Source: Akkermansia muciniphila
GTDB taxonomy: Bacteria > Verrucomicrobiota > Verrucomicrobiia > Opitutales > Opitutaceae
Assembly (NCBI GenBank): GCA_945888375.1
Contig: CAMCZZ010000002.1
Location: 124,001 to 188,000 of the forward strand
Length of the DNA stretch: 64,000 nt
Reading direction: 5' to 3'
Shown here: positions 1 through 64,000 of the stretch, in pieces
Layout: the number at the start of each line of letters is the position of its first letter
How positions within the stretch are numbered: the first letter of the stretch is position 1
Program-made: the position numbers and the translations under genes
Notes under the pieces: generated by a model
What the model was told of the DNA's origin: nothing
What the model saw: the letters and a program-made list of their open reading frames with translations, nothing else
The model's database searches: none

Positions 1-2
1 GC

Positions 3-1703
3 AAGGATGGCGCCGGCACCCTCGTGCTCAGCGGCGGCGGCACCGCCACCGCCGTGCTCGGTGGCTACCGCATCAAGGGCGGCGTGCTCTCCTACAAGAC
101 CACCGCCAACGGCGGCGCCGGTCTCGGCCCCATCGTCCTCGATGGCGGCGAGCTCTACGTGCAAAAGGGCCCGAGCTCGACCGGCACCTACGGCGGCATG
201 GCTCTGAATGTTTTGAATACCCTGCAAAATGGCACGATCACTTTTGATCCGCATCCTGCTTCCCAAAATACGGTTGAGCCGATCGATCCAGGGCAGGGCA
301 ATACCCTGACCTTTAACCACCTTATCGCCACCGGCCAGACCCTCACCCTCGCCAAGGGCGCCAACGCCACCTCCAGCGTCACCAATCCCGGCACGCTCGA
401 TCCTTTGGTGAACTTCCGCTCCGCTTATCTGACGGGCTCCAATATCCTCTCGGTTGGCTCCCAGCTCGTCGCCTCCCTCCGCGGCGCCTCGGGCTCCGGC
501 AGCCTCAACAAGACCGGCTCCGGCCGCCTCGTCCTTGCTGACGCCGCGATCACCGACATCACCGCCACGGTCAATGTCGCCGTCACCGGCGGCTCCTTTA
601 CAAGCATCACCCCGGTGGTTTCCGGACTCGGCTACACGGAAGCCCCGCTTGTCACGATCACTGATTCCACCGGGACCGGCGCCACCGCCAACGCCGTGCT
701 GACCGGCGGCCGCGTGACCGCCGTCACCATCACCAGCGCCGGCACCGGCTATTCATCCGCTCCGACCGTCACGATCGCGGCCCCGCCCGTCACCTCGATC
801 CCCAACAGCTACACCGGCGCCACCACCGTGAGCGCCGGCACGCTCGCCTTGAGCGGCTCGCACTCTTCTGCGATCTCGATCGCGAGCGACGCCGTGCTCG
901 AGTTCACGCTCAACGACGGGCTCAGCCCTGTCGCCGCCTCGACCGCCGCCCTCACTCTCGCCTCTGGGTCGACCGTCTCGATCGTTGGCACCCCGGTCGA
1001 CGGCACCACCTACACCCTGCTCAACGCGACCGCCATCACTGGCACCCCTGTGCTGGCCACGCCTGTCGCGGGCTTCAGCCTGGTGAAGTCGGGCGGCCTC
1101 CTCCTCCTCCAGCCCGGCGCCGCCGTCGACGCCGAAGCGCCCGTCATCGGCTCCCCCGCGCCCGTCTCGGTCGATTGGGGTTCCAGCTACACCGATTTCG
1201 CCCCTGGCGCGACGGACAACGTGGACAGCTCCGTCACCGTGATCACCAGCGGCACGGTGAACACCGCCAAACCTGGCGTCTATACCCTGACTTATAACGC
1301 CAGCGACGCCGCCGGTAATGCCGCCACGTCCGTCACCCGCACCGTTACCGTGACGATCGCCAATGCCACCACCGCGGGCGCCGACGGCTACTCGCCGCTC
1401 CTGAAGTATGCCCTCGGCGCGAACGCCCCGACCGACACCGTGCAGGCCCCGGTTACCACCGCCAACGCCACCTCGATTTCCATCACCACCGTCATTCGCA
1501 CCAATGACTCTGGCCTGACGGTCACCGGCGAGGCCGTCACCGATCTGGTTTCCGGCACGTGGGGAACCGGCGGCACCGTCACCGTGACCACCGCCGCGGA
1601 CCAGACCAACCTGCCTGCCAACTGCGTGCGCCGCGTGTTCACCGTCAACCTCGACGGAGCGGCCCGGAAATTCCTCCGCTTGAAGGCCGTCGGCTCCTTC
1701 TAA
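3..1703 (+). CDS. PATR/Ig-like surface protein, 5' end outside window
   Basis: The reading frame is open from base 3, so the true start lies upstream of the window. The visible part holds autotransporter-associated beta-strand repeats: KDGAGTLVLSGG at the edge, KTGSGRLVLADA, and a YTGATTVSAGTLALSG repeat. An Ig-like domain of the DUF5011/HYR type follows, around APVIGSPAPVSVDWGSSY and DAAGNAATSVT. The C-terminal block ends in RKFLRLKAVGSF, a Verrucomicrobia-style ending rather than a PEP-CTERM tail. It is probably a secreted or cell-surface protein; the ligand is unknown. A hairpin terminator follows. The family is clear from the repeats; the function is inferred. Confidence 0.75.
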   Translation, partial: KDGAGTLVLSGGGTATAVLGGYRIKGGVLSYKTTANGGAGLGPIVLDGGELYVQKGPSSTGTYGGMALNVLNTLQNGTITFDPHPASQNTVEPIDPGQGNTLTFNHLIATGQTLTLAKGANATSSVTNPGTLDPLVNFRSAYLTGSNILSVGSQLVASLRGASGSGSLNKTGSGRLVLADAAITDITATVNVAVTGGSFTSITPVVSGLGYTEAPLVTITDSTGTGATANAVLTGGRVTAVTITSAGTGYSSAPTVTIAAPPVTSIPNSYTGATTVSAGTLALSGSHSSAISIASDAVLEFTLNDGLSPVAASTAALTLASGSTVSIVGTPVDGTTYTLLNATAITGTPVLATPVAGFSLVKSGGLLLLQPGAAVDAEAPVIGSPAPVSVDWGSSYTDFAPGATDNVDSSVTVITSGTVNTAKPGVYTLTYNASDAAGNAATSVTRTVTVTIANATTAGADGYSPLLKYALGANAPTDTVQAPVTTANATSISITTVIRTNDSGLTVTGEAVTDLVSGTWGTGGTVTVTTAADQTNLPANCVRRVFTVNLDGAARKFLRLKAVGSF

Positions 1704-1729
1704 GCCCGCTTTACCCAGTCAGCGCCGCG

Positions 1730-1764
1730 CGCGTGAGACGGATGCTCCGTCTCCCGCGTTTTTT
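1730..1764 (+). terminator. Rho-independent terminator
   Basis: A GAGACGG/CCGTCTC stem, extended by CGCG/CGCG across a T/C mismatch, has a 5-base loop and is followed by six T. It ends the surface protein gene. The T run stops only 3 bases before the ATG of the next gene. Confidence 0.8.
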
Positions 1765-1767
1765 GCC

Positions 1768-3243
1768 ATGCACGCCGCACCCCCTTCCGAAACCACCCCC
1801 GCCGCCGAAGTCTCCGCGCCCGGTCAACCCAAGGTTTGGAAAGTCGGCACGCTAACCTACACCGCCGGCAGCCTCACCGTGTTGTTCCTGTGGTTGCTCT
1901 TCGGCGATTTCGCCTGGGCCATGCGGGATCGCTCCATCGTCGGTATTGCGAGCTGGTATCTGAGCAGCCTGAAGGTCCCGAATCTCTGGTTCGGCATCCT
2001 CATGAGCACCTTCCCCGGCGCGGTCGCCTTGGTGATCGGGCCCATTATCAGCTATAAATCCGACCGACACCGCGGCAAGTGGGGCCGCCGCATACCCTTT
2101 CTCATGGCCACCACGCCGATCGCCGCGTTCGGCATGATCGGCATCGCGGTGACGCCGCACATCGCGGGCTGGTTGCACGCCCTCGGCCGGGCCGACAACG
2201 CCCTCGGCGTGCGCTTGCACCAGTGGGCGGGCGACGCCGGCTTCGGCGCGAACCTGCTCTCCGCTCTCGAGAACGAGATGCTGGTGGCGGTGCTCTGTTT
2301 CTCCGTCTTCTGGGCCGCCTTCGAATTCGCCACCATCGCCAGCCAGTCGGTCTTTGGTGGTCTCATCAACGACGTCGTTCCCCAGGCCCTGCTGGGCCGC
2401 TTCTACGCGCTCTTCCGCGCCGTCAGCCTGATCGACGGCATCATTTTCAACTACTGGATCATGGGCAAGGTGCCCGACCACTTCACGCTGATCCTCGCGA
2501 CCATCGGCGTGTTTTACGGCTCCGCGTTCATGTGGGTCTGCCTCAAGGTCAAAGAGGGGGGCTACCCGCCGCCCCCGCCTGTGGATCCCGCCCGCCAATC
2601 CGGTTGGAAGGGCTTCGTCGAGGGGGTGCGCACCTACCGGCGCGAGTGCTTCAGCCACCCCTATTACCTGCGGGTGTTTGTTCTGATTATGACGGCCACG
2701 ATGTGCTTCATCCCGATCAACACCTTCGCAATCCCCTACGCCAAGAGCTACGGCGTGGACATGAACGACTACGGCAACCGCCTGGCTTTCATTTTCACCG
2801 TTTCCCTTTGTTTGGCCTGGCCCTTGGGCTGGCTCTGTGATCGTTATCACCCGTTGCGGGTGGTCGTCGTCTCGCTGTTCGCCTACCTCGGGGTGATGCT
2901 CTACGGCGTATTCGGCGTGCACAACGCTTCGAGCTACCTGAATGCATACGTCTTACACGGTATCATTTCTGGTTGCTACTACACGAGTGTGGCGTCGCTT
3001 GGGCAGCGCTTGTTCCCCCGCGAAAAATTTGCCCAGTTCGCCTCCGCCGCGCTGCTGTTCGCCTCCCCGTTGCACATGAGCCTGGCACCTTTGGTCGGCT
3101 TGCTGATCGACCATACCGGCAACATCTACCGCCACGCCTTTACCGTCGGCGGCACCCTCGTAGCCCTGGCGATACTCTCGTTTTGGTCTGTCTACACGCG
3201 CTTCCGAAAACTCGGTGGCCCGGCCCGCTACATCGCGCCGTGA
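1768..3243 (+). CDS. MFS transporter, sugar/glycoside symporter-like
   Basis: A 491-residue polytopic membrane protein with about 12 hydrophobic segments. The loop after the second to third segment carries an MFS motif A-like stretch, SDRHRGKWGRRIPF (about 98-111). This form is typical of glycoside/pentoside/hexuronide or SLC45-like sugar transporters. It probably imports a sugar or uronate made by the polysaccharide enzymes nearby. A LacI regulator and an SDR follow on the same strand. No Shine-Dalgarno is possible between the terminator T run and the ATG, so either the message is leaderless or the true start is further in. The substrate is not deducible. Confidence 0.85.
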   Translation: MHAAPPSETTPAAEVSAPGQPKVWKVGTLTYTAGSLTVLFLWLLFGDFAWAMRDRSIVGIASWYLSSLKVPNLWFGILMSTFPGAVALVIGPIISYKSDRHRGKWGRRIPFLMATTPIAAFGMIGIAVTPHIAGWLHALGRADNALGVRLHQWAGDAGFGANLLSALENEMLVAVLCFSVFWAAFEFATIASQSVFGGLINDVVPQALLGRFYALFRAVSLIDGIIFNYWIMGKVPDHFTLILATIGVFYGSAFMWVCLKVKEGGYPPPPPVDPARQSGWKGFVEGVRTYRRECFSHPYYLRVFVLIMTATMCFIPINTFAIPYAKSYGVDMNDYGNRLAFIFTVSLCLAWPLGWLCDRYHPLRVVVVSLFAYLGVMLYGVFGVHNASSYLNAYVLHGIISGCYYTSVASLGQRLFPREKFAQFASAALLFASPLHMSLAPLVGLLIDHTGNIYRHAFTVGGTLVALAILSFWSVYTRFRKLGGPARYIAP

Positions 3244-3363
3244 TTCGAATGCCCTGCCGCCTTTACTTTCGCGGCCGCCGGCATTTGAAGATTTGATGAT
3301 AGGTATTAAATGCGACCTTGCGCGCAGAAGTAGCCAGCGACTTTGTAACCCTGTTTCCTTGAA
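3244..3363 (+). promoter_or_regulatory. Leader/promoter region of the LacI regulator
   Basis: This 120-bp gap turns AT-rich around 3281-3312, with an imperfect dyad GCATTT ... AAATGC flanking TTTGATGATAGG. It is a plausible promoter or auto-operator for the LacI gene. No -35/-10 pair is convincing. Confidence 0.35.
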
Positions 3364-4416
3364 ATGAAAAAAGCCGCGTCCGCTCCCAAGATTTCCCAAC
3401 AACGCATCGCCAAGGACCTAGGTTTGTCGCAAGCACTCGTCTCCATGGTCCTGAATGGACGCACCGAGGGCATCAGCGAGGCGTCCAACCGCCGCATCTG
3501 GGAGCACGCGCTTAACCTCGGCTACCAGCCCAAGGGCATGCGCGCTTCGGGCGCCTCCGACGAGCTGAAGCAGATTCACGTCGGCTTCATCCTGCGTTCC
3601 GGCCTGGCCCTACACACCCAGAGTAACTACTTCAGCCACATCCAGCACGGCCTGCACGAGGCGCTCCAGGAACGCGGCATCAGCACGGTTTTTCTGGGCA
3701 CCGAGAACAAGCTGGTCGAGGGCGCCTTCCGCATCCCGCTGGAGACCCGTAAGACGCTGTTCGGCGTCGTGCTTATGGGCGAGGTCGCGCCCGGCTTCCT
3801 GAAGGCGATCAAGCAACTTTGCCCCCGCGTTGTGGCTGTTTCGATGAGCTACCCCGGCCAGTGTCACTCGGTGCAATCGAACGAAACCCAGTCGCTGGAT
3901 CTGCTCGTGGATCATCTGCACGGGCTCGGGCATCGCCGCTTTGCCTGGATCGGCGGCAACCGCGCCCTGACCCGCCACGAGGAACGTTACCGCGCCTTCC
4001 AGAACGCCCTGCGCCTGCGCGGCGTAGTGTTCGACGCTAATTGGGCGGTGCTCACCGACCAGGCCGACCGCACCGAGGGCCGCCTCGGGGCCGAGCTGTT
4101 CCTCGAGCGCTCCGGCGAACGCCCCACCGCCGTCTTGTGTTACAACGCCCTGATGGCGCGCGGCGCGCTCAATTGTTTCCTCGCCCGCGGCCTGCGCGTG
4201 CCGGCCGACCTCAGCCTGGCGGCGGTCGACGCCACCCGCATCTGCACCGAGGAGCATCCCTTTATCACCGGTGCGAGCGCCGATCCCGAGGCCATGGGCC
4301 GGAAAACCGCCGAGCTCCTGCTCCAGACCACCGGTGCGGACGACGAGGTCTATCTCGACGCCGCCCTGCCGTCCCGGCTGGCCGTGCGCGAGACCACGGC
4401 CGCCCTGCCGGCCTGA
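3364..4416 (+). CDS. LacI-family transcriptional regulator
   Basis: 350 residues. The N-terminal helix-turn-helix lies at about 11-33 (SQQRIAKDLGLSQALVSMVL), followed by the hinge helix region and a periplasmic-binding-protein-like sensor domain. Family length is typical (330-350). The start is the ATG just before the KK-rich N-terminus. It lies between the MFS transporter and an SDR and probably controls sugar-use genes here. The AT-rich palindromes at 8600 and 13908 are candidate targets, although classical LacI operators have a central CG that these lack. The effector is unknown. Confidence 0.9.
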   Translation: MKKAASAPKISQQRIAKDLGLSQALVSMVLNGRTEGISEASNRRIWEHALNLGYQPKGMRASGASDELKQIHVGFILRSGLALHTQSNYFSHIQHGLHEALQERGISTVFLGTENKLVEGAFRIPLETRKTLFGVVLMGEVAPGFLKAIKQLCPRVVAVSMSYPGQCHSVQSNETQSLDLLVDHLHGLGHRRFAWIGGNRALTRHEERYRAFQNALRLRGVVFDANWAVLTDQADRTEGRLGAELFLERSGERPTAVLCYNALMARGALNCFLARGLRVPADLSLAAVDATRICTEEHPFITGASADPEAMGRKTAELLLQTTGADDEVYLDAALPSRLAVRETTAALPA

Positions 4417-4436
4417 GCCCCCACGCGATCGTCGCT

Positions 4437-5216
4437 ATGGGTGCGCCCGACCACGATACCCGGCTGCACGGCAAACGCGCCCTCGTGACCGCCGCCGGAC
4501 AGGGCCTCGGGGCCGCCATCGCGGGGGAGTTGCTCGCGCGCGGCTGCGACGTGGTGATCCATTACCACCGCAGCGTCGCCGGGGCCGAGACCCTGGTCGC
4601 CCGCGCGGCCGGGTCGGGCCGACGTGCGTTTGCAATCGGGGCCGACTTGGGAACCCGCGCAGGAGCGGAGGATTGCGTGGATCGCGCCGTCGCCGCGCTG
4701 GGCGGCTTGGATATTCTGATCAACAACGCCGGCGACCTCGTGGGCCGGCGCAGCCTGGCCGAGCTCGACGAGGACTTCGTGCGCCGCACCTTCGCCATCA
4801 ATCTGGACTCGATGATCTGGGTCACCCAGCGGGCCCGGCCCGCGCTGGAGGCGACGGCGCCCGCCGCGATCGTGAATCTCGCCTCGCTCGCCGGGCGCAA
4901 GGGCGGCCACGCCGGCTCGCTGCTCTACTCGGCGGCCAAGGGCGCGGTCATCACCTGGACCCGCGCGTTGGCCGGCGAACTCGGGCCGCGCGGCGTGCGG
5001 GTGAACTGCGTCGCCCCCGGTCTCATCCTCGGCTCGGCGTTCCACGCCACCCACACCACGCCGGAGTCCGCCGCCGCCACCATCGCGGGTATCCCCTTGG
5101 GCCGCGCCGGTCGGCCCGACGATGTCGCCCGGGCGGTCGTCTACCTCGCAGGCGAATACGACGGCTTCATCACCGGCGCGACCCTCGACTTGAACGGCGG
5201 GGTTTATTCGGCCTGA
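4437..5216 (+). CDS. SDR-family oxidoreductase
   Basis: A 259-residue classical short-chain dehydrogenase/reductase. The cofactor loop is TAAGQGLG (18-25), with NNAG at 96-99, catalytic Ser about 150 (VNLAS), and Tyr164 and Lys168 in YSAAK. RVNCVAPG follows. I chose the ATG 20 bases after the LacI stop; the frame stays open upstream, but that part overlaps lacI and is not SDR-like. The likely role is NAD(P)-dependent reduction of a sugar acid or keto-uronate, inferred from the neighbouring uptake, regulator and lyase-like genes. The SDR fold alone does not fix a substrate. Confidence 0.88.
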   Translation: MGAPDHDTRLHGKRALVTAAGQGLGAAIAGELLARGCDVVIHYHRSVAGAETLVARAAGSGRRAFAIGADLGTRAGAEDCVDRAVAALGGLDILINNAGDLVGRRSLAELDEDFVRRTFAINLDSMIWVTQRARPALEATAPAAIVNLASLAGRKGGHAGSLLYSAAKGAVITWTRALAGELGPRGVRVNCVAPGLILGSAFHATHTTPESAAATIAGIPLGRAGRPDDVARAVVYLAGEYDGFITGATLDLNGGVYSA

Positions 5217-5223
5217 ACCAGGC

Positions 5224-5931
5224 TCAAGCGCTCGGGACGGGCCGCAGTTTCTCCAAGACCGGGCGCAGCGCGACCACCAAACGTCGGTAGCCCTCGGGCG
5301 TGAGGTGGAGCTGGTCCGCGACGTAGCAGTCGGCTACGGGCTCGCCGGCCGCGTCCTCCAGGGCCGGGTTTACATCGAGATAGTCCACGTCGTCGGTTTC
5401 GCCCAACGCGAGCAGGCCTCGGTTGATTTCATCGACCGGCGCGAGTTTGCCGTCCGCCCGTTTTTGCGGGGCGCGGATCACCGATATCAACACGACGCGG
5501 ACGCCGGGCAGGGCGGCGCGGGTCAGGTCCAGCCACTCGCGGGTGTTGGCCAGCACATCCGCGGGCGTGCGTTTGGCGTTCACGTCGTTGCTGCCGCAAT
5601 ACCAGACCACCACCCCGGCGCGGGAGGACGGCACGAGCCGGTCGAAGAAAAACAACTGTTCGGGCGTCTGGGAACCGCCGAAGGCGCGGTTCGTCACCGG
5701 TAGCGGGGCGAGATCGGCGGCGCAGGTCGTCCACTTGCGGAAAATGCTGCTACCAATCAACAGCACGCCGCCCGGCGGGGGGGCCGGGGCGGTGGCGAGA
5801 CGTTCGATCTCGGCGGCGTATCGGGCCGTCCGCGCGGTGGCCTCGGCCGCCGTCAGCGTGGCGGTGGCGAACCACCAGCCGAGAGCGAGCGCGGCGAAAA
5901 GCCGCCCGGCGCGGGGCATGCGCCTACTCAC
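5224..5931 (-). CDS. SGNH/GDSL-family hydrolase, secreted
   Basis: 235 residues with an N-terminal signal-like segment (about 8-28, AGRLFAALALGWWFATATL). SGNH blocks are visible: GSSIF (block I Ser), FGGSQ (Gly), GSNDV (Asn) and DQLHLTPEGY (Asp/His dyad near the C-terminus). It is probably an esterase removing acyl groups from polysaccharide. The GTG start overlaps the TGA of the upstream PATR gene (GTGA), which implies translational coupling; an ATG four codons later is the alternative. A secreted esterase with polysaccharide lyase-like genes nearby suggests glycan de-esterification. Confidence 0.85.
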   Translation of the reverse strand: MSRRMPRAGRLFAALALGWWFATATLTAAEATARTARYAAEIERLATAPAPPPGGVLLIGSSIFRKWTTCAADLAPLPVTNRAFGGSQTPEQLFFFDRLVPSSRAGVVVWYCGSNDVNAKRTPADVLANTREWLDLTRAALPGVRVVLISVIRAPQKRADGKLAPVDEINRGLLALGETDDVDYLDVNPALEDAAGEPVADCYVADQLHLTPEGYRRLVVALRPVLEKLRPVPSA

Positions 5932-7712
5932 TCGCGGCGGCTTCGGCGCAGGGCGGCGAAACCGAGCAGAGCGGCGCCGCCGAGCGCGGCGGAGGTGACG
6001 GGCTCGGGGATGGCGGTGGCGATGACCAGGTTACCGTCCGAGGTGGAGAAGGTATAGTCAAAGCCCCCGGTCGTGGCCGACCAGACGCCACCGGAGTTGG
6101 TCAGAGAGGTGCCGGCTATGCTCACCGAGGAGAAGTTGCCCGAACGGGAGCCTGCGCCGAAGAGATTGAACGAGGCGGCTTGGGCGAAGTTGTAGCTGTT
6201 ATAGGCCACGACGCTCAAAGCCCCGCCGTAGGTCAGCGCACTGCTGACCGAGACCTTGTCGTAGTCGGTGCCGGCGACGCCACCCAGACCGCCGATCTCC
6301 ATCGTCGTGGTGCTGGAGGAGCCGAGGGTGAGGTTGTTGTTGAAGGTGGCCAGGCCGGGGCTGTTGCCGGGGGTGAAGGCGCCGTTGATGGTCAGGTTGC
6401 CGATGGTCGTGCCGGAGCCTCGGTAGGTCTGGGTCGACCCCACCGTGTAGTTGCCGCCCGTTACGGCGGAGACGTCGAAGGTCGCGTTGTTCGTGATGGT
6501 GGGGCTGTTTGCGATCGAACCCGAGCCGGTGAGGGCGAGCTTGCCGCCCGAGATGGTGGTGTCGCCATTGTAGGTGTTCGTGCCGGCCAAGGTCAGGGTG
6601 CCGGCTTCGTTCTTGGTCACAGCGCGCACGCCGGTGCTCGCGTTGAAGATCGCTCCGTTCACCTCGGTGCTGCCGGCGCCGGCGAAGGTCACTCCGCCAT
6701 TAGCACTCGAGCTGATGTCGAGGGTGCCGCCGAAGACGAGGGACAGGTTGGCGTCGAGGTTGGTGATGATGCGTGTGGTGTTGTTACTGGCGGTGGCCAC
6801 ACTGTTGCCCGAAAAAGTCAGTGTGGTAGCCTGACCGCTGCTAGCGGAGAATTTCATGCTATTACCCAAGTAGGAGCCGAGGGTATAGTTCCCGGCTGCG
6901 GCAAGGTCGACGGTGCCGGCGTTTCCCGAGCTGCCGGCGCCGGTCAAGGTGGCCGTCGTCGCTAGCGAATTGACATTATTTAGTTTAAGCGAGGGTGCGA
7001 CGGTTCCGCTAAGTTCGAGTTTAAAATTAGCGTTCGCACTCGATAAATTGCCACTGGCGATGATCACGGCACCCTCGTTGATCGTGGTCGCCCCGGCGTA
7101 GGTGTTGGTTCCGGTGAGCGTCAAGGTGCCGGCGCCGGTCTTGGTCAGCGAGCCCACGCCGGTCTGGCCCGCCGTAAAGCCGATCGAGCCGATGCTGGTG
7201 TTGCCCGCGCCGGCGATGGTCAGGGTTCGGTTATTGGCGTTGCTGGTGAGCGTGACCGCGTCGGTGGTCAGGCTCCCTCCGGCCACCGTGGTCCAAGTTT
7301 GGGTATTGTTGGTGGAGATGGGACTCGTTATGGTCTGCGCGGTGGACCCCGAGTTGTTGGTGATGCCTTGTGCGCCGATGCTCAGGACGAGAGGGCTGGA
7401 ACCTATGGAGTAGGCGTTGGCGGTGCTGGAGAAAACGATGCCGACCACGCTGCGAGCGTTTGAAAAGGTGACGCTGTTGTTTCCGGCGGCGTTGTTGCTG
7501 AAATTCCAGATATTGCCGCTGCTCACGCTGTTGGTGATCGTGGGGGTGCCCACCCAATTGGAGGCGGTGTTGGCGACGCTTCCGACATTCGCCCAGGTGA
7601 TGCTGGTTTGGGCATGGGCGGGGATCGCACTGGCGGCGATTAAACCAAGCAAACCCAGCAAACGGCGGGTGGAGGCTGAGGTCTTACCTTTTGGAGGATA
7701 TTGGTTACTCAT
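5928..7712 (-). CDS. PATR-repeat PEP-CTERM surface protein
   Basis: 594 residues: a signal peptide (LLGLLGLIAASAIPAHA, about 18-34), several autotransporter-associated beta-strand repeats (KTGAGTLTLTGTNTYAGATT, KNEAGTLTLAGTNTYNG) and a C-terminal sorting tail. The tail has a PEP motif (AIPEPVTSAALGG), a hydrophobic stretch and RRSRRE. PEP-CTERM tails are cleaved by exosortase in exopolysaccharide-producing Gram-negatives. It lies between a prepilin-like gene and an SGNH hydrolase coupled to its stop. It is probably an envelope protein; its ligand is unknown. Confidence 0.88.
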   Translation of the reverse strand: MSNQYPPKGKTSASTRRLLGLLGLIAASAIPAHAQTSITWANVGSVANTASNWVGTPTITNSVSSGNIWNFSNNAAGNNSVTFSNARSVVGIVFSSTANAYSIGSSPLVLSIGAQGITNNSGSTAQTITSPISTNNTQTWTTVAGGSLTTDAVTLTSNANNRTLTIAGAGNTSIGSIGFTAGQTGVGSLTKTGAGTLTLTGTNTYAGATTINEGAVIIASGNLSSANANFKLELSGTVAPSLKLNNVNSLATTATLTGAGSSGNAGTVDLAAAGNYTLGSYLGNSMKFSASSGQATTLTFSGNSVATASNNTTRIITNLDANLSLVFGGTLDISSSANGGVTFAGAGSTEVNGAIFNASTGVRAVTKNEAGTLTLAGTNTYNGDTTISGGKLALTGSGSIANSPTITNNATFDVSAVTGGNYTVGSTQTYRGSGTTIGNLTINGAFTPGNSPGLATFNNNLTLGSSSTTTMEIGGLGGVAGTDYDKVSVSSALTYGGALSVVAYNSYNFAQAASFNLFGAGSRSGNFSSVSIAGTSLTNSGGVWSATTGGFDYTFSTSDGNLVIATAIPEPVTSAALGGAALLGFAALRRSRRE

Positions 7713-7787
7713 GGGGGTAATAAGCAGTGAGGGTGATCGGTGAAGGTTAGCGGGAGTTCGACGGTGTGAAATGAGGCGGCGAACGGA

Positions 7788-8543
7788 TCAGTTGATTTTG
7801 CCGTTCCAGCGGTCTTTGCCGTTGGGGTTCACCGAGGTGAGCTCGGACTTCAGGGTAGCGAAGGAGACCTTGGCGGTGTGGCCGTCCACGAAGGCCACGT
7901 TGATGTTGTCGTTGTGACGAAAGCTGATCTTCACCGACGTGGTCGGGGTGGCCTGCAAGTCGGTGAGGGCGGCGTTGTGGGTGCAGGAGGAATCGCAGCT
8001 GTAGTCGCTGGAGCTGCGGGGCACGCCGTCGAGTAGGAGGTAGGTGCGGGAGGGGTTGATGATGGAGGCGACTTGGCGGGGGCCATTGCCGCTCAAGCCG
8101 GTGGCGGTGCTGGCGGAACTGCCTGCCTCGAGCGCGAAGGTGGCGGTGTATTGGGATACGCTGTTGGCGTAGGTGGCATCGGGCTGGAGCGGCTCCATCG
8201 GGCAGAGGAACACTTTGTTGGTCACCACGCCGGTGGCGCTGTTGCCACGATTAGGGATGTAGGGGTAGACCGCCTTGGCGTAGTTTACCAGAGTGCCGTC
8301 GGGGCTGGGATTGGAGCCGGCGCGTGGATAGTAGCCCTTGTTGTCCTGAGGAAACAGGCTGATCGCGAGGGCGATCTGGCGGAGATTGGAGAGGCACTGA
8401 GTCGATTTTGCCGAGTTGCGGACCTTGCCGACGGTGGGAATGATGATCGCAGCGAGTATGCCGATGATCGCGATCACCGTAAGCAGTTCGATTAGCGTAA
8501 AGGCGCGCGAAGCCCGCTGGTTTGCTGAGACAGAGAGGTTCAT
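7788..8543 (-). CDS. Type II secretion/prepilin-like protein (H-x9-DG type)
   Basis: About 251 residues from the ATG at 8543; a GTG ten codons upstream is possible. The N-terminus has a prepilin peptidase site and hydrophobic helix, RAFTLIELLTVIAIIGILAA. The C-terminus has HNDNINVAFVDGHTAKV, the FxDGH signature of the large DUF1559-like pseudopilin family of Planctomycetes and Verrucomicrobia. Four Cys are visible (CL, CP, and SCDSSCTH). It would be processed by PilD and inserted in the inner membrane or a pilus-like fibre. It heads the run that includes the PATR/PEP-CTERM gene. Confidence 0.85.
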   Translation of the reverse strand: MNLSVSANQRASRAFTLIELLTVIAIIGILAAIIIPTVGKVRNSAKSTQCLSNLRQIALAISLFPQDNKGYYPRAGSNPSPDGTLVNYAKAVYPYIPNRGNSATGVVTNKVFLCPMEPLQPDATYANSVSQYTATFALEAGSSASTATGLSGNGPRQVASIINPSRTYLLLDGVPRSSSDYSCDSSCTHNAALTDLQATPTTSVKISFRHNDNINVAFVDGHTAKVSFATLKSELTSVNPNGKDRWNGKIN

Positions 8544-8599
8544 GGGCGGGGTGGGGTCATGGGAAATGAGCACGGAGCAAACGGAGATTCAAGCCGTAA

Positions 8600-8613
8600 T
8601 TGATAATTATAAA
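8600..8613. promoter_or_regulatory. Near-perfect copy of palindrome TTGATAATTATCAA
   Basis: TTGATAATTATAAA lies about 57 bases upstream of the prepilin-like start, in an AT-rich patch. It differs by one base from the perfect 14-bp palindrome at 13908 and shares the flanking AA on its left. It is a candidate operator shared by the two minus-strand clusters. Confidence 0.45.
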
Positions 8614-8620
8614 AAAAGAA

Positions 8621-8636
8621 GTTAAAACTTTTTAAC
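8621..8636. promoter_or_regulatory. AT-rich inverted repeat GTTAAAA-CT-TTTTAAC
   Basis: A perfect 7-2-7 dyad in the 90-bp gap between the heparinase-like gene end and the prepilin-like gene start. It could be part of the promoter or operator of the prepilin-like run. It is too AT-rich and short in loop to be a good terminator. Confidence 0.4.
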
Positions 8637-8664
8637 GTATTTGGTAAATTGCTCGGAACCGGCC

Positions 8665-10806
8665 TTAGGGCGAAGTGAGGGAGAGCGTGTCACCGCGGAA
8701 ATCGAGTTGATCGGTTTTGCCGTCCGGCCTGGTTACGATTAGGCACTTGTCCGTCGCCAGACTCGCGGAGGGCGGGCTTGGGGGCGTGCCGTCGCGTTCG
8801 GGCCAGAGCACGGTGTAGAAAACGTGGCGGGAGCTGGGCTCGGCGGTTTCGACGAGAAGATGGCTCTGCTCGTCCCAAGCGCCGGTTTGGCCGAAGCCGG
8901 ACGGAGCGCTCTTTGTATAGCCAGGGTCCACCGGGACGTCAAAACGGTCTTTTATGGTGGCTTTCCAGACCACGCCGGCGGAGCTCGCGAGGCGCGCAGT
9001 AAGGGTGGCGGCGGTTCCGGTGATCTGGGCGATGCCCTCCTCATCCCATGTGATCGGGCGCTCGGCATGGAGTTGCCAGGTGATGCGTCCGGGGGTGGTG
9101 AGCTCCACCCGGTCGCGGAGGACGACGTAGCGGCGATCGATAAAGACGAGGTCGCGAAGCACGCTCACCACCCGGCCCTTGGGTTGGAGGGATTGATAGG
9201 CGGCGGTGGCGTCGCCGAGCGCGCGCTCGAAGCGCGGTCCGGTATCGAACTGCACGATATGCCCCGCGGCGGAGGCATCCTGGGCTTTCTGCCCGAGCCC
9301 GTCGATGAGCAGGGCGTTTTTCGACTTGGTCTGCCAGGTCCAGCCCTTGTGGTGGGGTGAGCGGTGGAACTCGCGGTAGCCGGAATTGATCGCGAGGCTT
9401 TCCCCGTAGGCGTTTAGGACGAAGGCGTTTTGGTCGGCGTGGCTATGGCTGAAGGAGCCGTAGGAGCTGGATTTGAACGTGACGTGGATGTCGTCCTTCG
9501 GGCGGCCGAGCGCGCTGTGGAGCGAGACCCAGCCGACGTCCGCGAAAAACCGATACGGTGCCAGGGTGTCGAGCGCGACGGGCGAGGGGACGGGTAGGTG
9601 CGCGACGGTGAAGTTGCGCACTAGGAACTCCTCGGCGGTGGGGTAGACCCGGTCCAGGCCGCCGATGCCGGCCTCGGCGGGGGATTCGGACCCCTCGGCG
9701 AGGCCGGAGTAGGTGACGAGGCGGCCGTCGTCGAGCACGCGGGAGAGGTGGATCAGGTATTCGGCCGAGGCGGGTTCGAGGCTGAACTTGCCAGCTTTGG
9801 AAAGATCGCCGAAGCCGCTGTGGCGGTAGGGTTGGACGTTGTAGAGCAGGAAGTAGGGGGTATTTTTCCAGAACGGGGTCCGGTAGGCCAGCGGGTCGCC
9901 AATGGCCACGAGAGCGTCTTGGAAGGAGGCGTGCTCGATCGTGCCGCGCCAGTAGGCGATGCCCTCGGCCCAGCCGCCGTCGTCCCCGCCCCACATCGGG
10001 AAACGGTCTCGGTAGAAACTATAGGCGAGGTGCCACCAGTCGCGCGACTCGTCCGGCAGGTCGTCCCAGAGGGCGAGCGCCCCCAGGCCGGTCATGGCCA
10101 TGAAGCGGATGGGGTGGGAGGCGGGTTTGCCCTCCAGGGAGTTGCGGCGGACCTTTTCCACCCGGCCCTCGCGGACCCAGGCGGCGGATTGGACGCCGCG
10201 CGCGCGGAAATGGGCGACGATGAGGGCGCGTTCGGCGGGCGTGAAACGGTCGCGCAGGAGATCGTAGGCGAGCGGGAGTTTCCGCCACAGACGGAAGTGC
10301 GCTTCGTCGTTGTAGAGGATCGAGGTGGCGCCGACGGAGGGACCTTTTTTCCAGCCGGAGGGATCGAGGCTCCAGTCGCAGGCCTTGAGGATGAACTCCT
10401 TTGCTTTCGCGAGGTAGCGTTCGTCGCCGGTGCCGAGCCAGAGCAGGGCGCCGGCGTTGGCGACGCCGGCGACCAAGCCGCACGTATCCTGGGCGGCGCG
10501 CCAGCGGTTGGCCTTGGCGGAATCACGTTCCGAGGGTTCGGGGTTGCCGTAGGTGAGGGGTTCGGGCGGAAAGGCGAGGCCGAGGTAGTCCTTGTCGAAA
10601 TCGGCGCGGATTTTCTCGAAACCGACCTTGCCGGTGCCGGTTGTAACATACGCGAGGAACGCGTCCACGCGGCCTGCGAGCACAAGGGTGCGTGGGGCGG
10701 CGGCGGGGACGAGCGCGGCGGGATTCTCTGCCGCGGTGAGCTCAAGCGTGATGGCGCCTAGGATACCGGCGATGACCAGCCGTGGCCAGCGTGGGACGGA
10801 TTTCAT
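8665..10806 (-). CDS. Heparinase II/III-like protein with DUF4962-type N-terminus
   Basis: 713 residues from the ATG at 10806, which overlaps the TGA of the upstream gene (ATGA). The much longer open frame upstream overlaps that gene and is not real. An N-terminal signal-like segment (about 8-26) is followed by an alpha-barrel region (about 70-400) like DUF4962/alginate-lyase folds. A heparinase II/III-like beta domain has SHSHADQNAFVL at 453-464, the family's conserved His site. It probably cleaves uronic-acid polysaccharide by beta-elimination in the periplasm or outside. The substrate (heparinoid, alginate, ulvan or other) cannot be read from sequence. Confidence 0.85.
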   Translation of the reverse strand: MKSVPRWPRLVIAGILGAITLELTAAENPAALVPAAAPRTLVLAGRVDAFLAYVTTGTGKVGFEKIRADFDKDYLGLAFPPEPLTYGNPEPSERDSAKANRWRAAQDTCGLVAGVANAGALLWLGTGDERYLAKAKEFILKACDWSLDPSGWKKGPSVGATSILYNDEAHFRLWRKLPLAYDLLRDRFTPAERALIVAHFRARGVQSAAWVREGRVEKVRRNSLEGKPASHPIRFMAMTGLGALALWDDLPDESRDWWHLAYSFYRDRFPMWGGDDGGWAEGIAYWRGTIEHASFQDALVAIGDPLAYRTPFWKNTPYFLLYNVQPYRHSGFGDLSKAGKFSLEPASAEYLIHLSRVLDDGRLVTYSGLAEGSESPAEAGIGGLDRVYPTAEEFLVRNFTVAHLPVPSPVALDTLAPYRFFADVGWVSLHSALGRPKDDIHVTFKSSSYGSFSHSHADQNAFVLNAYGESLAINSGYREFHRSPHHKGWTWQTKSKNALLIDGLGQKAQDASAAGHIVQFDTGPRFERALGDATAAYQSLQPKGRVVSVLRDLVFIDRRYVVLRDRVELTTPGRITWQLHAERPITWDEEGIAQITGTAATLTARLASSAGVVWKATIKDRFDVPVDPGYTKSAPSGFGQTGAWDEQSHLLVETAEPSSRHVFYTVLWPERDGTPPSPPSASLATDKCLIVTRPDGKTDQLDFRGDTLSLTSP

Positions 10807-12704
10807 GGGGCGTGGTAGGGCCATTCCGGCAAGGCGTGGTGGACGATGCGCCACTCGCCCAGCTTGGGATGGGTAAGCAGCCATTGGCCTTCCGCAAGGC
10901 GCACGGGCGTCCAGGGCTCGGCTTCGGGGCCGTCGCGTCCGCTCCACGCGAGCGCGGCGAGGACCAAAGGCGAAGTTTGCCGCGGGTAAGTGATAACCGG
11001 CGTCAGATGGAACGGCGCGTGGGTATGCCGGCGCGGGGTGGCCCCGTCGAGACGACCGTCCCACTGGGCGGTGCCCGCCGGGCCGAGATTTTGCAGGGCG
11101 ATGGCGCGGCCGTCGGGTGCGCGGGCGGCAAGGTAGCCGGGCGAGGCGAGCGGGACGGCTACCGGCGTGTCGAGCGGCAGGGCAAAGCCGCCCAGTTCCA
11201 GCGCGACCGGCTGGCGAGGTTCTACGCGGTGGAGTTGGAGCAGCCAGCCGTCGCGCCAGAACAACCACGTCTCCACCCCGGCGCCGAGCTGCCCGGTTTT
11301 TTGGCCGAGGTTGCAGACGAAGCCGAGATGGTCGGCGGCGAGGGCGGTGGCGGTGGTGGAGTGGCGGCCGATCGCTCGTCCGTCGTCCCAGCGCGCGATC
11401 AGGGCGCCGTCGGCGGACCAGGTGGTCGGCTCGGGGAAGGCGTAGGTGAAGCCGACGCCGGTGCGATAGGAGAGTTTGCTCCACTTCCACGCGCCGTAGC
11501 GGAGGTGGGTGTTGGACACCATCGAACCGGCGTTGAGCAGCTCCACCTCGCCGCCGGGCAGCCCGCGGAAGACCAAGCCGCCGGCGCGGACGGCGCGCAC
11601 AAAACCGGCCGGATTTTCGGAGGGCAGCGGCTCCTCGGGAGCATTCCAGTAGGCGTGGTCGGCGGGCAGCAGGAGCGAGGTGAAACCCTTCGCGCACCAG
11701 TAGGGCGAGGCGGGGCAGGAGTAGCCCTCGACGATCTCCGGCCAGGCGTCGGTGAAGCCGGGTGCGAGGCAGCCGGTGGCGGGGTCGGTGATGGGTCGGG
11801 CGAGGAAAAACTCCACGTTGCGGGTGCACAGGCGGCGCACGCGGCCGGGGGGCAGATCGGTCGCGCCGGTGGCGACGGCGAGCGCAAAGGGTGCGCAAGC
11901 GTTGAAGCGGTAGGCGATGGAGCGGCCGAACGCGGGATGCTCGCCCGACGCGGCGAAAGCGTGCTGGTAGTCGTCGGTAAAATCCCGCGCCCAGCCGCGC
12001 CAGCGCGCGGCGCGGGCGGGATCACGGTGGCCGTGTAGCAGAACCCATAACAAGCCGTAGAAGTGGAAGGCGTAGGCGTTGTAGTGGTCGTAGGCCTGGT
12101 TGGCGCCGTCCTCGAACCAGCCGTGGCTGCGGTGCATGGTTTCCAACTGGTCCAGATGGGCCTCGATGATCGCGCGATCGGTCGGCCGCGCCGCGCCCTC
12201 CGTCCCGAGGAATTCCAGGATGTGGACCGACATGAACAGGTGGTTGTTGTTCACGATCCCGCCGCCGCGCGCGGTCGCGAACCAGGCGGTGACAAGCGCC
12301 CGATCGGTGGCGGCGAGCGGTTCCCACAGCTGGGCCCGGGCGAGGCGGAGTCCGATGGCCATCAAGCCCATTTCGACGTGGTGCTGGTGGTAGTTCGCGT
12401 CGGGCCCCCAGTATTCCGGCGAAGCCGGGTCGGCGCCGAGCACGAGGCCGGCGCGTAGCCAGGAGGCGAGTTTTTGCCGGAGCGCGGCGGCCTCGGCGTG
12501 GCCGACCTCGGGGGTGGTTTGCAGGTAGAGCGCGGCGAGAAAAAGCGGGCGCGCAAAGGACTCCAAGCGGTCAGCCTGGGCATCGTGATCACTGGGCCGG
12601 CCGGGCAGGGGTAGGTCGGCCCGGCCGGGGTGCATAAGGGCGGCGAGCGGCTCGAGCAGCCCTCGGGCGTGCCCTTGCCAGCGGAGATAGGCGGCGGGCG
12701 GCAT
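10803..12704 (-). CDS. DUF2264 family protein
   Basis: 633 residues from the ATG at 12704; a longer frame to 12782 would overlap the dehydrogenase. No signal peptide. The alpha/alpha-barrel-like N-terminal two thirds has the conserved features of DUF2264: NYHQHHVEMGLMAIGL, NNNHLFMSVHILEFLG, GWFEDGANQAYDHYNAYAFH and SCPASPYWCAKGF. DUF2264 proteins occur in polysaccharide-use loci next to lyases and glycosidases, but their reaction is not firmly known. It lies between and is coupled to a dehydrogenase and a heparinase-like gene, suggesting cytoplasmic handling of released oligosaccharides. Confidence 0.85.
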   Translation of the reverse strand: MPPAAYLRWQGHARGLLEPLAALMHPGRADLPLPGRPSDHDAQADRLESFARPLFLAALYLQTTPEVGHAEAAALRQKLASWLRAGLVLGADPASPEYWGPDANYHQHHVEMGLMAIGLRLARAQLWEPLAATDRALVTAWFATARGGGIVNNNHLFMSVHILEFLGTEGAARPTDRAIIEAHLDQLETMHRSHGWFEDGANQAYDHYNAYAFHFYGLLWVLLHGHRDPARAARWRGWARDFTDDYQHAFAASGEHPAFGRSIAYRFNACAPFALAVATGATDLPPGRVRRLCTRNVEFFLARPITDPATGCLAPGFTDAWPEIVEGYSCPASPYWCAKGFTSLLLPADHAYWNAPEEPLPSENPAGFVRAVRAGGLVFRGLPGGEVELLNAGSMVSNTHLRYGAWKWSKLSYRTGVGFTYAFPEPTTWSADGALIARWDDGRAIGRHSTTATALAADHLGFVCNLGQKTGQLGAGVETWLFWRDGWLLQLHRVEPRQPVALELGGFALPLDTPVAVPLASPGYLAARAPDGRAIALQNLGPAGTAQWDGRLDGATPRRHTHAPFHLTPVITYPRQTSPLVLAALAWSGRDGPEAEPWTPVRLAEGQWLLTHPKLGEWRIVHHALPEWPYHAP

Positions 12705-12720
12705 AGGGAAATGGAGCTGC

Positions 12721-13770
12721 TCAGGTGATCTGGTCGAACAACGCCGGCGTGACCACGGCTTCGAGCGGTTCGCCCGCGACATAGGCCCGCAGGTTGTCCA
12801 CCGCCAGCGAACCGGCGTCGCGCCGCCGGTCGGTGGTGGGGCCGCCGAGGTGGGGCGTCAGGCCGACATTGGGCAGACCGCGCAACGGGTGGTCGGCGGG
12901 CAGAGGCTCGACCGCGAACACATCCAGCCCGAAGAAAACGCGGCCCTCCCGCGCGACGCGCACCAAGCCGGCCTCGTCGACCACTTTGCCGCGGCCGGTG
13001 TTTACAAACACCGAGCCGGGGCGCAGCAACCGTAACAACCGCTCGGTCACGATGCCCTCGGTCTCGGGGATGAGCGGCGCGAGCTCGACCACGATGTCGT
13101 TGTCCGCGAAGAGCGCTTCGAGGCTGGCCGCGCGTCGGATGCCGAAAGCCTTTTCAGCCGAGGCATCCACATCCGGGGCTAGGACGGAAATATCGACGCC
13201 GAAGGGGGCCAGCAAAACGAGTAATTCACGGGCGACGCGGCCAAATCCGTGGATGCCCACGCGCCGCCCGAAAAGCGAGGCGGTCTCGGCCTCGCGGGTT
13301 TTCCAAGCGCGATCCCGATGCATGGCGAGGGCCCAGTGAGTCCCGCGGCGCAGGGCGGAGAGAATGTGGAAAAGCGCGCCCTCGGCCACGACCCGCGAGA
13401 TGGAGCCGCCCCAGTTGGTCACCAATAGGCCATTCTCGAGGTGGTGCCGGGAAACAAGGCCCCGCACCGAACCGGTGAGGTGACACACGTAGCGCAGACG
13501 CGGTGGCAAAAGGGAGGGTAAAGTCGGTGCGCGCCAACCAGTTACGAGAATCTCTGGATCTAGCTCATGCAGCAAGGCCGCGAAGGCGGCCGTCGATCCG
13601 GTGGAAGGGTCGTATTCACGGTAACTGGTCGCCAAATTCCGGATCTCGCCATGAAGCGCGCCGGGCAGAAATTCGCGGGTATCCAGCGGTGTGAGAGCGA
13701 GTAATAAAGCCGAAGGGCGCGAGGATGAGCACACGACTTCAGGGGCGGTGGAAGGGGCTAATGGGGACAT
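12721..13770 (-). CDS. D-2-hydroxyacid dehydrogenase, NAD-dependent
   Basis: 349 residues. The NAD-binding domain starts at [14 protein letters not shown] (GxGxxA type). Catalytic elements are in order: Arg in [11 protein letters not shown], Glu in [13 protein letters not shown], and His in [13 protein letters not shown]. The substrate domain at both ends fits the family of phosphoglycerate/hydroxyacid dehydrogenases. It is the first gene of the DUF2264/heparinase run. It probably reduces or oxidises a 2-keto or 2-hydroxy acid from sugar acid breakdown; the exact substrate is unknown. Confidence 0.88.
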
Positions 13771-13907
13771 GGCTCGGTTCGCGTTCGGATGTCGGTAGTT
13801 CTCAAAAGAAAGAGAGGACTAAAGGGCTAAATCACCCACCCGGCCCCAAATGGCTCAAGGCGTGGCGTCGGGGTTTGTTGAGATGTGCAAGAATATCACT
13901 TCTTGAA

Positions 13908-13921
13908 TTGATAATTATCAA
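13908..13921. promoter_or_regulatory. Perfect 14-bp palindrome TTGATAATTATCAA
   Basis: It lies in the 296-bp divergent gap between the D-2-hydroxyacid dehydrogenase (minus) and parE (plus), about 138 bases upstream of the former. It is flanked by CTTGA on the left and TCAAG on the right, giving a second, outer inverted pair offset by one base. A one-mismatch copy sits upstream of the prepilin-like gene. It is a candidate operator. Confidence 0.5.
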
Positions 13922-14066
13922 AATCAAGCCTCAAACTCGGCTTTTTCCTCTTTTGATGACGGAAAACCCGTGCTCTGGGGCGTTTAAGTTCCGCATTACA
14001 CTTTTGGTAGCCCTCCCGCCTGCCTTTTCGCTTGCCGGACTCGGCGCGCGGCGAAGGGTGACGCCC

Positions 14067-15911
14067 ATGGCCCAAGCCTACACCGAAGCCTCGATCAAGA
14101 CCCTCTCCCCCCTCGAGCACATCCGTCTCCGCCCCGGCATGTATATCGGCCGCCTCGGCAACGGCGCCCACCCCGAGGACGGCATCTACGTGCTGCTCAA
14201 GGAGACGATCGATAACTGCATCGACGAGTTTACCATGGGCTTCGGCAAAAAAATCGAGGTCGAACTCAACGACCGCACCCTGCGCGTGCGCGACTACGGC
14301 CGGGGCATCCCGCTGGGCAAACTCGTGGACTGCGTGTCCATCATCAACACCGGCGCCAAATACGACTCCGAGACCTTCCAGAAGGCCGTCGGCCTCAACG
14401 GCGTCGGCCAGAAGGCGGTCAACGCCCTGTCCTCCCACTACCGCGCCCAGGCCGTGCGCGAGGGCCAGACCAAGATCGTCGAGTTCGTCGCCGGCAAACT
14501 CGCCAAGGAGACGAAAATCATCGCCGCCGCCGGCGAGCGGAACGGCACGCTGGTCGAGTTCACGCCCGACACCGCCCTTTTCGGCCCGGAGTTTCGCTTC
14601 AAGACCGAGTTCATCGAGGAGATGCTCTGGAACTACGCCTACCTGAACCGCGGGCTCACCCTCGTGTTCAACGGCAAGGCCTACAAATCCGAGCACGGCC
14701 TGCGCGACCTGCTCACCAAAAAACTCACCGGCGACCCGCTCTACCCGCTCATCCACCTCGAGGGCGAGGACATCGAGGTCGCGCTCACCCACGCCGGCCA
14801 CTACGGCGAGGAATACTACTCCTTCGTCAACGGCCAGCACACCACCATGGGCGGCACCCACCTGGCGGCCTTCCGCGAGGCCCTCGTCCAGACCGTGCGG
14901 AATTTTTTCAAGAAGGACTACGACGCCGCCGACATCCGCCAGTCCGTCGTCGCCGCCGTGTCCATCCGCGTGCAGGAGCCCGTTTTCGAGTCCCAGACCA
15001 AGACCAAGCTCGGCAGCAACGACGTCGGCCCCGGCGGCCCGAGCGTGCGCAACTTCATCACCAGTTTCCTCGGCCAGCAGCTCGACAACCACCTCCACCG
15101 CAACCCCGCCGTCGCCGAGGAGTTGAAGCGCAAGGTCGAGGAGAGCGAGCGCGAGCGCAAGGAGCTCGCCGGCATCCGCAACCTCGCCCGCGAACGCGCC
15201 AAGAAGGCCTCGCTGCACAACCGCAAGCTCCGCGATTGCCGCGCCCACCTCGGCACCAAGGACAAACGCGCCGAGGAGAGCTCGCTTTTCATCGTCGAGG
15301 GCGACTCCGCCGCCGGCTCCCTCACCGCCTGCCGCGACGTCCACACCCAGGCCGTCTTCGCCCTGAAGGGCAAACCCCTCAACACCTACGGCCTGACCAA
15401 AAAGGTCATCTACGAGAACGAGGAATTCCACCTCCTCCAGAGCGCGCTCAACATCGAGGAGGGCATGGACGGCCTGCGCTACAACAAGGTCATCATCGCG
15501 ACCGACGCCGACGTCGATGGCATGCACATCCGCCTGTTGCTGATCTCGTTTTTCCTCCAATTTTTCCCCGAGCTCATCACCCAGGGCCACCTCTTCGTGC
15601 TGGAGACGCCGCTCTTCCGCGTGCGCAACAAAAAGGAGACCCGCTACTGCTACTCCGAGGCCGAGAAACAGGCCGCCCTGCACAAGCTCGGACAAAACGC
15701 CGAGATCACGCGCTTCAAGGGCCTCGGCGAGGTCAGCCCGGGCGAGTTCAAGGACTTCATCGGCGAAAACATGAAGGCCGAAAAAGTGACCCTCGAACAC
15801 CTGCACAACAGCGCCGACCTGCTGACCTTCTACATGGGCAAGAACACTCCGCAGCGCCAGGACTTCATCATCGGCAATCTCCGCGTGGAAAAGGATCTGG
15901 TCGAGGCCTAG
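14067..15911 (+). CDS. parE: DNA topoisomerase IV subunit B (ParE-type)
   Basis: 614 residues from the ATG preceded by an AAGGGTG element; the frame continues upstream but is non-homologous there. The GHKL ATPase domain shows [31 protein letters not shown] and [13 protein letters not shown]. The TOPRIM domain has [12 protein letters not shown] (about 407) and DADVDGMH (about 479). It ends with [21 protein letters not shown]. The short length without a large TOPRIM insert fits the Bacteroidetes/Chlamydiae/Verrucomicrobia ParE type rather than E. coli GyrB. No parC/gyrA partner is adjacent. It acts in chromosome decatenation. Confidence 0.88.
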
Positions 15912-15918
15912 GGCAGTC

Positions 15919-16818
15919 TCAGAGGCGCAGCGTTTCCGCCAGCCCCCGGCGCCAATCGCCGCTATTGAGTCGCAGATCGCCGCGCCGCGCGTTCCAAGCC
16001 AGCGCCAACGTGCGTTCGGGCAGGGCGAGCTTCGGCTTTTTCAGTGTCACGCATCCCGCCGGGTTTTCCACCGTCGAAGGTAAAAAGCCCGCGCCCTGCA
16101 CCGCCACCACGGCGTCCGCTACGCCGTGCCAGGACGCACAGCGCACCGCGACCCGCGCCTCCCCGCCCGCATGCGCGGCGAGCGCGCGCACCCGATCCTC
16201 CCATTCCCGCCCTCCGCCGAGCACCACGAAGGGCCGCGCGACCGCCGCCCGCCAGTCCGTGTTCGCGCGCTCCTGGTTGGTATCGCCGGCCATCACGAGG
16301 CGGTAAGCGACCTTGCCCAGGCGCAGCGTCTCCACGCCCGCCCGTTTTTCCGTTTCGTCAATCACCCCCAGGTCGATTCTTCCCTCTTCCAGAGCGTCCA
16401 GAATCTCCGCCCCCCGCAGATTTCGCATCTCCAAAACCACCTTCGGCATGCGGGCGCGCAGGGCTCCCAGCCTAGGCAAAACCACTCCACGCAAAAAACT
16501 TTCGCCCGCTCCCAACACCACCAGCTCGGACACTTCTTCGGCTTCCGTCGCATGGACCGCCTCCAGCCCGGCGAGGATCTGCCGCGCCAGCGCGGCCAGC
16601 TCGCGACCCTCGGAGGTCAAGACCACGTTTCGCCCGCTCCGCTCGGTGAACCGCCGCCCGAAATGTTCCTCCAGCTCCTTAATCTGCCGGCTGAATTGAC
16701 TTTGCCTCACCGCGTCGCCGTTCGCAGCCTTGGCCATGCTTCCCGCGTCCGCCACCTCGCAGAACGTGCGCAACCGCTCCAGTGACAACCCCGCTCTGGT
16801 GAACAATCGATTAAACAT
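15919..16818 (-). CDS. LysR-family transcriptional regulator
   Basis: 299 residues from the ATG at 16818; an ATG 24 codons upstream (16890) would nearly close the gap to hsdR. The N-terminal winged HTH has LERLRTFCEVADAGSMAKAA and QSQFSRQIKELEEHFG. A LysR substrate-binding domain follows. It is divergent from the restriction operon, with about 80 bp between starts, so it might regulate hsdR or only itself. The effector is unknown. Confidence 0.85.
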   Translation of the reverse strand: MFNRLFTRAGLSLERLRTFCEVADAGSMAKAANGDAVRQSQFSRQIKELEEHFGRRFTERSGRNVVLTSEGRELAALARQILAGLEAVHATEAEEVSELVVLGAGESFLRGVVLPRLGALRARMPKVVLEMRNLRGAEILDALEEGRIDLGVIDETEKRAGVETLRLGKVAYRLVMAGDTNQERANTDWRAAVARPFVVLGGGREWEDRVRALAAHAGGEARVAVRCASWHGVADAVVAVQGAGFLPSTVENPAGCVTLKKPKLALPERTLALAWNARRGDLRLNSGDWRRGLAETLRL

Positions 16819-16898
16819 GATCGTATAGTCATGCTTCGTGCGAAACACTTGTTCGCACCGCAACCTCCATTTCTCCACTTTCCGATTCACACCCAGCC

Positions 16899-19154
16899 AT
16901 GAGCCCGCACGAATCCGAAGCCGACGCCCGCATTCTCATCGATGAGATGCTTCGCCGTGCCGGTTGGGACCCCGCCAACAAGGCCGACGTCCTCACCGAG
17001 GTGCCGGTGGTGCTGGGCGCCCTGTCCGATATCGCCGCCCCGGGGGCCGAGCCCGTCTCCTCCGCCGATACCTCCCTCAAACGCGCCGACTACGTCCTCC
17101 TAGATCAGCAAGGCCGCCCCCTCGCCGTCGTCGAGGCCAAGAAAAAGGCCATCGATCCCTACACCGCAAAAACCCAGACGCTCCCTTACGCCGAGAAGCT
17201 CGACGCCCCATTCATCTTTCTCTCCAACGGCGAGCAAATCTACTTCTGGGACTACGGCATCGCCGACGCCCGCCCCGTCGCCTCCTTCTTTTCCCGCCGC
17301 GATCTTGAGCGCCTTCGCGATCTCCGCCGCCACCGCACCGCCCTCGCCGCCGTCCCGATTCCCGAGTTTTATCAATCCCACGGCGAGACCTTCCGCTTTC
17401 GCGATTACCAGATTTCCTGCCTGCGCGCCATCGACCGCACCATCGAGCTGGGCAAACGCCGTTTCCTCGCCGAACTCCCCACCGGCACCGGCAAGACCGA
17501 TGTCATCTGCCAGCAGATCAAACGGCTCATCGAGTCCGGCCACGTCGAGCGCGTCCTTTTCCTCGTCGATCGCGACAACCTCGCCAAACAGGCCCTCGAC
17601 GCCCTCTTCGACCTCCTTCCCACCCACTCCACCTACTGGCTAAGGGCCGGCGCCGTCCGGCAGGAAAAACAGATCACCGTCGCCCTCCTCCAGACCATGG
17701 TCGGCCGCGTGCACGACTACACCAGCGGCTACTTCGATCTCGTCGTCACCGATGAGTGCCACCGCTCCATCTACGGCGCCTGGCAACTCGCCCTCACCCA
17801 TTTCGACGCCCTCCACATCGGCCTCACTGCCACCCCCGCCCAATACATCGAGCGCAACACGTTCGGCTTCTACCAGTGCCGCGATAACCAGCCCGACTTC
17901 TCCTACCGCATCCAGGACGCCTTTAAGGAGGGTCACCTTTGCCCCTACCGCTTCGCCAAGGGCCTGACCCGGCTCCTGTCCGACGGTGCCACCGTGGACG
18001 GCGAGGACTTCGACCCCGGCACCTTCGAGCGCACCTGGACCAACGCCGACACCAACCGCAAGATGATGGCCGAGTTCGACCGCCTCGCCTGGGCCACCTA
18101 CCGCGACCAGGCCCCCGGCCAGAAAACCGGCCCCGGCAAGACCATCGTCTTCGCCCTCACCAAACACCACGCCGCCCGCCTCGAACAATACCTCAACGCC
18201 CTTCACCCCGAGCTCAAAGGCGCCTACGCCGCCGTCATCACGTCCGATATCCCCGACGCCGACGACGCCATCCGCCGCTTCAAACGCGAAACCTACCCGC
18301 AGATCGCCGTCACCGTCGGCATGCTCGACACCGGCTTCAACTGCCGCGAGCTCCTCCACGTCGTCCTCGCCCGTCCCGTCCGCTCTCCCATCCTCTACCA
18401 ACAGATTCGCGGTCGTGGCACCCGCACCGCCCCCCACATCGGTAAAAAGCACTTCGTCATCTACGACTTCTTTGGCAACCACGAGTATTTCAACGACTCC
18501 GACACCGACGTCTTCACCGGCTCCGGCGGCGGCGGCACCAGCCCAGCCAAACCCAAGGTCCACCCCCAACCCCGCACCCTCCGCGAACTCGGCCTCGAAG
18601 ACCAGTGGCTCTACCGCGCCGCCTACGTCGAGGTCGGCCCCGAGGGCGAGCGCGTGGATAAACGCGAATACATCACCGACTGGGAAAAAGCCGTCCGCGC
18701 CGCCACCTCCGCCGATCCCGTCCTCCAAAAAATCCAGGACGGCCAGGCCCTCTCCGATACCGAGGCCGCCGCCCTCGCCGCCCGCCTCAACCAGCCCGCC
18801 CACTACTTCACCGAGGAAAACCTCCGCCACGCCTACCGCCAGCCCGTCGGCGGCCTGGTGGACTTTATCCGCGCCGCCCTCGGCCTCGCCAAAACCCGCC
18901 CGCGCGAGGAACAGCTGGAGGAAAACTTCCGCGCGTGGCTTATCGCCAAACAGTTCACCCCGCCCCAGGTCGCCTACTTGCAGCTCCTCAAAAACCGCGG
19001 CCTCGCCCAAGGCCGCATCACCGTCGCCGACCTTTTCCGCCCGCCCCTCCAGCACCTCAACGCCGCCGCCACCGGCACCGAACTCTTCGGCGAGGATGCC
19101 CTCAAAGCCGTCATCGAAGACCTCGACCACTCCGTCTTCGCCACCTCCGCCTAA
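16899..19154 (+). CDS. hsdR: Type I restriction enzyme, R (helicase/nuclease) subunit
   Basis: 751 residues. The N-terminal nuclease-like segment is RADYVLLDQQGRPLAVVEAKKK (about 63-84, D...ExK). SF2 helicase motifs follow: LPTGTGKTD (about 193), VTDECHRSIYG (DEAH-like, about 283), GLTATP and QIRGRGTRT (motif VI). The C-terminal part resembles the EcoEI R C-terminal domain. It translocates and cuts unmodified DNA with HsdM and HsdS. Length is at the short end, as for EcoEI-like (type IB) R subunits. It is first in an hsdR-hsdM-hsdS run and appears intact. Confidence 0.93.
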   Translation: MSPHESEADARILIDEMLRRAGWDPANKADVLTEVPVVLGALSDIAAPGAEPVSSADTSLKRADYVLLDQQGRPLAVVEAKKKAIDPYTAKTQTLPYAEKLDAPFIFLSNGEQIYFWDYGIADARPVASFFSRRDLERLRDLRRHRTALAAVPIPEFYQSHGETFRFRDYQISCLRAIDRTIELGKRRFLAELPTGTGKTDVICQQIKRLIESGHVERVLFLVDRDNLAKQALDALFDLLPTHSTYWLRAGAVRQEKQITVALLQTMVGRVHDYTSGYFDLVVTDECHRSIYGAWQLALTHFDALHIGLTATPAQYIERNTFGFYQCRDNQPDFSYRIQDAFKEGHLCPYRFAKGLTRLLSDGATVDGEDFDPGTFERTWTNADTNRKMMAEFDRLAWATYRDQAPGQKTGPGKTIVFALTKHHAARLEQYLNALHPELKGAYAAVITSDIPDADDAIRRFKRETYPQIAVTVGMLDTGFNCRELLHVVLARPVRSPILYQQIRGRGTRTAPHIGKKHFVIYDFFGNHEYFNDSDTDVFTGSGGGGTSPAKPKVHPQPRTLRELGLEDQWLYRAAYVEVGPEGERVDKREYITDWEKAVRAATSADPVLQKIQDGQALSDTEAAALAARLNQPAHYFTEENLRHAYRQPVGGLVDFIRAALGLAKTRPREEQLEENFRAWLIAKQFTPPQVAYLQLLKNRGLAQGRITVADLFRPPLQHLNAAATGTELFGEDALKAVIEDLDHSVFATSA

Positions 19155-19196
19155 TTCTCTAGCTCCTAGATTCTAGCTACTAGCTCCTTTCCGAAA
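19155..19196. repeat. CTAG-rich spacer between hsdR and hsdM
   Basis: Within about 31 bases the tetramer CTAG occurs five times, in TAGCTCCTAG, ATTCTAGC and TACTAGCTCC units. CTAG is usually scarce in bacterial DNA. The stretch just precedes the hsdM ATG (TCCTTTCCGAAA then ATG). It has no known element name. Confidence 0.5.
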
Positions 19197-20852
19197 ATGC
19201 CTCCCGATCTCCGCAGCCGCCTCGACCGCGTCACCCAGCTCCTCTTCTCCGGCGGCCTCAACAACCCCATCACCTACATCGAGCAGATCTCCTACCTGAT
19301 CTACCTCAAGCTGCTCGACGAGGCCGAGAACTCCCGCGAACTCCAGGGCCGCCTCACCGGCCAGCACACCTCCCTCTTCCCCCAGCAGGCCTCCCGCTAC
19401 CGCTGGAGCCAGTGGCGCCTCTTCTCGGGAGAAAAGCTCCTCCGCTTTGTCCGCGACGACGTTTTCCCCTACCTCGCCTCCCTCGTCCGCGAAGAGCCCG
19501 ACGTCGCCGCCTATTTCCAGGACGCCCGCCTCCAGATCGAAGACCCCGCCATCCTCAAGGAAGTCATCGACGAGCTCGACCAGATCCAGTTCGCCCGCCT
19601 CGGCACCGACGTCAAAGGCGACATCTTCGAATACCTCCTCACCTACCTCGCCACCCAGGAAGGCGCCCTCCTCGGCCAGTTCCGCACCCCCCGCCAGATC
19701 CGCAAACTCATGGTCGAGGTCCTCGACCCCGACCTCGGCGATACCATCAACGACCCCGCCTGCGGCACCGGCGGCTTCATCATCGACAGCACCGAATACA
19801 TCCTCGCCAAGTATTCCTCCGCCCCCCTCGAAGTCCCCATCTACGGCGAGACCTGGCTCGAGGAGAAAAAACTCACCCTCGCCGAGGCCAAAAAACAAAA
19901 CCCCTCCCTCCAGACCTACCGCAAAGGCCCCGGCGACCTCCTCCCCGATTGGGACCGCCTCGAAGCCTCCCTCTTCGGCCACGACGTCTCCCGCGAGATG
20001 ATCCGCATCGGCCGCATGAACCTCGTGCTCCACGGGTTCCCCAAAGCCCGCCTCAAACGCGCCAACACCCTCTCCGACATCGGCGGCCTCACCGAAGACG
20101 ACCTCGCCCGCCGCTACCGCGTTATCCTCTCCAACCCGCCCTTCGCCGGCATGTTGCCGCGCGACTCCATCCGCAGCGACCTGCCCACCAATTCCAAGAA
20201 GAGCGAACTCCTCTTCCTCGCCGTCATGATGCAGTCGCTCGCCCCCGGCGGCCGCTGCGCCGTCGTCATCCCCGAGGGCCTGCTCTTCGGCTCCACCAGC
20301 GCCCACACCGAACTCCGCAAAAAACTCTGCACCGATTTTGAGGTGCAATGCGTCGTCTCCCTCTCGGCCGGAGTCTTCAAGCCCTACGCCGGCGTAAAAA
20401 CCTCCATACTCATCTTCCGCCGCCCCGCCCATGTAGCCCCGATCGCTGATCGGGGTTCTGTGGAACGTCATGTCTGGTTCTACGACCTCGCCCAAGACGG
20501 CTACGACGCCGACAAAATCAGCGGCGGCGGCCGCCCCATCACCCCCGAGAAAAACGACATCCCAGATTTCCTCATCGCCTGGGCCGCCTTCAAACGCGAC
20601 GGCTTCCGCAAGCCCCCCGGCGTCGCCGCCGGCACCCTTCTCCCCGCCGGCAGCCCCGAGCCCAAAAGCTGGCGCGCCACGCTGGAGCAGATCGAAGCCG
20701 CAAACTGGAGCTTAGCGTCAAGTCGCTACCGCCCTCAGGTCGCCTCGGCATTGATAGACGAAAATCCGAGCGAATTGATTTCTGCCGCAATCAAATCTGA
20801 AGACAAAATTCGCGATGGTTTAGCCAATCTACTCGCTGCGCTTTCAAAATGA
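19197..20852 (+). CDS. hsdM: Type I restriction-modification, N6-adenine methylase subunit
   Basis: 551 residues. The N-terminal helical HsdM_N domain begins at TQLLFSGGLNNPITYIEQIS. The SAM-binding motif I is DPACGTGGFI (about 185), and the catalytic motif IV is SNPPFAG (about 311). With HsdS it methylates adenines in the recognition site. A short extra segment around 413-425 (PAHVAPIADRGSVERH) is encoded by a DNA palindrome and looks inserted. The stop overlaps the hsdS start by 4 bases (ATGA). Confidence 0.94.
   Translation: MPPDLRSRLDRVTQLLFSGGLNNPITYIEQISYLIYLKLLDEAENSRELQGRLTGQHTSLFPQQASRYRWSQWRLFSGEKLLRFVRDDVFPYLASLVREEPDVAAYFQDARLQIEDPAILKEVIDELDQIQFARLGTDVKGDIFEYLLTYLATQEGALLGQFRTPRQIRKLMVEVLDPDLGDTINDPACGTGGFIIDSTEYILAKYSSAPLEVPIYGETWLEEKKLTLAEAKKQNPSLQTYRKGPGDLLPDWDRLEASLFGHDVSREMIRIGRMNLVLHGFPKARLKRANTLSDIGGLTEDDLARRYRVILSNPPFAGMLPRDSIRSDLPTNSKKSELLFLAVMMQSLAPGGRCAVVIPEGLLFGSTSAHTELRKKLCTDFEVQCVVSLSAGVFKPYAGVKTSILIFRRPAHVAPIADRGSVERHVWFYDLAQDGYDADKISGGGRPITPEKNDIPDFLIAWAAFKRDGFRKPPGVAAGTLLPAGSPEPKSWRATLEQIEAANWSLASSRYRPQVASALIDENPSELISAAIKSEDKIRDGLANLLAALSK
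20437..20455. repeat. REP-like palindrome inside hsdM
   Basis: CCCCGATC-GCT-GATCGGGG is a perfect 8-3-8 inverted repeat in the coding frame of hsdM. The flanks GTAG and TTCTG resemble extragenic palindromes more than coding sequence. It leaves the reading frame intact. Confidence 0.5.
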
Positions 20853-22135
20853 ATTGGCGAACTACAGTTTTAGGCGATCCTGCAGTCGCAGAAATCAATC
20901 CGCGTAACGCCTCAGAATTCCGCGAGTTACCCGATTCCACGCCCGTCAGTTTTGTTCCAATGGCGGCGGTTGATGAAACCGAGGCAGCCATCTTGCGGCA
21001 GGAATCTCGGGCGCTGGGAGAAGTCCGCAAAGGTTTCACGTCTTTTCGAAGAGACGATGTTATACTCGCCAAAATCACGCCCTGTATGGAAAACGGGAAG
21101 CTGGCTTACGCCGAAAATCTCGACACCGAACTTGGATTCGGCTCCACCGAGTTCCACGTCATCCGTGCAGCCGATGAGGTAAATCCAAAGCTCCTGTATT
21201 TTTATCTCCGACGTCCTGATTTTCGTTCAGCAGCAAGAGCGGCCATGGTTGGGGCTGCCGGCCAGCAGCGCGTTCCAGCTCATCACCTAGAGAATTTACC
21301 GATTTCACTCCCCACCGACCCGCGCGAACAAACCCGCATCGTGGAGTTGCTGGATCAAGCGGACGCCTTGCGCCGCCAACGCGCCGAAGCCGACGCCAAA
21401 CTCGCCCGCCTCCTCCCCGCCCTCTTCCGCCACCACTTCGGCGATCCGCTTGAAGGCAACGTTCCGTTCAAAACCGAACCGCTGGGCTCCCTGCTCAGCT
21501 CGATTGATAGCGGCGACAGTCCGCGATGCTTAGATCGTCAGGCCCGCCCCGATGAATGGAGCGTGCTCAAACTCGGAGCCGTGACGTGGGGACGTTTCGA
21601 CGACGCCCAGAACAAAGCCCTGCCCAGTGACATCTCGCCTGACACGTCCCTTGAAGTCCGCACTGGTGATCTTCTGTTCGCACGGAAAAATACTCTCGAA
21701 CTCGTCGGCGCGACCGCCCTCGTTCGCGACACCCGCTCCAAACTCCTCTTGCCCGACTTGATTTTCCGCCTCGTTCCTCGCGACGACGCTAAACTCACCA
21801 AGGAATACCTCTGGTGTCTGCTAAGCCAACCGAGCATGCGGAGCCGCCTGCGTTCGATTGCCTCCGGTGCCGCCGGTTCGATGCCAAATATATCCAAGGG
21901 GCGCCTCGAAGGAATCGAAATTCCGCTGCCGCCAATAGCGACCCAACGCGTTTTCTCCCGCCAGGTGCATGCCGCCTTGGACATGGAAACCCAAGCCGCC
22001 GCGAGCGCGGCGAAGCTGGAGACGCTGTTTCAAACCCTGCTGCACCGCGCCTTCACCGGCGAGCTGACCGCCCGCTGGCGCGAAGCCCACCTCCGCGAAG
22101 GCGTGCAGGAACTGGCCCGACTTTCACGCGCGTGA
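20849..22135 (+). CDS. hsdS: Type I restriction specificity subunit
   Basis: 428 residues with the usual two target-recognition domains (about 1-150 and 205-370). Each is followed by a coiled-coil conserved region: VELLDQADALRRQRAEADAKLARLLPALFRHHFG, and a second near ETQAAASAAKLETLFQTLLHRAFTGEL. The first half has locally lower GC than hsdM, common for exchanging TRDs. It sets the DNA sequence that the complex recognises; the target cannot be read from sequence. The start is coupled to hsdM. Confidence 0.92.
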   Translation: MNWRTTVLGDPAVAEINPRNASEFRELPDSTPVSFVPMAAVDETEAAILRQESRALGEVRKGFTSFRRDDVILAKITPCMENGKLAYAENLDTELGFGSTEFHVIRAADEVNPKLLYFYLRRPDFRSAARAAMVGAAGQQRVPAHHLENLPISLPTDPREQTRIVELLDQADALRRQRAEADAKLARLLPALFRHHFGDPLEGNVPFKTEPLGSLLSSIDSGDSPRCLDRQARPDEWSVLKLGAVTWGRFDDAQNKALPSDISPDTSLEVRTGDLLFARKNTLELVGATALVRDTRSKLLLPDLIFRLVPRDDAKLTKEYLWCLLSQPSMRSRLRSIASGAAGSMPNISKGRLEGIEIPLPPIATQRVFSRQVHAALDMETQAAASAAKLETLFQTLLHRAFTGELTARWREAHLREGVQELARLSRA

Positions 22136-22139
22136 ACCC

Positions 22140-22157
22140 GGGGCGCGACGGCGCCCC
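22140..22157 (+). terminator. GC hairpin after hsdS
   Basis: GGGGCGC-GACG-GCGCCCC, a perfect 7-bp stem with a tetraloop, begins 4 bases after the hsdS stop. No T run follows, so it may attenuate or stabilise rather than end the transcript. Confidence 0.4.
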
Positions 22158-22203
22158 ACCTCACAAACCACCAATAACCTCAACCCACGGAAAGGAGTAA
22201 ACC

Positions 22204-22344
22204 ATGCACGATCCCCGCGACGAAGACCAACGCCAGGCCGATCTGGATAACCACGCCAATCAGCTCAACGACAACAACGACGCCTACTGGGAGTCGAGAG
22301 GCTACGACGAACGCCCCGACAACTGGCAAGACCGCGACGAATAA
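22204..22344 (+). CDS. 46-residue acidic micro-protein, unknown
   Basis: ATG to TAA encodes 46 residues starting MHDPRDEDQRQADLDNHANQ and ending NWQDRDE. By my count there are 15 Asp/Glu against 5 Arg and no Lys, with many Asn/Gln, so it is strongly acidic, hydrophilic and probably partly disordered. An AAGGAG element lies about 8 bases before the ATG, one of the best ribosome binding sites in the window. It lies between hsdS and the ATPase gene on the same strand. I do not recognise it. A role as regulator, DNA-mimic or partner of the ATPase is only a guess. Confidence 0.6.
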   Translation: MHDPRDEDQRQADLDNHANQLNDNNDAYWESRGYDERPDNWQDRDE

Positions 22345-22356
22345 TCGCCGCTCCGC

Positions 22357-24114
22357 ATGACCCTCGCGGCGGGCACGGTCCCCGCGCCCGCCGCTTTTCT
22401 CCCCCCGACACTTATGGACCTTTTCAAACTCGCTCTCGATCACCGCATTTCTCTGACCGAGCTTCACTTGCTCCAAGTTCGCCTTGGCCATAAGCCGCCC
22501 TCTGCAAGCGACATCGCCGATCCGATCGCCGATGAGGTTGCGGTAAAATTACTCGATCTTCTACGCCTGCCAGAATTCGGGGTCGTAGGTTTTGGCCCGA
22601 GTAACTTCAAGGCCTTTGGCCCGGCGATGCCGCCCCAACCACTCGCTCCAATAACCTTCATTTTCGGCCCTAACAGCTCCGGCAAATCCAGCCTGCTTCA
22701 CAGTCTACTCTGGGGCCAACACGCCGCCACCACCGGCGAACTCGACGTCATTCGCCCGGAACTCTCCGGCAACAACGTCAACCTAGGTGGCTTCCAGACA
22801 TTTCGTCATAAACGCAGTGCCGACTCGGTTTCACTCGGCTTCACCGTGTGCCTGCCCAAACGCTACACTCTGGATTCCACTGAAGCTACCGCACGTCTGT
22901 CCTTGGATTACTCGCTGGAAAGCAAAGGAGTATCCAATGCACGCCCGGTTCTTCGCACCTTTACCCTTGAGGTAAGCGACCATGAAATGCTTCGGGCAAG
23001 TCGTCGTCCAAACGGTAAAATGCAAGTGGACCGAGCGTCGGTGGTTAACGCCTCTCGGCTCAGTGCCTTTATGGCTGAGTCAGACCAGGACTTCTTCAGC
23101 TTCGCCAATGTCGTATCGGAGCTGGTCGATCAACTTAGCTTCGATGGCGACGGCCTTCTGCCAAGTTCCAGCAACCGTGGTCAAATCACCCAAGTTGGCC
23201 ACGAAAAAAAGGTTATCAACCTTGCGAGCGATTTCCTGCAACATATCGAAGCCCTTGTTCTCGATGCCTGCGCGATCGTTCGGGATTGGTTCGATCAAAT
23301 AGCCTACCTCGGGCCCATCCGCACCTATCCGGATCGCACCTGGTCCTTTTCCGATTACCGTGATGCCGACTGGAAAGCCGGCGGTGGCGATGCGTGGGAG
23401 GCGATCCGCGATATCGCAAACGTTCGCGACTACGTGAACCGGTTCCTTGTTTCCACCGGCTACATTTTTCGTGTTAAAAACTACATTGCGGAAACCGAAG
23501 CGAAGGAGGCGGTGGAAAACTATCTGACCATAAAGCCTGTCGTGGACGGCTACAGCGAGGAGCAAAAAGAAGCTATCGCGAAGGGTCGCGAAGAAGAGGA
23601 AGGCTTCGATTTCGACCGTTTCAGTCTTAACCGGACCTTCCGTCACCGCGACCTTGTGCTGGTCGACATCCGAAACCGTATTGAGGTAAGCGCACGCGAT
23701 GTCGGCGTCGGCATAAGCCAGCTCGTGCCGGTGGTCGCGATGGCCTATGGCCTGGAACGTAAAACCATCTTGATGGAGCAACCCGAAATTCATGTTCATC
23801 CGAAGTTACAGGCCGATCTCGGCGATGTTTTCATAGAGAGTTCGCTTCGCGAGGCCTTGATGGGCAATCGCTATATAATCGAGACCCACAGCGAAACCTT
23901 GATACTCCGAGTCCTGCGTCGCATCCGGGAGACAAAACTCGGAAAGGTGAATCCATGTTATGCGGCGACCGCCGAAGACGTGGCGATTTACTATGTTGAA
24001 CCCACCAAGGAGGGAAGCATCCTGCGGCGGATTCGTATAGACGATACCGGCCGCATGATCGACCGCGTGCCCGGTGGCTTCTTCGAGGATAATTTTGCGG
24101 AGATGTTCGCCTAA
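22357..24114 (+). CDS. ABC/OLD-like AAA ATPase, DUF3696-type
   Basis: 585 residues; an ATG at 22414 (residue 20, MDLFKLALDH) is an equally likely start. The Walker A is FIFGPNSSGKSS (about 102-113). A long variable insert follows. The ABC-signature-like region is VGVGISQLVPVVAMAYG, the Walker B is TILMEQPEIHVHPKLQ (about 469-484), and the H-loop is IIETHSET. The C-terminus (YYVEPTKEGS, GRMIDRVPGGFFE) fits DUF3696-type ATPases. Such SMC/OLD-like ATPases often pair with a small effector in anti-phage systems (compare PARIS, Septu, Gabija). It ends TAATG into the next gene. The family is clear; the defence role is inferred. Confidence 0.85.
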   Translation: MTLAAGTVPAPAAFLPPTLMDLFKLALDHRISLTELHLLQVRLGHKPPSASDIADPIADEVAVKLLDLLRLPEFGVVGFGPSNFKAFGPAMPPQPLAPITFIFGPNSSGKSSLLHSLLWGQHAATTGELDVIRPELSGNNVNLGGFQTFRHKRSADSVSLGFTVCLPKRYTLDSTEATARLSLDYSLESKGVSNARPVLRTFTLEVSDHEMLRASRRPNGKMQVDRASVVNASRLSAFMAESDQDFFSFANVVSELVDQLSFDGDGLLPSSSNRGQITQVGHEKKVINLASDFLQHIEALVLDACAIVRDWFDQIAYLGPIRTYPDRTWSFSDYRDADWKAGGGDAWEAIRDIANVRDYVNRFLVSTGYIFRVKNYIAETEAKEAVENYLTIKPVVDGYSEEQKEAIAKGREEEEGFDFDRFSLNRTFRHRDLVLVDIRNRIEVSARDVGVGISQLVPVVAMAYGLERKTILMEQPEIHVHPKLQADLGDVFIESSLREALMGNRYIIETHSETLILRVLRRIRETKLGKVNPCYAATAEDVAIYYVEPTKEGSILRRIRIDDTGRMIDRVPGGFFEDNFAEMFA

Positions 24115-25067
24115 TGGTCTATTACGTTTACCTTGATCCGGCGGTAGTCACACAGGCCTCACAGCATGGCGATGCCGGGCTGAGTAGTCTCATTGGCATA
24201 CTTCGCGGGCTGCTCGCCAACACCTGTATTGCTGACTTCGACGACGAGCGAATACGTCAGGAAATAGGAGCTCTTGTCCAAGCAGCTCATTGGCCAGGAT
24301 GCACTGAAGACGGCGTGAAATGCCTTAAAATGCTGCTCAAGCGAATGGAAAATCAAAGGAGATTCATTCCGGTTTTTGGATATCCGGATGACGATAGGCC
24401 AGAGCAATTAGCCCAACACATAGCCCATAACGCCGAAAAGAAGGGAATCGATGCCTATGTGTCGCCTACGAAAAACGAGACGATCCCAAGCATCGTAGAA
24501 CAACTCGGTCTTTTTACTTTCTCCTCAAGTCACTTCGAAACCCGGCGTCAAGAATCTGCGACAAACGGCGTTCTTCTACAAGGTGGTGACCATAGTTCAG
24601 ATGGCTTCTTTAAAGCATATTTTCTTAAGGCCCTAAAACATGCTAAGCGCGTGGAGTTCGTAGACCGGCTTTTTGCAGATAAATATGCCGATCACTTTGA
24701 ATACACGACGAACCAAATTCTTCGTCATATATCAAGTAATGTATCTGATAGCTCTCGGATCAGTGTAACAATCCACAGTATAGCCCCCCGCGCTGAGGGA
24801 CGACTTGATCACTGTCGAAAGACAACAAGTCAGCAAGGACGTAACATTCAAACGGAGGTTCATGTTTACGATGAAACTGAAAGCATGGATACGTGCTTAC
24901 ACCATGATCGCTTCTTATTGACTGATCAATTCGCCTTCGAAATCGGGCGCGGTCTCGACCTTTTTGACATGTGTCATAAGAAAAATCGCGACGTCTCTGT
25001 GAGTTTTAAAGATACTAAAAAAGTTCAGGCGATCATTGATGCTTCCGCCGGTTGTAAGCGGAAGTGA
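24114..25067 (+). CDS. Putative effector with MIT_C/PLD-like C-terminal domain
   Basis: 317 residues; the ATG shares a base with the ATPase stop (TAATG). The N-terminal half (YVYLDPAVV, LLANTCIADFDDERIRQEI) is unrecognised, possibly PIN-like. The C-terminal half has VEFVDRLFADKYADHF and then LHHDRFLLTDQFAFEIGRGLDLFD. This resembles the single HxD-type motif of the phospholipase D-like MIT_C domain, where HDR and GRGLD are hallmarks. The gene is clearly richer in A/T than its neighbours, suggesting recent transfer. It is probably a nuclease or phosphodiesterase gated by the ATPase (inference). It may also be a sensor. Confidence 0.6.
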   Translation: MVYYVYLDPAVVTQASQHGDAGLSSLIGILRGLLANTCIADFDDERIRQEIGALVQAAHWPGCTEDGVKCLKMLLKRMENQRRFIPVFGYPDDDRPEQLAQHIAHNAEKKGIDAYVSPTKNETIPSIVEQLGLFTFSSSHFETRRQESATNGVLLQGGDHSSDGFFKAYFLKALKHAKRVEFVDRLFADKYADHFEYTTNQILRHISSNVSDSSRISVTIHSIAPRAEGRLDHCRKTTSQQGRNIQTEVHVYDETESMDTCLHHDRFLLTDQFAFEIGRGLDLFDMCHKKNRDVSVSFKDTKKVQAIIDASAGCKRK

Positions 25068-25220
25068 TAATCGATACTAACTCTCATCGAAAGCTCCCCC
25101 TCGCCCCCGCCTCACAACCGCCGCCCATGAAAAAGTCTGGGCCGACTACCAGCACGGCAAACCCACCGCCGCCTTCGACCTCGCCCCCGGTTTTCAGCCA
25201 ACCCTCCGCCGCCCCTTACC
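25068..25220. other. Gap with no supported gene
   Basis: This 153-bp stretch between the effector gene and the MazF-like gene returns to high GC. One frame reads WADYQHGKPTAAFDLAPGFQ without a start, possibly the remnant of a lost gene. I see no promoter or terminator. Confidence 0.3.
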
Positions 25221-25538
25221 TCACCCCAATCCCAACCACGCGCGCACCGCCTGCTCGACTCTTCCCAGACATTCCCCGTCCACCGCTCCCAGCCTCCGCA
25301 CCAGATGTGCGGTCGGCACCGTGGCCAGACCTTGAGCATCAAAGCCCCCCGCATCGAACCCACGTCCTGCGTGCTGCACCTCGAAACGCGTCCCGCGTAA
25401 GGCCGTGGTTCGCGGCACAAACGTCACGACCGCCCTTTCTAAATCATCGTAGGCCACGCTGAGCAAAACCACCGGTCGCGTCTTCGCGACCATCCCCAGA
25501 TCAACCAGCCAAATCTCCCCGCGCCGAAACCGGTTCAC
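25221..25538 (-). CDS. MazF/PemK-type toxin (mRNA interferase)
   Basis: 105 residues from the GTG at 25538, which overlaps the antitoxin stop (GTGA). It shows the family pattern RFRRGEIWLVDLG, KTRPVVLLS, VVTFVPRTTALRGTRFEV, GLATVPTAHLVRRLGAVDGE. The conserved Arg in KTRPVV and Thr/Ser in the PRTTA strand match MazF-like RNases. It would cleave mRNA when the antitoxin is degraded. The pair runs opposite to the restriction operon. Intact length is normal for MazF. Confidence 0.82.
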   Translation of the reverse strand: MNRFRRGEIWLVDLGMVAKTRPVVLLSVAYDDLERAVVTFVPRTTALRGTRFEVQHAGRGFDAGGFDAQGLATVPTAHLVRRLGAVDGECLGRVEQAVRAWLGLG

Positions 25539-25702
25539 GCGCTCCGGGATTCCTCTTCGTCGTAGGCCAGGAACGTGGCTTCGGCCGCATTTACCAGAGC
25601 CTGCCGGCGCGCATACCACTCCGCGAACTCCTTAGCCTGCTCGGGGCTCAGCTTTTCCACCGCGTCTTCGATTTCCAGCACCGTGCTCATGGCGAAACTC
25701 AT
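25535..25702 (-). CDS. Antitoxin of the MazF-type pair
   Basis: 55 residues from the ATG at 25702 (MSFAMSTVLEIEDAVEKL), or 51 from the ATG at 25690. A GGAG/GGGA-rich stretch before 25702 favours the longer form. The sequence EIEDAVEKLSPEQAKEFAEW resembles small addiction-module antitoxins with a helical, acidic C-terminus (AYDEEESRSA). It lies upstream of and coupled to the MazF-like gene. It has no AbrB-type MazE fold that I can see. Confidence 0.7.
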   Translation of the reverse strand: MSFAMSTVLEIEDAVEKLSPEQAKEFAEWYARRQALVNAAEATFLAYDEEESRSA

Positions 25703-25771
25703 GGGCATCCCGGCTCCGATTTCAACCCTCAAGCCCATTCCCATTCCCTTCTCTTTGTTCGTCTCCTACCT

Positions 25772-27484
25772 ATGAAAATCCGATTCGTTGGCGCCGTGGG
25801 CGCCGTCACCGGCTCCTGCACGCTGCTCGAGCACAACGGTGAATACTTCCTCGTGGATTGCGGCGCCGGCCAGGACTCCGTGGCCGACGCCCGCACCCCT
25901 CTCGACTTCAAGCCGAGCGCCCTTCGCTCGATGTTCCTCACCCACGCCCACCTCGATCACTGCGGGTTGATTCCCGCTCTGATCGCCCAAGGCTTTCACG
26001 GCCGCATCTACTGCACCGCCGCCACCCGTGATCTCACTCTCAATTCGCTGCGCGACTCGGAGAAGCTCGGCCGCTGCCCGCGCGAGTTCATTCCCGAGCT
26101 AGAGCAATTCTGCTGCGTCGACGAGCACCCGGAATTCCAATGGGGCCGTTACATCGCCGGGGCGGAAAACCTCACCTTCACCTTTGCCCGCAGCTCGCAC
26201 ATTCTCGGCGCGGCCTCCGTTTCCTTCCAATTCCGCGACTCCGGCTCCCCCACCGGCCGGGCCACCATTTGCTTCAGCGGCGACGTCGGCTGCAACGAAC
26301 CCGGCCACTGCGCCCAGGCGTTGCTTGCCAAGCGTCAATTGCCCGACAATTTCGTCAGCTACCTCGTGCTCGAGTCCACCTACGGCTCGCGCAACCGGCC
26401 GTCCGAGGCGGGCGACTACACAGCGCGCATGGACGCCCTGCGCGATCTGATCGAACGCGCCTTCGTCCTCTCCGCCAGCGCCCCGCTCATCATCGTCCCC
26501 TGCTTCACGCTCCACCGCACGCAGGAGCTCATGGCCGACCTGCACACCCTGCTGCAGACCTACCTCTCGGCCGAAACTAAACGGGAGTGGCGGAATCGAC
26601 TGGGACGCGAGGAAAACGACGGTCGTCCCCTGGTGGAGGTGGCGGTCGAGTCCAAGTTGGCCTGGGCTCACAGCGCCATCTATCGACGCGAGCTCGTTCG
26701 AATCTCGAACACCGGGAAACGGAAGCCTCTCTACCTCAACGGTGATTTCGCCAGCCGCGCCGGCGTGGCCGAAACCGAGGTCGCGGAAATCGTCGACGCG
26801 CTTTTCGAGGAGCCGGTTGGCTGGGCGCCCAAGGCAATCGGCGACCTGCGTTTCACGTGCTCGCAAGATCATCTGAAACCCGGCTGCATCCACTTCGTGG
26901 TCGCGGGCTCGGGCATGTGCCAAGGCGGACGCGCGCTCGAACTTTTACGCAAAAACCTCGGCAAACCGGAGGTGCTGGTGGCGCTCATGGGTTTCCAGGC
27001 CCCCGACACGCCCGGCGCGCAATTGCGCAGGCGTGTGGATAATCCCGACGCTCCCATCGACCTCACATTTTGGAAGCTACCCTCCGACGTCCGTGCCACG
27101 GTTGTGGACCTGGGCAGATTTTATTCAGGGCATGCCGACCAGGCAGGTCTGGTCAGATATGCTCTGCAAAAGGACGACCCCAGGTTCAGTTACGCTCCAC
27201 TTCGCCGCGTGTTTCTAAACCACGGGGACAATTCGTCGCGCCTTTCGTTGGCTGCCGCACTTATGGAGACGGCCCGCTCCGCCTCCCTTTCGGTCAGATC
27301 GGTGGAGGCGGTGGAGCTACCGCAAAAGGGAGATGGCTGGTTTGATCTTTTGACCAACGAGTGGACGATCGAACCAGATCTAAAAGTCGACGGAAGCGAT
27401 GCCATCATCGCCGCCATATTAAACAAAGTCAGGAAACTGGAGGCGACAATTGAAGAGCTCCGAAACAGGCCTGTTGCTCCTTAA
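25772..27484 (+). CDS. MBL-fold beta-CASP ribonuclease-like protein
   Basis: 570 residues. The metallo-beta-lactamase core has FLTHAHLDHCGLIP (HxHxDH, about 55-68) and ICFSGDVGCNEPG. The beta-CASP region has VLESTYGSRNR, the conserved GSGMCQGGRALELL (about 378-391) and a late RFYSGHADQAGLV. The family includes CPSF73-like and bacterial RNA processing nucleases. It is about 100 residues longer than typical (about 450-470), with a C-terminal extension ending in a short helix. It lies between two toxin-antitoxin pairs, so a defence-linked RNA role is possible but unproven. Confidence 0.85.
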   Translation: MKIRFVGAVGAVTGSCTLLEHNGEYFLVDCGAGQDSVADARTPLDFKPSALRSMFLTHAHLDHCGLIPALIAQGFHGRIYCTAATRDLTLNSLRDSEKLGRCPREFIPELEQFCCVDEHPEFQWGRYIAGAENLTFTFARSSHILGAASVSFQFRDSGSPTGRATICFSGDVGCNEPGHCAQALLAKRQLPDNFVSYLVLESTYGSRNRPSEAGDYTARMDALRDLIERAFVLSASAPLIIVPCFTLHRTQELMADLHTLLQTYLSAETKREWRNRLGREENDGRPLVEVAVESKLAWAHSAIYRRELVRISNTGKRKPLYLNGDFASRAGVAETEVAEIVDALFEEPVGWAPKAIGDLRFTCSQDHLKPGCIHFVVAGSGMCQGGRALELLRKNLGKPEVLVALMGFQAPDTPGAQLRRRVDNPDAPIDLTFWKLPSDVRATVVDLGRFYSGHADQAGLVRYALQKDDPRFSYAPLRRVFLNHGDNSSRLSLAAALMETARSASLSVRSVEAVELPQKGDGWFDLLTNEWTIEPDLKVDGSDAIIAAILNKVRKLEATIEELRNRPVAP

Positions 27485-27601
27485 ACTGCAAAGTCACCAC
27501 CGCCGTCGATTTCGCCCATGCCTTTCCGATTACCCTTCACGGCGCTTGACCACCGCCTGAATCAGACTCGCCCAACAACGCATAGCCTTTACCGTATCAT
27601 C

Positions 27602-27793
27602 ATGAAAACCGCGTTCACCTACTGGAAAGAAGCCGACGGCAAATTTCTCGGTCACCTCAACTCGCACCCCGACCATTGGACCCAGGGTGAAACGCTCGAC
27701 GACCTCAAGGAACACCTGCGCGACCTTTATCAACTTTTCCACACCGACGACATCCCCGGAATCCGCCAGGTCTCCGAATTGGAAGTGGCATGA
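27602..27793 (+). CDS. hicB: HicB-type antitoxin
   Basis: 63 residues from ATG 27602: MKTAFTYWKEADGKFLGHLN, with SHPDHWTQGETLDDLKEHL forming the partial RNase-H-like HicB fold (strands, then a helix). The stop overlaps the next start by 4 bases (ATGA), as is usual for a hicBA module. No DNA-binding C-terminal domain is present, so this is a short form. Confidence 0.78.
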   Translation: MKTAFTYWKEADGKFLGHLNSHPDHWTQGETLDDLKEHLRDLYQLFHTDDIPGIRQVSELEVA

Positions 27794-27978
27794 AGCGTCG
27801 CGACCTCGTTTGCCGGCTGGAAGGTGCCGGTTGCCGCCTGCTGCGCCACGGTGCGAAACACGACATCTATCACAACCCCGCCACCGGCCGTTCCGAACCG
27901 GTGCCACGGCACACGGAAATCAACGAGCTGCTCGCCAAGAAAATCCTCAAGTCTCTGGCGTCTTCTACTTCGCGATGA
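27790..27978 (+). CDS. hicA: HicA-type toxin (mRNA interferase)
   Basis: 62 residues with the dsRNA-binding-like HicA fold: MKRRDLVCRLEGAGCRLLRH, then GAKHDIYHNPATGRSEPVPRH and EINELLAKKILK. The His in KHDIYHNP matches the conserved catalytic position of HicA. It is coupled to hicB. It is an RNase that is neutralised by HicB. Confidence 0.82.
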   Translation: MKRRDLVCRLEGAGCRLLRHGAKHDIYHNPATGRSEPVPRHTEINELLAKKILKSLASSTSR

Positions 27979-28038
27979 CGGGCCGAATCCTTGGCTAAAA
28001 TCACCGGGTGGAAGACGATCTGGTCGAGGCGTAACGCT

Positions 28039-28132
28039 GATTTATCTGTGCGTTATTCGTCGCCTAGGATTTCCAATAAATTCATTTCCAAGGAAATAGA
28101 TTAATCAACACCCCGGATTTATCTGTGCGTTA
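28039..28132. repeat. 17-bp direct repeat pair
   Basis: GATTTATCTGTGCGTTA occurs at 28039-28055 and again at 28116-28132, separated by 60 bases. The spacer is AT-rich. The pair sits between hicA and the end of the methyltransferase gene and could be the footprint of an excised or decayed mobile sequence. Confidence 0.55.
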
Positions 28133-28177
28133 CCGGCCTGGTGTAGGCGGTCGGGTTTTGGCGCGAGCGGCGCCGCT

Positions 28178-29512
28178 TCAGAGCGCGAGGTTGTTTGGCC
28201 GGGTGTGCAGGGTTTGCACGACGGAGATGTTGCGCATGGCGAAGGCGGCTTCGCAGTAGCGCAGGTAATAGCTCCATTTGCGCAGGAAACGTTCGTCGAA
28301 ACCGAGGGCCAGCACGGCGTCGCGTTTGGCCTGAAAGGTGTCGTGCCAGGTGCGGAGGGTGCGGGCGTAGTCGGGGCCGAAGTCCTCGATGTGGTGCAGC
28401 ATGAAGCCACCCGCGCGCGCGAGTTGTTGGTTCACCCGGTTCAGCGAGAGCAGGAGGGACCCGGGGAAGATGTGCTTCTGGATAAAATCCACCCCGCGGC
28501 GCAGCTCGGCGTAGCGGTGGTCCGGGCAGGTGATGAACTGGAGCGCGAGCAGGCCGTCGGCCTTCAGGCGGGCGGCGAGGGTGTCGCAGTAAACCGGCAG
28601 GTAGTCGTGGCCGAGGGCCTCCATCATCTCGATCGAGACGATCTTGTCGTAGGTGCCGGGGTGGTCGCGGTAGTCCTCGAGGCGAACCTCCACGCGGTCG
28701 GCCAGGCCGGCGGCCTGGATGCGGGCGCGGGCGAGGTCGTATTGTTGTTTGGAGATGGTGAGGCTGGTGACGCGGCAGCCGTAGGTGCGGGCGGCGTGGA
28801 TACAGAAGCCGCCCCAGCCGGTGCCGATCTCGAGCACGTGATCGGTCGGGGTGAGGCGGAGGGAGCGGCAGAGGGCGTCGTTTTTTTCGCGCTGGGCGGC
28901 CTCGAGGGAGAGCCCTTGGGCGCCGGCCGGCCAGCGCGCGCTGGAATACATCAGCGAGGGGTCGAGGAAGAGTTGGAAAAACTCGTTCGAGAGGTCGTAG
29001 TGCTCGGCGATGTTGCGGCGGGCGGTGGCGCGGGAATTCGGCCGGAGGAGGTGGCCGAGGCGGTTGGCGAAGCGCAGGCAGTTGAGGAAGAGGGCCTGGC
29101 CGGTCTTTTTGGTCGAGCCGGAGAGGGTGGGGGCGTGTTCGACGTTGAGGATGAACCAGGCGATCAGGCTGGCCAGATCGGGGGTGTCCCAGTCGCCGTC
29201 GAGGTAGGCTTCGGCGAAGCCGATATCCCCGGCGAGCAGGCATTTGCGGAAAAAATCTTCGCGGCGCACGCGGAGGTGGGCGGAGGCGGAGAGGCCCGGC
29301 GGGAGGCGGCGGCCGAGGCCGTCGGCGTGGGTGCCGAATTCGACGAAACTGCCGTCGGGTAAGTCCAGGCGCAGATGGCCGAGGCGCATGTGGCGGAAGG
29401 TTCCCAGGACGAGGCGGCGGTAGAGCGGTCCGCTGTCGTCGGCGGAGGCGAGCAGGGCGGGGGCGGCGCCCGGGGTGCGGGAGGCCAGGGTCGGAGAGGG
29501 GTCGTCGCTCAT
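28178..29512 (-). CDS. Cyclopropane-fatty-acyl-phospholipid synthase-like methyltransferase
   Basis: 444 residues from the ATG at 29512, which overlaps the DUF1365 stop (ATGA); the open frame upstream is not homologous. The N-terminal lipid-binding region includes HMRLGHLRLDLPDGS and ISLIAWF-like helices. The SAM site is VLEIGTGWGGFCIHAA (about 222-237), then EVRLEDYRD and SIEMMEALGHDY. ITCPDHRY and a C-terminal helical part follow. It adds a methylene or methyl group to unsaturated acyl chains in the inner membrane. A fatty acid desaturase lies 9 kb away. Confidence 0.87.
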   Translation of the reverse strand: MSDDPSPTLASRTPGAAPALLASADDSGPLYRRLVLGTFRHMRLGHLRLDLPDGSFVEFGTHADGLGRRLPPGLSASAHLRVRREDFFRKCLLAGDIGFAEAYLDGDWDTPDLASLIAWFILNVEHAPTLSGSTKKTGQALFLNCLRFANRLGHLLRPNSRATARRNIAEHYDLSNEFFQLFLDPSLMYSSARWPAGAQGLSLEAAQREKNDALCRSLRLTPTDHVLEIGTGWGGFCIHAARTYGCRVTSLTISKQQYDLARARIQAAGLADRVEVRLEDYRDHPGTYDKIVSIEMMEALGHDYLPVYCDTLAARLKADGLLALQFITCPDHRYAELRRGVDFIQKHIFPGSLLLSLNRVNQQLARAGGFMLHHIEDFGPDYARTLRTWHDTFQAKRDAVLALGFDERFLRKWSYYLRYCEAAFAMRNISVVQTLHTRPNNLAL

Positions 29513-30405
29513 GGTGTGGTGGAGGCGGCGGGTTTGGCGGGCGGGCGGGTGAGGGAGGCGTGCGGGTGGTAGAGGTCGCGTTGGTCGGCGGCGCGGGCGG
29601 CCTTGGCGAACCAAGGCACACGTTTCAAGTAAAGGCGAAGCGCCTCCCAGTGAATCGCTCCGATGACCTTCAGGGTGACCAGCGGGTATTTCAGGGAAAA
29701 CCACCCCAGGGTGCGATCCCGGAGGGGGCGGGGCGGGCCGAGGCTGGTCACGGTGCTCAGCAGATCGCGGCGGTCGCCGGCGTAGTCGTCGATTTGGAAA
29801 ACGAGGCGTTCGCCGGGTGGTTGCAGGCGAAAGTCGAAGGCCAGGTCCACGTCGGCGAAGGGCGAGACGTAGAAGTGTTTGGCCACGCGCCGGTGAAAAA
29901 CCGGTTCGCCGGCGGCGGTGGTTTCCCGGGTGGCGGGGCCGAGCACGTAGGGTTTGGTCTCGCGGAAGGTATTGGTTACTTCGGCGATGGCGGCGAAGGG
30001 GCGGCCGTCGGCGGTGGAGATGAAGTAGAACGAGACGGGATTGAACTGGTAACCGAGCACGCGGGGCAGGGTGAGGAGGAGCACTCGCGCGCCGGGGCCG
30101 GGCGCGAGGCCGTCGGCGGCGAGGCGGGCGAGCACGCGCTCCTTGAGCGGGGCGAGGGGCGCGGTGGCGTCCTGGCTGGCGGCGGGCGCGGACGGGTTGT
30201 GCAGGGGCTGGTGGGTCGGCAGGTAGTCGGCCTGGCGGAAGGAGAGCAGGCCCGGGCGATCGATACGCAGGAGGCGGAGGCGGGTGCCCAGCGCGGCCAG
30301 TTCATCGAGATCGAGGGCGAGGAAAAAGAGCCGATACGCGAAGCGGTGCGCCCGCGGATGCAGCCGGGCGTGCAGAACATGACACTCGTAGAGGCGAGAA
30401 AACAT
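29509..30405 (-). CDS. DUF1365 family protein
   Basis: 298 residues from the ATG at 30405 (MFSRLYECHVLHARLHP). Conserved DUF1365 features are HRFAYRLFFLALDLDEL, VLGYQFNPVSFYFI, EVTNTFRETKPYVL, KHFYVSPF and IHWEALRLYLKRV. DUF1365 genes commonly sit with a CFA-type methyltransferase and an FAD-dependent oxidoreductase in lipid-modifying clusters. Here the methyltransferase is directly coupled. The molecular function is not established. Confidence 0.87.
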   Translation of the reverse strand: MFSRLYECHVLHARLHPRAHRFAYRLFFLALDLDELAALGTRLRLLRIDRPGLLSFRQADYLPTHQPLHNPSAPAASQDATAPLAPLKERVLARLAADGLAPGPGARVLLLTLPRVLGYQFNPVSFYFISTADGRPFAAIAEVTNTFRETKPYVLGPATRETTAAGEPVFHRRVAKHFYVSPFADVDLAFDFRLQPPGERLVFQIDDYAGDRRDLLSTVTSLGPPRPLRDRTLGWFSLKYPLVTLKVIGAIHWEALRLYLKRVPWFAKAARAADQRDLYHPHASLTRPPAKPAASTTP

Positions 30406-30416
30406 ACGCTGCCCGC

Positions 30417-30893
30417 TCAGTGATCGTGCGCGTCGTGCACGCCGAGGGCCCAGAGGGTGTCCCGCCACAGGGTGCGGCCGTCTTTTTCGAGGCGCAGCCG
30501 GAGTTTGTAGTGCGCGTAGGGATCCACCGCGAAGCTGGCCGGGCCGAAACACTTGGTCTCCGGGTTCCAGCCCAGCGTCTCCGCGCCGGGGGTGGAGTGG
30601 AGGCGCAGGGTGACGCCCTCGGCGGGGGCGGGGTCGAGCACCGGGGCGAAGCAGCCTTTCCGCCAGCTGAGCTCGAGGGTGTGCGGCACGCCCTCCAGGG
30701 TAAGGTCGTAGAGCGCGCCTTGGTGTTTGCCGCGTTTGGCCACGTGGGCGAGCTCCTCCATGCGGGCTTTGTCGAGGGGGACGTAGAGGACGGCGCCGGT
30801 GATACACAGGGCCAAGGCGATCCCAAGGCGGCGTTTCCAAGTGCTGCGGGAGGTCGGCTTAACGAGGATGGGTTCGTCGGAAAAGGTGTTCAT
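30417..30893 (-). CDS. Membrane-anchored protein of unknown function
   Basis: 158 residues from the ATG at 30893 (MNTFSDEPILVK). One transmembrane helix (about 25-42, LGIALALCITGAVLYVPL) is followed by a soluble domain of short strands with two Cys. I do not recognise the family. It lies 11 bases upstream of the DUF1365 gene and downstream of the helicase, so it probably shares their transcript. A role in the lipid cluster is only implied by position. Confidence 0.65.
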   Translation of the reverse strand: MNTFSDEPILVKPTSRSTWKRRLGIALALCITGAVLYVPLDKARMEELAHVAKRGKHQGALYDLTLEGVPHTLELSWRKGCFAPVLDPAPAEGVTLRLHSTPGAETLGWNPETKCFGPASFAVDPYAHYKLRLRLEKDGRTLWRDTLWALGVHDAHDH

Positions 30894-30957
30894 ACGCAGG
30901 GTGGGCGCCGGACTTTGGCGGGGTTTTGGCCGAGGGCAATCGCGGGCGCGCGGCGGG

Positions 30958-33033
30958 TCAGCCGGCGGCGCGGGCGGCGGCCGGACGGCCGAGGCGGTGC
31001 TGCACCGGGCGGCGTTGTTCCGGAGTGAGCGGGGGCAGGGCGGGCAGTTCGGCGGCGCGGGCCTCGCCCAGCAGGCGCACGGCGAGGGCGCGGGCCTCGT
31101 CCCAACGGGTCCGTAGGGGGGCGGTGGCAAAGGGCAGACCGGCGGCGAGCGGTCCGGCGGCGGCCAGACTGCGCAGGAAGCCCCGCCACTCGGTCAGCAA
31201 CCGGTCGATATCGCCCCGGCCGGCCTGGGCGAAGTCGGCGGCGAGGCCGTGGGCCAGGGCGCCGCGGCTGGCGGTGCCTTCGGCCACGGCCCGCACGATC
31301 TCGCTCGCTCCGTAGCCGTAGCCGGGGGGCAGGCCTTCCTCGAGGTAGCCCTCGGCGTTTTCCCGCCGGTAGGTTTTTTCGCAGACGTGGACGAGGCGGC
31401 CGAGGCGGCGGGGGTTGGTGCCGGCGAAGCGGTCGCCCGCGAAGAGGTTGGCGCAATCATGCAGCAGGGCCTCGACCGGGTAGCGGCGGTCTTCTAGGCC
31501 GGCGGCGAGGGCCAGGCCCTCCGGCCCGAGAAAGACCGCGGCGATCGCCCCGCGGGCGGTCAGGTGGAGCTGTTTATCCAGCAGCCCGGTCCGTTGCCAG
31601 CGCCAGAGCGGGGTGGGCTCCGGTGAGAGAGCGAGGCATGCCGTCCGCAGGGGGCATTCCGCGCAGCCAGCGAAGGGTTCGCGGCGGCGGCGGACAAGGC
31701 GGGCCCGGCCGGTATCCGTGAGTTGACCGCAGGGGGTGGTCTCCGGCGGCAGGGCGGCGGTGGCTTCCGCGCCCATGGGGAAGGGCTCGGCGGTGAACAA
31801 CCGGCCGACTGCGCCGCGGGCGAGGGCGAGGGCGGATTCGCCGGGGGCGAGGCCGCGCAGCAGGGCTGCCCAGGGCAGGGGCGCGGCGCGTTTCAGGCGC
31901 AGCGGGGCGGCGCGGCGGAGTCGCGGGGTGCGGCTGGAGACGAGCACGTAGCCGGTCTCGTCGAGGCCGCGCCGGCCGGCGCGGCCGATCATCTGGAGCA
32001 ACTCGTGCGGGGCGATGTCGCGCTCCAGCGCCCCGACCCGGTAGGCGGCGGCAGTCAGGAGGACGGAGCGGAGCGAGAAATTAATGCCCGCCGCCAGCCC
32101 CAGCGTGGCCACGACCACGCGGAGTTGCCCGGCCTTGGCCAGCGGCTCGACCAGACCGGCGCGCTGCACGTAGCCCAGCCCGCTGTGGTGGTAGGCTACG
32201 CGGCGCTGGAGCAGTTTGGCCAGGAGCGGGCCGGCCATGGAGGCTTGTTCGGCGGTGAGCGGGAGGGGGTCCCCGAGCGGCAGCTCTCGGGCAAATTCCC
32301 GCGCCAGGCGCTCGGCGTCTGCGCGATGCGGGGCGAAGACCAGCACCGGGCCGAGGCCCTCGCGCAGCGCACCGGCCACGCGCCGTGACCAGAAGCCCTC
32401 AATCTCGCGGGGGAAGCCGCGGGCGAGATCATCGACTTCGATCTCCTCGAGCGGCACCGGGCGGGTGGCGGTGCGGACCACCTCGGCCTCGCGGCCGAGC
32501 CGCCCGAGCCAGGCGGCGACGTCCTCGGGATTGGCCACCGAGCCGGAGAGAAAGAGCAACTGCACCGCGGCCGGCAGGGTGGCGATCACGCCCTCGTAGT
32601 GGTTGCCCCGGGCGGGGTCGCCGAGCCACTGGTATTCGTCGATCACCAGCAGGTCCGGCGGGGCCCCGGCGGCACGCAGCAGGGTGCCCTGGGCCGCCTC
32701 GAGAGTCGCCACGACCACGGGGGCGTGCGGTGAGACGGAGAGGTCCCCGGTGGTGATGCCCACCCGCCAGCCGCGGGCCAGCCACTCGGCGTATTTGTCG
32801 TTGGCGAGGGCGCGGGTGGGCACGGTGAAGACCGCGCGGCGGACAAAGTTGCCCTGCTCGACGAAACGCTCGAAAACGTGGGTCTTACCCGCGCCGGTGG
32901 GGGCATCGACCACCACGTCACGTCCGGCTTGCAGGGCATGCACGGCTTCGCGCTGCCAGGCGTCGGGCAGCATGAGCGTTTGCAGACCTTCCAGTTCGCC
33001 GAGCCGCATGGGGGGCGAACGGTAGTCGGGCAC
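30958..33033 (-). CDS. Ski2-like DEAD/DEAH-box helicase
   Basis: 691 residues. Motif I is VDAPTGAGKTH (about 42-52), motif II VIDEYQWLGD (about 130), motif III LFLSGS-like, and motif VI LLQMIGRAGRRGLDETGY (about 347). A cluster CAECPLRTACL (about 455) offers four Cys-like metal ligands together with other Cys. The C-terminal region is helical and Leu/Ala-rich. An in-frame ATG eight codons in (MRLGELEG) is an alternative start. It is an RNA or DNA helicase of the Ski2/Hel308 superfamily. It begins 9 bases after the RHH gene. Confidence 0.85.
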   Translation of the reverse strand: MPDYRSPPMRLGELEGLQTLMLPDAWQREAVHALQAGRDVVVDAPTGAGKTHVFERFVEQGNFVRRAVFTVPTRALANDKYAEWLARGWRVGITTGDLSVSPHAPVVVATLEAAQGTLLRAAGAPPDLLVIDEYQWLGDPARGNHYEGVIATLPAAVQLLFLSGSVANPEDVAAWLGRLGREAEVVRTATRPVPLEEIEVDDLARGFPREIEGFWSRRVAGALREGLGPVLVFAPHRADAERLAREFARELPLGDPLPLTAEQASMAGPLLAKLLQRRVAYHHSGLGYVQRAGLVEPLAKAGQLRVVVATLGLAAGINFSLRSVLLTAAAYRVGALERDIAPHELLQMIGRAGRRGLDETGYVLVSSRTPRLRRAAPLRLKRAAPLPWAALLRGLAPGESALALARGAVGRLFTAEPFPMGAEATAALPPETTPCGQLTDTGRARLVRRRREPFAGCAECPLRTACLALSPEPTPLWRWQRTGLLDKQLHLTARGAIAAVFLGPEGLALAAGLEDRRYPVEALLHDCANLFAGDRFAGTNPRRLGRLVHVCEKTYRRENAEGYLEEGLPPGYGYGASEIVRAVAEGTASRGALAHGLAADFAQAGRGDIDRLLTEWRGFLRSLAAAGPLAAGLPFATAPLRTRWDEARALAVRLLGEARAAELPALPPLTPEQRRPVQHRLGRPAAARAAG

Positions 33034-33042
33034 GCGGCGCGG

Positions 33043-33327
33043 TCAAACGCCCGTCTTCTTCCCGACGGGGAGGGGGGCTTTGGGGGTGGCGTCGTAGAGG
33101 CTCTGGGTCTCGGCCACGGCCTGCAAGTAGTCCGCGCCCGGCTGCACGTTGATCGGAAAGGCAAACCAGCCGTGCAGACGGTAAAACTCCAGCCCGGCTG
33201 CCACTAGGCCGCGTATAAACTCAGGGGGAGAGATGCGGTGCTTTTCCTCAATGACTCGCAAGGTCTCCCGCCACTCGGGGTTTATTCGCACGCTTACTTG
33301 GTCGCTTAGTTTTGTTACAGCTTTCAT
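33043..33327 (-). CDS. Ribbon-helix-helix-like small protein
   Basis: 94 residues. The N-terminal half KLSDQVSVRINPEWRETLRV followed by a helix (PPEFIRGLVAAGLEFYRLHG) fits a CopG/RHH-type DNA-binding fold: one strand, two helices. It is the first gene of the helicase/DUF1365/CFA run. Direct ATTAACTA repeats lie just upstream of its start, a good place for autoregulation. RHH is inferred from pattern, not from a search. Confidence 0.6.
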   Translation of the reverse strand: MKAVTKLSDQVSVRINPEWRETLRVIEEKHRISPPEFIRGLVAAGLEFYRLHGWFAFPINVQPGADYLQAVAETQSLYDATPKAPLPVGKKTGV

Positions 33328-33446
33328 ATTATTAACTAAGAATTAACTATTTAATTACAGTTCCGTCTGCAAAAAGTAAATGCATTTTTAAGAAATGCAT
33401 TGCCTGCAATGCAGGCAATGCTGAGAGGTTTTCCCATTCAGCCTAA
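33328..33446. promoter_or_regulatory. Divergent, operator-dense intergenic region
   Basis: 119 bp between the RHH gene (minus) and the LuxR-type gene (plus). It contains ATTAACTA at 33331 and 33342, a palindrome AAATGCATTT at 33378, AAATGCATT at 33393, and a perfect 12-1-12 inverted repeat at 33397-33421 built from GCATTGCCTGCA. It probably carries both promoters and operators for one or both regulators. Confidence 0.6.
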
Positions 33447-34121
33447 ATGAATCAACTGGTCCAATGTGATACCCCGGCCAAGGGCACGAACGGGAGGGGA
33501 ACGGAGCGAAAGCAGCAGAAGCCTATGGCTAAAAAAAATAGCCCGTGGCCGCGCTGCAGCCCGGAGCTCGTGGAGATTCTGGTGATGCTAAGCCATCCTG
33601 CCTGGGTGGAATCAGTGGAGGGCGAGATTCTCTTTTTTAACAAGGTGCGTTGGGGCGGAGCGGACTTGCCCCGGGAGATGCTACTGAGCATCAGCGGGCA
33701 AACCCCCTCGGGCCTGGCGGTGCGGTGCACGGCCAGCGCGGCGTCCGGTGCGGCGCAGGTCGCGGCGGTCGCGTTTCCGGTGATCTGCACGATGGCGGGC
33801 AACCTCCGCATCATCGTCGTCTGCGAGTCCGGCCAGGAGATCGCCCGTGATCAAGAACTGGCGCAGGCACTCTGGGGCAGGCTCTTAAAAGCCGAGGCCG
33901 ATGGTCTCCTCAATCTCCGCCTCTCGACCCAGCAACTGCTGGTCTATCGCTTGTTCCGGCGCGGGCTGAGCTACAAGGAAATGGCCGGCGTCTTGGGCGT
34001 CGCGCACTCCACCCTGCGCGTGCATGTGTCTTCTATCCGGAAAATCCTGGGCGACGGGCAAGTGCCGGCGCTGCGCCGCGGTCGCGCCGCCAAGTCGCGC
34101 CAACGCCCCCGCCCGGCGTGA
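33447..34121 (+). CDS. LuxR-type HTH regulator
   Basis: 224 residues; an ATG at 33525 (MAKKNSPW) is a possible start. The N-terminal 150 residues look like a PAS- or GAF-like sensor (SPELVEILVMLSHPAWVESV, NLRIIVVCESG). The C-terminus has a LuxR-type HTH: LSTQQLLVYRLFRRGLSYKE then LGVAHSTLRVHVSSIRKILG. No phosphoacceptor receiver domain is seen. It is upstream of the trimeric autotransporter gene on the same strand, but separated by a hairpin-rich gap. Confidence 0.75.
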   Translation: MNQLVQCDTPAKGTNGRGTERKQQKPMAKKNSPWPRCSPELVEILVMLSHPAWVESVEGEILFFNKVRWGGADLPREMLLSISGQTPSGLAVRCTASAASGAAQVAAVAFPVICTMAGNLRIIVVCESGQEIARDQELAQALWGRLLKAEADGLLNLRLSTQQLLVYRLFRRGLSYKEMAGVLGVAHSTLRVHVSSIRKILGDGQVPALRRGRAAKSRQRPRPA

Positions 34122-34432
34122 GGGAGAAAGGGCGCGCGGCCTGGGTCACCGCCGCCGAGTCCGGTGAGGACCAGTGGCCCATGCCACCGGAGGCAAAGCC
34201 GCCTCAGCGCCCTTTCGCGCTGCTCTCGCGGAGCGCTGCCCGGGGCCGCCTTATTCACAAAACGCGGGCTGAGCGTGGTTCACCGGAATCGTAAACTCTT
34301 TGCTGACAGGTTCTTAAAGGAAATGTGTGCCAAAATGTCGCCTAAACCTATTTAAACCTAAGAGTATTCGTCTAGGCGGGTTTTGGCTTTTGGGTAGTTG
34401 GTGCGAACTTCGCATCCAACAACCCAACCCAC
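34122..34432. other. 311-bp gap: structured GC-rich block and leader of adhesin gene
   Basis: The first 100 bases (34125-34218) can close as one RNA: GAAAGGGCGC pairs with GCGCCCTTTC. Inside are hairpins GTCC/GGAC, GTGGC/GCCAC and GAGGC/GCCTC. Then comes AT-rich leader with CGCCTA ... TAGGCG arms, the direct repeat AAACCTA, and a stem just before the next ATG (34397-34420). I cannot name the RNA. The last part is probably the 5' untranslated region of the adhesin gene. Confidence 0.45.
34397..34420 (+). promoter_or_regulatory. Hairpin in the adhesin gene leader
   Basis: GTTGG-TGCGAA and TTCGCA-T-CCAAC form an 11-bp stem with one bulged base and a one-base nominal loop (in practice a wider loop). 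It sits 12 bases before the ATG. The sequence between (AACAACCCAACCCAC) has no Shine-Dalgarno. It may control translation or mRNA stability. Confidence 0.45.
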
Positions 34433-35821
34433 ATGAATAACAAGAATTACAAAAAGCACATTACCGCTCTGATGGCCGCCATGGCCGTTGCCGGCACCTC
34501 CTCGGTGTTTGCCGCCACTGGTCTAGTTGAGAATCCTCAGGTAGGAGTGGTTTATGTTTCTGCTAATGACTCGACCGGCGCGGCTGACGCCCAGATTCGT
34601 TTTGGTCAGAATAGCACCACTGGTGGCGGTGGCGCGGCCGTTAACAACACCACGATCGCCAGCTTGGCCACCGCTGATATCCAGCGCAACCTCGTCTTCA
34701 CCCCTTTGAACAACGTTAGCCCCGAGCTTACGAATGAGACCAAAGGTGGACTGCTCATCGACCCGACCACTGGCAACACAACCGTGAAGCAGGCATCCAA
34801 GGCCCTCGACACCATCTTGCCCGGCCTAGTCCGCGTTCGCCAGCAAGAGGTTTGGTCTAATGACGCCTCAGTTCCTGCAGCTGATCGGGGCGTGGCGACC
34901 GGCACGCCCGCAAGCACCGTTTATGGCACCTTGAACGGCACTACCTTCACCCCGCGGACATTGTCCGCTGGCACCCAGGCTGCCATTGAGACCTTTGTCG
35001 CTGCTCCGACTGCGGACAATGCCAAAGCGCTGATGAACCAAATCAGCGGCAATGCTGCGGATCGCGCTAATCTTTCCTACACTGTCGGAGCCCCCGTCAC
35101 TGTTGGGGGCACTGGTAACTTTTCTGTCGAAGGCGTGACTAGCACCAAGGGTATCACCAACACCGGAAGCATCAGCACCGACTCGCTTACTGTCGGCGGC
35201 GTTGCCGCCGCTACGGTTAACGATGTGAAAGCCGAGGCAAAGACTCGTGAAGATGCCGATACCGCGATCCGCACCGAGTTCCGCGCTGCCGACACGGCGA
35301 TCCGTGGCGAGTTTGCCGCTGCTGACGTTACGCTGCAGAACAAAATCAACGCTGAGGCCGCCACCCGCCTCTCCGAAGACACCAAGCTCCAGGCCAATAT
35401 CGATGACGAGGTCGCCAATCGTATCGCCGATGTGAACGCTGAGGAGACTCGCGCCCGCGCCGCCGAGGTCGCCCTCGCCAATCGTGCCACCTCGCTCGAG
35501 AGCCGCTCCACCGCCCTCGAAGGTCGCTCCACCGCCCTCGAAGGTCGCGCTACCGCTCTCGAAGGTCGCGTCGGGCGTGCGGAAGGCCGCATCAACAGCC
35601 TGCGCAAGGGTGTCTCCATGGCTGCGGCCCTGCAGACCCCGGTCATTGAAGCCGGTAAGCAGAACGCGGTGAAGGCCGGTGTGGCCACCGTCGATGGCGC
35701 CCAAGGCTTCGGCATCGCCGTGGCCCGTCGCATCAACGAGAGCGTGCAAGTCAACTTGGACGTCGCCACCGACTTCGAGACCGACACCGCCGCCCGTGCC
35801 GGCGTGAACTATAGCTTCTAA
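34433..35821 (+). CDS. Trimeric autotransporter (YadA-like) protein
   Basis: 462 residues. Signal peptide about 1-28 (MAAMAVAGTSSVFAA). Head region of unknown fold, 30-250. A long coiled-coil stalk, about 265-395, has regular AxxTREDADTAIRTEF and repeated LEGRSTALEGRATALEGR heptads. The last about 65 residues (AALQTPVIEAGKQNAVKAG to ARAGVNYSF) match a four-strand YadA-type membrane anchor ending in Phe. It would form a trimeric outer-membrane adhesin (type Vc). A strong terminator follows. The head has no recognised binding domain. Confidence 0.78.
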   Translation: MNNKNYKKHITALMAAMAVAGTSSVFAATGLVENPQVGVVYVSANDSTGAADAQIRFGQNSTTGGGGAAVNNTTIASLATADIQRNLVFTPLNNVSPELTNETKGGLLIDPTTGNTTVKQASKALDTILPGLVRVRQQEVWSNDASVPAADRGVATGTPASTVYGTLNGTTFTPRTLSAGTQAAIETFVAAPTADNAKALMNQISGNAADRANLSYTVGAPVTVGGTGNFSVEGVTSTKGITNTGSISTDSLTVGGVAAATVNDVKAEAKTREDADTAIRTEFRAADTAIRGEFAAADVTLQNKINAEAATRLSEDTKLQANIDDEVANRIADVNAEETRARAAEVALANRATSLESRSTALEGRSTALEGRATALEGRVGRAEGRINSLRKGVSMAAALQTPVIEAGKQNAVKAGVATVDGAQGFGIAVARRINESVQVNLDVATDFETDTAARAGVNYSF

Positions 35822-35848
35822 GCGTTTAAGCAGGTTGGTGGTTGTCGA

Positions 35849-35883
35849 GGGGTGGCGTAGGTTGACTACGCCACCCCTTTTTT
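35849..35883 (+). terminator. Strong Rho-independent terminator
   Basis: GGGGTGGCGTAG-GTTGA-CTACGCCACCCC is a perfect 12-bp stem followed by six T. It lies 28 bases after the trimeric autotransporter stop. Confidence 0.95.
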
Positions 35884-35907
35884 GTGGCTAGAAATCATCC
35901 TAAAAAA

Positions 35908-36058
35908 CGCAGTTGAAACTACGGATTACACGGAGAGCACGGATAACCAGGGCGTTATGAATCCAGTGATCTTCACTTGGCGGGTGAATCATTTTAGGCC
36001 TTAGTCGCCCTCGCAACGCTCTAAATCTGTGTAATCCGTGGCAAAGTTGAACTGCGGA
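35908..36058. repeat. Imperfect terminal inverted repeat element
   Basis: The left end CGCAGTTGAAACTACGGATT ACACGG and the right end, read on the other strand, CGCAGTTCAACTTTGCCACGG ATTACACAG are near-copies. The about 150-bp interior has no gene. Short GGATTACACGGA-type repeats are common in intergenic DNA of this phylum. It may be a small non-autonomous element. Confidence 0.5.
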
Positions 36059-36102
36059 ATTTAGGATCATGGTTTTAGATGCAGAACAATGCTTTGAGGC
36101 TT

Positions 36103-36171
36103 TCACCACGGGCCGCACGGATAAGCGCGGATGCAGCCGAATATATCCGTGTTTGTCTTTGCGGGCCGTGG
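36103..36171. repeat. Second inverted repeat element (CCACGGGCCGC ... GCGGGCCGTGG)
   Basis: The arms ACCACGGGCCGC and GCGGGCCGTGGT enclose about 45 bases with further CACGGATA/TATCCGTG pairing. Together the two elements fill most of the 346-bp gap between the terminator at 35883 and the gene at 36230. Confidence 0.5.
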
Positions 36172-36229
36172 TAACTTTTCCGGTCCTGAAAGCCCGATTT
36201 TAGCAACTAAGGATATTGTTTAAATTGTT

Positions 36230-36982
36230 ATGAAAAAATTATTTAGCTTGTGGCTGGTGCTCTGGTTCTGCGGGTGGGCTGGTCTCCTGGCCTATGCCCA
36301 GCCGGTGCCGGTGCCCAATGTGATTTTCCGCCCCAGCTTTCTCACGCCGGATCTGGCCTATTCTGCGGGCATGGCGTTCCGGGCGCGGCAGGAAAATTCG
36401 GATCAGCACTACCTGGTGACGGCCCATTCTCTGTTCGGCCCGGCGGCGGATTTAGATGTGCAGATGTCGAGTGCGGACATCGAGCGGGTGATCGTGGCGG
36501 CGGTCGGCGTCTCCTGCACCGATCCGCGGTCGGTGGTGGTGGCGCGGCGCTACCTGCCCCTGCCCGATGCCCGCCGGGCGGACGAAAAGGGGGCGGATAA
36601 AGACATCGCGATGTTCGAGCTACCGGCGCGGCTCGGGGAGCGTGCCCTCGTGCTGGACCGTTCGGTGCCGCTCGCCGGCGACAAGGTTTGGCTCTACGTC
36701 AAATACGCGGGCACGGCTCGGGTGGGGCTGGAGCCGGCCAAACTGGCCTGGGTCTCGGACCACGAGATCCGCTACCTCTTGGAGAACCAGACGGTGGATT
36801 TGCGAGGGACCACGGGAGCGCCCTTGCTCTCGGCGGAAGGCACCTTGGTGGGCATGCACATGGGCATCTTTACCTCCAAGGCGGGCCGGAAGTTTGGCTA
36901 CGCCTGCCCGGCGGCCGCGCTGCTCGCCGTCATCGACCCCTCCGCCAAAAAATTACCCAGTGTCTTAAAAGACAAGCCCTAG
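36230..36982 (+). CDS. Trypsin-like protease homologue lacking catalytic Ser
   Basis: 250 residues with a signal peptide (LFSLWLVLWFCGWAGLLAYA, about 4-23). The fold pattern of trypsin-like proteases is visible: His in YLVTAHSLFG, Asp in KDIAMFELPA, and the oxyanion/Ser region DLRGTTGAPLLSAEGTLVGM. There the usual GNSGGP becomes GTTGAP, so Thr replaces the nucleophilic Ser. It is either inactive (a binding protein) or a Thr-nucleophile variant. It is exported; the partner is unknown. Confidence 0.65.
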   Translation: MKKLFSLWLVLWFCGWAGLLAYAQPVPVPNVIFRPSFLTPDLAYSAGMAFRARQENSDQHYLVTAHSLFGPAADLDVQMSSADIERVIVAAVGVSCTDPRSVVVARRYLPLPDARRADEKGADKDIAMFELPARLGERALVLDRSVPLAGDKVWLYVKYAGTARVGLEPAKLAWVSDHEIRYLLENQTVDLRGTTGAPLLSAEGTLVGMHMGIFTSKAGRKFGYACPAAALLAVIDPSAKKLPSVLKDKP

Positions 36983-36988
36983 GCGCGG

Positions 36989-38266
36989 TCAAACTTCGGG
37001 CGGGGTGCGGTCGAGGCGCAGCGGCAGCAGCACGGCCAGGCCGGCGAGGAAAAAGCCGGCGTTGAGCAGGATGGCCAGGCGGACGTCGGTGGCGGTGGCC
37101 ACCCAGCCAAAAACGAGCGGGCCCACGATGCCGGCGAGTTTGCCAAAGAAGCCCCAGTAGCCGAAAAACTCGCCCGCTCGGCCCGCTGGGGTGAGTGTCG
37201 CCACCACCGCCCGGCTGGCTGATTGCAGCGAGCCCATGGCGGCCCCGGCGAGGATGCCGATCAGGAGAAACTCGGTTTTGCCCGTGCAGCGCCAAGCCCA
37301 GACGCACACCCCCGTCCACAGGGCCAGGGAGGCGAGCAGGGCGGCCTTGGCCCCGATCTTATCCTGCACGTGGCCAAAGCCCAGCGCGCCCGCTACCCCC
37401 GCAATCTGTAGCAGGATAAAAAGCTGGATGATCTCCGCCTGGCTCATCCCGAGGGCCTTGGTGGCGAATACCCCGGCAAAGGCCACCACCGCGGACAGGC
37501 CGGCGAGAAACAGCGTCATGGCCCCGAAAAAAACCGCCAGGGTGCGGTGGCGCGGGAGTTCGCGCCGCATTTCGCCGAGTCGCGCGAAGGCCAGCCCGGC
37601 GAAACTCTCCCCCGGCGCGAGCCGGCGGGGGCGGGCGCGTTCGCGGAGCAGAAAGTGGGTCGGCAGGCACGCCCCGAGGAAAAACGCGCCCGTCATGAGA
37701 AAGGTCCACGTGGCCGGCCCCTGCAGCGCCTGCAGCAGGACCAGTGCGAGCACGAGGCTCAGCAGGCCGCCGCAGTAGCCGAAGCTCCAGCCGTAGGATG
37801 AGATGCGGCCGGCGGTCCTGGGCGTGCTGATCTCCGGCAGGAAGGCCGCGCAGAGGTTTTCGCTCAGGGCAAAGGCGAGGTTGGCCACGATCACCAGCCC
37901 GAGGGCGAGGGCGATCTCGCCCGGGCCGACCCAGGCCAGCGCGGCGGTGCCGAGCGAGCACACCAGGGCGGAGCCGAGCAGGAAGGCTTTTTTCCGGGCG
38001 AGGGCATCGGCGAGGGTGCCGACTAGCGGGCCCAGCAGAATGGCACCGAGCTGGGAAAGGGCGAGGGCGCTGCCCCACCAGCCCTCGGCGCGGGCGTCGC
38101 CGGCCGCGACTACCTGGGTGAAATACACCGCGTAAACGACGGTGATGATGATGGTGGTGAACGCTGAATTCGCGAAATCGAAGCAGCACCAGCCGAAGAT
38201 CTCGCTGCGTTTGACCGGGGGAAACGCAGCCGGCCTCGGCGCGGCGGTCGGGTCGGTGGCTTTCAT
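36989..38266 (-). CDS. UMF1/Atg22-like MFS transporter
   Basis: 425 residues with about 12 hydrophobic segments. The family start is EIFGWCCFDFANSAFTTIII, and further marks are GSALALSQLGAILLGPLVGT, SYGWSFGYCGGLLSL and FFGYWGFFGKLAGIVGPLVFG. These match the Vacuole-effluxer Atg22-like (UMF1) group of MFS permeases. The substrate is unknown in bacteria. Its 3' end converges with the protease-like gene, 6 bases apart. Confidence 0.88.
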   Translation of the reverse strand: MKATDPTAAPRPAAFPPVKRSEIFGWCCFDFANSAFTTIIITVVYAVYFTQVVAAGDARAEGWWGSALALSQLGAILLGPLVGTLADALARKKAFLLGSALVCSLGTAALAWVGPGEIALALGLVIVANLAFALSENLCAAFLPEISTPRTAGRISSYGWSFGYCGGLLSLVLALVLLQALQGPATWTFLMTGAFFLGACLPTHFLLRERARPRRLAPGESFAGLAFARLGEMRRELPRHRTLAVFFGAMTLFLAGLSAVVAFAGVFATKALGMSQAEIIQLFILLQIAGVAGALGFGHVQDKIGAKAALLASLALWTGVCVWAWRCTGKTEFLLIGILAGAAMGSLQSASRAVVATLTPAGRAGEFFGYWGFFGKLAGIVGPLVFGWVATATDVRLAILLNAGFFLAGLAVLLPLRLDRTPPEV

Positions 38267-38375
38267 CGGGGGCGGAGCGTGGCGGCGGTCGCGCCGGTGG
38301 CAAACCCTACGCTGAAAGCAGGCTTGCTTGCTTTCCCGCTAAAGTCGGACCCTGTGGTCCCTTTCGCCTTTAACC

Positions 38376-39584
38376 ATGTCCGTGTCCAATCCTGCCACCA
38401 CTGCTGATCGTCCCAACCTCCTGCGCCGCTTTGCGACCGCCGTCGCCCAGTGGATCGATTCGGACTATTGTCCGGATGGAGCGGAGAAGATGCGCGCCGA
38501 ACCCGATCGCGTCGATTGGGTGCGCGTCATGCCCTTCGTCATTCTGCACGTCGGCTGCCTCGGGGTCATCTGGGTGGGCGTCAGTGCCTTCGCCGCGTGG
38601 GCGGCGGTGTTTCTCTACTTCATTCGCATGTTTGCCGTCACGGGCATCCATCACCGGTATTTCTCGCACAAGACCTACTCCACCTCGCGGGCGGGCCAGT
38701 TTTTCCTCGCTCTGTGGGCGGGCACCACGGTCCAGCGCGGCTCGCTCTGGTGGGCCTATCACCACCGCCATCATCACCAGCACTCGGATGATCCCGAGGA
38801 CGCGCACTCTCCGCACGTGCATGGCTTTCTCTGGTCGCACATCGGCTGGATCACCTCGCGGCGTAATTTCCCCACCGACTACACCAAGGTGAAGGACTTG
38901 GCCAAGTTCCCCGAGCTGGTCTGGCTCAACCGCTTCGATCTCGTGGTGCCCATCCTCTATGCCTTCTCGATGCTCGGCCTCGGCATGCTCCTCGAGCGCT
39001 TTGCCCCCGGCCTCGGCACCAACGGCCCGCAAATGCTGGTGTGGGGCTTCTTCATCAGCACCACCGCGCTTTTCCACGGCACGGCCTGCATCAACTCGAT
39101 GGCCCACTTGATGGGCAAACGCCGGTTCAAAACCGAGGACGACTCCCGCAACAGCTTCATTCTCTCCATCATCTGTCTCGGCGAAGGCTGGCACAATAAC
39201 CACCACCGCTACCAGAGCTGCACTCGCAACGGCTTTTATTGGTGGGAGATCGACCCGACTTACTACGGGTTGAAGCTCCTCTCCTACACCGGCTTGATCT
39301 GGGGCTTGAAACCCGTGCCCCAATCCATCCTCGACGAGGGCAGGCACGCCGACCACCACCACTCGGTCGCCGCCTCCGAGCGCGCCAGCGAAGTGCATGC
39401 CAATGTATCCCTGCGGCAGGTCATCCCTGCCGCTGCCGCCATCGCGGTGGCCACGGCGACCGCGGCCCAGGCGGATTTGCCCAAAAAAGCCGACGGTCCC
39501 GCCATCCACAAGGATCTCAGCAGCGAGCTGGTGAAGCCCAACAACCCCGTGGCCCCCGGCACCGGGACCGGTCCGGCGGCCTGA
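38376..39584 (+). CDS. Acyl-CoA/acyl-lipid delta-9 type desaturase
   Basis: 402 residues. The three His clusters of membrane desaturases are present: HHRYFSH (about 91), HHRHHHQHSDDPED (about 129) and HNNHHRYQSC (about 274). Hydrophobic segments lie between. It inserts a cis double bond in membrane acyl chains using di-iron and O2. An about 80-residue C-terminal tail (HADHHHSVAASER to GTGTGPAA) is Ala/Pro-rich and not part of the core. It may supply substrate for the CFA-like enzyme at 28178. Confidence 0.9.
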   Translation: MSVSNPATTADRPNLLRRFATAVAQWIDSDYCPDGAEKMRAEPDRVDWVRVMPFVILHVGCLGVIWVGVSAFAAWAAVFLYFIRMFAVTGIHHRYFSHKTYSTSRAGQFFLALWAGTTVQRGSLWWAYHHRHHHQHSDDPEDAHSPHVHGFLWSHIGWITSRRNFPTDYTKVKDLAKFPELVWLNRFDLVVPILYAFSMLGLGMLLERFAPGLGTNGPQMLVWGFFISTTALFHGTACINSMAHLMGKRRFKTEDDSRNSFILSIICLGEGWHNNHHRYQSCTRNGFYWWEIDPTYYGLKLLSYTGLIWGLKPVPQSILDEGRHADHHHSVAASERASEVHANVSLRQVIPAAAAIAVATATAAQADLPKKADGPAIHKDLSSELVKPNNPVAPGTGTGPAA

Positions 39585-39608
39585 GCGCTCGTGCGGGGCA
39601 TTTTTAGC

Positions 39609-39636
39609 GGGGGCCGCCGGACGGCCCCCTTTTTTT
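39609..39636 (+). terminator. Rho-independent terminator
   Basis: GGGGGCCG-CCGGA-CGGCCCCC, a perfect 8-bp GC stem, followed by seven T, begins 24 bases after the desaturase stop. Confidence 0.92.
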
Positions 39637-39694
39637 ATGCTCGCGGGTTGCCGAATGCGCCCGGGCCGGGCACAGGTTGCCCCTCTCTTTCACC

Positions 39695-40996
39695 ATGCGC
39701 ACCGCGATCATCGGCACCGGCATCGCCGGCCTCGGCACCGCCCACTTCCTGCACCGCGCGGGCGAGGAGGTGACCTGTTTTGGCCCCGAGGCCTACGCGG
39801 GCGGCCATAGCAACACGGTGGAGGCCGTCGAGCCGGGCACCGGCCGTGCGCTGCCGATCGACACGGGCTTCATGGTGTTCAACCGCGTCACCTACCCGCA
39901 GCTCTGCCGGCTCTTCGAGGAGCTGCAGGTGCCGGTGAAGCCCACCGACATGAGCTTCGCGGTCAAGGACCTCGATACCGGCCTGGAGTGGTGCGGCTCC
40001 TCGCTCAACCACCTCTTCGCCCAGCGCAAAAACCTCTTCAGCCCGCGCTTCATCCGGATGCTGCTGGCGGTGAAACGCTTCAATGAGGAAGCGGTGGCCA
40101 CCTTGCGGGCGGCCGAGGCCGGGGGCGCGCCCATCACCGAGAGTCTGGCGGACTACGTGCGGCGGCGCGGTTACGGCAAAGATTTCTGGGACCTTTACCT
40201 GGTCCCGATGAGCAGCGCGGTCTGGAGCACGCCCCCGGAGCGGATGATGGCATTTCCCGCCGCCTCGCTCCTGCGGTTTTTCCACAACCACGGCTTCCTC
40301 GGCCTCGACACCCAGCACCCTTGGTGGACGGTCGAGGGCGGCTCCCGCGAATATGTGCGCCGGCTGGTCGCCCCTTTCGCCGACCGCCTGCGGCTCGGTT
40401 GTCCGGTCAATCGGGTGGTGCGGCACGGTCCGGGGCGCGGCGTCACGGTCTTCACCGCCGACGGCGGCGCGCACGGCTTTGATCGCGCGGTGGTGGCGGC
40501 GCACGCCGACGACGCGCTGCGCCTGCTGGTCAACCCGACCGCGGACGAGACCCGCCTGCTGGGGGCCTTCAAATACCAGGCCAACGTCGCGACCCTGCAC
40601 ACCGATGCGAGTGTCATGCCCCGCACCCGGCGCGCCTGGGCGAGCTGGGTGTATCAGATTTCCCGCGACCGGGCGGGCCGCGTGACGCCGGCCACGCATT
40701 ACTGGATGAACCGCCTCCAGGGCGTCAGCCAGCGGGAGCGCTACTTCGTCTCCATCAACCGTCCCGAGCAGATCGATCCCGCCAAGGTGATCAAAACCAT
40801 CGACTATACGCACCCCCTGTTCGACCTCGGGGCGCAGGCTGCGCAGGCCGAGCTGCCTGCGCTCAACGCCGCCGCCCGCGGGGGCACCGAGACCTACTTC
40901 GCCGGCAGTTACTTCCGCTACGGTTTTCACGAGGATGGGTTCCTCAGCGCGGTGCAGTTGAGCGAGCTCTTGCTCGGCCGGGACCCCTGGGCCTGA
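39695..40996 (+). CDS. FAD-dependent oxidoreductase (amine-oxidase-like, lipid cluster type)
   Basis: 433 residues from the ATG at 39695 (MRTAIIGTGIAGLGTAHFLH); a TTG six codons earlier is less likely. The N-terminal GxGxxG FAD site is IIGTGIAGLG, then GGHSNTVE, DTGFMVFN and YPQLCRLFEELQVP. The C-terminus TYFAGSYFRYGFHEDG holds the flavin end motif. This is the oxidoreductase usually found with DUF1365 and a CFA-type methyltransferase. Here those lie 10 kb away, so the cluster is split. Confidence 0.87.
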   Translation: MRTAIIGTGIAGLGTAHFLHRAGEEVTCFGPEAYAGGHSNTVEAVEPGTGRALPIDTGFMVFNRVTYPQLCRLFEELQVPVKPTDMSFAVKDLDTGLEWCGSSLNHLFAQRKNLFSPRFIRMLLAVKRFNEEAVATLRAAEAGGAPITESLADYVRRRGYGKDFWDLYLVPMSSAVWSTPPERMMAFPAASLLRFFHNHGFLGLDTQHPWWTVEGGSREYVRRLVAPFADRLRLGCPVNRVVRHGPGRGVTVFTADGGAHGFDRAVVAAHADDALRLLVNPTADETRLLGAFKYQANVATLHTDASVMPRTRRAWASWVYQISRDRAGRVTPATHYWMNRLQGVSQRERYFVSINRPEQIDPAKVIKTIDYTHPLFDLGAQAAQAELPALNAAARGGTETYFAGSYFRYGFHEDGFLSAVQLSELLLGRDPWA

Positions 40997-41046
40997 GCCG
41001 GGCTGAGCTGTGCGGTTGGCCGCTACGCTCCTCGCACTCAGCCGGC
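40997..41046. terminator. Candidate bidirectional terminator
   Basis: GCCGGGCTGAG (40997) pairs with CTCAGCCGGC (41037) with one bulge, between the convergent ends of the FAD oxidoreductase and ftsK. The loop is long (about 29 bases) and there is no T run, so support is modest. Confidence 0.35.
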
Positions 41047-43515
41047 GTCGAGATCGATCAGGATTTCGCGCGGGCTGGAGCCGTTTTCCGGACCGACCAC
41101 GCCGCGCTCCTCCATCAGATCCATGATGCGGGCGGCGCGGTTGTAGCCGATGCGCAGGCGGCGCTGGAGCGTGCTGGTGCTGGCGCGTTTGGTGGCGCGG
41201 AGCACGCCCATGGCTTTTTTGTAGAGTTTCTCGTCGTCCTGGTCGTCGCCGTCGTCGTCCGCATCCTCCTCCTCGTCGGAATTCGCGGCGGCGTCGTCCT
41301 CGATCTGGTTTTGCACGTTCTCGGCGTATTTCGGCGGGCCGTTGCGCTTCAGGAATTCCACGAAATCGGCCACTTCCTCGTCGGAGACAAACGCGCCCTG
41401 GGCGCGGACGAGACGGGAGCTACCGGGGGGGGAGAATAGCATATCGCCGCGCCCGATCAGGGTATCGGCGCCCTTGCCGTCCAGGATGGTGCGGGAATCG
41501 ACCTGCGAGGCGACTTGGAAGGCGATGCGCGAGGGGAGGTTGGCCTTGATGACGCCGGTGATGACGTTCACCGACGGGCGCTGGGTGGCGATGATCAGGT
41601 GGATGCCGGCGGCGCGGGCGAGCTGGGCGAGGCGGGCGATGCTCGTCTCGATCTCGGCCGGGGAGACCATCATCAAGTCGGCGAGCTCGTCGATAATCGC
41701 GACGATGTAGGGCAGGCGCGCGGGCAGCTCCGCGAGTTCTTCGGGGGTGGCGGCGGCGGGGTCGAGGCCGACTAGGCCGGGTTGGTCGTCGGCGGGAGCG
41801 GGGGTGTGGGTTTTCTTGCGGCTGTTGAAGCCCACGATGTTGCGCACGCCGACCTTGGCGAAAATCTGGTAGCGCATCTCCATCTCGCCGAGCAGCCACT
41901 TCAGTGCGGACGGCACCTTCTTCGGCTCGGTGACGACCGGGATCAGCATGTGCGGGAGGGTATTAAACACCTTCAGCTCCACGACCTTCGGGTCCACCAT
42001 GATCAGGCGCAGATCCCGGGGGCTCTTGCGATAGACGATCGAGGCGATGATCGAATTGATGCACACGGACTTGCCCGAGCCGGTGGCGCCCGCGATGAGC
42101 AGGTGCGGCATCTTGGCGAGGTCGGAGATCAGGGGTTTACCGGAGACGTCCTTGCCCAGGGCGATCGGGATTTCGGCCTTGGCCGAGACCCAATCTTCGG
42201 ACTCGAGAATCTCCCGCATGCCGACCGGGGTGGGGGTGCGGTTGGGGATTTCGACGCCGACCGCGGCCTTGCCCGGGATGGGGGCGAGGATGCGCACCGA
42301 CTGGGCGCGCATGCCCAGGGCGATGTTTTTATCCAGATTGGCGATCTTCTCGACCCGCACGCCGGGGGCGGGGACGACTTCGTAGCAGGTGATCACTGGG
42401 CCGACATGGATCTCGCCTGGGCTCACGGTGACGCCGAATTCTCCGAGGATGCGCACGAGATCCTCCATGTTGCGCAGGTGTTCGGTATCGGAATCGGTCG
42501 AGGAGGCCCGGGCTTGCTCCTTCAGCAGGGAAAGGGGCGGGAATTGGTAATCCGAATCGGCCTCGGGCAGAGCGGGGGTCTTGGCTTTTTTCGTCTCCTC
42601 GGGCTTCACGATGGCGACCACGCCGCCGGCGGCCGGGGTGGGGGCGGGGGAGGCCAGTGGCTCGGTGCGCGGAGGGGTGGCCGGGGTGGGGCGGAGTTCG
42701 AGGGCGGGTTCCGGGGGCGGTGGTGGCGGGGGCGGGGCGGAGACGGGTTTGGCGAAAGGCGAGCGGGCCGGCGGGGCGGCGGGATCCTTGGGGGTCTCGA
42801 GTTTGGCGAGCGGAGCGGGACCGGCGGGGGCGGTTTTGGCGGCCTCCACTTTACCTTTTTTCCGGTCGGCGAGCAATTCAGCCTCCGCCTGGCGCTCCTG
42901 CCGGCGTCGCTCGTTTCGCTCCGTCCACCAAGCCTGGAGGGACTGCAAGGCCTTATCGAACTCCGCCCCGATATCGGCGGTGAGGATGAAAATCAGACTG
43001 AGGAAGTAAATCAGCCCGAGCATCAGCCCGGAGCCAAAGCCGCCCAAGGGCCCGGAGAGCACGTCGCGGTAGAGCCAGCCGCCGACATGGCCGCCTAGAT
43101 CGTTGGTAAAGTAATCACTTTCAAAGCTATGGACTTCGGTCGCAAACATCGCCGCCAGTCCCGCCCCGCTCAACAGGCAGGCCAGCAGGGCGCCGAGACG
43201 GGCCACGTCGACCTGTTTGGCGTTACGGATCGAGCTGTAAGTCAGCCAGAAAAGCCCGCCGGGGATAAACCAGGCCGCGACCCCGAGCCAGGAAAAGCAA
43301 ATGAAGGAAATATCCGCCCCGAGCCAGCCGACCGCATTTTTCGCCAGCGCGGGTATGCGCACATACTCCGTCTGGGCGGGCTGATAATCGATGAACGCCA
43401 CCGCAAGCAAAAGGCCGGCCACCAGACACGCGCTGGCCGTTACCCAGCGAGGGCGGTGGCGTGAAGCCTGGAACGAGGGGGCGCTGTTTGGGTTTGAACT
43501 CGCGACTTTCGGCAT
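41038..43515 (-). CDS. ftsK: DNA translocase FtsK/SpoIIIE
   Basis: 825 residues from the ATG at 43515 (MPKVASSNPN); the frame extends to a TTG at 43563. Four N-terminal membrane segments (about 25-190) come first. A Pro/Ala-rich linker follows (about 230-330). The motor has the Walker A IAGATGSGKSVCINS (about 476) and LIMVDPKVVELKVF. The C-terminal gamma winged helix is RRLRIGYNRAARIMDLMEER (about 788). It pumps chromosomes through the division septum. An acidic stretch (DDAAANSDEEEDADDDGDD) lies before the gamma domain. Confidence 0.95.
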   Translation of the reverse strand: MPKVASSNPNSAPSFQASRHRPRWVTASACLVAGLLLAVAFIDYQPAQTEYVRIPALAKNAVGWLGADISFICFSWLGVAAWFIPGGLFWLTYSSIRNAKQVDVARLGALLACLLSGAGLAAMFATEVHSFESDYFTNDLGGHVGGWLYRDVLSGPLGGFGSGLMLGLIYFLSLIFILTADIGAEFDKALQSLQAWWTERNERRRQERQAEAELLADRKKGKVEAAKTAPAGPAPLAKLETPKDPAAPPARSPFAKPVSAPPPPPPPPEPALELRPTPATPPRTEPLASPAPTPAAGGVVAIVKPEETKKAKTPALPEADSDYQFPPLSLLKEQARASSTDSDTEHLRNMEDLVRILGEFGVTVSPGEIHVGPVITCYEVVPAPGVRVEKIANLDKNIALGMRAQSVRILAPIPGKAAVGVEIPNRTPTPVGMREILESEDWVSAKAEIPIALGKDVSGKPLISDLAKMPHLLIAGATGSGKSVCINSIIASIVYRKSPRDLRLIMVDPKVVELKVFNTLPHMLIPVVTEPKKVPSALKWLLGEMEMRYQIFAKVGVRNIVGFNSRKKTHTPAPADDQPGLVGLDPAAATPEELAELPARLPYIVAIIDELADLMMVSPAEIETSIARLAQLARAAGIHLIIATQRPSVNVITGVIKANLPSRIAFQVASQVDSRTILDGKGADTLIGRGDMLFSPPGSSRLVRAQGAFVSDEEVADFVEFLKRNGPPKYAENVQNQIEDDAAANSDEEEDADDDGDDQDDEKLYKKAMGVLRATKRASTSTLQRRLRIGYNRAARIMDLMEERGVVGPENGSSPREILIDLDAG

Positions 43516-43626
43516 GTGGCATGGCCACGCGATGCGCGGCCTAGCTTTTACAGTTCGTTCCAATCCGGGGAACGGTCAAAGGCATTTCCTTTTCTTCTCT
43601 CACTTCCCTGCTTTTTACGTCCTGTC

Positions 43627-44586
43627 ATGAACGACTTCCTGAGTTTCCAGCCCCTTTATCAAGAACGAGTCTGGGGCGGTCGAGGTCTGGCGGATGCGCT
43701 GGGGCGCGTATTACCCGGCCACGCGCCGATTGGCGAGGCTTGGGAAATTGTGGATCGGCCTGAAGCACAATCGATTGTAAAAGCCGGTCGCCACGCTGGA
43801 AAAACGCTCCGCGAGCTCATCGAGGCCGGCCCCGCAGAGCTCATGGGCCCGGGTTGGGACAAGCAGAAACCCTTTCCCATTCTGGTAAAATGGCTCGATT
43901 GTCGCGAGCGTCTGAGCCTTCAAGTCCACCCCCCGGCGGCGGTGGCGTCTGGTCTCCGGGGTGAGCCCAAGACCGAAACTTGGTTTATCGCGGATACCCA
44001 GCCGGGCGCGGCCTTGATCGTGGGATTAAAAAACGGCGTCACCCGCGCCCAGTTCGAGAAGGGCCTTGCGGACAACACTTTGGAGACGCTGGTGCATCGG
44101 TTTCCGGTCGCGGAGGGCGATAGCATTCTGGTGCGCAGCGGCCAGATCCATGCCATTGATGGCGGCAACCTCATCCTCGAGATCCAGCAAAACTCTGACA
44201 CGACCTACCGCGTTTATGATTGGGGTCGGGCGGGGCTCGACGGCAAACCCCGCCAGCTCCATGTCGAGCAGTCGCTGGCCTCGATCAAGTGGGACGACTT
44301 TGAGCCCGCGCCGGTGCGGGCCGCGCCGACCTCGGGGGTGATTGCCGACTGCGCCGAGTTCCGCATCCGGCGGGTGGTGCTCGATGCCGGCGAGACCCTC
44401 AGTTTTGCGGCGGGCGGGCAGGTTCGCATCCTGAGCGTGGTGACCGGCCAGCTCACCGCGGCCGGCAAGGGCGGCCTCGCCCGGGGCGAAAACGCCGTGC
44501 TGCCCTTCGCGGGCGACTTTACGTTCAAGGCCGCCGCCGCCTCCCTCGTGTTGGTGACGGAAAACTTCGCCGGCCACAGCGGCTGA
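43627..44586 (+). CDS. manA: Mannose-6-phosphate isomerase, class I
   Basis: 319 residues from ATG 43627 (MNDFLSFQPLYQERVWGG). Zn ligands are visible in LQVHPP (Gln, His), EPKTETWF (Glu) and SGQIHAIDGG (His). RVYDWGRAGLDGKPRQLH follows. The compact length fits the Bacillus-type ManA. It interconverts mannose-6-P and fructose-6-P. Confidence 0.92.
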   Translation: MNDFLSFQPLYQERVWGGRGLADALGRVLPGHAPIGEAWEIVDRPEAQSIVKAGRHAGKTLRELIEAGPAELMGPGWDKQKPFPILVKWLDCRERLSLQVHPPAAVASGLRGEPKTETWFIADTQPGAALIVGLKNGVTRAQFEKGLADNTLETLVHRFPVAEGDSILVRSGQIHAIDGGNLILEIQQNSDTTYRVYDWGRAGLDGKPRQLHVEQSLASIKWDDFEPAPVRAAPTSGVIADCAEFRIRRVVLDAGETLSFAAGGQVRILSVVTGQLTAAGKGGLARGENAVLPFAGDFTFKAAAASLVLVTENFAGHSG

Positions 44587-44592
44587 GGCAGC

Positions 44593-45240
44593 ATGTTTCT
44601 GCGAGGAGTGTTTTTACCGGACCCCTCCCCGCGGCGGGCCGGGGTGCTCGGCTCGGTGCTCGCCGGGCTGGTGCTGGCCTCGGCGGTTTTGGTGTTGGGC
44701 TGGATGTTGCTCCTGCCGCTGGTGGCGCAGGAGCGCTTCGTCGCGGCGACCGGGGCCGAGTTGCGCTTGCAGGGTTTGATGGCGGATCCTTTTGCGGGCC
44801 GCGCCACCGTGACGGGCTGGACCCTGCGCGCCGCCGCCGCGCCGGAGGCCAGTTTGCTGGCTCGAGGCGGGGCGGCGGAACTCGTCGCTCCTGGCTGGCG
44901 CGCGGTGTGGAGCGCTGCGACCGAGACGTCTTTGGTGATCGAGTCCCTCGATCTTCATTTCACCGAGCTCCGGCTCGCTCCCGATGCTCGCGGCCAATGG
45001 CCCCTGCTTTCCGCCCTGGCCTCGCTCGGACTGCCTTACGAGCAGGGCGGGCGGACAGGTCCGGAGGCGGTGCCTTTGCGACTTACCCGCTGCCGTCTGA
45101 AGGTCGATACCGTGATCGTGCGTGATGCCGCGACTGGCCGCGAGGTGGCCCGGCCCGTGGCTTGGTCCAGGGAGTTTCATGATCTCGACCATGCCCGGCC
45201 GGTGGTCGCCGCCCTGCTCGCGGCCGCCCGGCGGGAGTGA
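44593..45240 (+). CDS. Membrane-anchored AsmA-like protein, unknown
   Basis: 215 residues with one N-terminal transmembrane helix (about 22-46, LAGLVLASAVLVLGWMLLLP). A domain beginning FVAATGAELRLQGLMADPFAG resembles the start of AsmA/DUF748-type envelope proteins. I do not recognise a specific family. It starts 6 bases after manA. Confidence 0.6.
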   Translation: MFLRGVFLPDPSPRRAGVLGSVLAGLVLASAVLVLGWMLLLPLVAQERFVAATGAELRLQGLMADPFAGRATVTGWTLRAAAAPEASLLARGGAAELVAPGWRAVWSAATETSLVIESLDLHFTELRLAPDARGQWPLLSALASLGLPYEQGGRTGPEAVPLRLTRCRLKVDTVIVRDAATGREVARPVAWSREFHDLDHARPVVAALLAAARRE

Positions 45241-45318
45241 GGGGGTAAACCCGGGGCGAGTCCGTGCGCCTGCGCCCTTGCGCGAGCCGCTTTGTTGTTA
45301 TCTTGTTCCACTTTTTCC

Positions 45319-45918
45319 ATGAGCCAGAACGAATCCGCCCAACCGTCTCCCGCCCAACCGGACCCCGTGGTCGCCCCCGAGGCCGCCGCCCCCGCACCGG
45401 AACCCGCGCCCGCGCCGGCCGCTGATTTCGAAGCCAAACTCGCCGCCGCCAAGAAAGAGGCGGCCGATAACTACGAGCGCTACGTCCGCTCCGTCGCCGA
45501 CCTGGACAACTACCGCAAGCGCTCCGTCCGCGACCGCGAGGACGCCGCGCACCGCGCCGCCACCCGCATCCTCGAGGACCTCCTCCCGGTGCTGGACAAC
45601 CTCGCCCTCGGCCTGCAGGCCGCCAAGGCCCCCGGCGCCGACTTGAAGACCCTGACCGGCGGCGTCGAGATGGTCGGCCAGCAGCTCAAGAACGCGCTCG
45701 CCGGCCACGGCCTGGTCGAGATCGCGCCCCTCGGCAAACCCTTCGACCCCAATCTACACGAGGCCATCGCCCAGCAGCCGCACGCCGATTTCGCCGTCGA
45801 CCACGTCGCGGCCGTGGTGCGCACCGGCTACACCTTGAACGGCCGCCTCGTGCGCGCCGCCAGCGTCGTCGTGTCCACCGGCGCCCCTGCCGATCCCGCG
45901 GTCGGCGTGGTGGTCTGA
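45319..45918 (+). CDS. grpE: Nucleotide exchange factor GrpE
   Basis: 199 residues from ATG 45319 ([10 protein letters not shown]). A Pro/Ala-rich N-terminal tail of about 35 residues is followed by the long GrpE helix ([20 protein letters not shown]). The head domain has [29 protein letters not shown] and [20 protein letters not shown]. It works with DnaK and DnaJ in protein folding. dnaJ follows 50 bases downstream; dnaK is not in the window. Confidence 0.94.
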
Positions 45919-45968
45919 TTTCCCCTGCCCTGCGTCCGTTCTCTCTTTCAACCACGCCGCCCTCCGTC

Positions 45969-47126
45969 ATGGCCGAAGAAAATTATTACACCCTCCTGGG
46001 CGTCGAAAAAGGCGTCACGGAGGAGGAACTCAAGAAGGCCTACCGCAAGAAGGCCGTCCAATTCCACCCGGACAAAAACCCCGGCAACAAGGAGGCCGAG
46101 GAGATGTTCAAAAAGGTCTCCGAGGCCTACGAGGTGTTAAAGGATCCGCAGAAACGCGCCGCCTACGACCAATACGGCCACCGCGCCTTCACCCAGCAGG
46201 GCGGGGCCGGCCCGCGCGGGCCTGGTGCCGGGGGTGGCGGCTTCCATGATCCCTTTGATATTTTCCGCGAGGTCTTCGGCCAGCAGGGCGGGGGCGGCGG
46301 CGGAGGCGGTATTTTCGACCAGATGTTTGGCGGCGGGGGCGGCGGCTCGGATCGGGATGGCTCCGACCTGCGCTACGACCTCGAAATCACCCTCGAGGAG
46401 GCCGCCAACGGCACCGAGAAAGAGATCTCCTTCCGTCGTTTGCACGCCTGCGAGCGCTGCGATGGCTCCGGGGCCGAGCCCGGCTCAAAGAAGGTCACGT
46501 GCCCCACTTGCCGCGGCGCCGGCCAGATCCGTCGCAGTGGCGGTATCATCACCTTCGCCCAGGCCTGCCCGACCTGCGGCGGCGCCGGCCAGAAAATCGA
46601 AAAAGCCTGCACCGCCTGCCGCGGCGAGGGCCGCGTGCCCAAGGCCGCCAAGGTCAACGTCCGCATCCCCCCCGGTGTCGATACCGGCACGCGCTTGCGT
46701 TCCAGTGGCAACGGTGAATCCGGTCTCGCGGGCGGCCAAAACGGCGACCTCTACATCGTGTTGAGCGTGCGCGCCCACGAGCTTTTCGAACGCCAGGATG
46801 ACGACCTCTTCTGCGAGATCCCGATCAAGTTCACCCTCGCCACCCTCGGCGGCACGCTCGAGGTGCCGACCCTCTTCGGCAAGGCGACCGTGAAGGTTCC
46901 CGCCGGCACCCAGAGCGGCACCACTTTCCGGCTGCGCGGGAAGGGCATGCCCTCGCTCCGCCAGCGCGGGGCGCAGGGCGACCAGCTCGTGCGCGTCCAG
47001 GTCGAGGTCCCGACCAAGTTGAGTGCCGAGCAGGAAAAGTTGCTCAAGGAGTTTGCCCGGGTCAGCGGCGATGCCGACCACCCCACCGGGGCGAGCTGGT
47101 TCGAGAAGGCGAAAAAGTTTTTCTAG
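45969..47126 (+). CDS. dnaJ: Chaperone protein DnaJ
   Basis: 385 residues: J-domain with HPD in QFHPDKNPG (about 31-39), a Gly-rich linker with GGGGGGG runs (about 75-125), and the Zn domain with four repeats [24 protein letters not shown] and CTACRGEG. The C-terminal substrate-binding domains follow. It is a full-length type I DnaJ. Its stop overlaps the convergent MBL gene by 4 bases. Confidence 0.96.
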
Positions 47127-47983
47127 GCCGGTTCCGCCAACCGGGCGAAGGGGTTGTGCCCGCGCTCGTGACCGAGGGTGGTGAGCGGCCCGTGGCCGGG
47201 CGCCACCACCGTGTCGGGCGGCAGGTCGCGCCAGATCCGCGCCACCTGCTCGCGCAAGCGCCGGCCGCAAAAGTAGGCTCCGCCGATCGAGCCGGCGAAG
47301 AGCAGGTCCCCGCCGATGAGCAGGGGTGCCGCCTGGGCCGCGCCCGGGGCGCGCACGAGGTAGGCATTGTGCGCCTCGGCGTGGCCGGGCGTCGCGAGCG
47401 TCTCGATGTGGTAGCCCGCGCTCTCCATCCGCGCGCCGTCGCCGATGCCGGTCGCGCCGGCCACCTGTGCACCGACGGGGGCGAAGACCGGGGTGGGGCC
47501 GGAGAACCGCCGCACCTCGGCCAGGCCGCCGGTGTGCTCGGTCTCGTCGTGCGTCAGAAAAACCGCCGCCGCTCCGGGCACGCCCGCCGGCCACATGCGG
47601 CGCAGCCGGGCCGGATCGGGGCCGGTGTCGAAGAGCACGCCCGGCCCGCCCCGGCAGTCGCTCACGAGGTAGGCGTTGGCGGTGCCGAGTCCGTGGGGCG
47701 AGCGCAGGGCGTGCAGGCAGAAGGGCAGCCCGTGGATGGGGGGCAGCGGGTAGCGCCCGTCTGCCAGCTCGCGCAGGCCCACTGAGTTTAAATCCAGCGC
47801 GGCGGCCAGACGATCGATCTCGGCCGGGGCGAAGTCATAGCGGTAGTCGATCGCGTCGCGTATTTTTTCCGCCGGCACCCCGGCGCGAATGCCGAGGGCC
47901 TCCGGGCTCAGGCCGGCGTGACCGAGGGCCTTTTCCAGAACATCCCCCAGCTCGTCCTCCAGTGGTGCCTGTTCGATGACCAT
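47123..47983 (-). CDS. HTH-like domain fused to MBL-fold hydrolase
   Basis: 286 residues from the ATG at 47983. The first about 70 residues ([20 protein letters not shown], then [18 protein letters not shown]) look like a Cro/XRE-type HTH. The remainder is a metallo-beta-lactamase fold with [13 protein letters not shown] (HxxxxH instead of HxHxDH), [32 protein letters not shown] and VAPGHGPL. The first metal motif is altered: H-D-E-T-E-H lacks the second His. It is probably a glyoxalase-II-like hydrolase; the function is unknown. Confidence 0.78.
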
Positions 47984-48063
47984 GCCTGCAAACAATGCAC
48001 CGGAGGCCCCGGGCTCAAACTTTGGTTTCGATTTCGTCCAGCCGGACCGGCACCGTGCCTTCC

Positions 48064-48642
48064 ATGGACGTTTCCCAACAAGAAATTCTCGATATCTTCA
48101 CCCGCACCCGCGCTCTGCTGCGCGGCCACTTCGTGCTCCGCTCCGGGCTGCACAGCGGGCATTATTTCCAATGCGCGCAGGTCTGCCAGGACATGGGCGC
48201 GGTCACCCGGCTGGCCGAGCTTTTGCTGATCAAGCTGCGGGGCGCGGGCGATCTCGGTTTCACCACCGTGCTCGCCCCGGCCATGGGTGGTCTGGTCATC
48301 GGCCAGGAGGTCGCCCGCCAGGCGGGCGCGCGCTACATTTTTGCCGAAAAGGAGAACGACCGCCTCGTGTTGCGGCGCGGGTTCAAATTCGCCCCCGGCG
48401 AGCGCGTGCTGGTGGTGGAGGACGTGGTCACGCGTGGTGGTCGGGTGCTCGAGGCCCTGGAGATCGTGCGCGCCGGCGGCGGCCATGCCGTGGCGGTGGC
48501 GATGCTCGTGGACCGCAGTGCGGGCGCGACGCGCTTTGCTTTACCCGCGCTCTCCCTGCTCGAGCTGAGTTTCCCCACCTTTCCCGCTGACCAACTCCCG
48601 CCCGAGCTGGCCGCCTTGCCGGTCGAGAAACCTGGAAGCTGA
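48064..48642 (+). CDS. pyrE: Orotate phosphoribosyltransferase
   Basis: 192 residues from ATG 48064 (MDVSQQEILDIFTRT). PRPP-binding motif VLVVEDVVTRGGRVLEAL (about 118-135), with SGLHSGHYFQCAQV and VLAPAMGGLVIGQEVARQ. It makes OMP from orotate and PRPP in pyrimidine synthesis. The frame stays open upstream but is non-homologous there. Confidence 0.93.
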   Translation: MDVSQQEILDIFTRTRALLRGHFVLRSGLHSGHYFQCAQVCQDMGAVTRLAELLLIKLRGAGDLGFTTVLAPAMGGLVIGQEVARQAGARYIFAEKENDRLVLRRGFKFAPGERVLVVEDVVTRGGRVLEALEIVRAGGGHAVAVAMLVDRSAGATRFALPALSLLELSFPTFPADQLPPELAALPVEKPGS

Positions 48643-48677
48643 GCCGGGATTTTCTCTGCGACTAATTACGCAACGGG

Positions 48678-50204
48678 ATGGTTTTTGCTCGGCGTGCGGC
48701 TTTGCTCACGACTTTTTCACTGATCGTGGCTTCACTCAAAATCCTCTTCGTTTCGCCCGAGGTTGAACCGTTCGTCAAAGTGGGGGGGCTGGCGGATATG
48801 GTCGGTTCCCTGCCCAAGGCCCTCGCCGCGCTCGGCCATGACGTGCGGGTGGTTTTCCCGGCCTACGGTGGCTTGCGGCTAGATTCCAGCTGGCGCGCCC
48901 GGCCCGATCCACTCGGCGTGGACGTCGGGGCCTCCGCCCATTGGGCGCGCACTTGGGAGAGCGTATTGCCCGACTCGCGAGTGCCCGTTTACGCGCTGGA
49001 GCACGAAGGGCTGTTCGGCCGCCCCGAAGTCTATTCCGGCCCCTGGGGCAACCACGCTGACAACGACCTGCGTTTCGCCTTTCTCTGCCGCGGGGCCTTG
49101 AACCTCTGTCTCCAACTCGGCTGGATCCCCGATGTAGCCCACGCCCACGACTGGACCACGGGCCTGCTGCCGGTGCTGCTCAACACCACCTTGCGTCACA
49201 CCCCGCTCGGTGGCGTGGCTTCAGTTTTCACCATCCATAACATGGAGCACCAGGGCTACGCCGACCGCCGTGTGCTCGCTTTCGCGCACATCCCGCCGGG
49301 AGAGTTCCGGCCCGACAGCACCGAGAGCGGCGGGTCGGTCAACCAGCTCAAGGCCGGGCTCTACCATGCGACCAAGCTCACTACGGTCAGTCCCACCTAC
49401 GCCGAGGAGATCAAGACCCCTGCCGGAGGCCACGGGCTCGATGCCGTGCTCCGTTTCCGCTCCGCTGACCTCGTGGGCATCCTCAACGGCATCGACGCCG
49501 CCGTCTGGAATCCGGCCATGGACCGCTTCCTCCCGCGCCCCTACGACCAGCGCTCGCTGGCTTCGGGCAAACGGGCGGCCAAGCTCGCCCTGCAGGAGCG
49601 CCTCGGGCTCGACGCCGATCCGCACATCGCGGTTTTCGGCGTGGTTTCCCGTTTCGCCGCGCAAAAGGGCCTCGACCTCATCGCCGAGGCGCTGCCGCAC
49701 ATCCTCGACCGCATGCACGTGCAGTTCGCCCTGCTCGGCTCGGGTGATCCCGGTCTGGAGCAGTCCTTCCGCTGGGCGGCGGAAAACTACCCGGGCCGCG
49801 TCGGCGTGCACCTCGGCTACGACAACGCCCTGGCCCACCTCATCCAGGGTGGATCCGACTTTTTCCTCATGCCCAGCCGCTCCGAGCCCTGCGGCCTCAC
49901 CCAGCTGTATGCGATGCGCTACGGCACTTCCCCGCTGGTGCGCGCCACCGGAGGACTGATCGACACCGTGGCGCAATACGTGGAAGGCAAAGCCGAGGGC
50001 ACCGGCTTTCGATTCCACGACGCCACCGCCCCCGCCCTCTACAACACCGTCGGCTGGGCCTGCGCCACCTACTACGACCGGCCTGACGAACTCCACGCCA
50101 TGCGCCTGCGCGGCATGGACCGCGATTTCTCCTGGGGCCCGAACGCGCGTCGCTTCGAGGAACTCTACGGCTGGGCAATTGCCGCCCGCCGCGCGGCGGG
50201 TTGA
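48678..50204 (+). CDS. glgA: Glycogen synthase (ADP-glucose)
   Basis: 508 residues from ATG 48678. The homologous part starts at LKILFVSPEVEPFVKVGGLADM, so the GTG at 48726 is the likelier start (492 residues). The ADP-glucose site is KVGGLAD, and other GT5 marks are HAHDWTTGLLPVLL, TIHNMEHQGYADRR, VSRFAAQKGLDL and PSRSEPCGLTQLYAMRYG. It extends alpha-1,4-glucan for glycogen. Confidence 0.93.
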   Translation: MVFARRAALLTTFSLIVASLKILFVSPEVEPFVKVGGLADMVGSLPKALAALGHDVRVVFPAYGGLRLDSSWRARPDPLGVDVGASAHWARTWESVLPDSRVPVYALEHEGLFGRPEVYSGPWGNHADNDLRFAFLCRGALNLCLQLGWIPDVAHAHDWTTGLLPVLLNTTLRHTPLGGVASVFTIHNMEHQGYADRRVLAFAHIPPGEFRPDSTESGGSVNQLKAGLYHATKLTTVSPTYAEEIKTPAGGHGLDAVLRFRSADLVGILNGIDAAVWNPAMDRFLPRPYDQRSLASGKRAAKLALQERLGLDADPHIAVFGVVSRFAAQKGLDLIAEALPHILDRMHVQFALLGSGDPGLEQSFRWAAENYPGRVGVHLGYDNALAHLIQGGSDFFLMPSRSEPCGLTQLYAMRYGTSPLVRATGGLIDTVAQYVEGKAEGTGFRFHDATAPALYNTVGWACATYYDRPDELHAMRLRGMDRDFSWGPNARRFEELYGWAIAARRAAG

Positions 50205-50235
50205 GGCAAGGATGCGGCAGGGCCCGCGGCCATGC

Positions 50236-50573
50236 TAGGTAGCGTCCGAAGAGTTCAGCAAAAAGGCGGGTCATGGTAGGTGGTTGGGAGACGAAACCTA
50301 AACCACCGAAACGAGGAACGAACCATGACCCGCCCGAAGCGAAACGATGAGACGATCAACCTAACGAAACAAGAACTGCTGCGAGTCCTCAGTGAGGACG
50401 ACGCGCTCAAGAAGCTGATGCAAAAGCTGCTCCAAGAAGTGCTCGAAGCGCAGATGGACGAGGCGCTGCTCGCCGGCAAGGGCGAGCGCACCACCGGCCG
50501 GCTGGGCTATCGCAGCGGTCACTACACACGGTCGCTCATCACCCGCGTGGGCAAGCTGGAGCTACGCGTGCCG
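50236..50573 (+). mobile_element. 5' fragment of an IS256-type insertion sequence
   Basis: The left end around TAGCGTCCGAAGAGTTCAGC precedes a transposase start; only about 340 bp of the element remain. The right end is missing. The break falls about 15 bases from the stop of the PATR/PEP-CTERM gene on the other strand. The exact left boundary is uncertain. Confidence 0.65.
50325..50573 (+). pseudogene. IS256-family transposase, N-terminal fragment
   Basis: 83 family-like residues (MTRPKRNDETINLTKQELLR to VGKLELRVP) match the start of IS256/Mutator-type transposases: the helical N-terminus and GYRSGHYTRSLITRVGKL. The frame then runs on into the antisense of the neighbouring gene. The DDE catalytic domain is absent, so it is inactive. 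Confidence 0.8.
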
Positions 50574-50587
50574 CCGGCTACCGGGGC

Positions 50588-52393
50588 TTACTTGGCGGCC
50601 TGGCGCTCGGAGCGACGGCGGCGCGAGGCGGCGAAGGCCAGGGCGGCGATGCCACCGAAGGCTGCGAACGAGGAGGGCTCGGGGATCGAGCTCGCGGTGA
50701 CGCCCAGCCAGCCCGTTCCGGTGAAGGAGGACAACTCGTAGGTCGCCCCGCTGCCGATGCCACCGTAGGTGCCGACGGCTTGGGAGGCGCCATTGATGAA
50801 GAGATAGGCGATGCTGTTCGTTCCCGAGAAGCCCAGATCCAACACGCTCCCGTCGAAGAGATTCACGTCCGCGCTAGAGTCGAGGAACGCACTGCTCAGG
50901 CTGAGGGTGCCGCCGTTGACGGTGATGTTACCGGTGAAGGTGTTGGCCCCAGACAGGGTCAGCACGCCCGTGCCGTTCTTGGTCAATCCGCCGCCGCCAG
51001 CACCCGCGATCAGGGCCTGGGCGATGGTCACATCGAAACCGTTGGTATCGATGATCGCGCCGCCGGACTTGACCACCGCGGACTGGCCGGCCCCACCGAG
51101 ATCGAAGAAAGCGGTGGTCGAACCAGCGGCCTTAAGCGTGCCGCCGTTGAAGTTAAACGTCGCGGTGCCGCCGTTATTAGTGGTCAGGATCTGACCGACA
51201 GTTAGCGTGCCGCCATTCAAGTTAAACTGATTGTTCGCGCCCGTGACGTTATTGTTCAGGTCGATCACACTGCCGGCCCCGCCGGTGATGGTGCCGGAGT
51301 CGAGGTTGACCGTGCCCGCCGCGGTGGAGTTTTGGGTGCTAAAACGGATGTCGGTGCCGGCGTTCAGATTGAGCGCTCCGCCGGTCACGTTGAGCGTGCC
51401 GGGGGCGGTGTCATACATGTTGACGACCAGCCAGCGCTCGACGGTGGAGCCCACGTTGACCGTGCCGCCAGCCTGGACGTTGACCTCGCCAAACGAGCCA
51501 CCTGAGCCGCTGCCGCCGCGCGAGACCACGAGGTCGGCCTCGGAGTTGAGCACGCCGGTGCCGCTGACGTTCAGCCGGGCGCGCGAGACGTCGGTGCCGT
51601 TGCCGGAATTAGCGAGGTTCACGAACGCAGCGTTGAGGGTGCCGCCGGTCACATTGGCGGTCGCCAGAGTGGAGAACCAGCGACCGAGTTCGAGACCTTT
51701 GGCGTTGATGGTGCCGCCCGATTGGTTGAGCGTGCCGGTGCTGCCCCAGGCGCCGACGTAGATCGCGAGATTGGGTGAGTTAACCGTGCCGTTGACCACG
51801 TTGAGCGTGCCGTTGGCCGGGCCGGAGGGATGGGAGCCCCAGCCCACGTTGATCGAAGACTGATACTGGCCCCAGCCGCTGAAATCTTGGTTCGAATTGG
51901 CCTGCAGGGTGCCCGAGGTGTTGACCGTCACGGTGCCCGTGCCGTTCTCGCCGTAAACAAACCCGCCCACCCAGAGCTTGCCGACCGTCAGATTACCGTC
52001 GCCGGTCAGGTTGTAGGTGCCGGTGCCGGTCTTGGTGCCGACAAACATCCAGTTGCCGTTGGTGCCGGAGGCGGCGAGCGCGAGGCTGCCGGAGCTCTGA
52101 TCGACACGACCGGAATTTCCGGCGCCGTCGCCGATAGAGAAGTCAACCGGACTGATGGTCGGGGAGCCGCTCAAGACCGCATAATTTCCGGTGGCGGTGT
52201 TAACGGTCAGTTTACCGGTGGGGCTGGAGGGGGAGGAGCTCCAGTTTCCTACGGCGTTCCAGTCCTGGCTGACCGCGCCCGTCCAGGTCGCATCAGCGTG
52301 GGCGGAGCAGGCGGCGGCGAGGGCGGTGGTTCCGAGCGCGAGGCGTCGGGAAAGCGCGTGACGATGTTTCGGGCGCGAGTTGGATGTATGCAT
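50588..52393 (-). CDS. PATR-repeat PEP-CTERM surface protein
   Basis: 601 residues: signal region (LALGTTALAAACSAHADATW, about 15-34), then many short beta repeats (GTLNVVNGTVNSPNLAIYVG, GTLNQSGGTINAKGLELGRW, TKNGTGVLTLSGANTFTGNI). The C-terminus SSIPEPSSFAAFGGIAALAF with ASRRRRSE is an intact PEP-CTERM sorting tail. It is an exported, probably cell-surface protein. Its 3' flank is replaced by the IS256 fragment, but the coding end is intact. Confidence 0.88.
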   Translation of the reverse strand: MHTSNSRPKHRHALSRRLALGTTALAAACSAHADATWTGAVSQDWNAVGNWSSSPSSPTGKLTVNTATGNYAVLSGSPTISPVDFSIGDGAGNSGRVDQSSGSLALAASGTNGNWMFVGTKTGTGTYNLTGDGNLTVGKLWVGGFVYGENGTGTVTVNTSGTLQANSNQDFSGWGQYQSSINVGWGSHPSGPANGTLNVVNGTVNSPNLAIYVGAWGSTGTLNQSGGTINAKGLELGRWFSTLATANVTGGTLNAAFVNLANSGNGTDVSRARLNVSGTGVLNSEADLVVSRGGSGSGGSFGEVNVQAGGTVNVGSTVERWLVVNMYDTAPGTLNVTGGALNLNAGTDIRFSTQNSTAAGTVNLDSGTITGGAGSVIDLNNNVTGANNQFNLNGGTLTVGQILTTNNGGTATFNFNGGTLKAAGSTTAFFDLGGAGQSAVVKSGGAIIDTNGFDVTIAQALIAGAGGGGLTKNGTGVLTLSGANTFTGNITVNGGTLSLSSAFLDSSADVNLFDGSVLDLGFSGTNSIAYLFINGASQAVGTYGGIGSGATYELSSFTGTGWLGVTASSIPEPSSFAAFGGIAALAFAASRRRRSERQAAK

Positions 52394-52620
52394 GTTGTCG
52401 AGGCGTGGGGTAGGTGCTTATGATGACAATCAATCCGGGCTGCCCCTTGGAGCACTTGAACGAAGCCTAGCAATCTGAGGGGTAGAGGGGGTGACAGGCT
52501 TTGCGACAGGAGCAGGTTACTGCTTTCGCGAAGCGTCTCCAGCTAACGTCGTGCCGGGGTTTGCGGTCAATAAATCGGCCTCCTGCGCGGACGATAAGTC
52601 AATAAATAGGTAAATATGGT
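52394..52620. promoter_or_regulatory. Gap between PATR gene start and repeat A
   Basis: 227 bp. GTCAATAAAT occurs at 52566 and 52598, and GTCAATA again at 52619, just before repeat A. The stretch should hold the minus-strand promoter of the PATR gene. I see no convincing promoter for the RHS gene. Confidence 0.35.
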
Positions 52621-53009
52621 CAATACCGATGGGGTCGCTCCGAGAAATGCAAAATCCGCCTGCCAACCCGCCCGCGGGCCAGCCCGCCGACCACGCCTAC
52701 GCCTACGATCTCGGAGGCAACCGGCGCGGCGAAGCCCGCGACGCCGCCGCCACCGCCTGGACGACCAACGGCCGCAACCAACTCGTCGCCGACGCCCCGG
52801 CCCTGCGGGTGCGGGCCGACTACAACGCCGCCCCGGCCGGCAACCGCGCCTGGCTGAACGGCCGGGAATTTGACCTCGATTCCGCGCACCGGCTCGACAC
52901 CGTCCATCCCATGGCCAGTGGCGAACAGACCCTTACGCTCCGCGCCGAGGATGCGAACACCGGCGGGGTGCTGCGCAAGAGCTGGCAAGTCACCGTGCCG
53001 GCCTTCGCC
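52621..53009. repeat. 389-bp direct repeat, copy A
   Basis: From CAATACCGATGGGGTCGCTC to GTGCCGGCCTTCGCC. It is near-identical to copy B at 54606-54994, with a constant 1985-base offset and thus no net indel. It encodes the N-terminal part of the RHS-type protein. Confidence 0.9.
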
Positions 53010-54119
53010 CCGAAGACCTTTGACTACGACGCCAACGGCAACCTCACCCGCATCACCCAGGCCGGCGTGGTGCTGCGTTTCCATAAATGGGACGCCCGCG
53101 ACCGCCTCATCGCGTGGGGTTCTAGCACCACCGTCGAGGGCCGTTTCCACTACGACAGCCTCGGCCAGCGTTACCGCGAAACCGACGGCGCTGGGGCCAC
53201 GGTGCGTCAATGGGTCTGGGATGGCGGCGCCCAGCCCTTGCAGGAACGCGACGCGAACGGCGCGGTGACGCGGCGCTTTTTCGGCCAGGGTGAAATGCGC
53301 AAGATCGGCGGCGCGGAAATCGCCCGCTACTACGCGAGAGACCACCTCGGCAGCGTCCGCGAGGTCGTCGATGGCAACAACGCCGTCGTCGCCAGCTACA
53401 CCTTCGACCCCTACGGCAGGAGGGTGAAATTGGCCGGGACGGAGAATTATGAAGTCGGTTTTACCGGTCATTACTATCATGCGGCGACGGGTTTGTATCT
53501 AACCCGTTTCCGCGCCTACGACGCCGACACCGCGCGATGGCTCAGCAGGGATCCGATTGGGGAAAATGGACCAGACGGGCCGAACTTGTATGCATATGTC
53601 CGCAACCGGCCTATCGACTATGTTGATCCAGATGGGCGCTGGGGCATCCCTGGTGCTATCGCCGGAGGAGTTGTTGGAGGGATTTCTGGAGCTATCAGCG
53701 GAGGGATTAGCGGTTATCTATCCGGGGGCTGGGGTAGCGCCTTAGCAGGTGGAATATCTGGCTCCATAGCAGGAGGGCTAACAGGGGCTGCCGTTGGTGC
53801 CGTGAACCCTTTCGCATCTAGCACAGCTGGTGCGGCGGCAGGTGGCGCTGTTGGCGGTTTTTTTGGTGACCTCGCTGGGCAAGCAACTGGGCATATGATG
53901 AGAACCGGAAACCCCAACTTGGATTGTTTTGAGCCGAATTATGCCTCTGCGGGATTATCGGCGGCAACAGGCGCCTTCGGTGCGGGTTTCGGTGCGTCAG
54001 CTGCGCGCGGAATGTCCGGACTTCCACACGCTCTTGCATCTGGTGCGGGAGAAATTGCTGTTTCGCCAGCAGCTGGAGTCTTGCAGGCAGCCGGCCCAAA
54101 CCTGTTCCCGTCGCCATGA
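52629..54119 (+). CDS. RHS-type orphan polymorphic-toxin-like protein
   Basis: 496 residues. YD/RHS repeats are visible (HAYAYDLGGNRR, FDYDANGNLTRI, FHYDSLGQRYRETDG, YARDHLGSVREVVD). The RHS core-associated end is RFRAYDADTARWLSRDPIGE with NLYAYVRNRPIDYVDPDG (about 320-337). A unique C-terminal module (about 339-496) is Gly/Ala-rich with GG-x-x-G zippers. It is far shorter than full RHS proteins and lacks a signal or upstream domain, so it is an orphan tip. The ATG at 52629 has no good ribosome binding site. The stop overlaps the next gene (ATGA). Confidence 0.78.
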   Translation: MGSLREMQNPPANPPAGQPADHAYAYDLGGNRRGEARDAAATAWTTNGRNQLVADAPALRVRADYNAAPAGNRAWLNGREFDLDSAHRLDTVHPMASGEQTLTLRAEDANTGGVLRKSWQVTVPAFAPKTFDYDANGNLTRITQAGVVLRFHKWDARDRLIAWGSSTTVEGRFHYDSLGQRYRETDGAGATVRQWVWDGGAQPLQERDANGAVTRRFFGQGEMRKIGGAEIARYYARDHLGSVREVVDGNNAVVASYTFDPYGRRVKLAGTENYEVGFTGHYYHAATGLYLTRFRAYDADTARWLSRDPIGENGPDGPNLYAYVRNRPIDYVDPDGRWGIPGAIAGGVVGGISGAISGGISGYLSGGWGSALAGGISGSIAGGLTGAAVGAVNPFASSTAGAAAGGAVGGFFGDLAGQATGHMMRTGNPNLDCFEPNYASAGLSAATGAFGAGFGASAARGMSGLPHALASGAGEIAVSPAAGVLQAAGPNLFPSP

Positions 54120-54403
54120 CGATAACTTGGTTGATATTGCTTGGTGTGCTTTTTGTATCATCCTTATTGATACATTACTGCGTAGGCTTAGTGCCTGAAC
54201 GATTCATTGCGCTAGCGTATGGATCGGGGATTTTGATGTTCCTTGGAGCGACTAGTTGGCTGGCTGTTATCTTTATTCGTCCGCAAGGCGGTGGAGCGGA
54301 GTTAGGGTTCGTTTTTTTAGCCATCTTTCTATCGTGGTGCGGGGGCGCGTTGATTTATCGCATGATGAAATTGAGCCAAAAAAATCGGGTAGAGAAACGT
54401 TGA
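54116..54403 (+). CDS. Small membrane protein, candidate immunity protein
   Basis: 95 residues with about three hydrophobic helices (about 4-24, 31-52, 62-84) and a basic C-terminus (KLSQKNRVEKR). Its ATG overlaps the RHS stop by 4 bases. Its GC is visibly lower than that of the RHS core. I do not recognise a family. Position directly after a polymorphic toxin tip and membrane location suggest immunity to a membrane-acting toxin. Confidence 0.6.
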   Translation: MTITWLILLGVLFVSSLLIHYCVGLVPERFIALAYGSGILMFLGATSWLAVIFIRPQGGGAELGFVFLAIFLSWCGGALIYRMMKLSQKNRVEKR

Positions 54404-54439
54404 ATCTTCCCCCTGAAACGCCCCCGCCGCGTTAAGATC

Positions 54440-54490
54440 CTCGCAGACTCGGCGGCACGTCTCGCGCCAGCTCTCCGCCGAGCCTGCGAG
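54440..54490. repeat. Inverted repeat with 16-bp arms
   Basis: CTCGCAGACTCGGCGG (54440-54455) and CCGCCGAGCCTGCGAG (54475-54490) pair with a single mismatch around a 19-base loop. No T run. It may be a REP-type palindrome related to the broken Y1 transposase downstream. Confidence 0.65.
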
Positions 54491-54560
54491 CTGTCACGAG
54501 CCCTGCTTGCTCCCTCGCTGCGCTCGGTCCGCTGGAGTGCAACCCCGCCCGGCCCGGCCC

Positions 54561-54580
54561 ACGGCGCAAGAATGCGCCGT
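54561..54580. repeat. Perfect hairpin before repeat B
   Basis: ACGGCGCA-AGAA-TGCGCCGT, 8-bp stem with a 4-base loop, sits just before the 18-bp tandem and repeat B. It could be an RNA end or the boundary of an inserted segment. Confidence 0.55.
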
Positions 54581-54585
54581 AGAGG

Positions 54586-54621
54586 CCCAATACCGATGGG
54601 GTGCCCAATACCGATGGGGTC
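54586..54621. repeat. 18-bp tandem duplication at the edge of repeat B
   Basis: CCCAATACCGATGGGGTG at 54586 is followed at once by CCCAATACCGATGGGGTC. Only the second unit continues into the 389-bp repeat. Copy A has a single unit. Confidence 0.8.
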
Positions 54622-54994
54622 GCTCCGAGAAATGCAAAATCCGCCTGCCAACCTGCCCCCCGGCCAGCCGGCCGACCACGCCTACGCCTACGATCTCGGC
54701 GGCAACCGGCGCGGCGAAGCCCGCGACGCCGCCGCCACCGCCTGGACGACCAACGGCCGCAACCAACTCGTCGCCGCCGCCCCGGCCCTGCGGGTGCGGG
54801 CCGACTACAACGCCGCCCCCGCCGGCAACCGCACCTGGCTGAACGGCCGGGAATTTGACCTCGATTCCGCGCACCGGCTCGACACCGTCCTTCCCATGGC
54901 CAGTGGCGAACAGACCCTTACCCTCCGCGCCGAGGACGCCGCGACCGGCGGGGTGCTCCGCAATAGCTGGCAGGTGACCGTGCCGGCCTTCGCC
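54606..54994. repeat. 389-bp direct repeat, copy B
   Basis: This is the second copy of the RHS segment. It ends where copy A goes on into RHS repeats, at the shared GTGCCGGCCTTCGCC. Confidence 0.9.
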
Positions 54995-55054
54995 TCATTC
55001 TCGGCGGAGAACAACCGCCCGAATGGGACCAAGCCCAGGCCGACTACCGCGTAA
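54614..55054 (+). pseudogene. Truncated second RHS segment
   Basis: From the ATG matching that of the intact copy, 127 residues equal the first part of the RHS-like protein with few changes (AAAPALRVRADY for ADAPALRVRADY; ATGGVLRNSWQV for NTGGVLRKSWQV). Then it runs into unrelated sequence (FSAENNRPNGTKPRPTTA) and stops. It lacks the core end and toxin tip. It may act as a recombination donor. Confidence 0.75.
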
Positions 55055-55355
55055 CCCTGTTTGGCGTCGGCTCCGCCGCCCGCCTGGGCAAAGGCACCGT
55101 CTCGCCGATGCGCTCCAAAGCGCCGTGGCCCAAAAGGGCCGCCTGCCCCGCCATCTCATCCTGCGCCAGCGCATCCGCCACTTCAGTGACGGCGCCGTCC
55201 TCGGCGGCCAAAACTTCCTCGCCCTGCACCTCGCCTCCTACCGTGCACGCACCGGCCGCCGCCGCCGCTCCCCACCCAAAACCCTCCCGCCACTCGCCGA
55301 CTGGGGCGCCGACCTCGCCACCCTTCGCGGGCTCAGGTGCGGCACCTTCGCCTAG
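55010..55355 (+). pseudogene. C-terminal remnant of a REP-associated Y1-type transposase
   Basis: One frame reads PPEWDQAQADYRVTLFGVGS, and another, after a frameshift, LQSAVAQKGRLPRHLILRQR then IRHFSDGAVLGGQNFLALHL and ends DWGADLATLRGLR. This order (W..A...YR..LF, G.L...L..R.RHFSDGAVLG, DW..L..LR) is that of the C-terminal part of REP-associated (RAYT-type) transposases of this phylum. The catalytic HUH/Tyr N-terminus is missing. The element is inactive. Confidence 0.6.
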
Positions 55356-56299
55356 CCGATCCAGCGCAGACCGAGTTTTAACCACAGCGGCACGACGAAC
55401 AGGCCCGCCGCCGTCGTGCCGAGCACCACCTGCACGGCGGTCAGCGGGCGGCCGCCGTGGTGTTTGGCGATCACGATGGGCAGAATGCCGGCCGGCATCG
55501 CGGCCTGCACGACCAGCACCTGTTTCAACTCGCGCGGGATCGGCAACAGCGCGGCCACCCCCAGCATCGCCAGCGGGATCAAGCCGAGCCGCAAGGCGCA
55601 GGCCAGCGGGGTCACCTTGCGGTCCACCAGCGTCCGGGGTTCGGCGAGAAATTCCACTAGGGTGGCGCCGATGACCAGCAGGCCCACCGGCACCGCGCAT
55701 ACCCCGATCAGGCGGATGGATTCCAGCACTACGGGCGGCAGCCAGGCAGCGGCCCCGCCGAGGTTGAGCGCGATCGCCGCCGCTAGGGCATACACCGGCG
55801 GATTGAGCGCGCGCCGCCAGCCGGTCCGCACCGGCACGCCCGCGAGAATGAGGATGCCCACCGTCCAGATCGCCGCCTCGCAGCCGACGTTGAAGACGAA
55901 CAGCACCCCCAGCGTCTCCCGCCCGAAGAGTGCCTCGACCAGTGGAATCGCCATGTAGCCGTAGTTGAAAATCCCGACGCTAAAGGCAAAGGTGCGCAGG
56001 CCGCCGCCCACTGCTAAACCCGCTTTTTTCGCGACCCAATAGGCGAGGACGATGCCCCCGGCCATGGTGGCGAAGCCCAGCGCCGGCCCGGCCAGGAGGT
56101 TGCCCGGCGCGCGCAGGGCGGCGTTGCCCAGCACGTGGCTGAAAATCAGGCAGGGGTAGAGCAGGTTGACCACCAGCTTCAGCAGGCTCTCGTCCGCCTC
56201 GGGGCGCAGCCAGCCCGCGCGGCGCGCGCCCGCCCCCGCCGCGACCACCGCAAAGACGGGCAACACCAAGCCCAAGAGGGTCCAATAACCGGGCAGCAT
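55352..56299 (-). CDS. AEC-family (auxin efflux carrier-like) permease
   Basis: 315 residues with about ten hydrophobic helices in two five-helix halves. Family marks are VNLLYPCLIFSHVLG, FNYGYMAIPLVEALFG, NPPVYALAAAIALNLGG and VVQAAMPAGILPIVIAKHHGG. It is a secondary transporter, often for dicarboxylates or amino acids. The substrate is unknown. The stop overlaps the convergent transposase remnant by 4 bases. Confidence 0.9.
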   Translation of the reverse strand: MLPGYWTLLGLVLPVFAVVAAGAGARRAGWLRPEADESLLKLVVNLLYPCLIFSHVLGNAALRAPGNLLAGPALGFATMAGGIVLAYWVAKKAGLAVGGGLRTFAFSVGIFNYGYMAIPLVEALFGRETLGVLFVFNVGCEAAIWTVGILILAGVPVRTGWRRALNPPVYALAAAIALNLGGAAAWLPPVVLESIRLIGVCAVPVGLLVIGATLVEFLAEPRTLVDRKVTPLACALRLGLIPLAMLGVAALLPIPRELKQVLVVQAAMPAGILPIVIAKHHGGRPLTAVQVVLGTTAAGLFVVPLWLKLGLRWIG

Positions 56300-56308
56300 G
56301 CGATCGAC

Positions 56309-62249
<5,941 letters not shown>

Positions 62250-62266
62250 CCTGACCTCGCTTCGCC

Positions 62267-63466
62267 ATGCCGCGCCACGTTTTCACCCGCCGCCTCGGCG
62301 CCTGGCGCCTGCCGGAGAATTATTCGCGTTGGTGGGTGCGCTGGCCGGTGGCGACGTTCCTTATTCTCGGGCTGGCCATGACCCTCCCGCGCGCCTGGTG
62401 CGGTCGGGACGCCGCCCGCTGGCTGGCGAACGACGAGGCTTTGGTTCTCGCCCACGCCCGCACCGTGGTTGCCGGTGTGGAAGCCGGCGTGCCAGCGGAG
62501 CCACTCTCCGGGCCAGCCGGCCTTTTCCAAAACGAGTGGCTTTTCGGCACCAGCCAGATGGCGGCGCTGGGTCTTCTCCAAGTCTGTATCCAGCATCCCG
62601 GACGCCGGGACGAGTTTCTGCCGGCGGCTGAGCATGCCATCGACCAAATGCTCTCCGAACGGGCGCGGGCCTTTGATGCGGCGCGCTGGAGGGAGGATCC
62701 CCTCGCCTCTCTCGACGGCCCCCGGGGGCACGCGGCCTACCTCGGCTATCTCAACCTTGCCCTCTCGCTGCACCGCCGCGCCGTCCCGGACTCACGCTTC
62801 GCCGACCTCAACGACCGCATCTCGGCTGCGCTCGTCCGCCGGCTGGAGGCAAGCCGCCACGGCATTCTGGAGACGTATCCGCTGGAGGCCTATCCGGTGG
62901 ACAACGCGGCCGTGCTCGGCTCCCTCCTGTTGCACGCTCGGATCACCGGGGTGGATTACTCGGCGGTGGCGCCGGCGGCCCTCGCAAGATTTAGCATAGC
63001 CTGGGTTGATCCGCGTTCCGGCCTGCTTTTTCAGGCCATCAATTCGCGCGACGGCAAGCCGGCTGGCGCGGCCCGGGCCAGCGGAACGGCCCTCGCGGCT
63101 TTTTTGCTCTCTTACGGCGAACGCACGGTGTCGGGCGCCTTGTTCGCGGCGGTGCGCGATCGCTGCGCCGACTCCATCTGGGGCTTCGGCTATCTCAACG
63201 AATACCATATCGGCTCGGCCGCGGCCGGCGTCGGCGACATCGCCGCCGGCCCCTTGATTTTCGGGGTTAGTCCGACCGCCACGGGCTTCGCTCTTGGCGG
63301 GGCCCGGCTTTTCGACGATCGGCGCCGCTTCGTCTCGCTCTACCGCACCGCTCATTTGGCGGGCACGCCCAGCAAGCGGGGAAACCGGCGCGTTTTCGTG
63401 ACGGGCGGGCCGCTGGGCAACGCGATCATGCTGGCGATGTGCACCGCCCGGCTGGAGGCCCCATGA
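62267..63466 (+). CDS. Membrane-anchored helical-barrel protein, unknown
   Basis: 399 residues. One N-terminal hydrophobic helix (about 24-43, WPVATFLILGLAMTLP), then repeated helix pairs (RDAARWLANDEALVLAHART, LGSLLLHARITGV, YGERTVSGALFAAVRDR). They suggest an alpha/alpha barrel of the type seen in linalool dehydratase-like and glycan-acting proteins. This is a weak assignment. The stop overlaps the next start (ATGA). Confidence 0.6.
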   Translation: MPRHVFTRRLGAWRLPENYSRWWVRWPVATFLILGLAMTLPRAWCGRDAARWLANDEALVLAHARTVVAGVEAGVPAEPLSGPAGLFQNEWLFGTSQMAALGLLQVCIQHPGRRDEFLPAAEHAIDQMLSERARAFDAARWREDPLASLDGPRGHAAYLGYLNLALSLHRRAVPDSRFADLNDRISAALVRRLEASRHGILETYPLEAYPVDNAAVLGSLLLHARITGVDYSAVAPAALARFSIAWVDPRSGLLFQAINSRDGKPAGAARASGTALAAFLLSYGERTVSGALFAAVRDRCADSIWGFGYLNEYHIGSAAAGVGDIAAGPLIFGVSPTATGFALGGARLFDDRRRFVSLYRTAHLAGTPSKRGNRRVFVTGGPLGNAIMLAMCTARLEAP

Positions 63467-63774
63467 AGACTCCCGCGCGCAAACCCTGGTGGCAAAAGGC
63501 CTACGAGCGGCGCCTGGCGCAGCCGGCGCCGACGCTTGGGCGCATCGCCCTGGAGCTGGCGGTCGTGTATGCGCTGCACTTTGCGGCCAGCTTCGCGCTC
63601 GCGCGCCTGTCGTTGCTCGAAGCAGTCCTCACCCCGGGACCGGGCGGCCGGCTGGCGTTGGTCGCCGCGCTGGGGTTTTTCGCGCTGCGCTTGTTTGTCC
63701 TGCTTTTGGCACCCGGCTGGTTCCTTGCCCGACTCTGGCTCCTCCTTACGCGGGAACGTCCGGAGTCGCGGTGA
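63463..63774 (+). CDS. Small membrane protein, unknown
   Basis: 103 residues from the ATG at 63463 (MKTPARKPWWQKAYERRL). Two or three hydrophobic helices (about 27-48, 62-88). It is coupled to the helical-barrel gene by an ATGA overlap, so they probably act together. No family recognised. It overlaps the convergent gene's 3' end by 29 bases. Confidence 0.6.
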   Translation: MKTPARKPWWQKAYERRLAQPAPTLGRIALELAVVYALHFAASFALARLSLLEAVLTPGPGGRLALVAALGFFALRLFVLLLAPGWFLARLWLLLTRERPESR

Positions 63775-64000
63775 GGGGGGCGCCCGCCGTGGGGGGGGTG
63801 AAAAGAGGGCGGGCCGGCCCCGCGTTTTCGTGAGCGTGCTTCGCGCCAGGGTTGGGGCGTTTGCGGGCGAACTCGGCCAGCAGTTCGGGAAAGGCGGCCG
63901 CGACGGGTGAGTCAGCGAGGTAGGCCTCGGCCTCGTGCTTGCGACCCCGCGAGCACAGGCCGGCGTAAACGTGCAACTCGAACTGCAGGCGCAGCGGCGC
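63746..64000 (-). CDS. C-terminal part of a gene continuing past the window
   Basis: The frame is open to the window's edge (APLRLQFELHVYAGLCSRGR ...) and ends in a Pro/Ala-rich tail (GAPLTATPDVPA). The helical segment EAEAYLADSPVAAAFPELLA gives no family. A TTG at 63976 is not needed as start because the frame stays open upstream. It could be the end of a rhomboid-like or TPR protein; this is a guess. Confidence 0.45.
   Translation of the reverse strand, partial: APLRLQFELHVYAGLCSRGRKHEAEAYLADSPVAAAFPELLAEFARKRPNPGAKHAHENAGPARPLFTPPTAGAPLTATPDVPA

Follow-up and report, generated by a model that had tools for sequence, protein, structure and literature searches.

The window, a stretch of 64,000 nucleotides, probably contains what is left of a decayed polymorphic RHS toxin locus of the tip-swapping type, from which the delivery half was lost and in which pieces of the RHS core would serve as recombination arms. 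The genome to which it belongs (G000) comprises 3.22 Mb in 39 contigs and is 99.5% complete. The features of the locus are listed in Table 1.

Table 1. Features annotated in the RHS locus of the window and its surroundings.
Feature	Position	Strand	Basis
IS256/Mutator-type element, truncated 5' end (terminal repeat and N-terminal ~118 codons)	50238..50640	+	Transposase_mut 4.5e-16, IS256
PEP-CTERM / autotransporter-repeat protein gene, outside the RHS locus	50588..52393	-	PATR and PEP-CTERM matches
REP-like leader, copy A; supplies in-frame ATG (52647)	52621..52657	+	same sequence at B and at B of G011
N-terminally truncated RHS open frame, 496 aa (core end and tip)	52629..54119	+	RHS_repeat, Rhs_assc_core, PDB RHS structures
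Repeated RHS segment, copy A	52663..53009	+	repeat scan, alignment
Polymorphic tip X, glycine-zipper-like	53637..54119	+	G011 homology stops at 53638, just past DPDG
Putative immunity gene X, 95 aa, three predicted membrane helices	54116..54403	+	ORF, helix prediction, ATGA overlap
Dispersed element E, 5' part, cut by REP	54441..54583	+	nhmmer family, genus-wide copies
REP-like leader, copy B	54606..54642	+	alignment, genus matches
Repeated RHS segment, copy B	54648..54994	+	repeat scan, alignment
Second RAYT-type (Y1) transposase, C-terminal remnant, into permease stop	54995..55355	+	sequences of full-length homologues, not a profile match

A single long direct-repeat family, represented by copy A (52621–52920) and copy B (54606–54905), was recovered by the repeat scan of 45–64 kb. 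The offset between the copies is 1985; in the whole-genome sequence search, which recovered no third full copy, they aligned over 389–390 nt at 95% identity. The direct repeat of 389 nt at 52621 and 54606, reported with this offset in the earlier note, was thereby confirmed, as were the common end points of the copies, both of which start with CAATACCGATGGGGTCGC and end with GCCGGCCTTCGCC. According to the alignment, each copy consists of a REP-like leader of ~40 nt (CAATACCGATGGGGTCGCTCCGAGAAATGCAAAATCC) and 347 nt of RHS coding sequence; the RHS content proposed earlier for the repeat therefore holds for these 347 nt and not for the first ~40 nt. The same two segments were recovered in the independently assembled genome of a sister species (G011). 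Between the copies lie the RHS core end, the tip, the 95-aa membrane protein and part of the dispersed element E; the layout of core end, unique tip and small membrane protein described previously is correct.

The 496-aa frame contains RHS_repeat (Pfam, 3.2e-07) and Rhs_assc_core (TIGR03696, 9.4e-21) and is matched by RHS structures of the PDB at residues ~119–343. RHS/YD repeats and the RHS-associated core domain ahead of a variable C-terminus are typical for RHS polymorphic toxins; the N-terminal delivery region and the full barrel are absent from the frame starting at 52629, and the delivery part was found only in G011. Like orphan rhs-CT/rhsI modules, the locus combines a core fragment similar to full-length rhs, a distinct tip and a partner gene downstream. 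The orphan RHS tip and partner recognized in the earlier note are accordingly an N-terminally truncated tip with a probable immunity gene.

Tip X consists of 160 aa, 56% of which are G, A or S, and GC3 drops sharply from 0.80 in the core to 0.44 in the tip. The tip and immunity genes overlap by 4 nt (ATGA). Profile searches gave no family match for tip X or for its 95-aa partner, and no close relative of tip X was found in 252 genomes of the family, where weak matches were confined to the glycine-rich stretch. Substitutions in the core are chiefly synonymous (ratio 0.15). By analogy with Tse5, tip X may act at a membrane as a pore former, and the small membrane protein X would confer immunity. 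Since no delivery gene is left, the locus today may mainly give immunity or drift.

Synteny of the window with G011 was observed on both sides of the locus (47557–50237 and 54605–63773). Between glgA and the permease gene, G011 encodes a 1975-aa RHS frame with an apparent signal peptide, a C39-like peptidase region and RHS repeats; it carries a different tip and is followed by a different 83-aa membrane protein, REP with copy B, the RAYT remnant and the permease gene. The core of the window matches this full-length gene at 93% over 976 nt, after which tip and partner diverge. Homology between the species breaks immediately past the core codons for DPDG and returns at the REP of copy B; therefore, the tip and its partner are the differing part on that side. 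The two tips resemble each other only weakly, in glycine-rich sequence, and the putative 95-aa immunity protein X and the partner in G011 (immunity Y) could not be aligned. The RHS island would most simply be a young insertion gained by the ancestor that the window species shares with G011, because glgA and the permease gene are adjacent, without RHS, in three relatives (G006, G014 and G013). Two contigs of other genomes, G007:C91 and G009:C128, end within ~550 bp of the 3' end of the permease gene, that is, at the site of the RHS island, which is possibly a hotspot of repeats or insertions.

In the window, the 5' three quarters of the RHS gene are replaced by other sequences adjoining an IS256 remnant. 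Homology to G011 stops at 50237, and the IS256-type remnant starts exactly there; the PEP-CTERM block (to 52619) occupies the place of the RHS 5' part in the sister and is colinear with the congeneric contig G002:C161 at 73–81%, up to the REP boundary of copy A. Because the IS256 end and the congener-colinear PEP-CTERM block stand in place of the sister homology, the RHS 5' part was lost in this lineage, most simply by an IS-linked rearrangement. Related IS256-type ends recur in G000 and in congeners. Such end sequences were also observed ≤150 nt from the start of the G000 contigs C12, C19, C20, C25, C30 and C34, so that many assembly breaks of this genome may be copies of IS elements.

Comparison of the copies pointed to past exchange between them. 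Four variable sites group A with B within a genome and none group A with A and B with B across species, which is a small number of sites; copies A and B of G011 differ at 5 sites, and 14–18 sites differ between the species. The REP-like leader heads copy A in the window, and in G011 it heads only copy B. Because of the within-genome grouping of A with B and the placement of the leader, exchange between the copies probably took place after the split of the species; independent duplication with identical borders is a less likely alternative. The proposal of the earlier note that recombination between the copies would delete or exchange the cassette is thus supported by sequence signs of past exchange and by the sister, in which the tip is another one and the 1985-bp unit is missing.

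The history of the locus may be reconstructed as follows. As the comparison shows, an RHS island entered between glgA and the permease gene in an ancestor shared by the species and its sister. The ancestral island, kept in the sister, comprised a full-length RHS gene with its tip, a gene for a small membrane protein and one or more displaced pieces of the core with REP at their head. In the lineage of the window, the delivery part (~1,500 residues, including the signal peptide and the C39-like peptidase) is missing beside the IS256 remnant, leaving REP, core, tip, immunity gene and E, followed by REP and a core piece. The two core pieces would act as homologous arms, recombination between which could add, remove or swap the 1985-bp tip/immunity unit.

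Element E is GC-rich, ~350–450 bp long and strongly linked to RHS tip/immunity genes, on their 3' side, and it is present elsewhere too. At 10 of the 26 RHS cores of the genus it stands behind the tip, in the same orientation, and 12 of its 32 matches are located there; by estimate, chance would place ~0.03 matches in the 52 kb that lie downstream of RHS cores, out of about 55 Mb. The genus-wide search gave no match to E in G011, which fits an import of E jointly with tip X and immunity X. No RNA families were detected by the Rfam scan of 50.2–56.0 kb; E is therefore not a known RNA. An integron attC site was considered for E and rejected, as no core-site pairs were seen by eye.

A contig of a third species (G014:C148, locus L048; 3061 bp) contains an RHS segment, core, tip, partner, E, REP and again the RHS segment, with a different RHS core, and its ends are identical over 79 nt. 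It is a free 2982-bp circle or else an array of units placed head to tail. Among the other informative G014 contigs examined none was self-closing, and one further contig consisted entirely of N. It is conceivable, although rather unlikely, that RHS tips of the genus travel as units of REP, core, tip, immunity gene and E, which leave as small circles and insert again into RHS genes; the contig G014:C148 would then be one such unit and the 1985-bp unit of the window an integrated one. In another contig of this genome (G014:C369, locus L056, 7898–12143), primase-like and tyrosine-recombinase-like genes are located between two RHS units of tip, partner and E.

The sequence of the leader is present 68–69 nt upstream of the starts of intact RAYT genes in G014:C291 and G011:C17, with an inverted copy at the other end; it thus flanks RAYT genes in inverted orientation, as REPs do. 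Directly upstream of the REP of copy B, the start of the leader (CCAATACCGATGGGGT) is partially duplicated at 54586–54622. Two direct REP copies 1278 bp apart were also found in G000 (C1:361220 and 362498), without an evident RAYT gene between them. The RAYT remnant after copy B is 98.3% identical in G011. That the leader and this remnant form the two ends of a single RAYT element was considered and rejected, since they belong to two different RAYT types.

It is unlikely that a Y1 transposase acting on REPs, and not plain homologous recombination, moves the units of REP, core, tip, immunity gene and E. Such movement is suggested by the three unrelated left contexts (window A, window B and B of G011) that stop at the same base before REP, by the location of 7 of the 17 REP matches of the genus at or ≤2 kb after RHS genes, the copies of the window and G011 being counted as three, and by the unit of G014:C148 that closes on itself. 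However, mobilisation by RAYTs is thought to concern REPs, and REPtrons seem not to move as a unit (PMC6006769); the 347 bp common to the copies suffice for ordinary recombination, and the remnant after copy B is not of the type paired with this REP. A literature search for RAYTs linked with toxins found nothing relevant.

The REP also supplies start codons, and the truncated RHS with its partner could be an intracellular toxin–antitoxin pair started from such an ATG. The intact 496-aa frame and the in-frame ATGs within REP are consistent with this, and PMC7043789 reports Salmonella RHS elements acting as toxin–antitoxin modules. However, the B copies carry the same ATG without any tip, so that it may be there by chance, and a cytoplasmic role of this kind is improbable.

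The earlier note regarded the locus as a tip reservoir feeding a full-length RHS gene elsewhere. In the genome search, neither a full-length RHS gene nor any other RHS core was found in G000, the core of the window being the sole one; the full-length gene with the same segment and another tip, which the earlier note proposed to look for in the genome, was found in the sister species. Since a full-length RHS gene is absent from the genome, the orphan has nothing to feed, and most likely the full-length gene once stood at this same locus and has since been lost. A living reservoir, in which an orphan is kept for loading onto the full-length RHS of the same cell, as in Salmonella, is accordingly very improbable, although the layout resembles the Salmonella rhs-main/orphan pair sharing a 522-bp, 95% identical segment (PMC3967940) and copies A and B appear to recombine. 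An assembly artefact, which the earlier note named as a reason to abandon its reading, or a plain duplication irrelevant to toxin exchange can practically be dismissed despite the draft state of the source genomes and the origin of the sister genome as a metagenome bin, because copies A and B differ at 19 of the 347 RHS sites in the alignment, which excludes a duplicated read or contig, and both segments, with common breakpoints, are present in the sister.

The preferred reading, a decayed tip-swapping locus, was compared with known systems. For enterobacteria, Jackson et al. 2009 (PMC2935791) proposed tip exchange by recombination via small circles of core and tip, left circle formation open and assumed free tips to exist as a reservoir; Koskiniemi et al. 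2014 (PMC3967940) supported homologous recombination of tips with evolved Salmonella. Similar to the displaced or orphan rhs tips of Enterobacteriaceae (PMC2935791, PMC3967940), the locus of the window contains a core fragment without the 5' part, a different tip and a small partner gene, with core homology between the copies and a tip switch at a DPxG-type border. It differs from them in its Verrucomicrobiota host, in the absence of the full-length gene from the genome, in copies headed by REP and followed by element E, and in that the full-length relative (G011) has a C39-like peptidase region and apparently a signal peptide. Immunity genes and toxin ends without start signals, some interrupted by pieces of transposable elements, are likewise present in orphan cdiA-CT/cdiI modules (Poole et al. 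2011, PMC3150448), but these belong to another delivery family and their border motif is VENN.

An RHS tip without a recognised enzyme motif and a small membrane immunity protein are also characteristic of Tse5/Tsi5 of Pseudomonas aeruginosa, and pore formation was demonstrated for Tse5 (PMC9637101, PMC10684867). Tse5 is delivered by a T6SS. For tip X, a Gly/Ala-rich composition and a membrane-protein partner were observed; no similarity between the two tips was found, the PDB matches spanning only the RHS core. As in REP/RAYT systems, or REPtrons (PMC6006769), the leader is a repeat flanking RAYT genes of the genus in inverted orientation, but here REP heads pieces of RHS genes and the locus lacks an intact RAYT. 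The outcome for this genome is modest, a toxin locus without its delivery half; together, the locus, the differently tipped sister locus and the self-closing unit of the third species offer a concrete place to seek tip circles and the borders of these circles (REP and E). The window thus holds a decayed orphan RHS-tip locus of the type described by Jackson et al. (2009), to which the REP/E borders are the new detail.

Follow-up and report, generated by a model that had tools for sequence, protein, structure and literature searches.

The window, a stretch of 64,000 nucleotides (G000:C2:124001-188000) from a 3.22 Mb draft genome that, judging by its PEP-CTERM proteins and other genes, is probably verrucomicrobial, contains the 3' end of an rhs gene. 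This fragment (fragment A, 52629..54119 on the forward strand) is an open reading frame of 496 amino acids with RHS repeats (PF05593 in a Pfam search), the end of the RHS-associated core, a tail, and a stop codon; the delivery part of the protein is absent. The core end (TIGR03696, E = 9.4e-21) spans residues 259-336 (53403..53636, forward strand) and terminates in ...IDYVDPDG. In both the sequence and the TIGR03696 match, the DPxG of the core end (DPDG) directly precedes the variable tail. By analogy with D1141 and D1164 of Tse5, RDPIG ... VDPDG may hold the aspartate pair of a putative autoprotease. The next gene (54116..54403, forward strand) starts on the ATG of an ATGA overlap with the tail and encodes a three-helix membrane protein of 95 residues, which is a candidate cognate immunity protein (RhsI). 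Both reading frames and the ATGA overlap are intact. The initial annotation had the coordinates right: the ORF list and the TIGR03696 match place the tail after DPDG and the overlapping 95-residue ORF where it had put them.

That annotation did not describe that the rhs gene is a 3' fragment, that a tail-less copy of its 5' part lies downstream, or that the genome holds no further match to the core. The 337-residue core matches just two places genome-wide (E ≤ 0.001), fragment A and the copy just downstream, and this search found no full-length rhs in the window's genome. The second copy (fragment B, 54605..55054, forward strand) is a core repeat that is also present in G011, another genome of the same genus; its match at 54614-55051 is 86% identical to the 5' part of fragment A. 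Fragment A opens with a junction sequence (J, 52618..52662, forward strand), and fragment B opens with this sequence too. Since the delivery part is absent, we describe the locus as an orphan rhs-CT/immunity module.

G011 keeps the neighbors of this locus. On one side is a gene for what we take to be a glycogen synthase, and on the other side are presumed genes for an AEC-type permease and an rny-like protein (these labels are our own, from the translations). Between these neighbors, G011 has a full-length rhs, whose product has 1899 amino acids from the MKARLLRLLLALLPPVLAAQ start and a Sec-signal-like N-terminus. (In the N-terminal part of this Rhs protein, which is encoded at L058 6788-12580 on the reverse strand, residues 246-361 have a weak match to Peptidase_C39, with E = 1e-4 and 22.6 bits where the cut-off is 22.)

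Comparing the two genomes revealed a cassette exchange. The core end is 93% identical between the window and G011 at the DNA level up to 53638, and the flank is 94-97% identical from 54605 on. (A finer alignment places the break in high identity near 53552, about 30 codons before the end of DPDG.) The cassette in between (53639..54604, forward strand) has no match to the DNA of the G011 locus among the blastn matches listed, and both of its flanks are 93-97% identical. At the corresponding place, G011 has a different Gly-rich tail, of 154 residues, and a hydrophobic ORF of 83 residues, likewise with an ATGA overlap, followed by the same core repeat. The two tails can be aligned (score of 131 versus 60 ± 10 for shuffled sequences, with 0 of 500 shuffles reaching it); the 95- and 83-residue membrane proteins have no similarity to each other (score of 30 versus a shuffle mean of 30, which 241 of 500 shuffles reach). 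Furthermore, GC3 is 0.83 in the core of the window and falls to 0.44 in the tail and 0.48 in the small ORF; the tail and small ORF of G011 have GC3 of 0.40 and 0.36. Because the flanks are conserved, the tail and the small ORF are replaced, and GC3 drops, we conclude that a foreign cassette was swapped at the core end. The core repeat marks the far side of the swapped cassette. The window thus offers a clean natural cassette exchange between two closely related genomes.

We also considered that the tail might have just a structural role, at the C-terminal end of an RHS protein outside the cell, with the small membrane ORF as an unrelated neighbor. The Gly-rich, low-complexity composition of the tail is consistent with this, as is the fact that we found no relatives. 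However, the tail and the ORF were exchanged as a block against a different tail and membrane ORF with an equal overlap, and in our survey (below), tips that are rich in small residues are associated with membrane partners. This explanation seems extremely unlikely.

The junction sequence suggests how fragment A arose. In G011, J precedes the downstream fragment only: 52618-53009 of the window corresponds to L058 6490-6099 with 95.2% identity (blastn), and the match to the full-length rhs of G011 starts only at 52663. That fragments A and B open at the same junction is as expected of displaced modules. This sequence evidence is most simply read as fragment A being a former displaced CT/immunity module, which lay behind a main rhs that has since been lost from the genome.

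Near the point where the remaining rhs is missing lies a truncated transposase of the Mutator family (IS256-like; 50280..50741, forward strand; PF00872, E = 4.5e-16, positions 10-102 of 379 in the profile). It adjoins a gene with PATR repeats (50588-52393, reverse strand) whose PEP-CTERM end scores below threshold; at this place, G011 has the remaining rhs. When we inspected the sequence upstream of the ATG at 52629, we did not find a convincing Shine-Dalgarno sequence. A scan for promoters and terminators gave two weak promoter-like sites, and Rfam had no match anywhere in the window. Without a clear ribosome-binding site and without a delivery gene in the genome, the orphan may be decaying. 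In the extreme case, it would be a remnant with no current function: a rearrangement truncated rhs, and neither the tail nor the small ORF is still produced or required. This would fit with the unclear start signal, with this being the sole RHS core locus in the genome, and with the transposase fragment and the unrelated PEP-CTERM/PATR gene where G011 has the remaining rhs. On the other hand, neither frame is broken and the ATGA overlap persists, and in CDI systems, orphan immunity genes are reported to be expressed and functional (PMC3150448). We consider that a functionless remnant is quite unlikely.

The tail after DPDG has 158 residues (53643-54116). It contains 18 GxxxG pairs, versus 9.6 ± 2.3 expected from composition-preserving shuffles (0 of 2000 shuffles reach 18), and 7 instances of GGxxG, versus 2.3 expected (16 of 2000 shuffles reach 7). 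About 4% of its residues are charged. The AlphaFold2 model of the tail is helical, with low confidence (pLDDT of 44).

Alignments divide the tail into two parts. The first ~85 residues (53637..53891, forward strand) form a glycine-zipper module with helices that are predicted at low confidence; this module resembles a pre-toxin or entry module and is common to the tails of G011 and G187 (0 of 1000 shuffles reach the alignment score in either case). The last ~75 residues (53892..54119, forward strand) form a variable tip that is weakly charged and rich in glycine, alanine, and serine (a fraction of 0.48), and are a candidate for a membrane-acting toxin end. The tip is not conserved in comparison to the C-terminal halves of the G011 and G187 tails (110 of 1000 and 788 of 1000 shuffles reach the score).

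The tail has no assignment in Pfam, NCBIfam, or PDB, and its single match in PHROGs is weak and unnamed (E = 0.0031). In particular, it does not match PF13488 (Gly-zipper_Omp) at E ≤ 1, and the G011 tail scores 10.3-10.4 bits against this family's cut-off of 25. Homology searches for the tail returned nothing from plasmids and nothing from genome contigs outside the window's genome. A profile of three tails found G000 and G011 only, both among 387 genomes of the phylum and among 15 genomes of the genus.

The window tail does score highly against the zipper regions of several long tails. An example is L066, whose tail of 373 residues has a further C-terminal domain and whose partner lacks several membrane spans. 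Because periodic glycines inflate alignment scores, the zipper likeness indicates a common type and does not prove common descent. (L066, L068, L082, and L087 all have Rhs tails of 360-400 amino acids that begin with a zipper-containing half and carry a distinct C-terminal domain. Their partners open with a single hydrophobic segment, like a signal peptide, instead of several.)

These long tails raise another explanation for the cassette: it could encode a toxin and its immunity protein, with the zipper serving only for translocation. The target of the tip would then not be the membrane, and the membrane protein would block entry rather than a pore. Besides the resemblance of the zipper half to zipper regions of long tails with other terminal domains and soluble or signal-peptide partners, the glycine zipper of Tde1 is reported to be necessary for translocation into target cells (PMC10240207). 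But the last 75 residues are 48% Gly/Ala/Ser, with few charges and no recognizable enzyme domain, and Gly/Ala/Ser-rich tips go with membrane partners in our survey. We view a translocation-only zipper as unlikely, if worth keeping in mind.

Hydropathy shows three hydrophobic segments in the 95-residue protein, and single-sequence AlphaFold2 predicts three helices (residues 2-25, 28-54, and 60-94; mean pLDDT of 75.5). The protein has no assignment in Pfam, NCBIfam, PDB, or PHROGs. No homologue was found outside of the window's genome in plasmids, viral contigs, or genome contigs. A fold search of the PDB with the model gave 39 matches, of which the best had E = 1.3 and none was meaningful. So several points in the initial annotation hold up: the richness of the ~158-residue tail in glycine-zipper motifs, which exceeds the shuffled expectation for both GxxxG and GGxxG; a partner of 95 residues with about three helices and an ATGA overlap; and the statement that neither family was recognized. 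The layout (Rhs-CT/RhsI) is known, and the sequences of the tail and the 95-residue protein are new. Among the papers listed by our full-text searches of open-access literature, none describes, judging by title or the start of the abstract, the tail, the immunity protein, or the small-residue rule that we present below.

A single CNNM/CorC protein, encoded in another genome of this order (G150), aligns to residues 2-49 of the 95-residue protein. The score is 104, versus a maximum of 69 across 3000 shuffles, and the match (E = 2.5e-6) was found in 1 of the 189 genomes searched. The aligned stretch comprises the first helix, a PERFIAL turn, and the second helix, and resembles the part of the G150 protein that surrounds the conserved GELxPR motif. 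The window's own genome also encodes a CNNM protein (G000:C1:284248-285519). One could imagine that the immunity protein derives from part of a CNNM/CorC-type transporter membrane domain and acts as a decoy: the tip would enter the membrane by docking on a CNNM-type transporter, with which the immunity protein would compete by mimicking the docking surface. If true, this would link a toxin that varies to a receptor that is conserved. We think that this is very unlikely. Against a profile built from the corresponding region of 29 CNNM proteins without G150, the 95-residue protein scores 7.1 bits, which is about the same as some unrelated membrane partners, so a CNNM origin is only a lead. Also, no Pfam match of the 95-residue protein to PF01595 (the CNNM transmembrane domain) is listed at E ≤ 10. 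Given the profile scores and the empty fold search, we set the CNNM origin aside.

We surveyed Rhs tails and their partners in two sets. The query for set 1 included the first ~65 residues of the tail. Set 1 comprised 112 regions among the listed matches (12, including the window's own, plus 100), besides short automatic loci; its 158 core hits were reduced to 120 by filters for coverage and duplicates and then to 102 with a usable tail and partner. For set 2, the query was the core alone, and other genomes were taken in listing order. It comprised 80 regions among the listed matches, with 95 hits, and 74 were kept (5 were lost to low coverage, 3 were duplicates, 3 were cut, 3 failed on length, and 7 had no partner). 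The rule was that if Gly+Ala+Ser make up at least 0.36 of the last 100 residues of the tail, then the partner has at least two hydrophobic segments, where transmembrane segments are simple hydropathy counts. The threshold of 0.36 was chosen on set 1 and fixed before set 2 was drawn.

In set 1, 10 of 11 small-residue tails had a partner with multiple segments, versus 23 of 91 other tails. Without the studied pair, this becomes 8/9 versus 23/91 (p = 3e-4). The preset test on set 2 gave 8/9 versus 10/65 (Fisher's test, p = 2.3e-5). Across both sets without the studied pair (174 tails), 16 of 18 small-residue tails had such a partner, versus 33 of 156 others (p = 2e-8). The exceptions, without a membrane partner, are L093 (the 1 of 9 in set 1 with the pair left out) and L259 (the 1 of 9 in set 2), which has a low-complexity Gly-rich end. 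The link is not accounted for by the length of the tail or by local GC: the association persists among tails of at most 250 amino acids (13/15 versus 28/112), and when the Gly/Ala/Ser term was permuted in a logistic model that also included length and GC, 0 of 500 permutations matched it. The Gly/Ala/Ser content of the last 75 residues also differs by the type of partner (AUC of 0.69, p = 9e-5, 174 tails without the pair). As for charge in the last 100 residues, set 1 showed no significant difference (p = 0.12), but set 2 did (one-sided p = 9.4e-5). Zipper content was rejected as a marker of membrane tips (p = 0.997 in set 1; for the first 100 residues in both sets, AUC of 0.54, p = 0.35).

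The survey therefore separates the glycine zipper, which is shared and not predictive, from the tip, which is variable and predictive. We would expect such an association if the membrane is where small-residue tips act and where their immunity proteins reside. It is a statistical association, and a membrane partner tells us where immunity is located, not that the tip forms a pore. The proposal in the initial annotation of a toxin-immunity cassette is supported by the exchange of the tail and small ORF as a block, by the foreign codon composition, and by this link between tips and membrane partners. Its equation of the glycine zipper with a pore-forming tip needs to be split: the zipper half resembles parts of tails whose partners are not membrane proteins, and it is the last ~75-100 residues, not zipper density, that predict a membrane partner. 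It had also named an alignment of the tip to a linker as a refuting outcome; by this measure, the first half of the tail leans towards a shared pre-toxin module, and the second half does not.

Many characterized Rhs tips are enzymes. If small-residue tips with membrane partners form a class, then their composition offers an easy route to selecting candidates for membrane-acting Rhs toxins from genomes, even where these have no homology to known ones.

Two other observations came from the survey. First, some partners of small-residue tips (L030, L035, L240, and L273; 145-169 amino acids) have 2-3 hydrophobic segments and a soluble C-terminal part that looks rich in beta strands. Pfam gave no family at its cut-off for partners of this type; to us, the C-terminal parts have a PH-like character, but this is only an impression. 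Second, there are tandem copies of the RHS core, 2-4 kb apart, in G325:C169 (at 2099, 4836, 7338, and 11146) and in G027:C1 (at 1512266 and 1515376). These look like arrays of orphan CT/immunity modules.

Overall, we think it probable that the locus is an orphan Rhs-CT/immunity module with a zipper-containing pre-toxin part, a tip that most likely acts on the cytoplasmic membrane, and a 95-residue protein that is most likely the cognate immunity protein. We propose that a full-length Rhs protein, as in G011, would be exported by Sec. The autoprotease with the core's aspartate pair would cut after DPDG, as in Tse5, and the tip would be released into a neighboring cell. The zipper module of ~85 residues, most likely a pre-toxin, might help with membrane association, entry, or crossing (compare to Tde1). 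The tip of ~75 residues would insert in the target's cytoplasmic membrane and depolarize it, and the three-helix protein would keep the tip from inserting or assembling in the membrane of the producing cell. As the delivery part is gone, the module in the window would now be stored immunity and a reserve for recombination, with the flanking core repeats allowing it to act as a donor. The immunity protein is probably the useful product.

The CdiA-CT EC93 group is reported to have an entry domain and a membrane-depolarizing domain with a putative glycine zipper (PMC11630599). Like the window's tail, these CDI ionophore toxins have a two-part CT, and the CdiI proteins there are polymorphic and hydrophobic. 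Unlike the window's module, they rely on delivery by CdiA and have a VENN motif (we found none in the window's ORF or tail), and the parallel drawn here is one of architecture. In EsxX, TelE, and TspA (PMC12744356), the zipper is tied to membrane toxicity and there are membrane immunity proteins, as for our candidate. These proteins belong to the T7SS, EsxX additionally requires immunity proteins that are soluble, and again the parallel drawn here is one of architecture. The Cdz bacteriocin of Caulobacter (PMC5380434) consists of contact-killing glycine-zipper proteins, but it is a two-protein bacteriocin and not an Rhs tip.

In arrangement, the locus compares with the orphan rhs-CT/rhsI modules, displaced near the main rhs, that are described from Dickeya dadantii and Yersinia (PMC3150448). 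According to the same source, most CdiA-CT orphans are without translation initiation signals. As in the rhs orphans, the window has a core repeat up to DPxG, a break after it, and an immunity gene directly next to it, and related strains have differing CT/immunity pairs at one locus. The differences from those described orphans are that the main rhs is wholly missing from the window, that the Rhs protein of the relative has a Sec-like N-terminus, and that the tail and the immunity protein match no family.

In the proposed mode of action, a parallel is Tse5 from Pseudomonas aeruginosa (PMC9637101, PMC10684867). The aspartate pair in its core cuts off a CT of 149 residues, which forms pores and is countered by a membrane protein with two spans. 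Like Tse5, fragment A has an Rhs core with a (here putative) Asp-pair cleavage site and a CT of ~150 residues without predicted enzymatic activity. A Tse5 chain in the PDB (8cp6_B, 1121 residues) matches residues 226-336 of our ORF, which is the core only, and does so at its own end; the chain stops before the CT. The CTs differ in charge, with 32 of 149 charged residues in Tse5-CT as described in those papers versus ~4% in the window's tail, and we noticed no PAAR or T6SS context for the window's module. Tsi5 has two predicted spans there and the window's protein has three helices, so both are small membrane proteins with multiple spans. The module in the window appears to be a member, as yet without a family, of a known kind, Rhs-CT/RhsI, with a logic like that of Tse5 and Tsi5.
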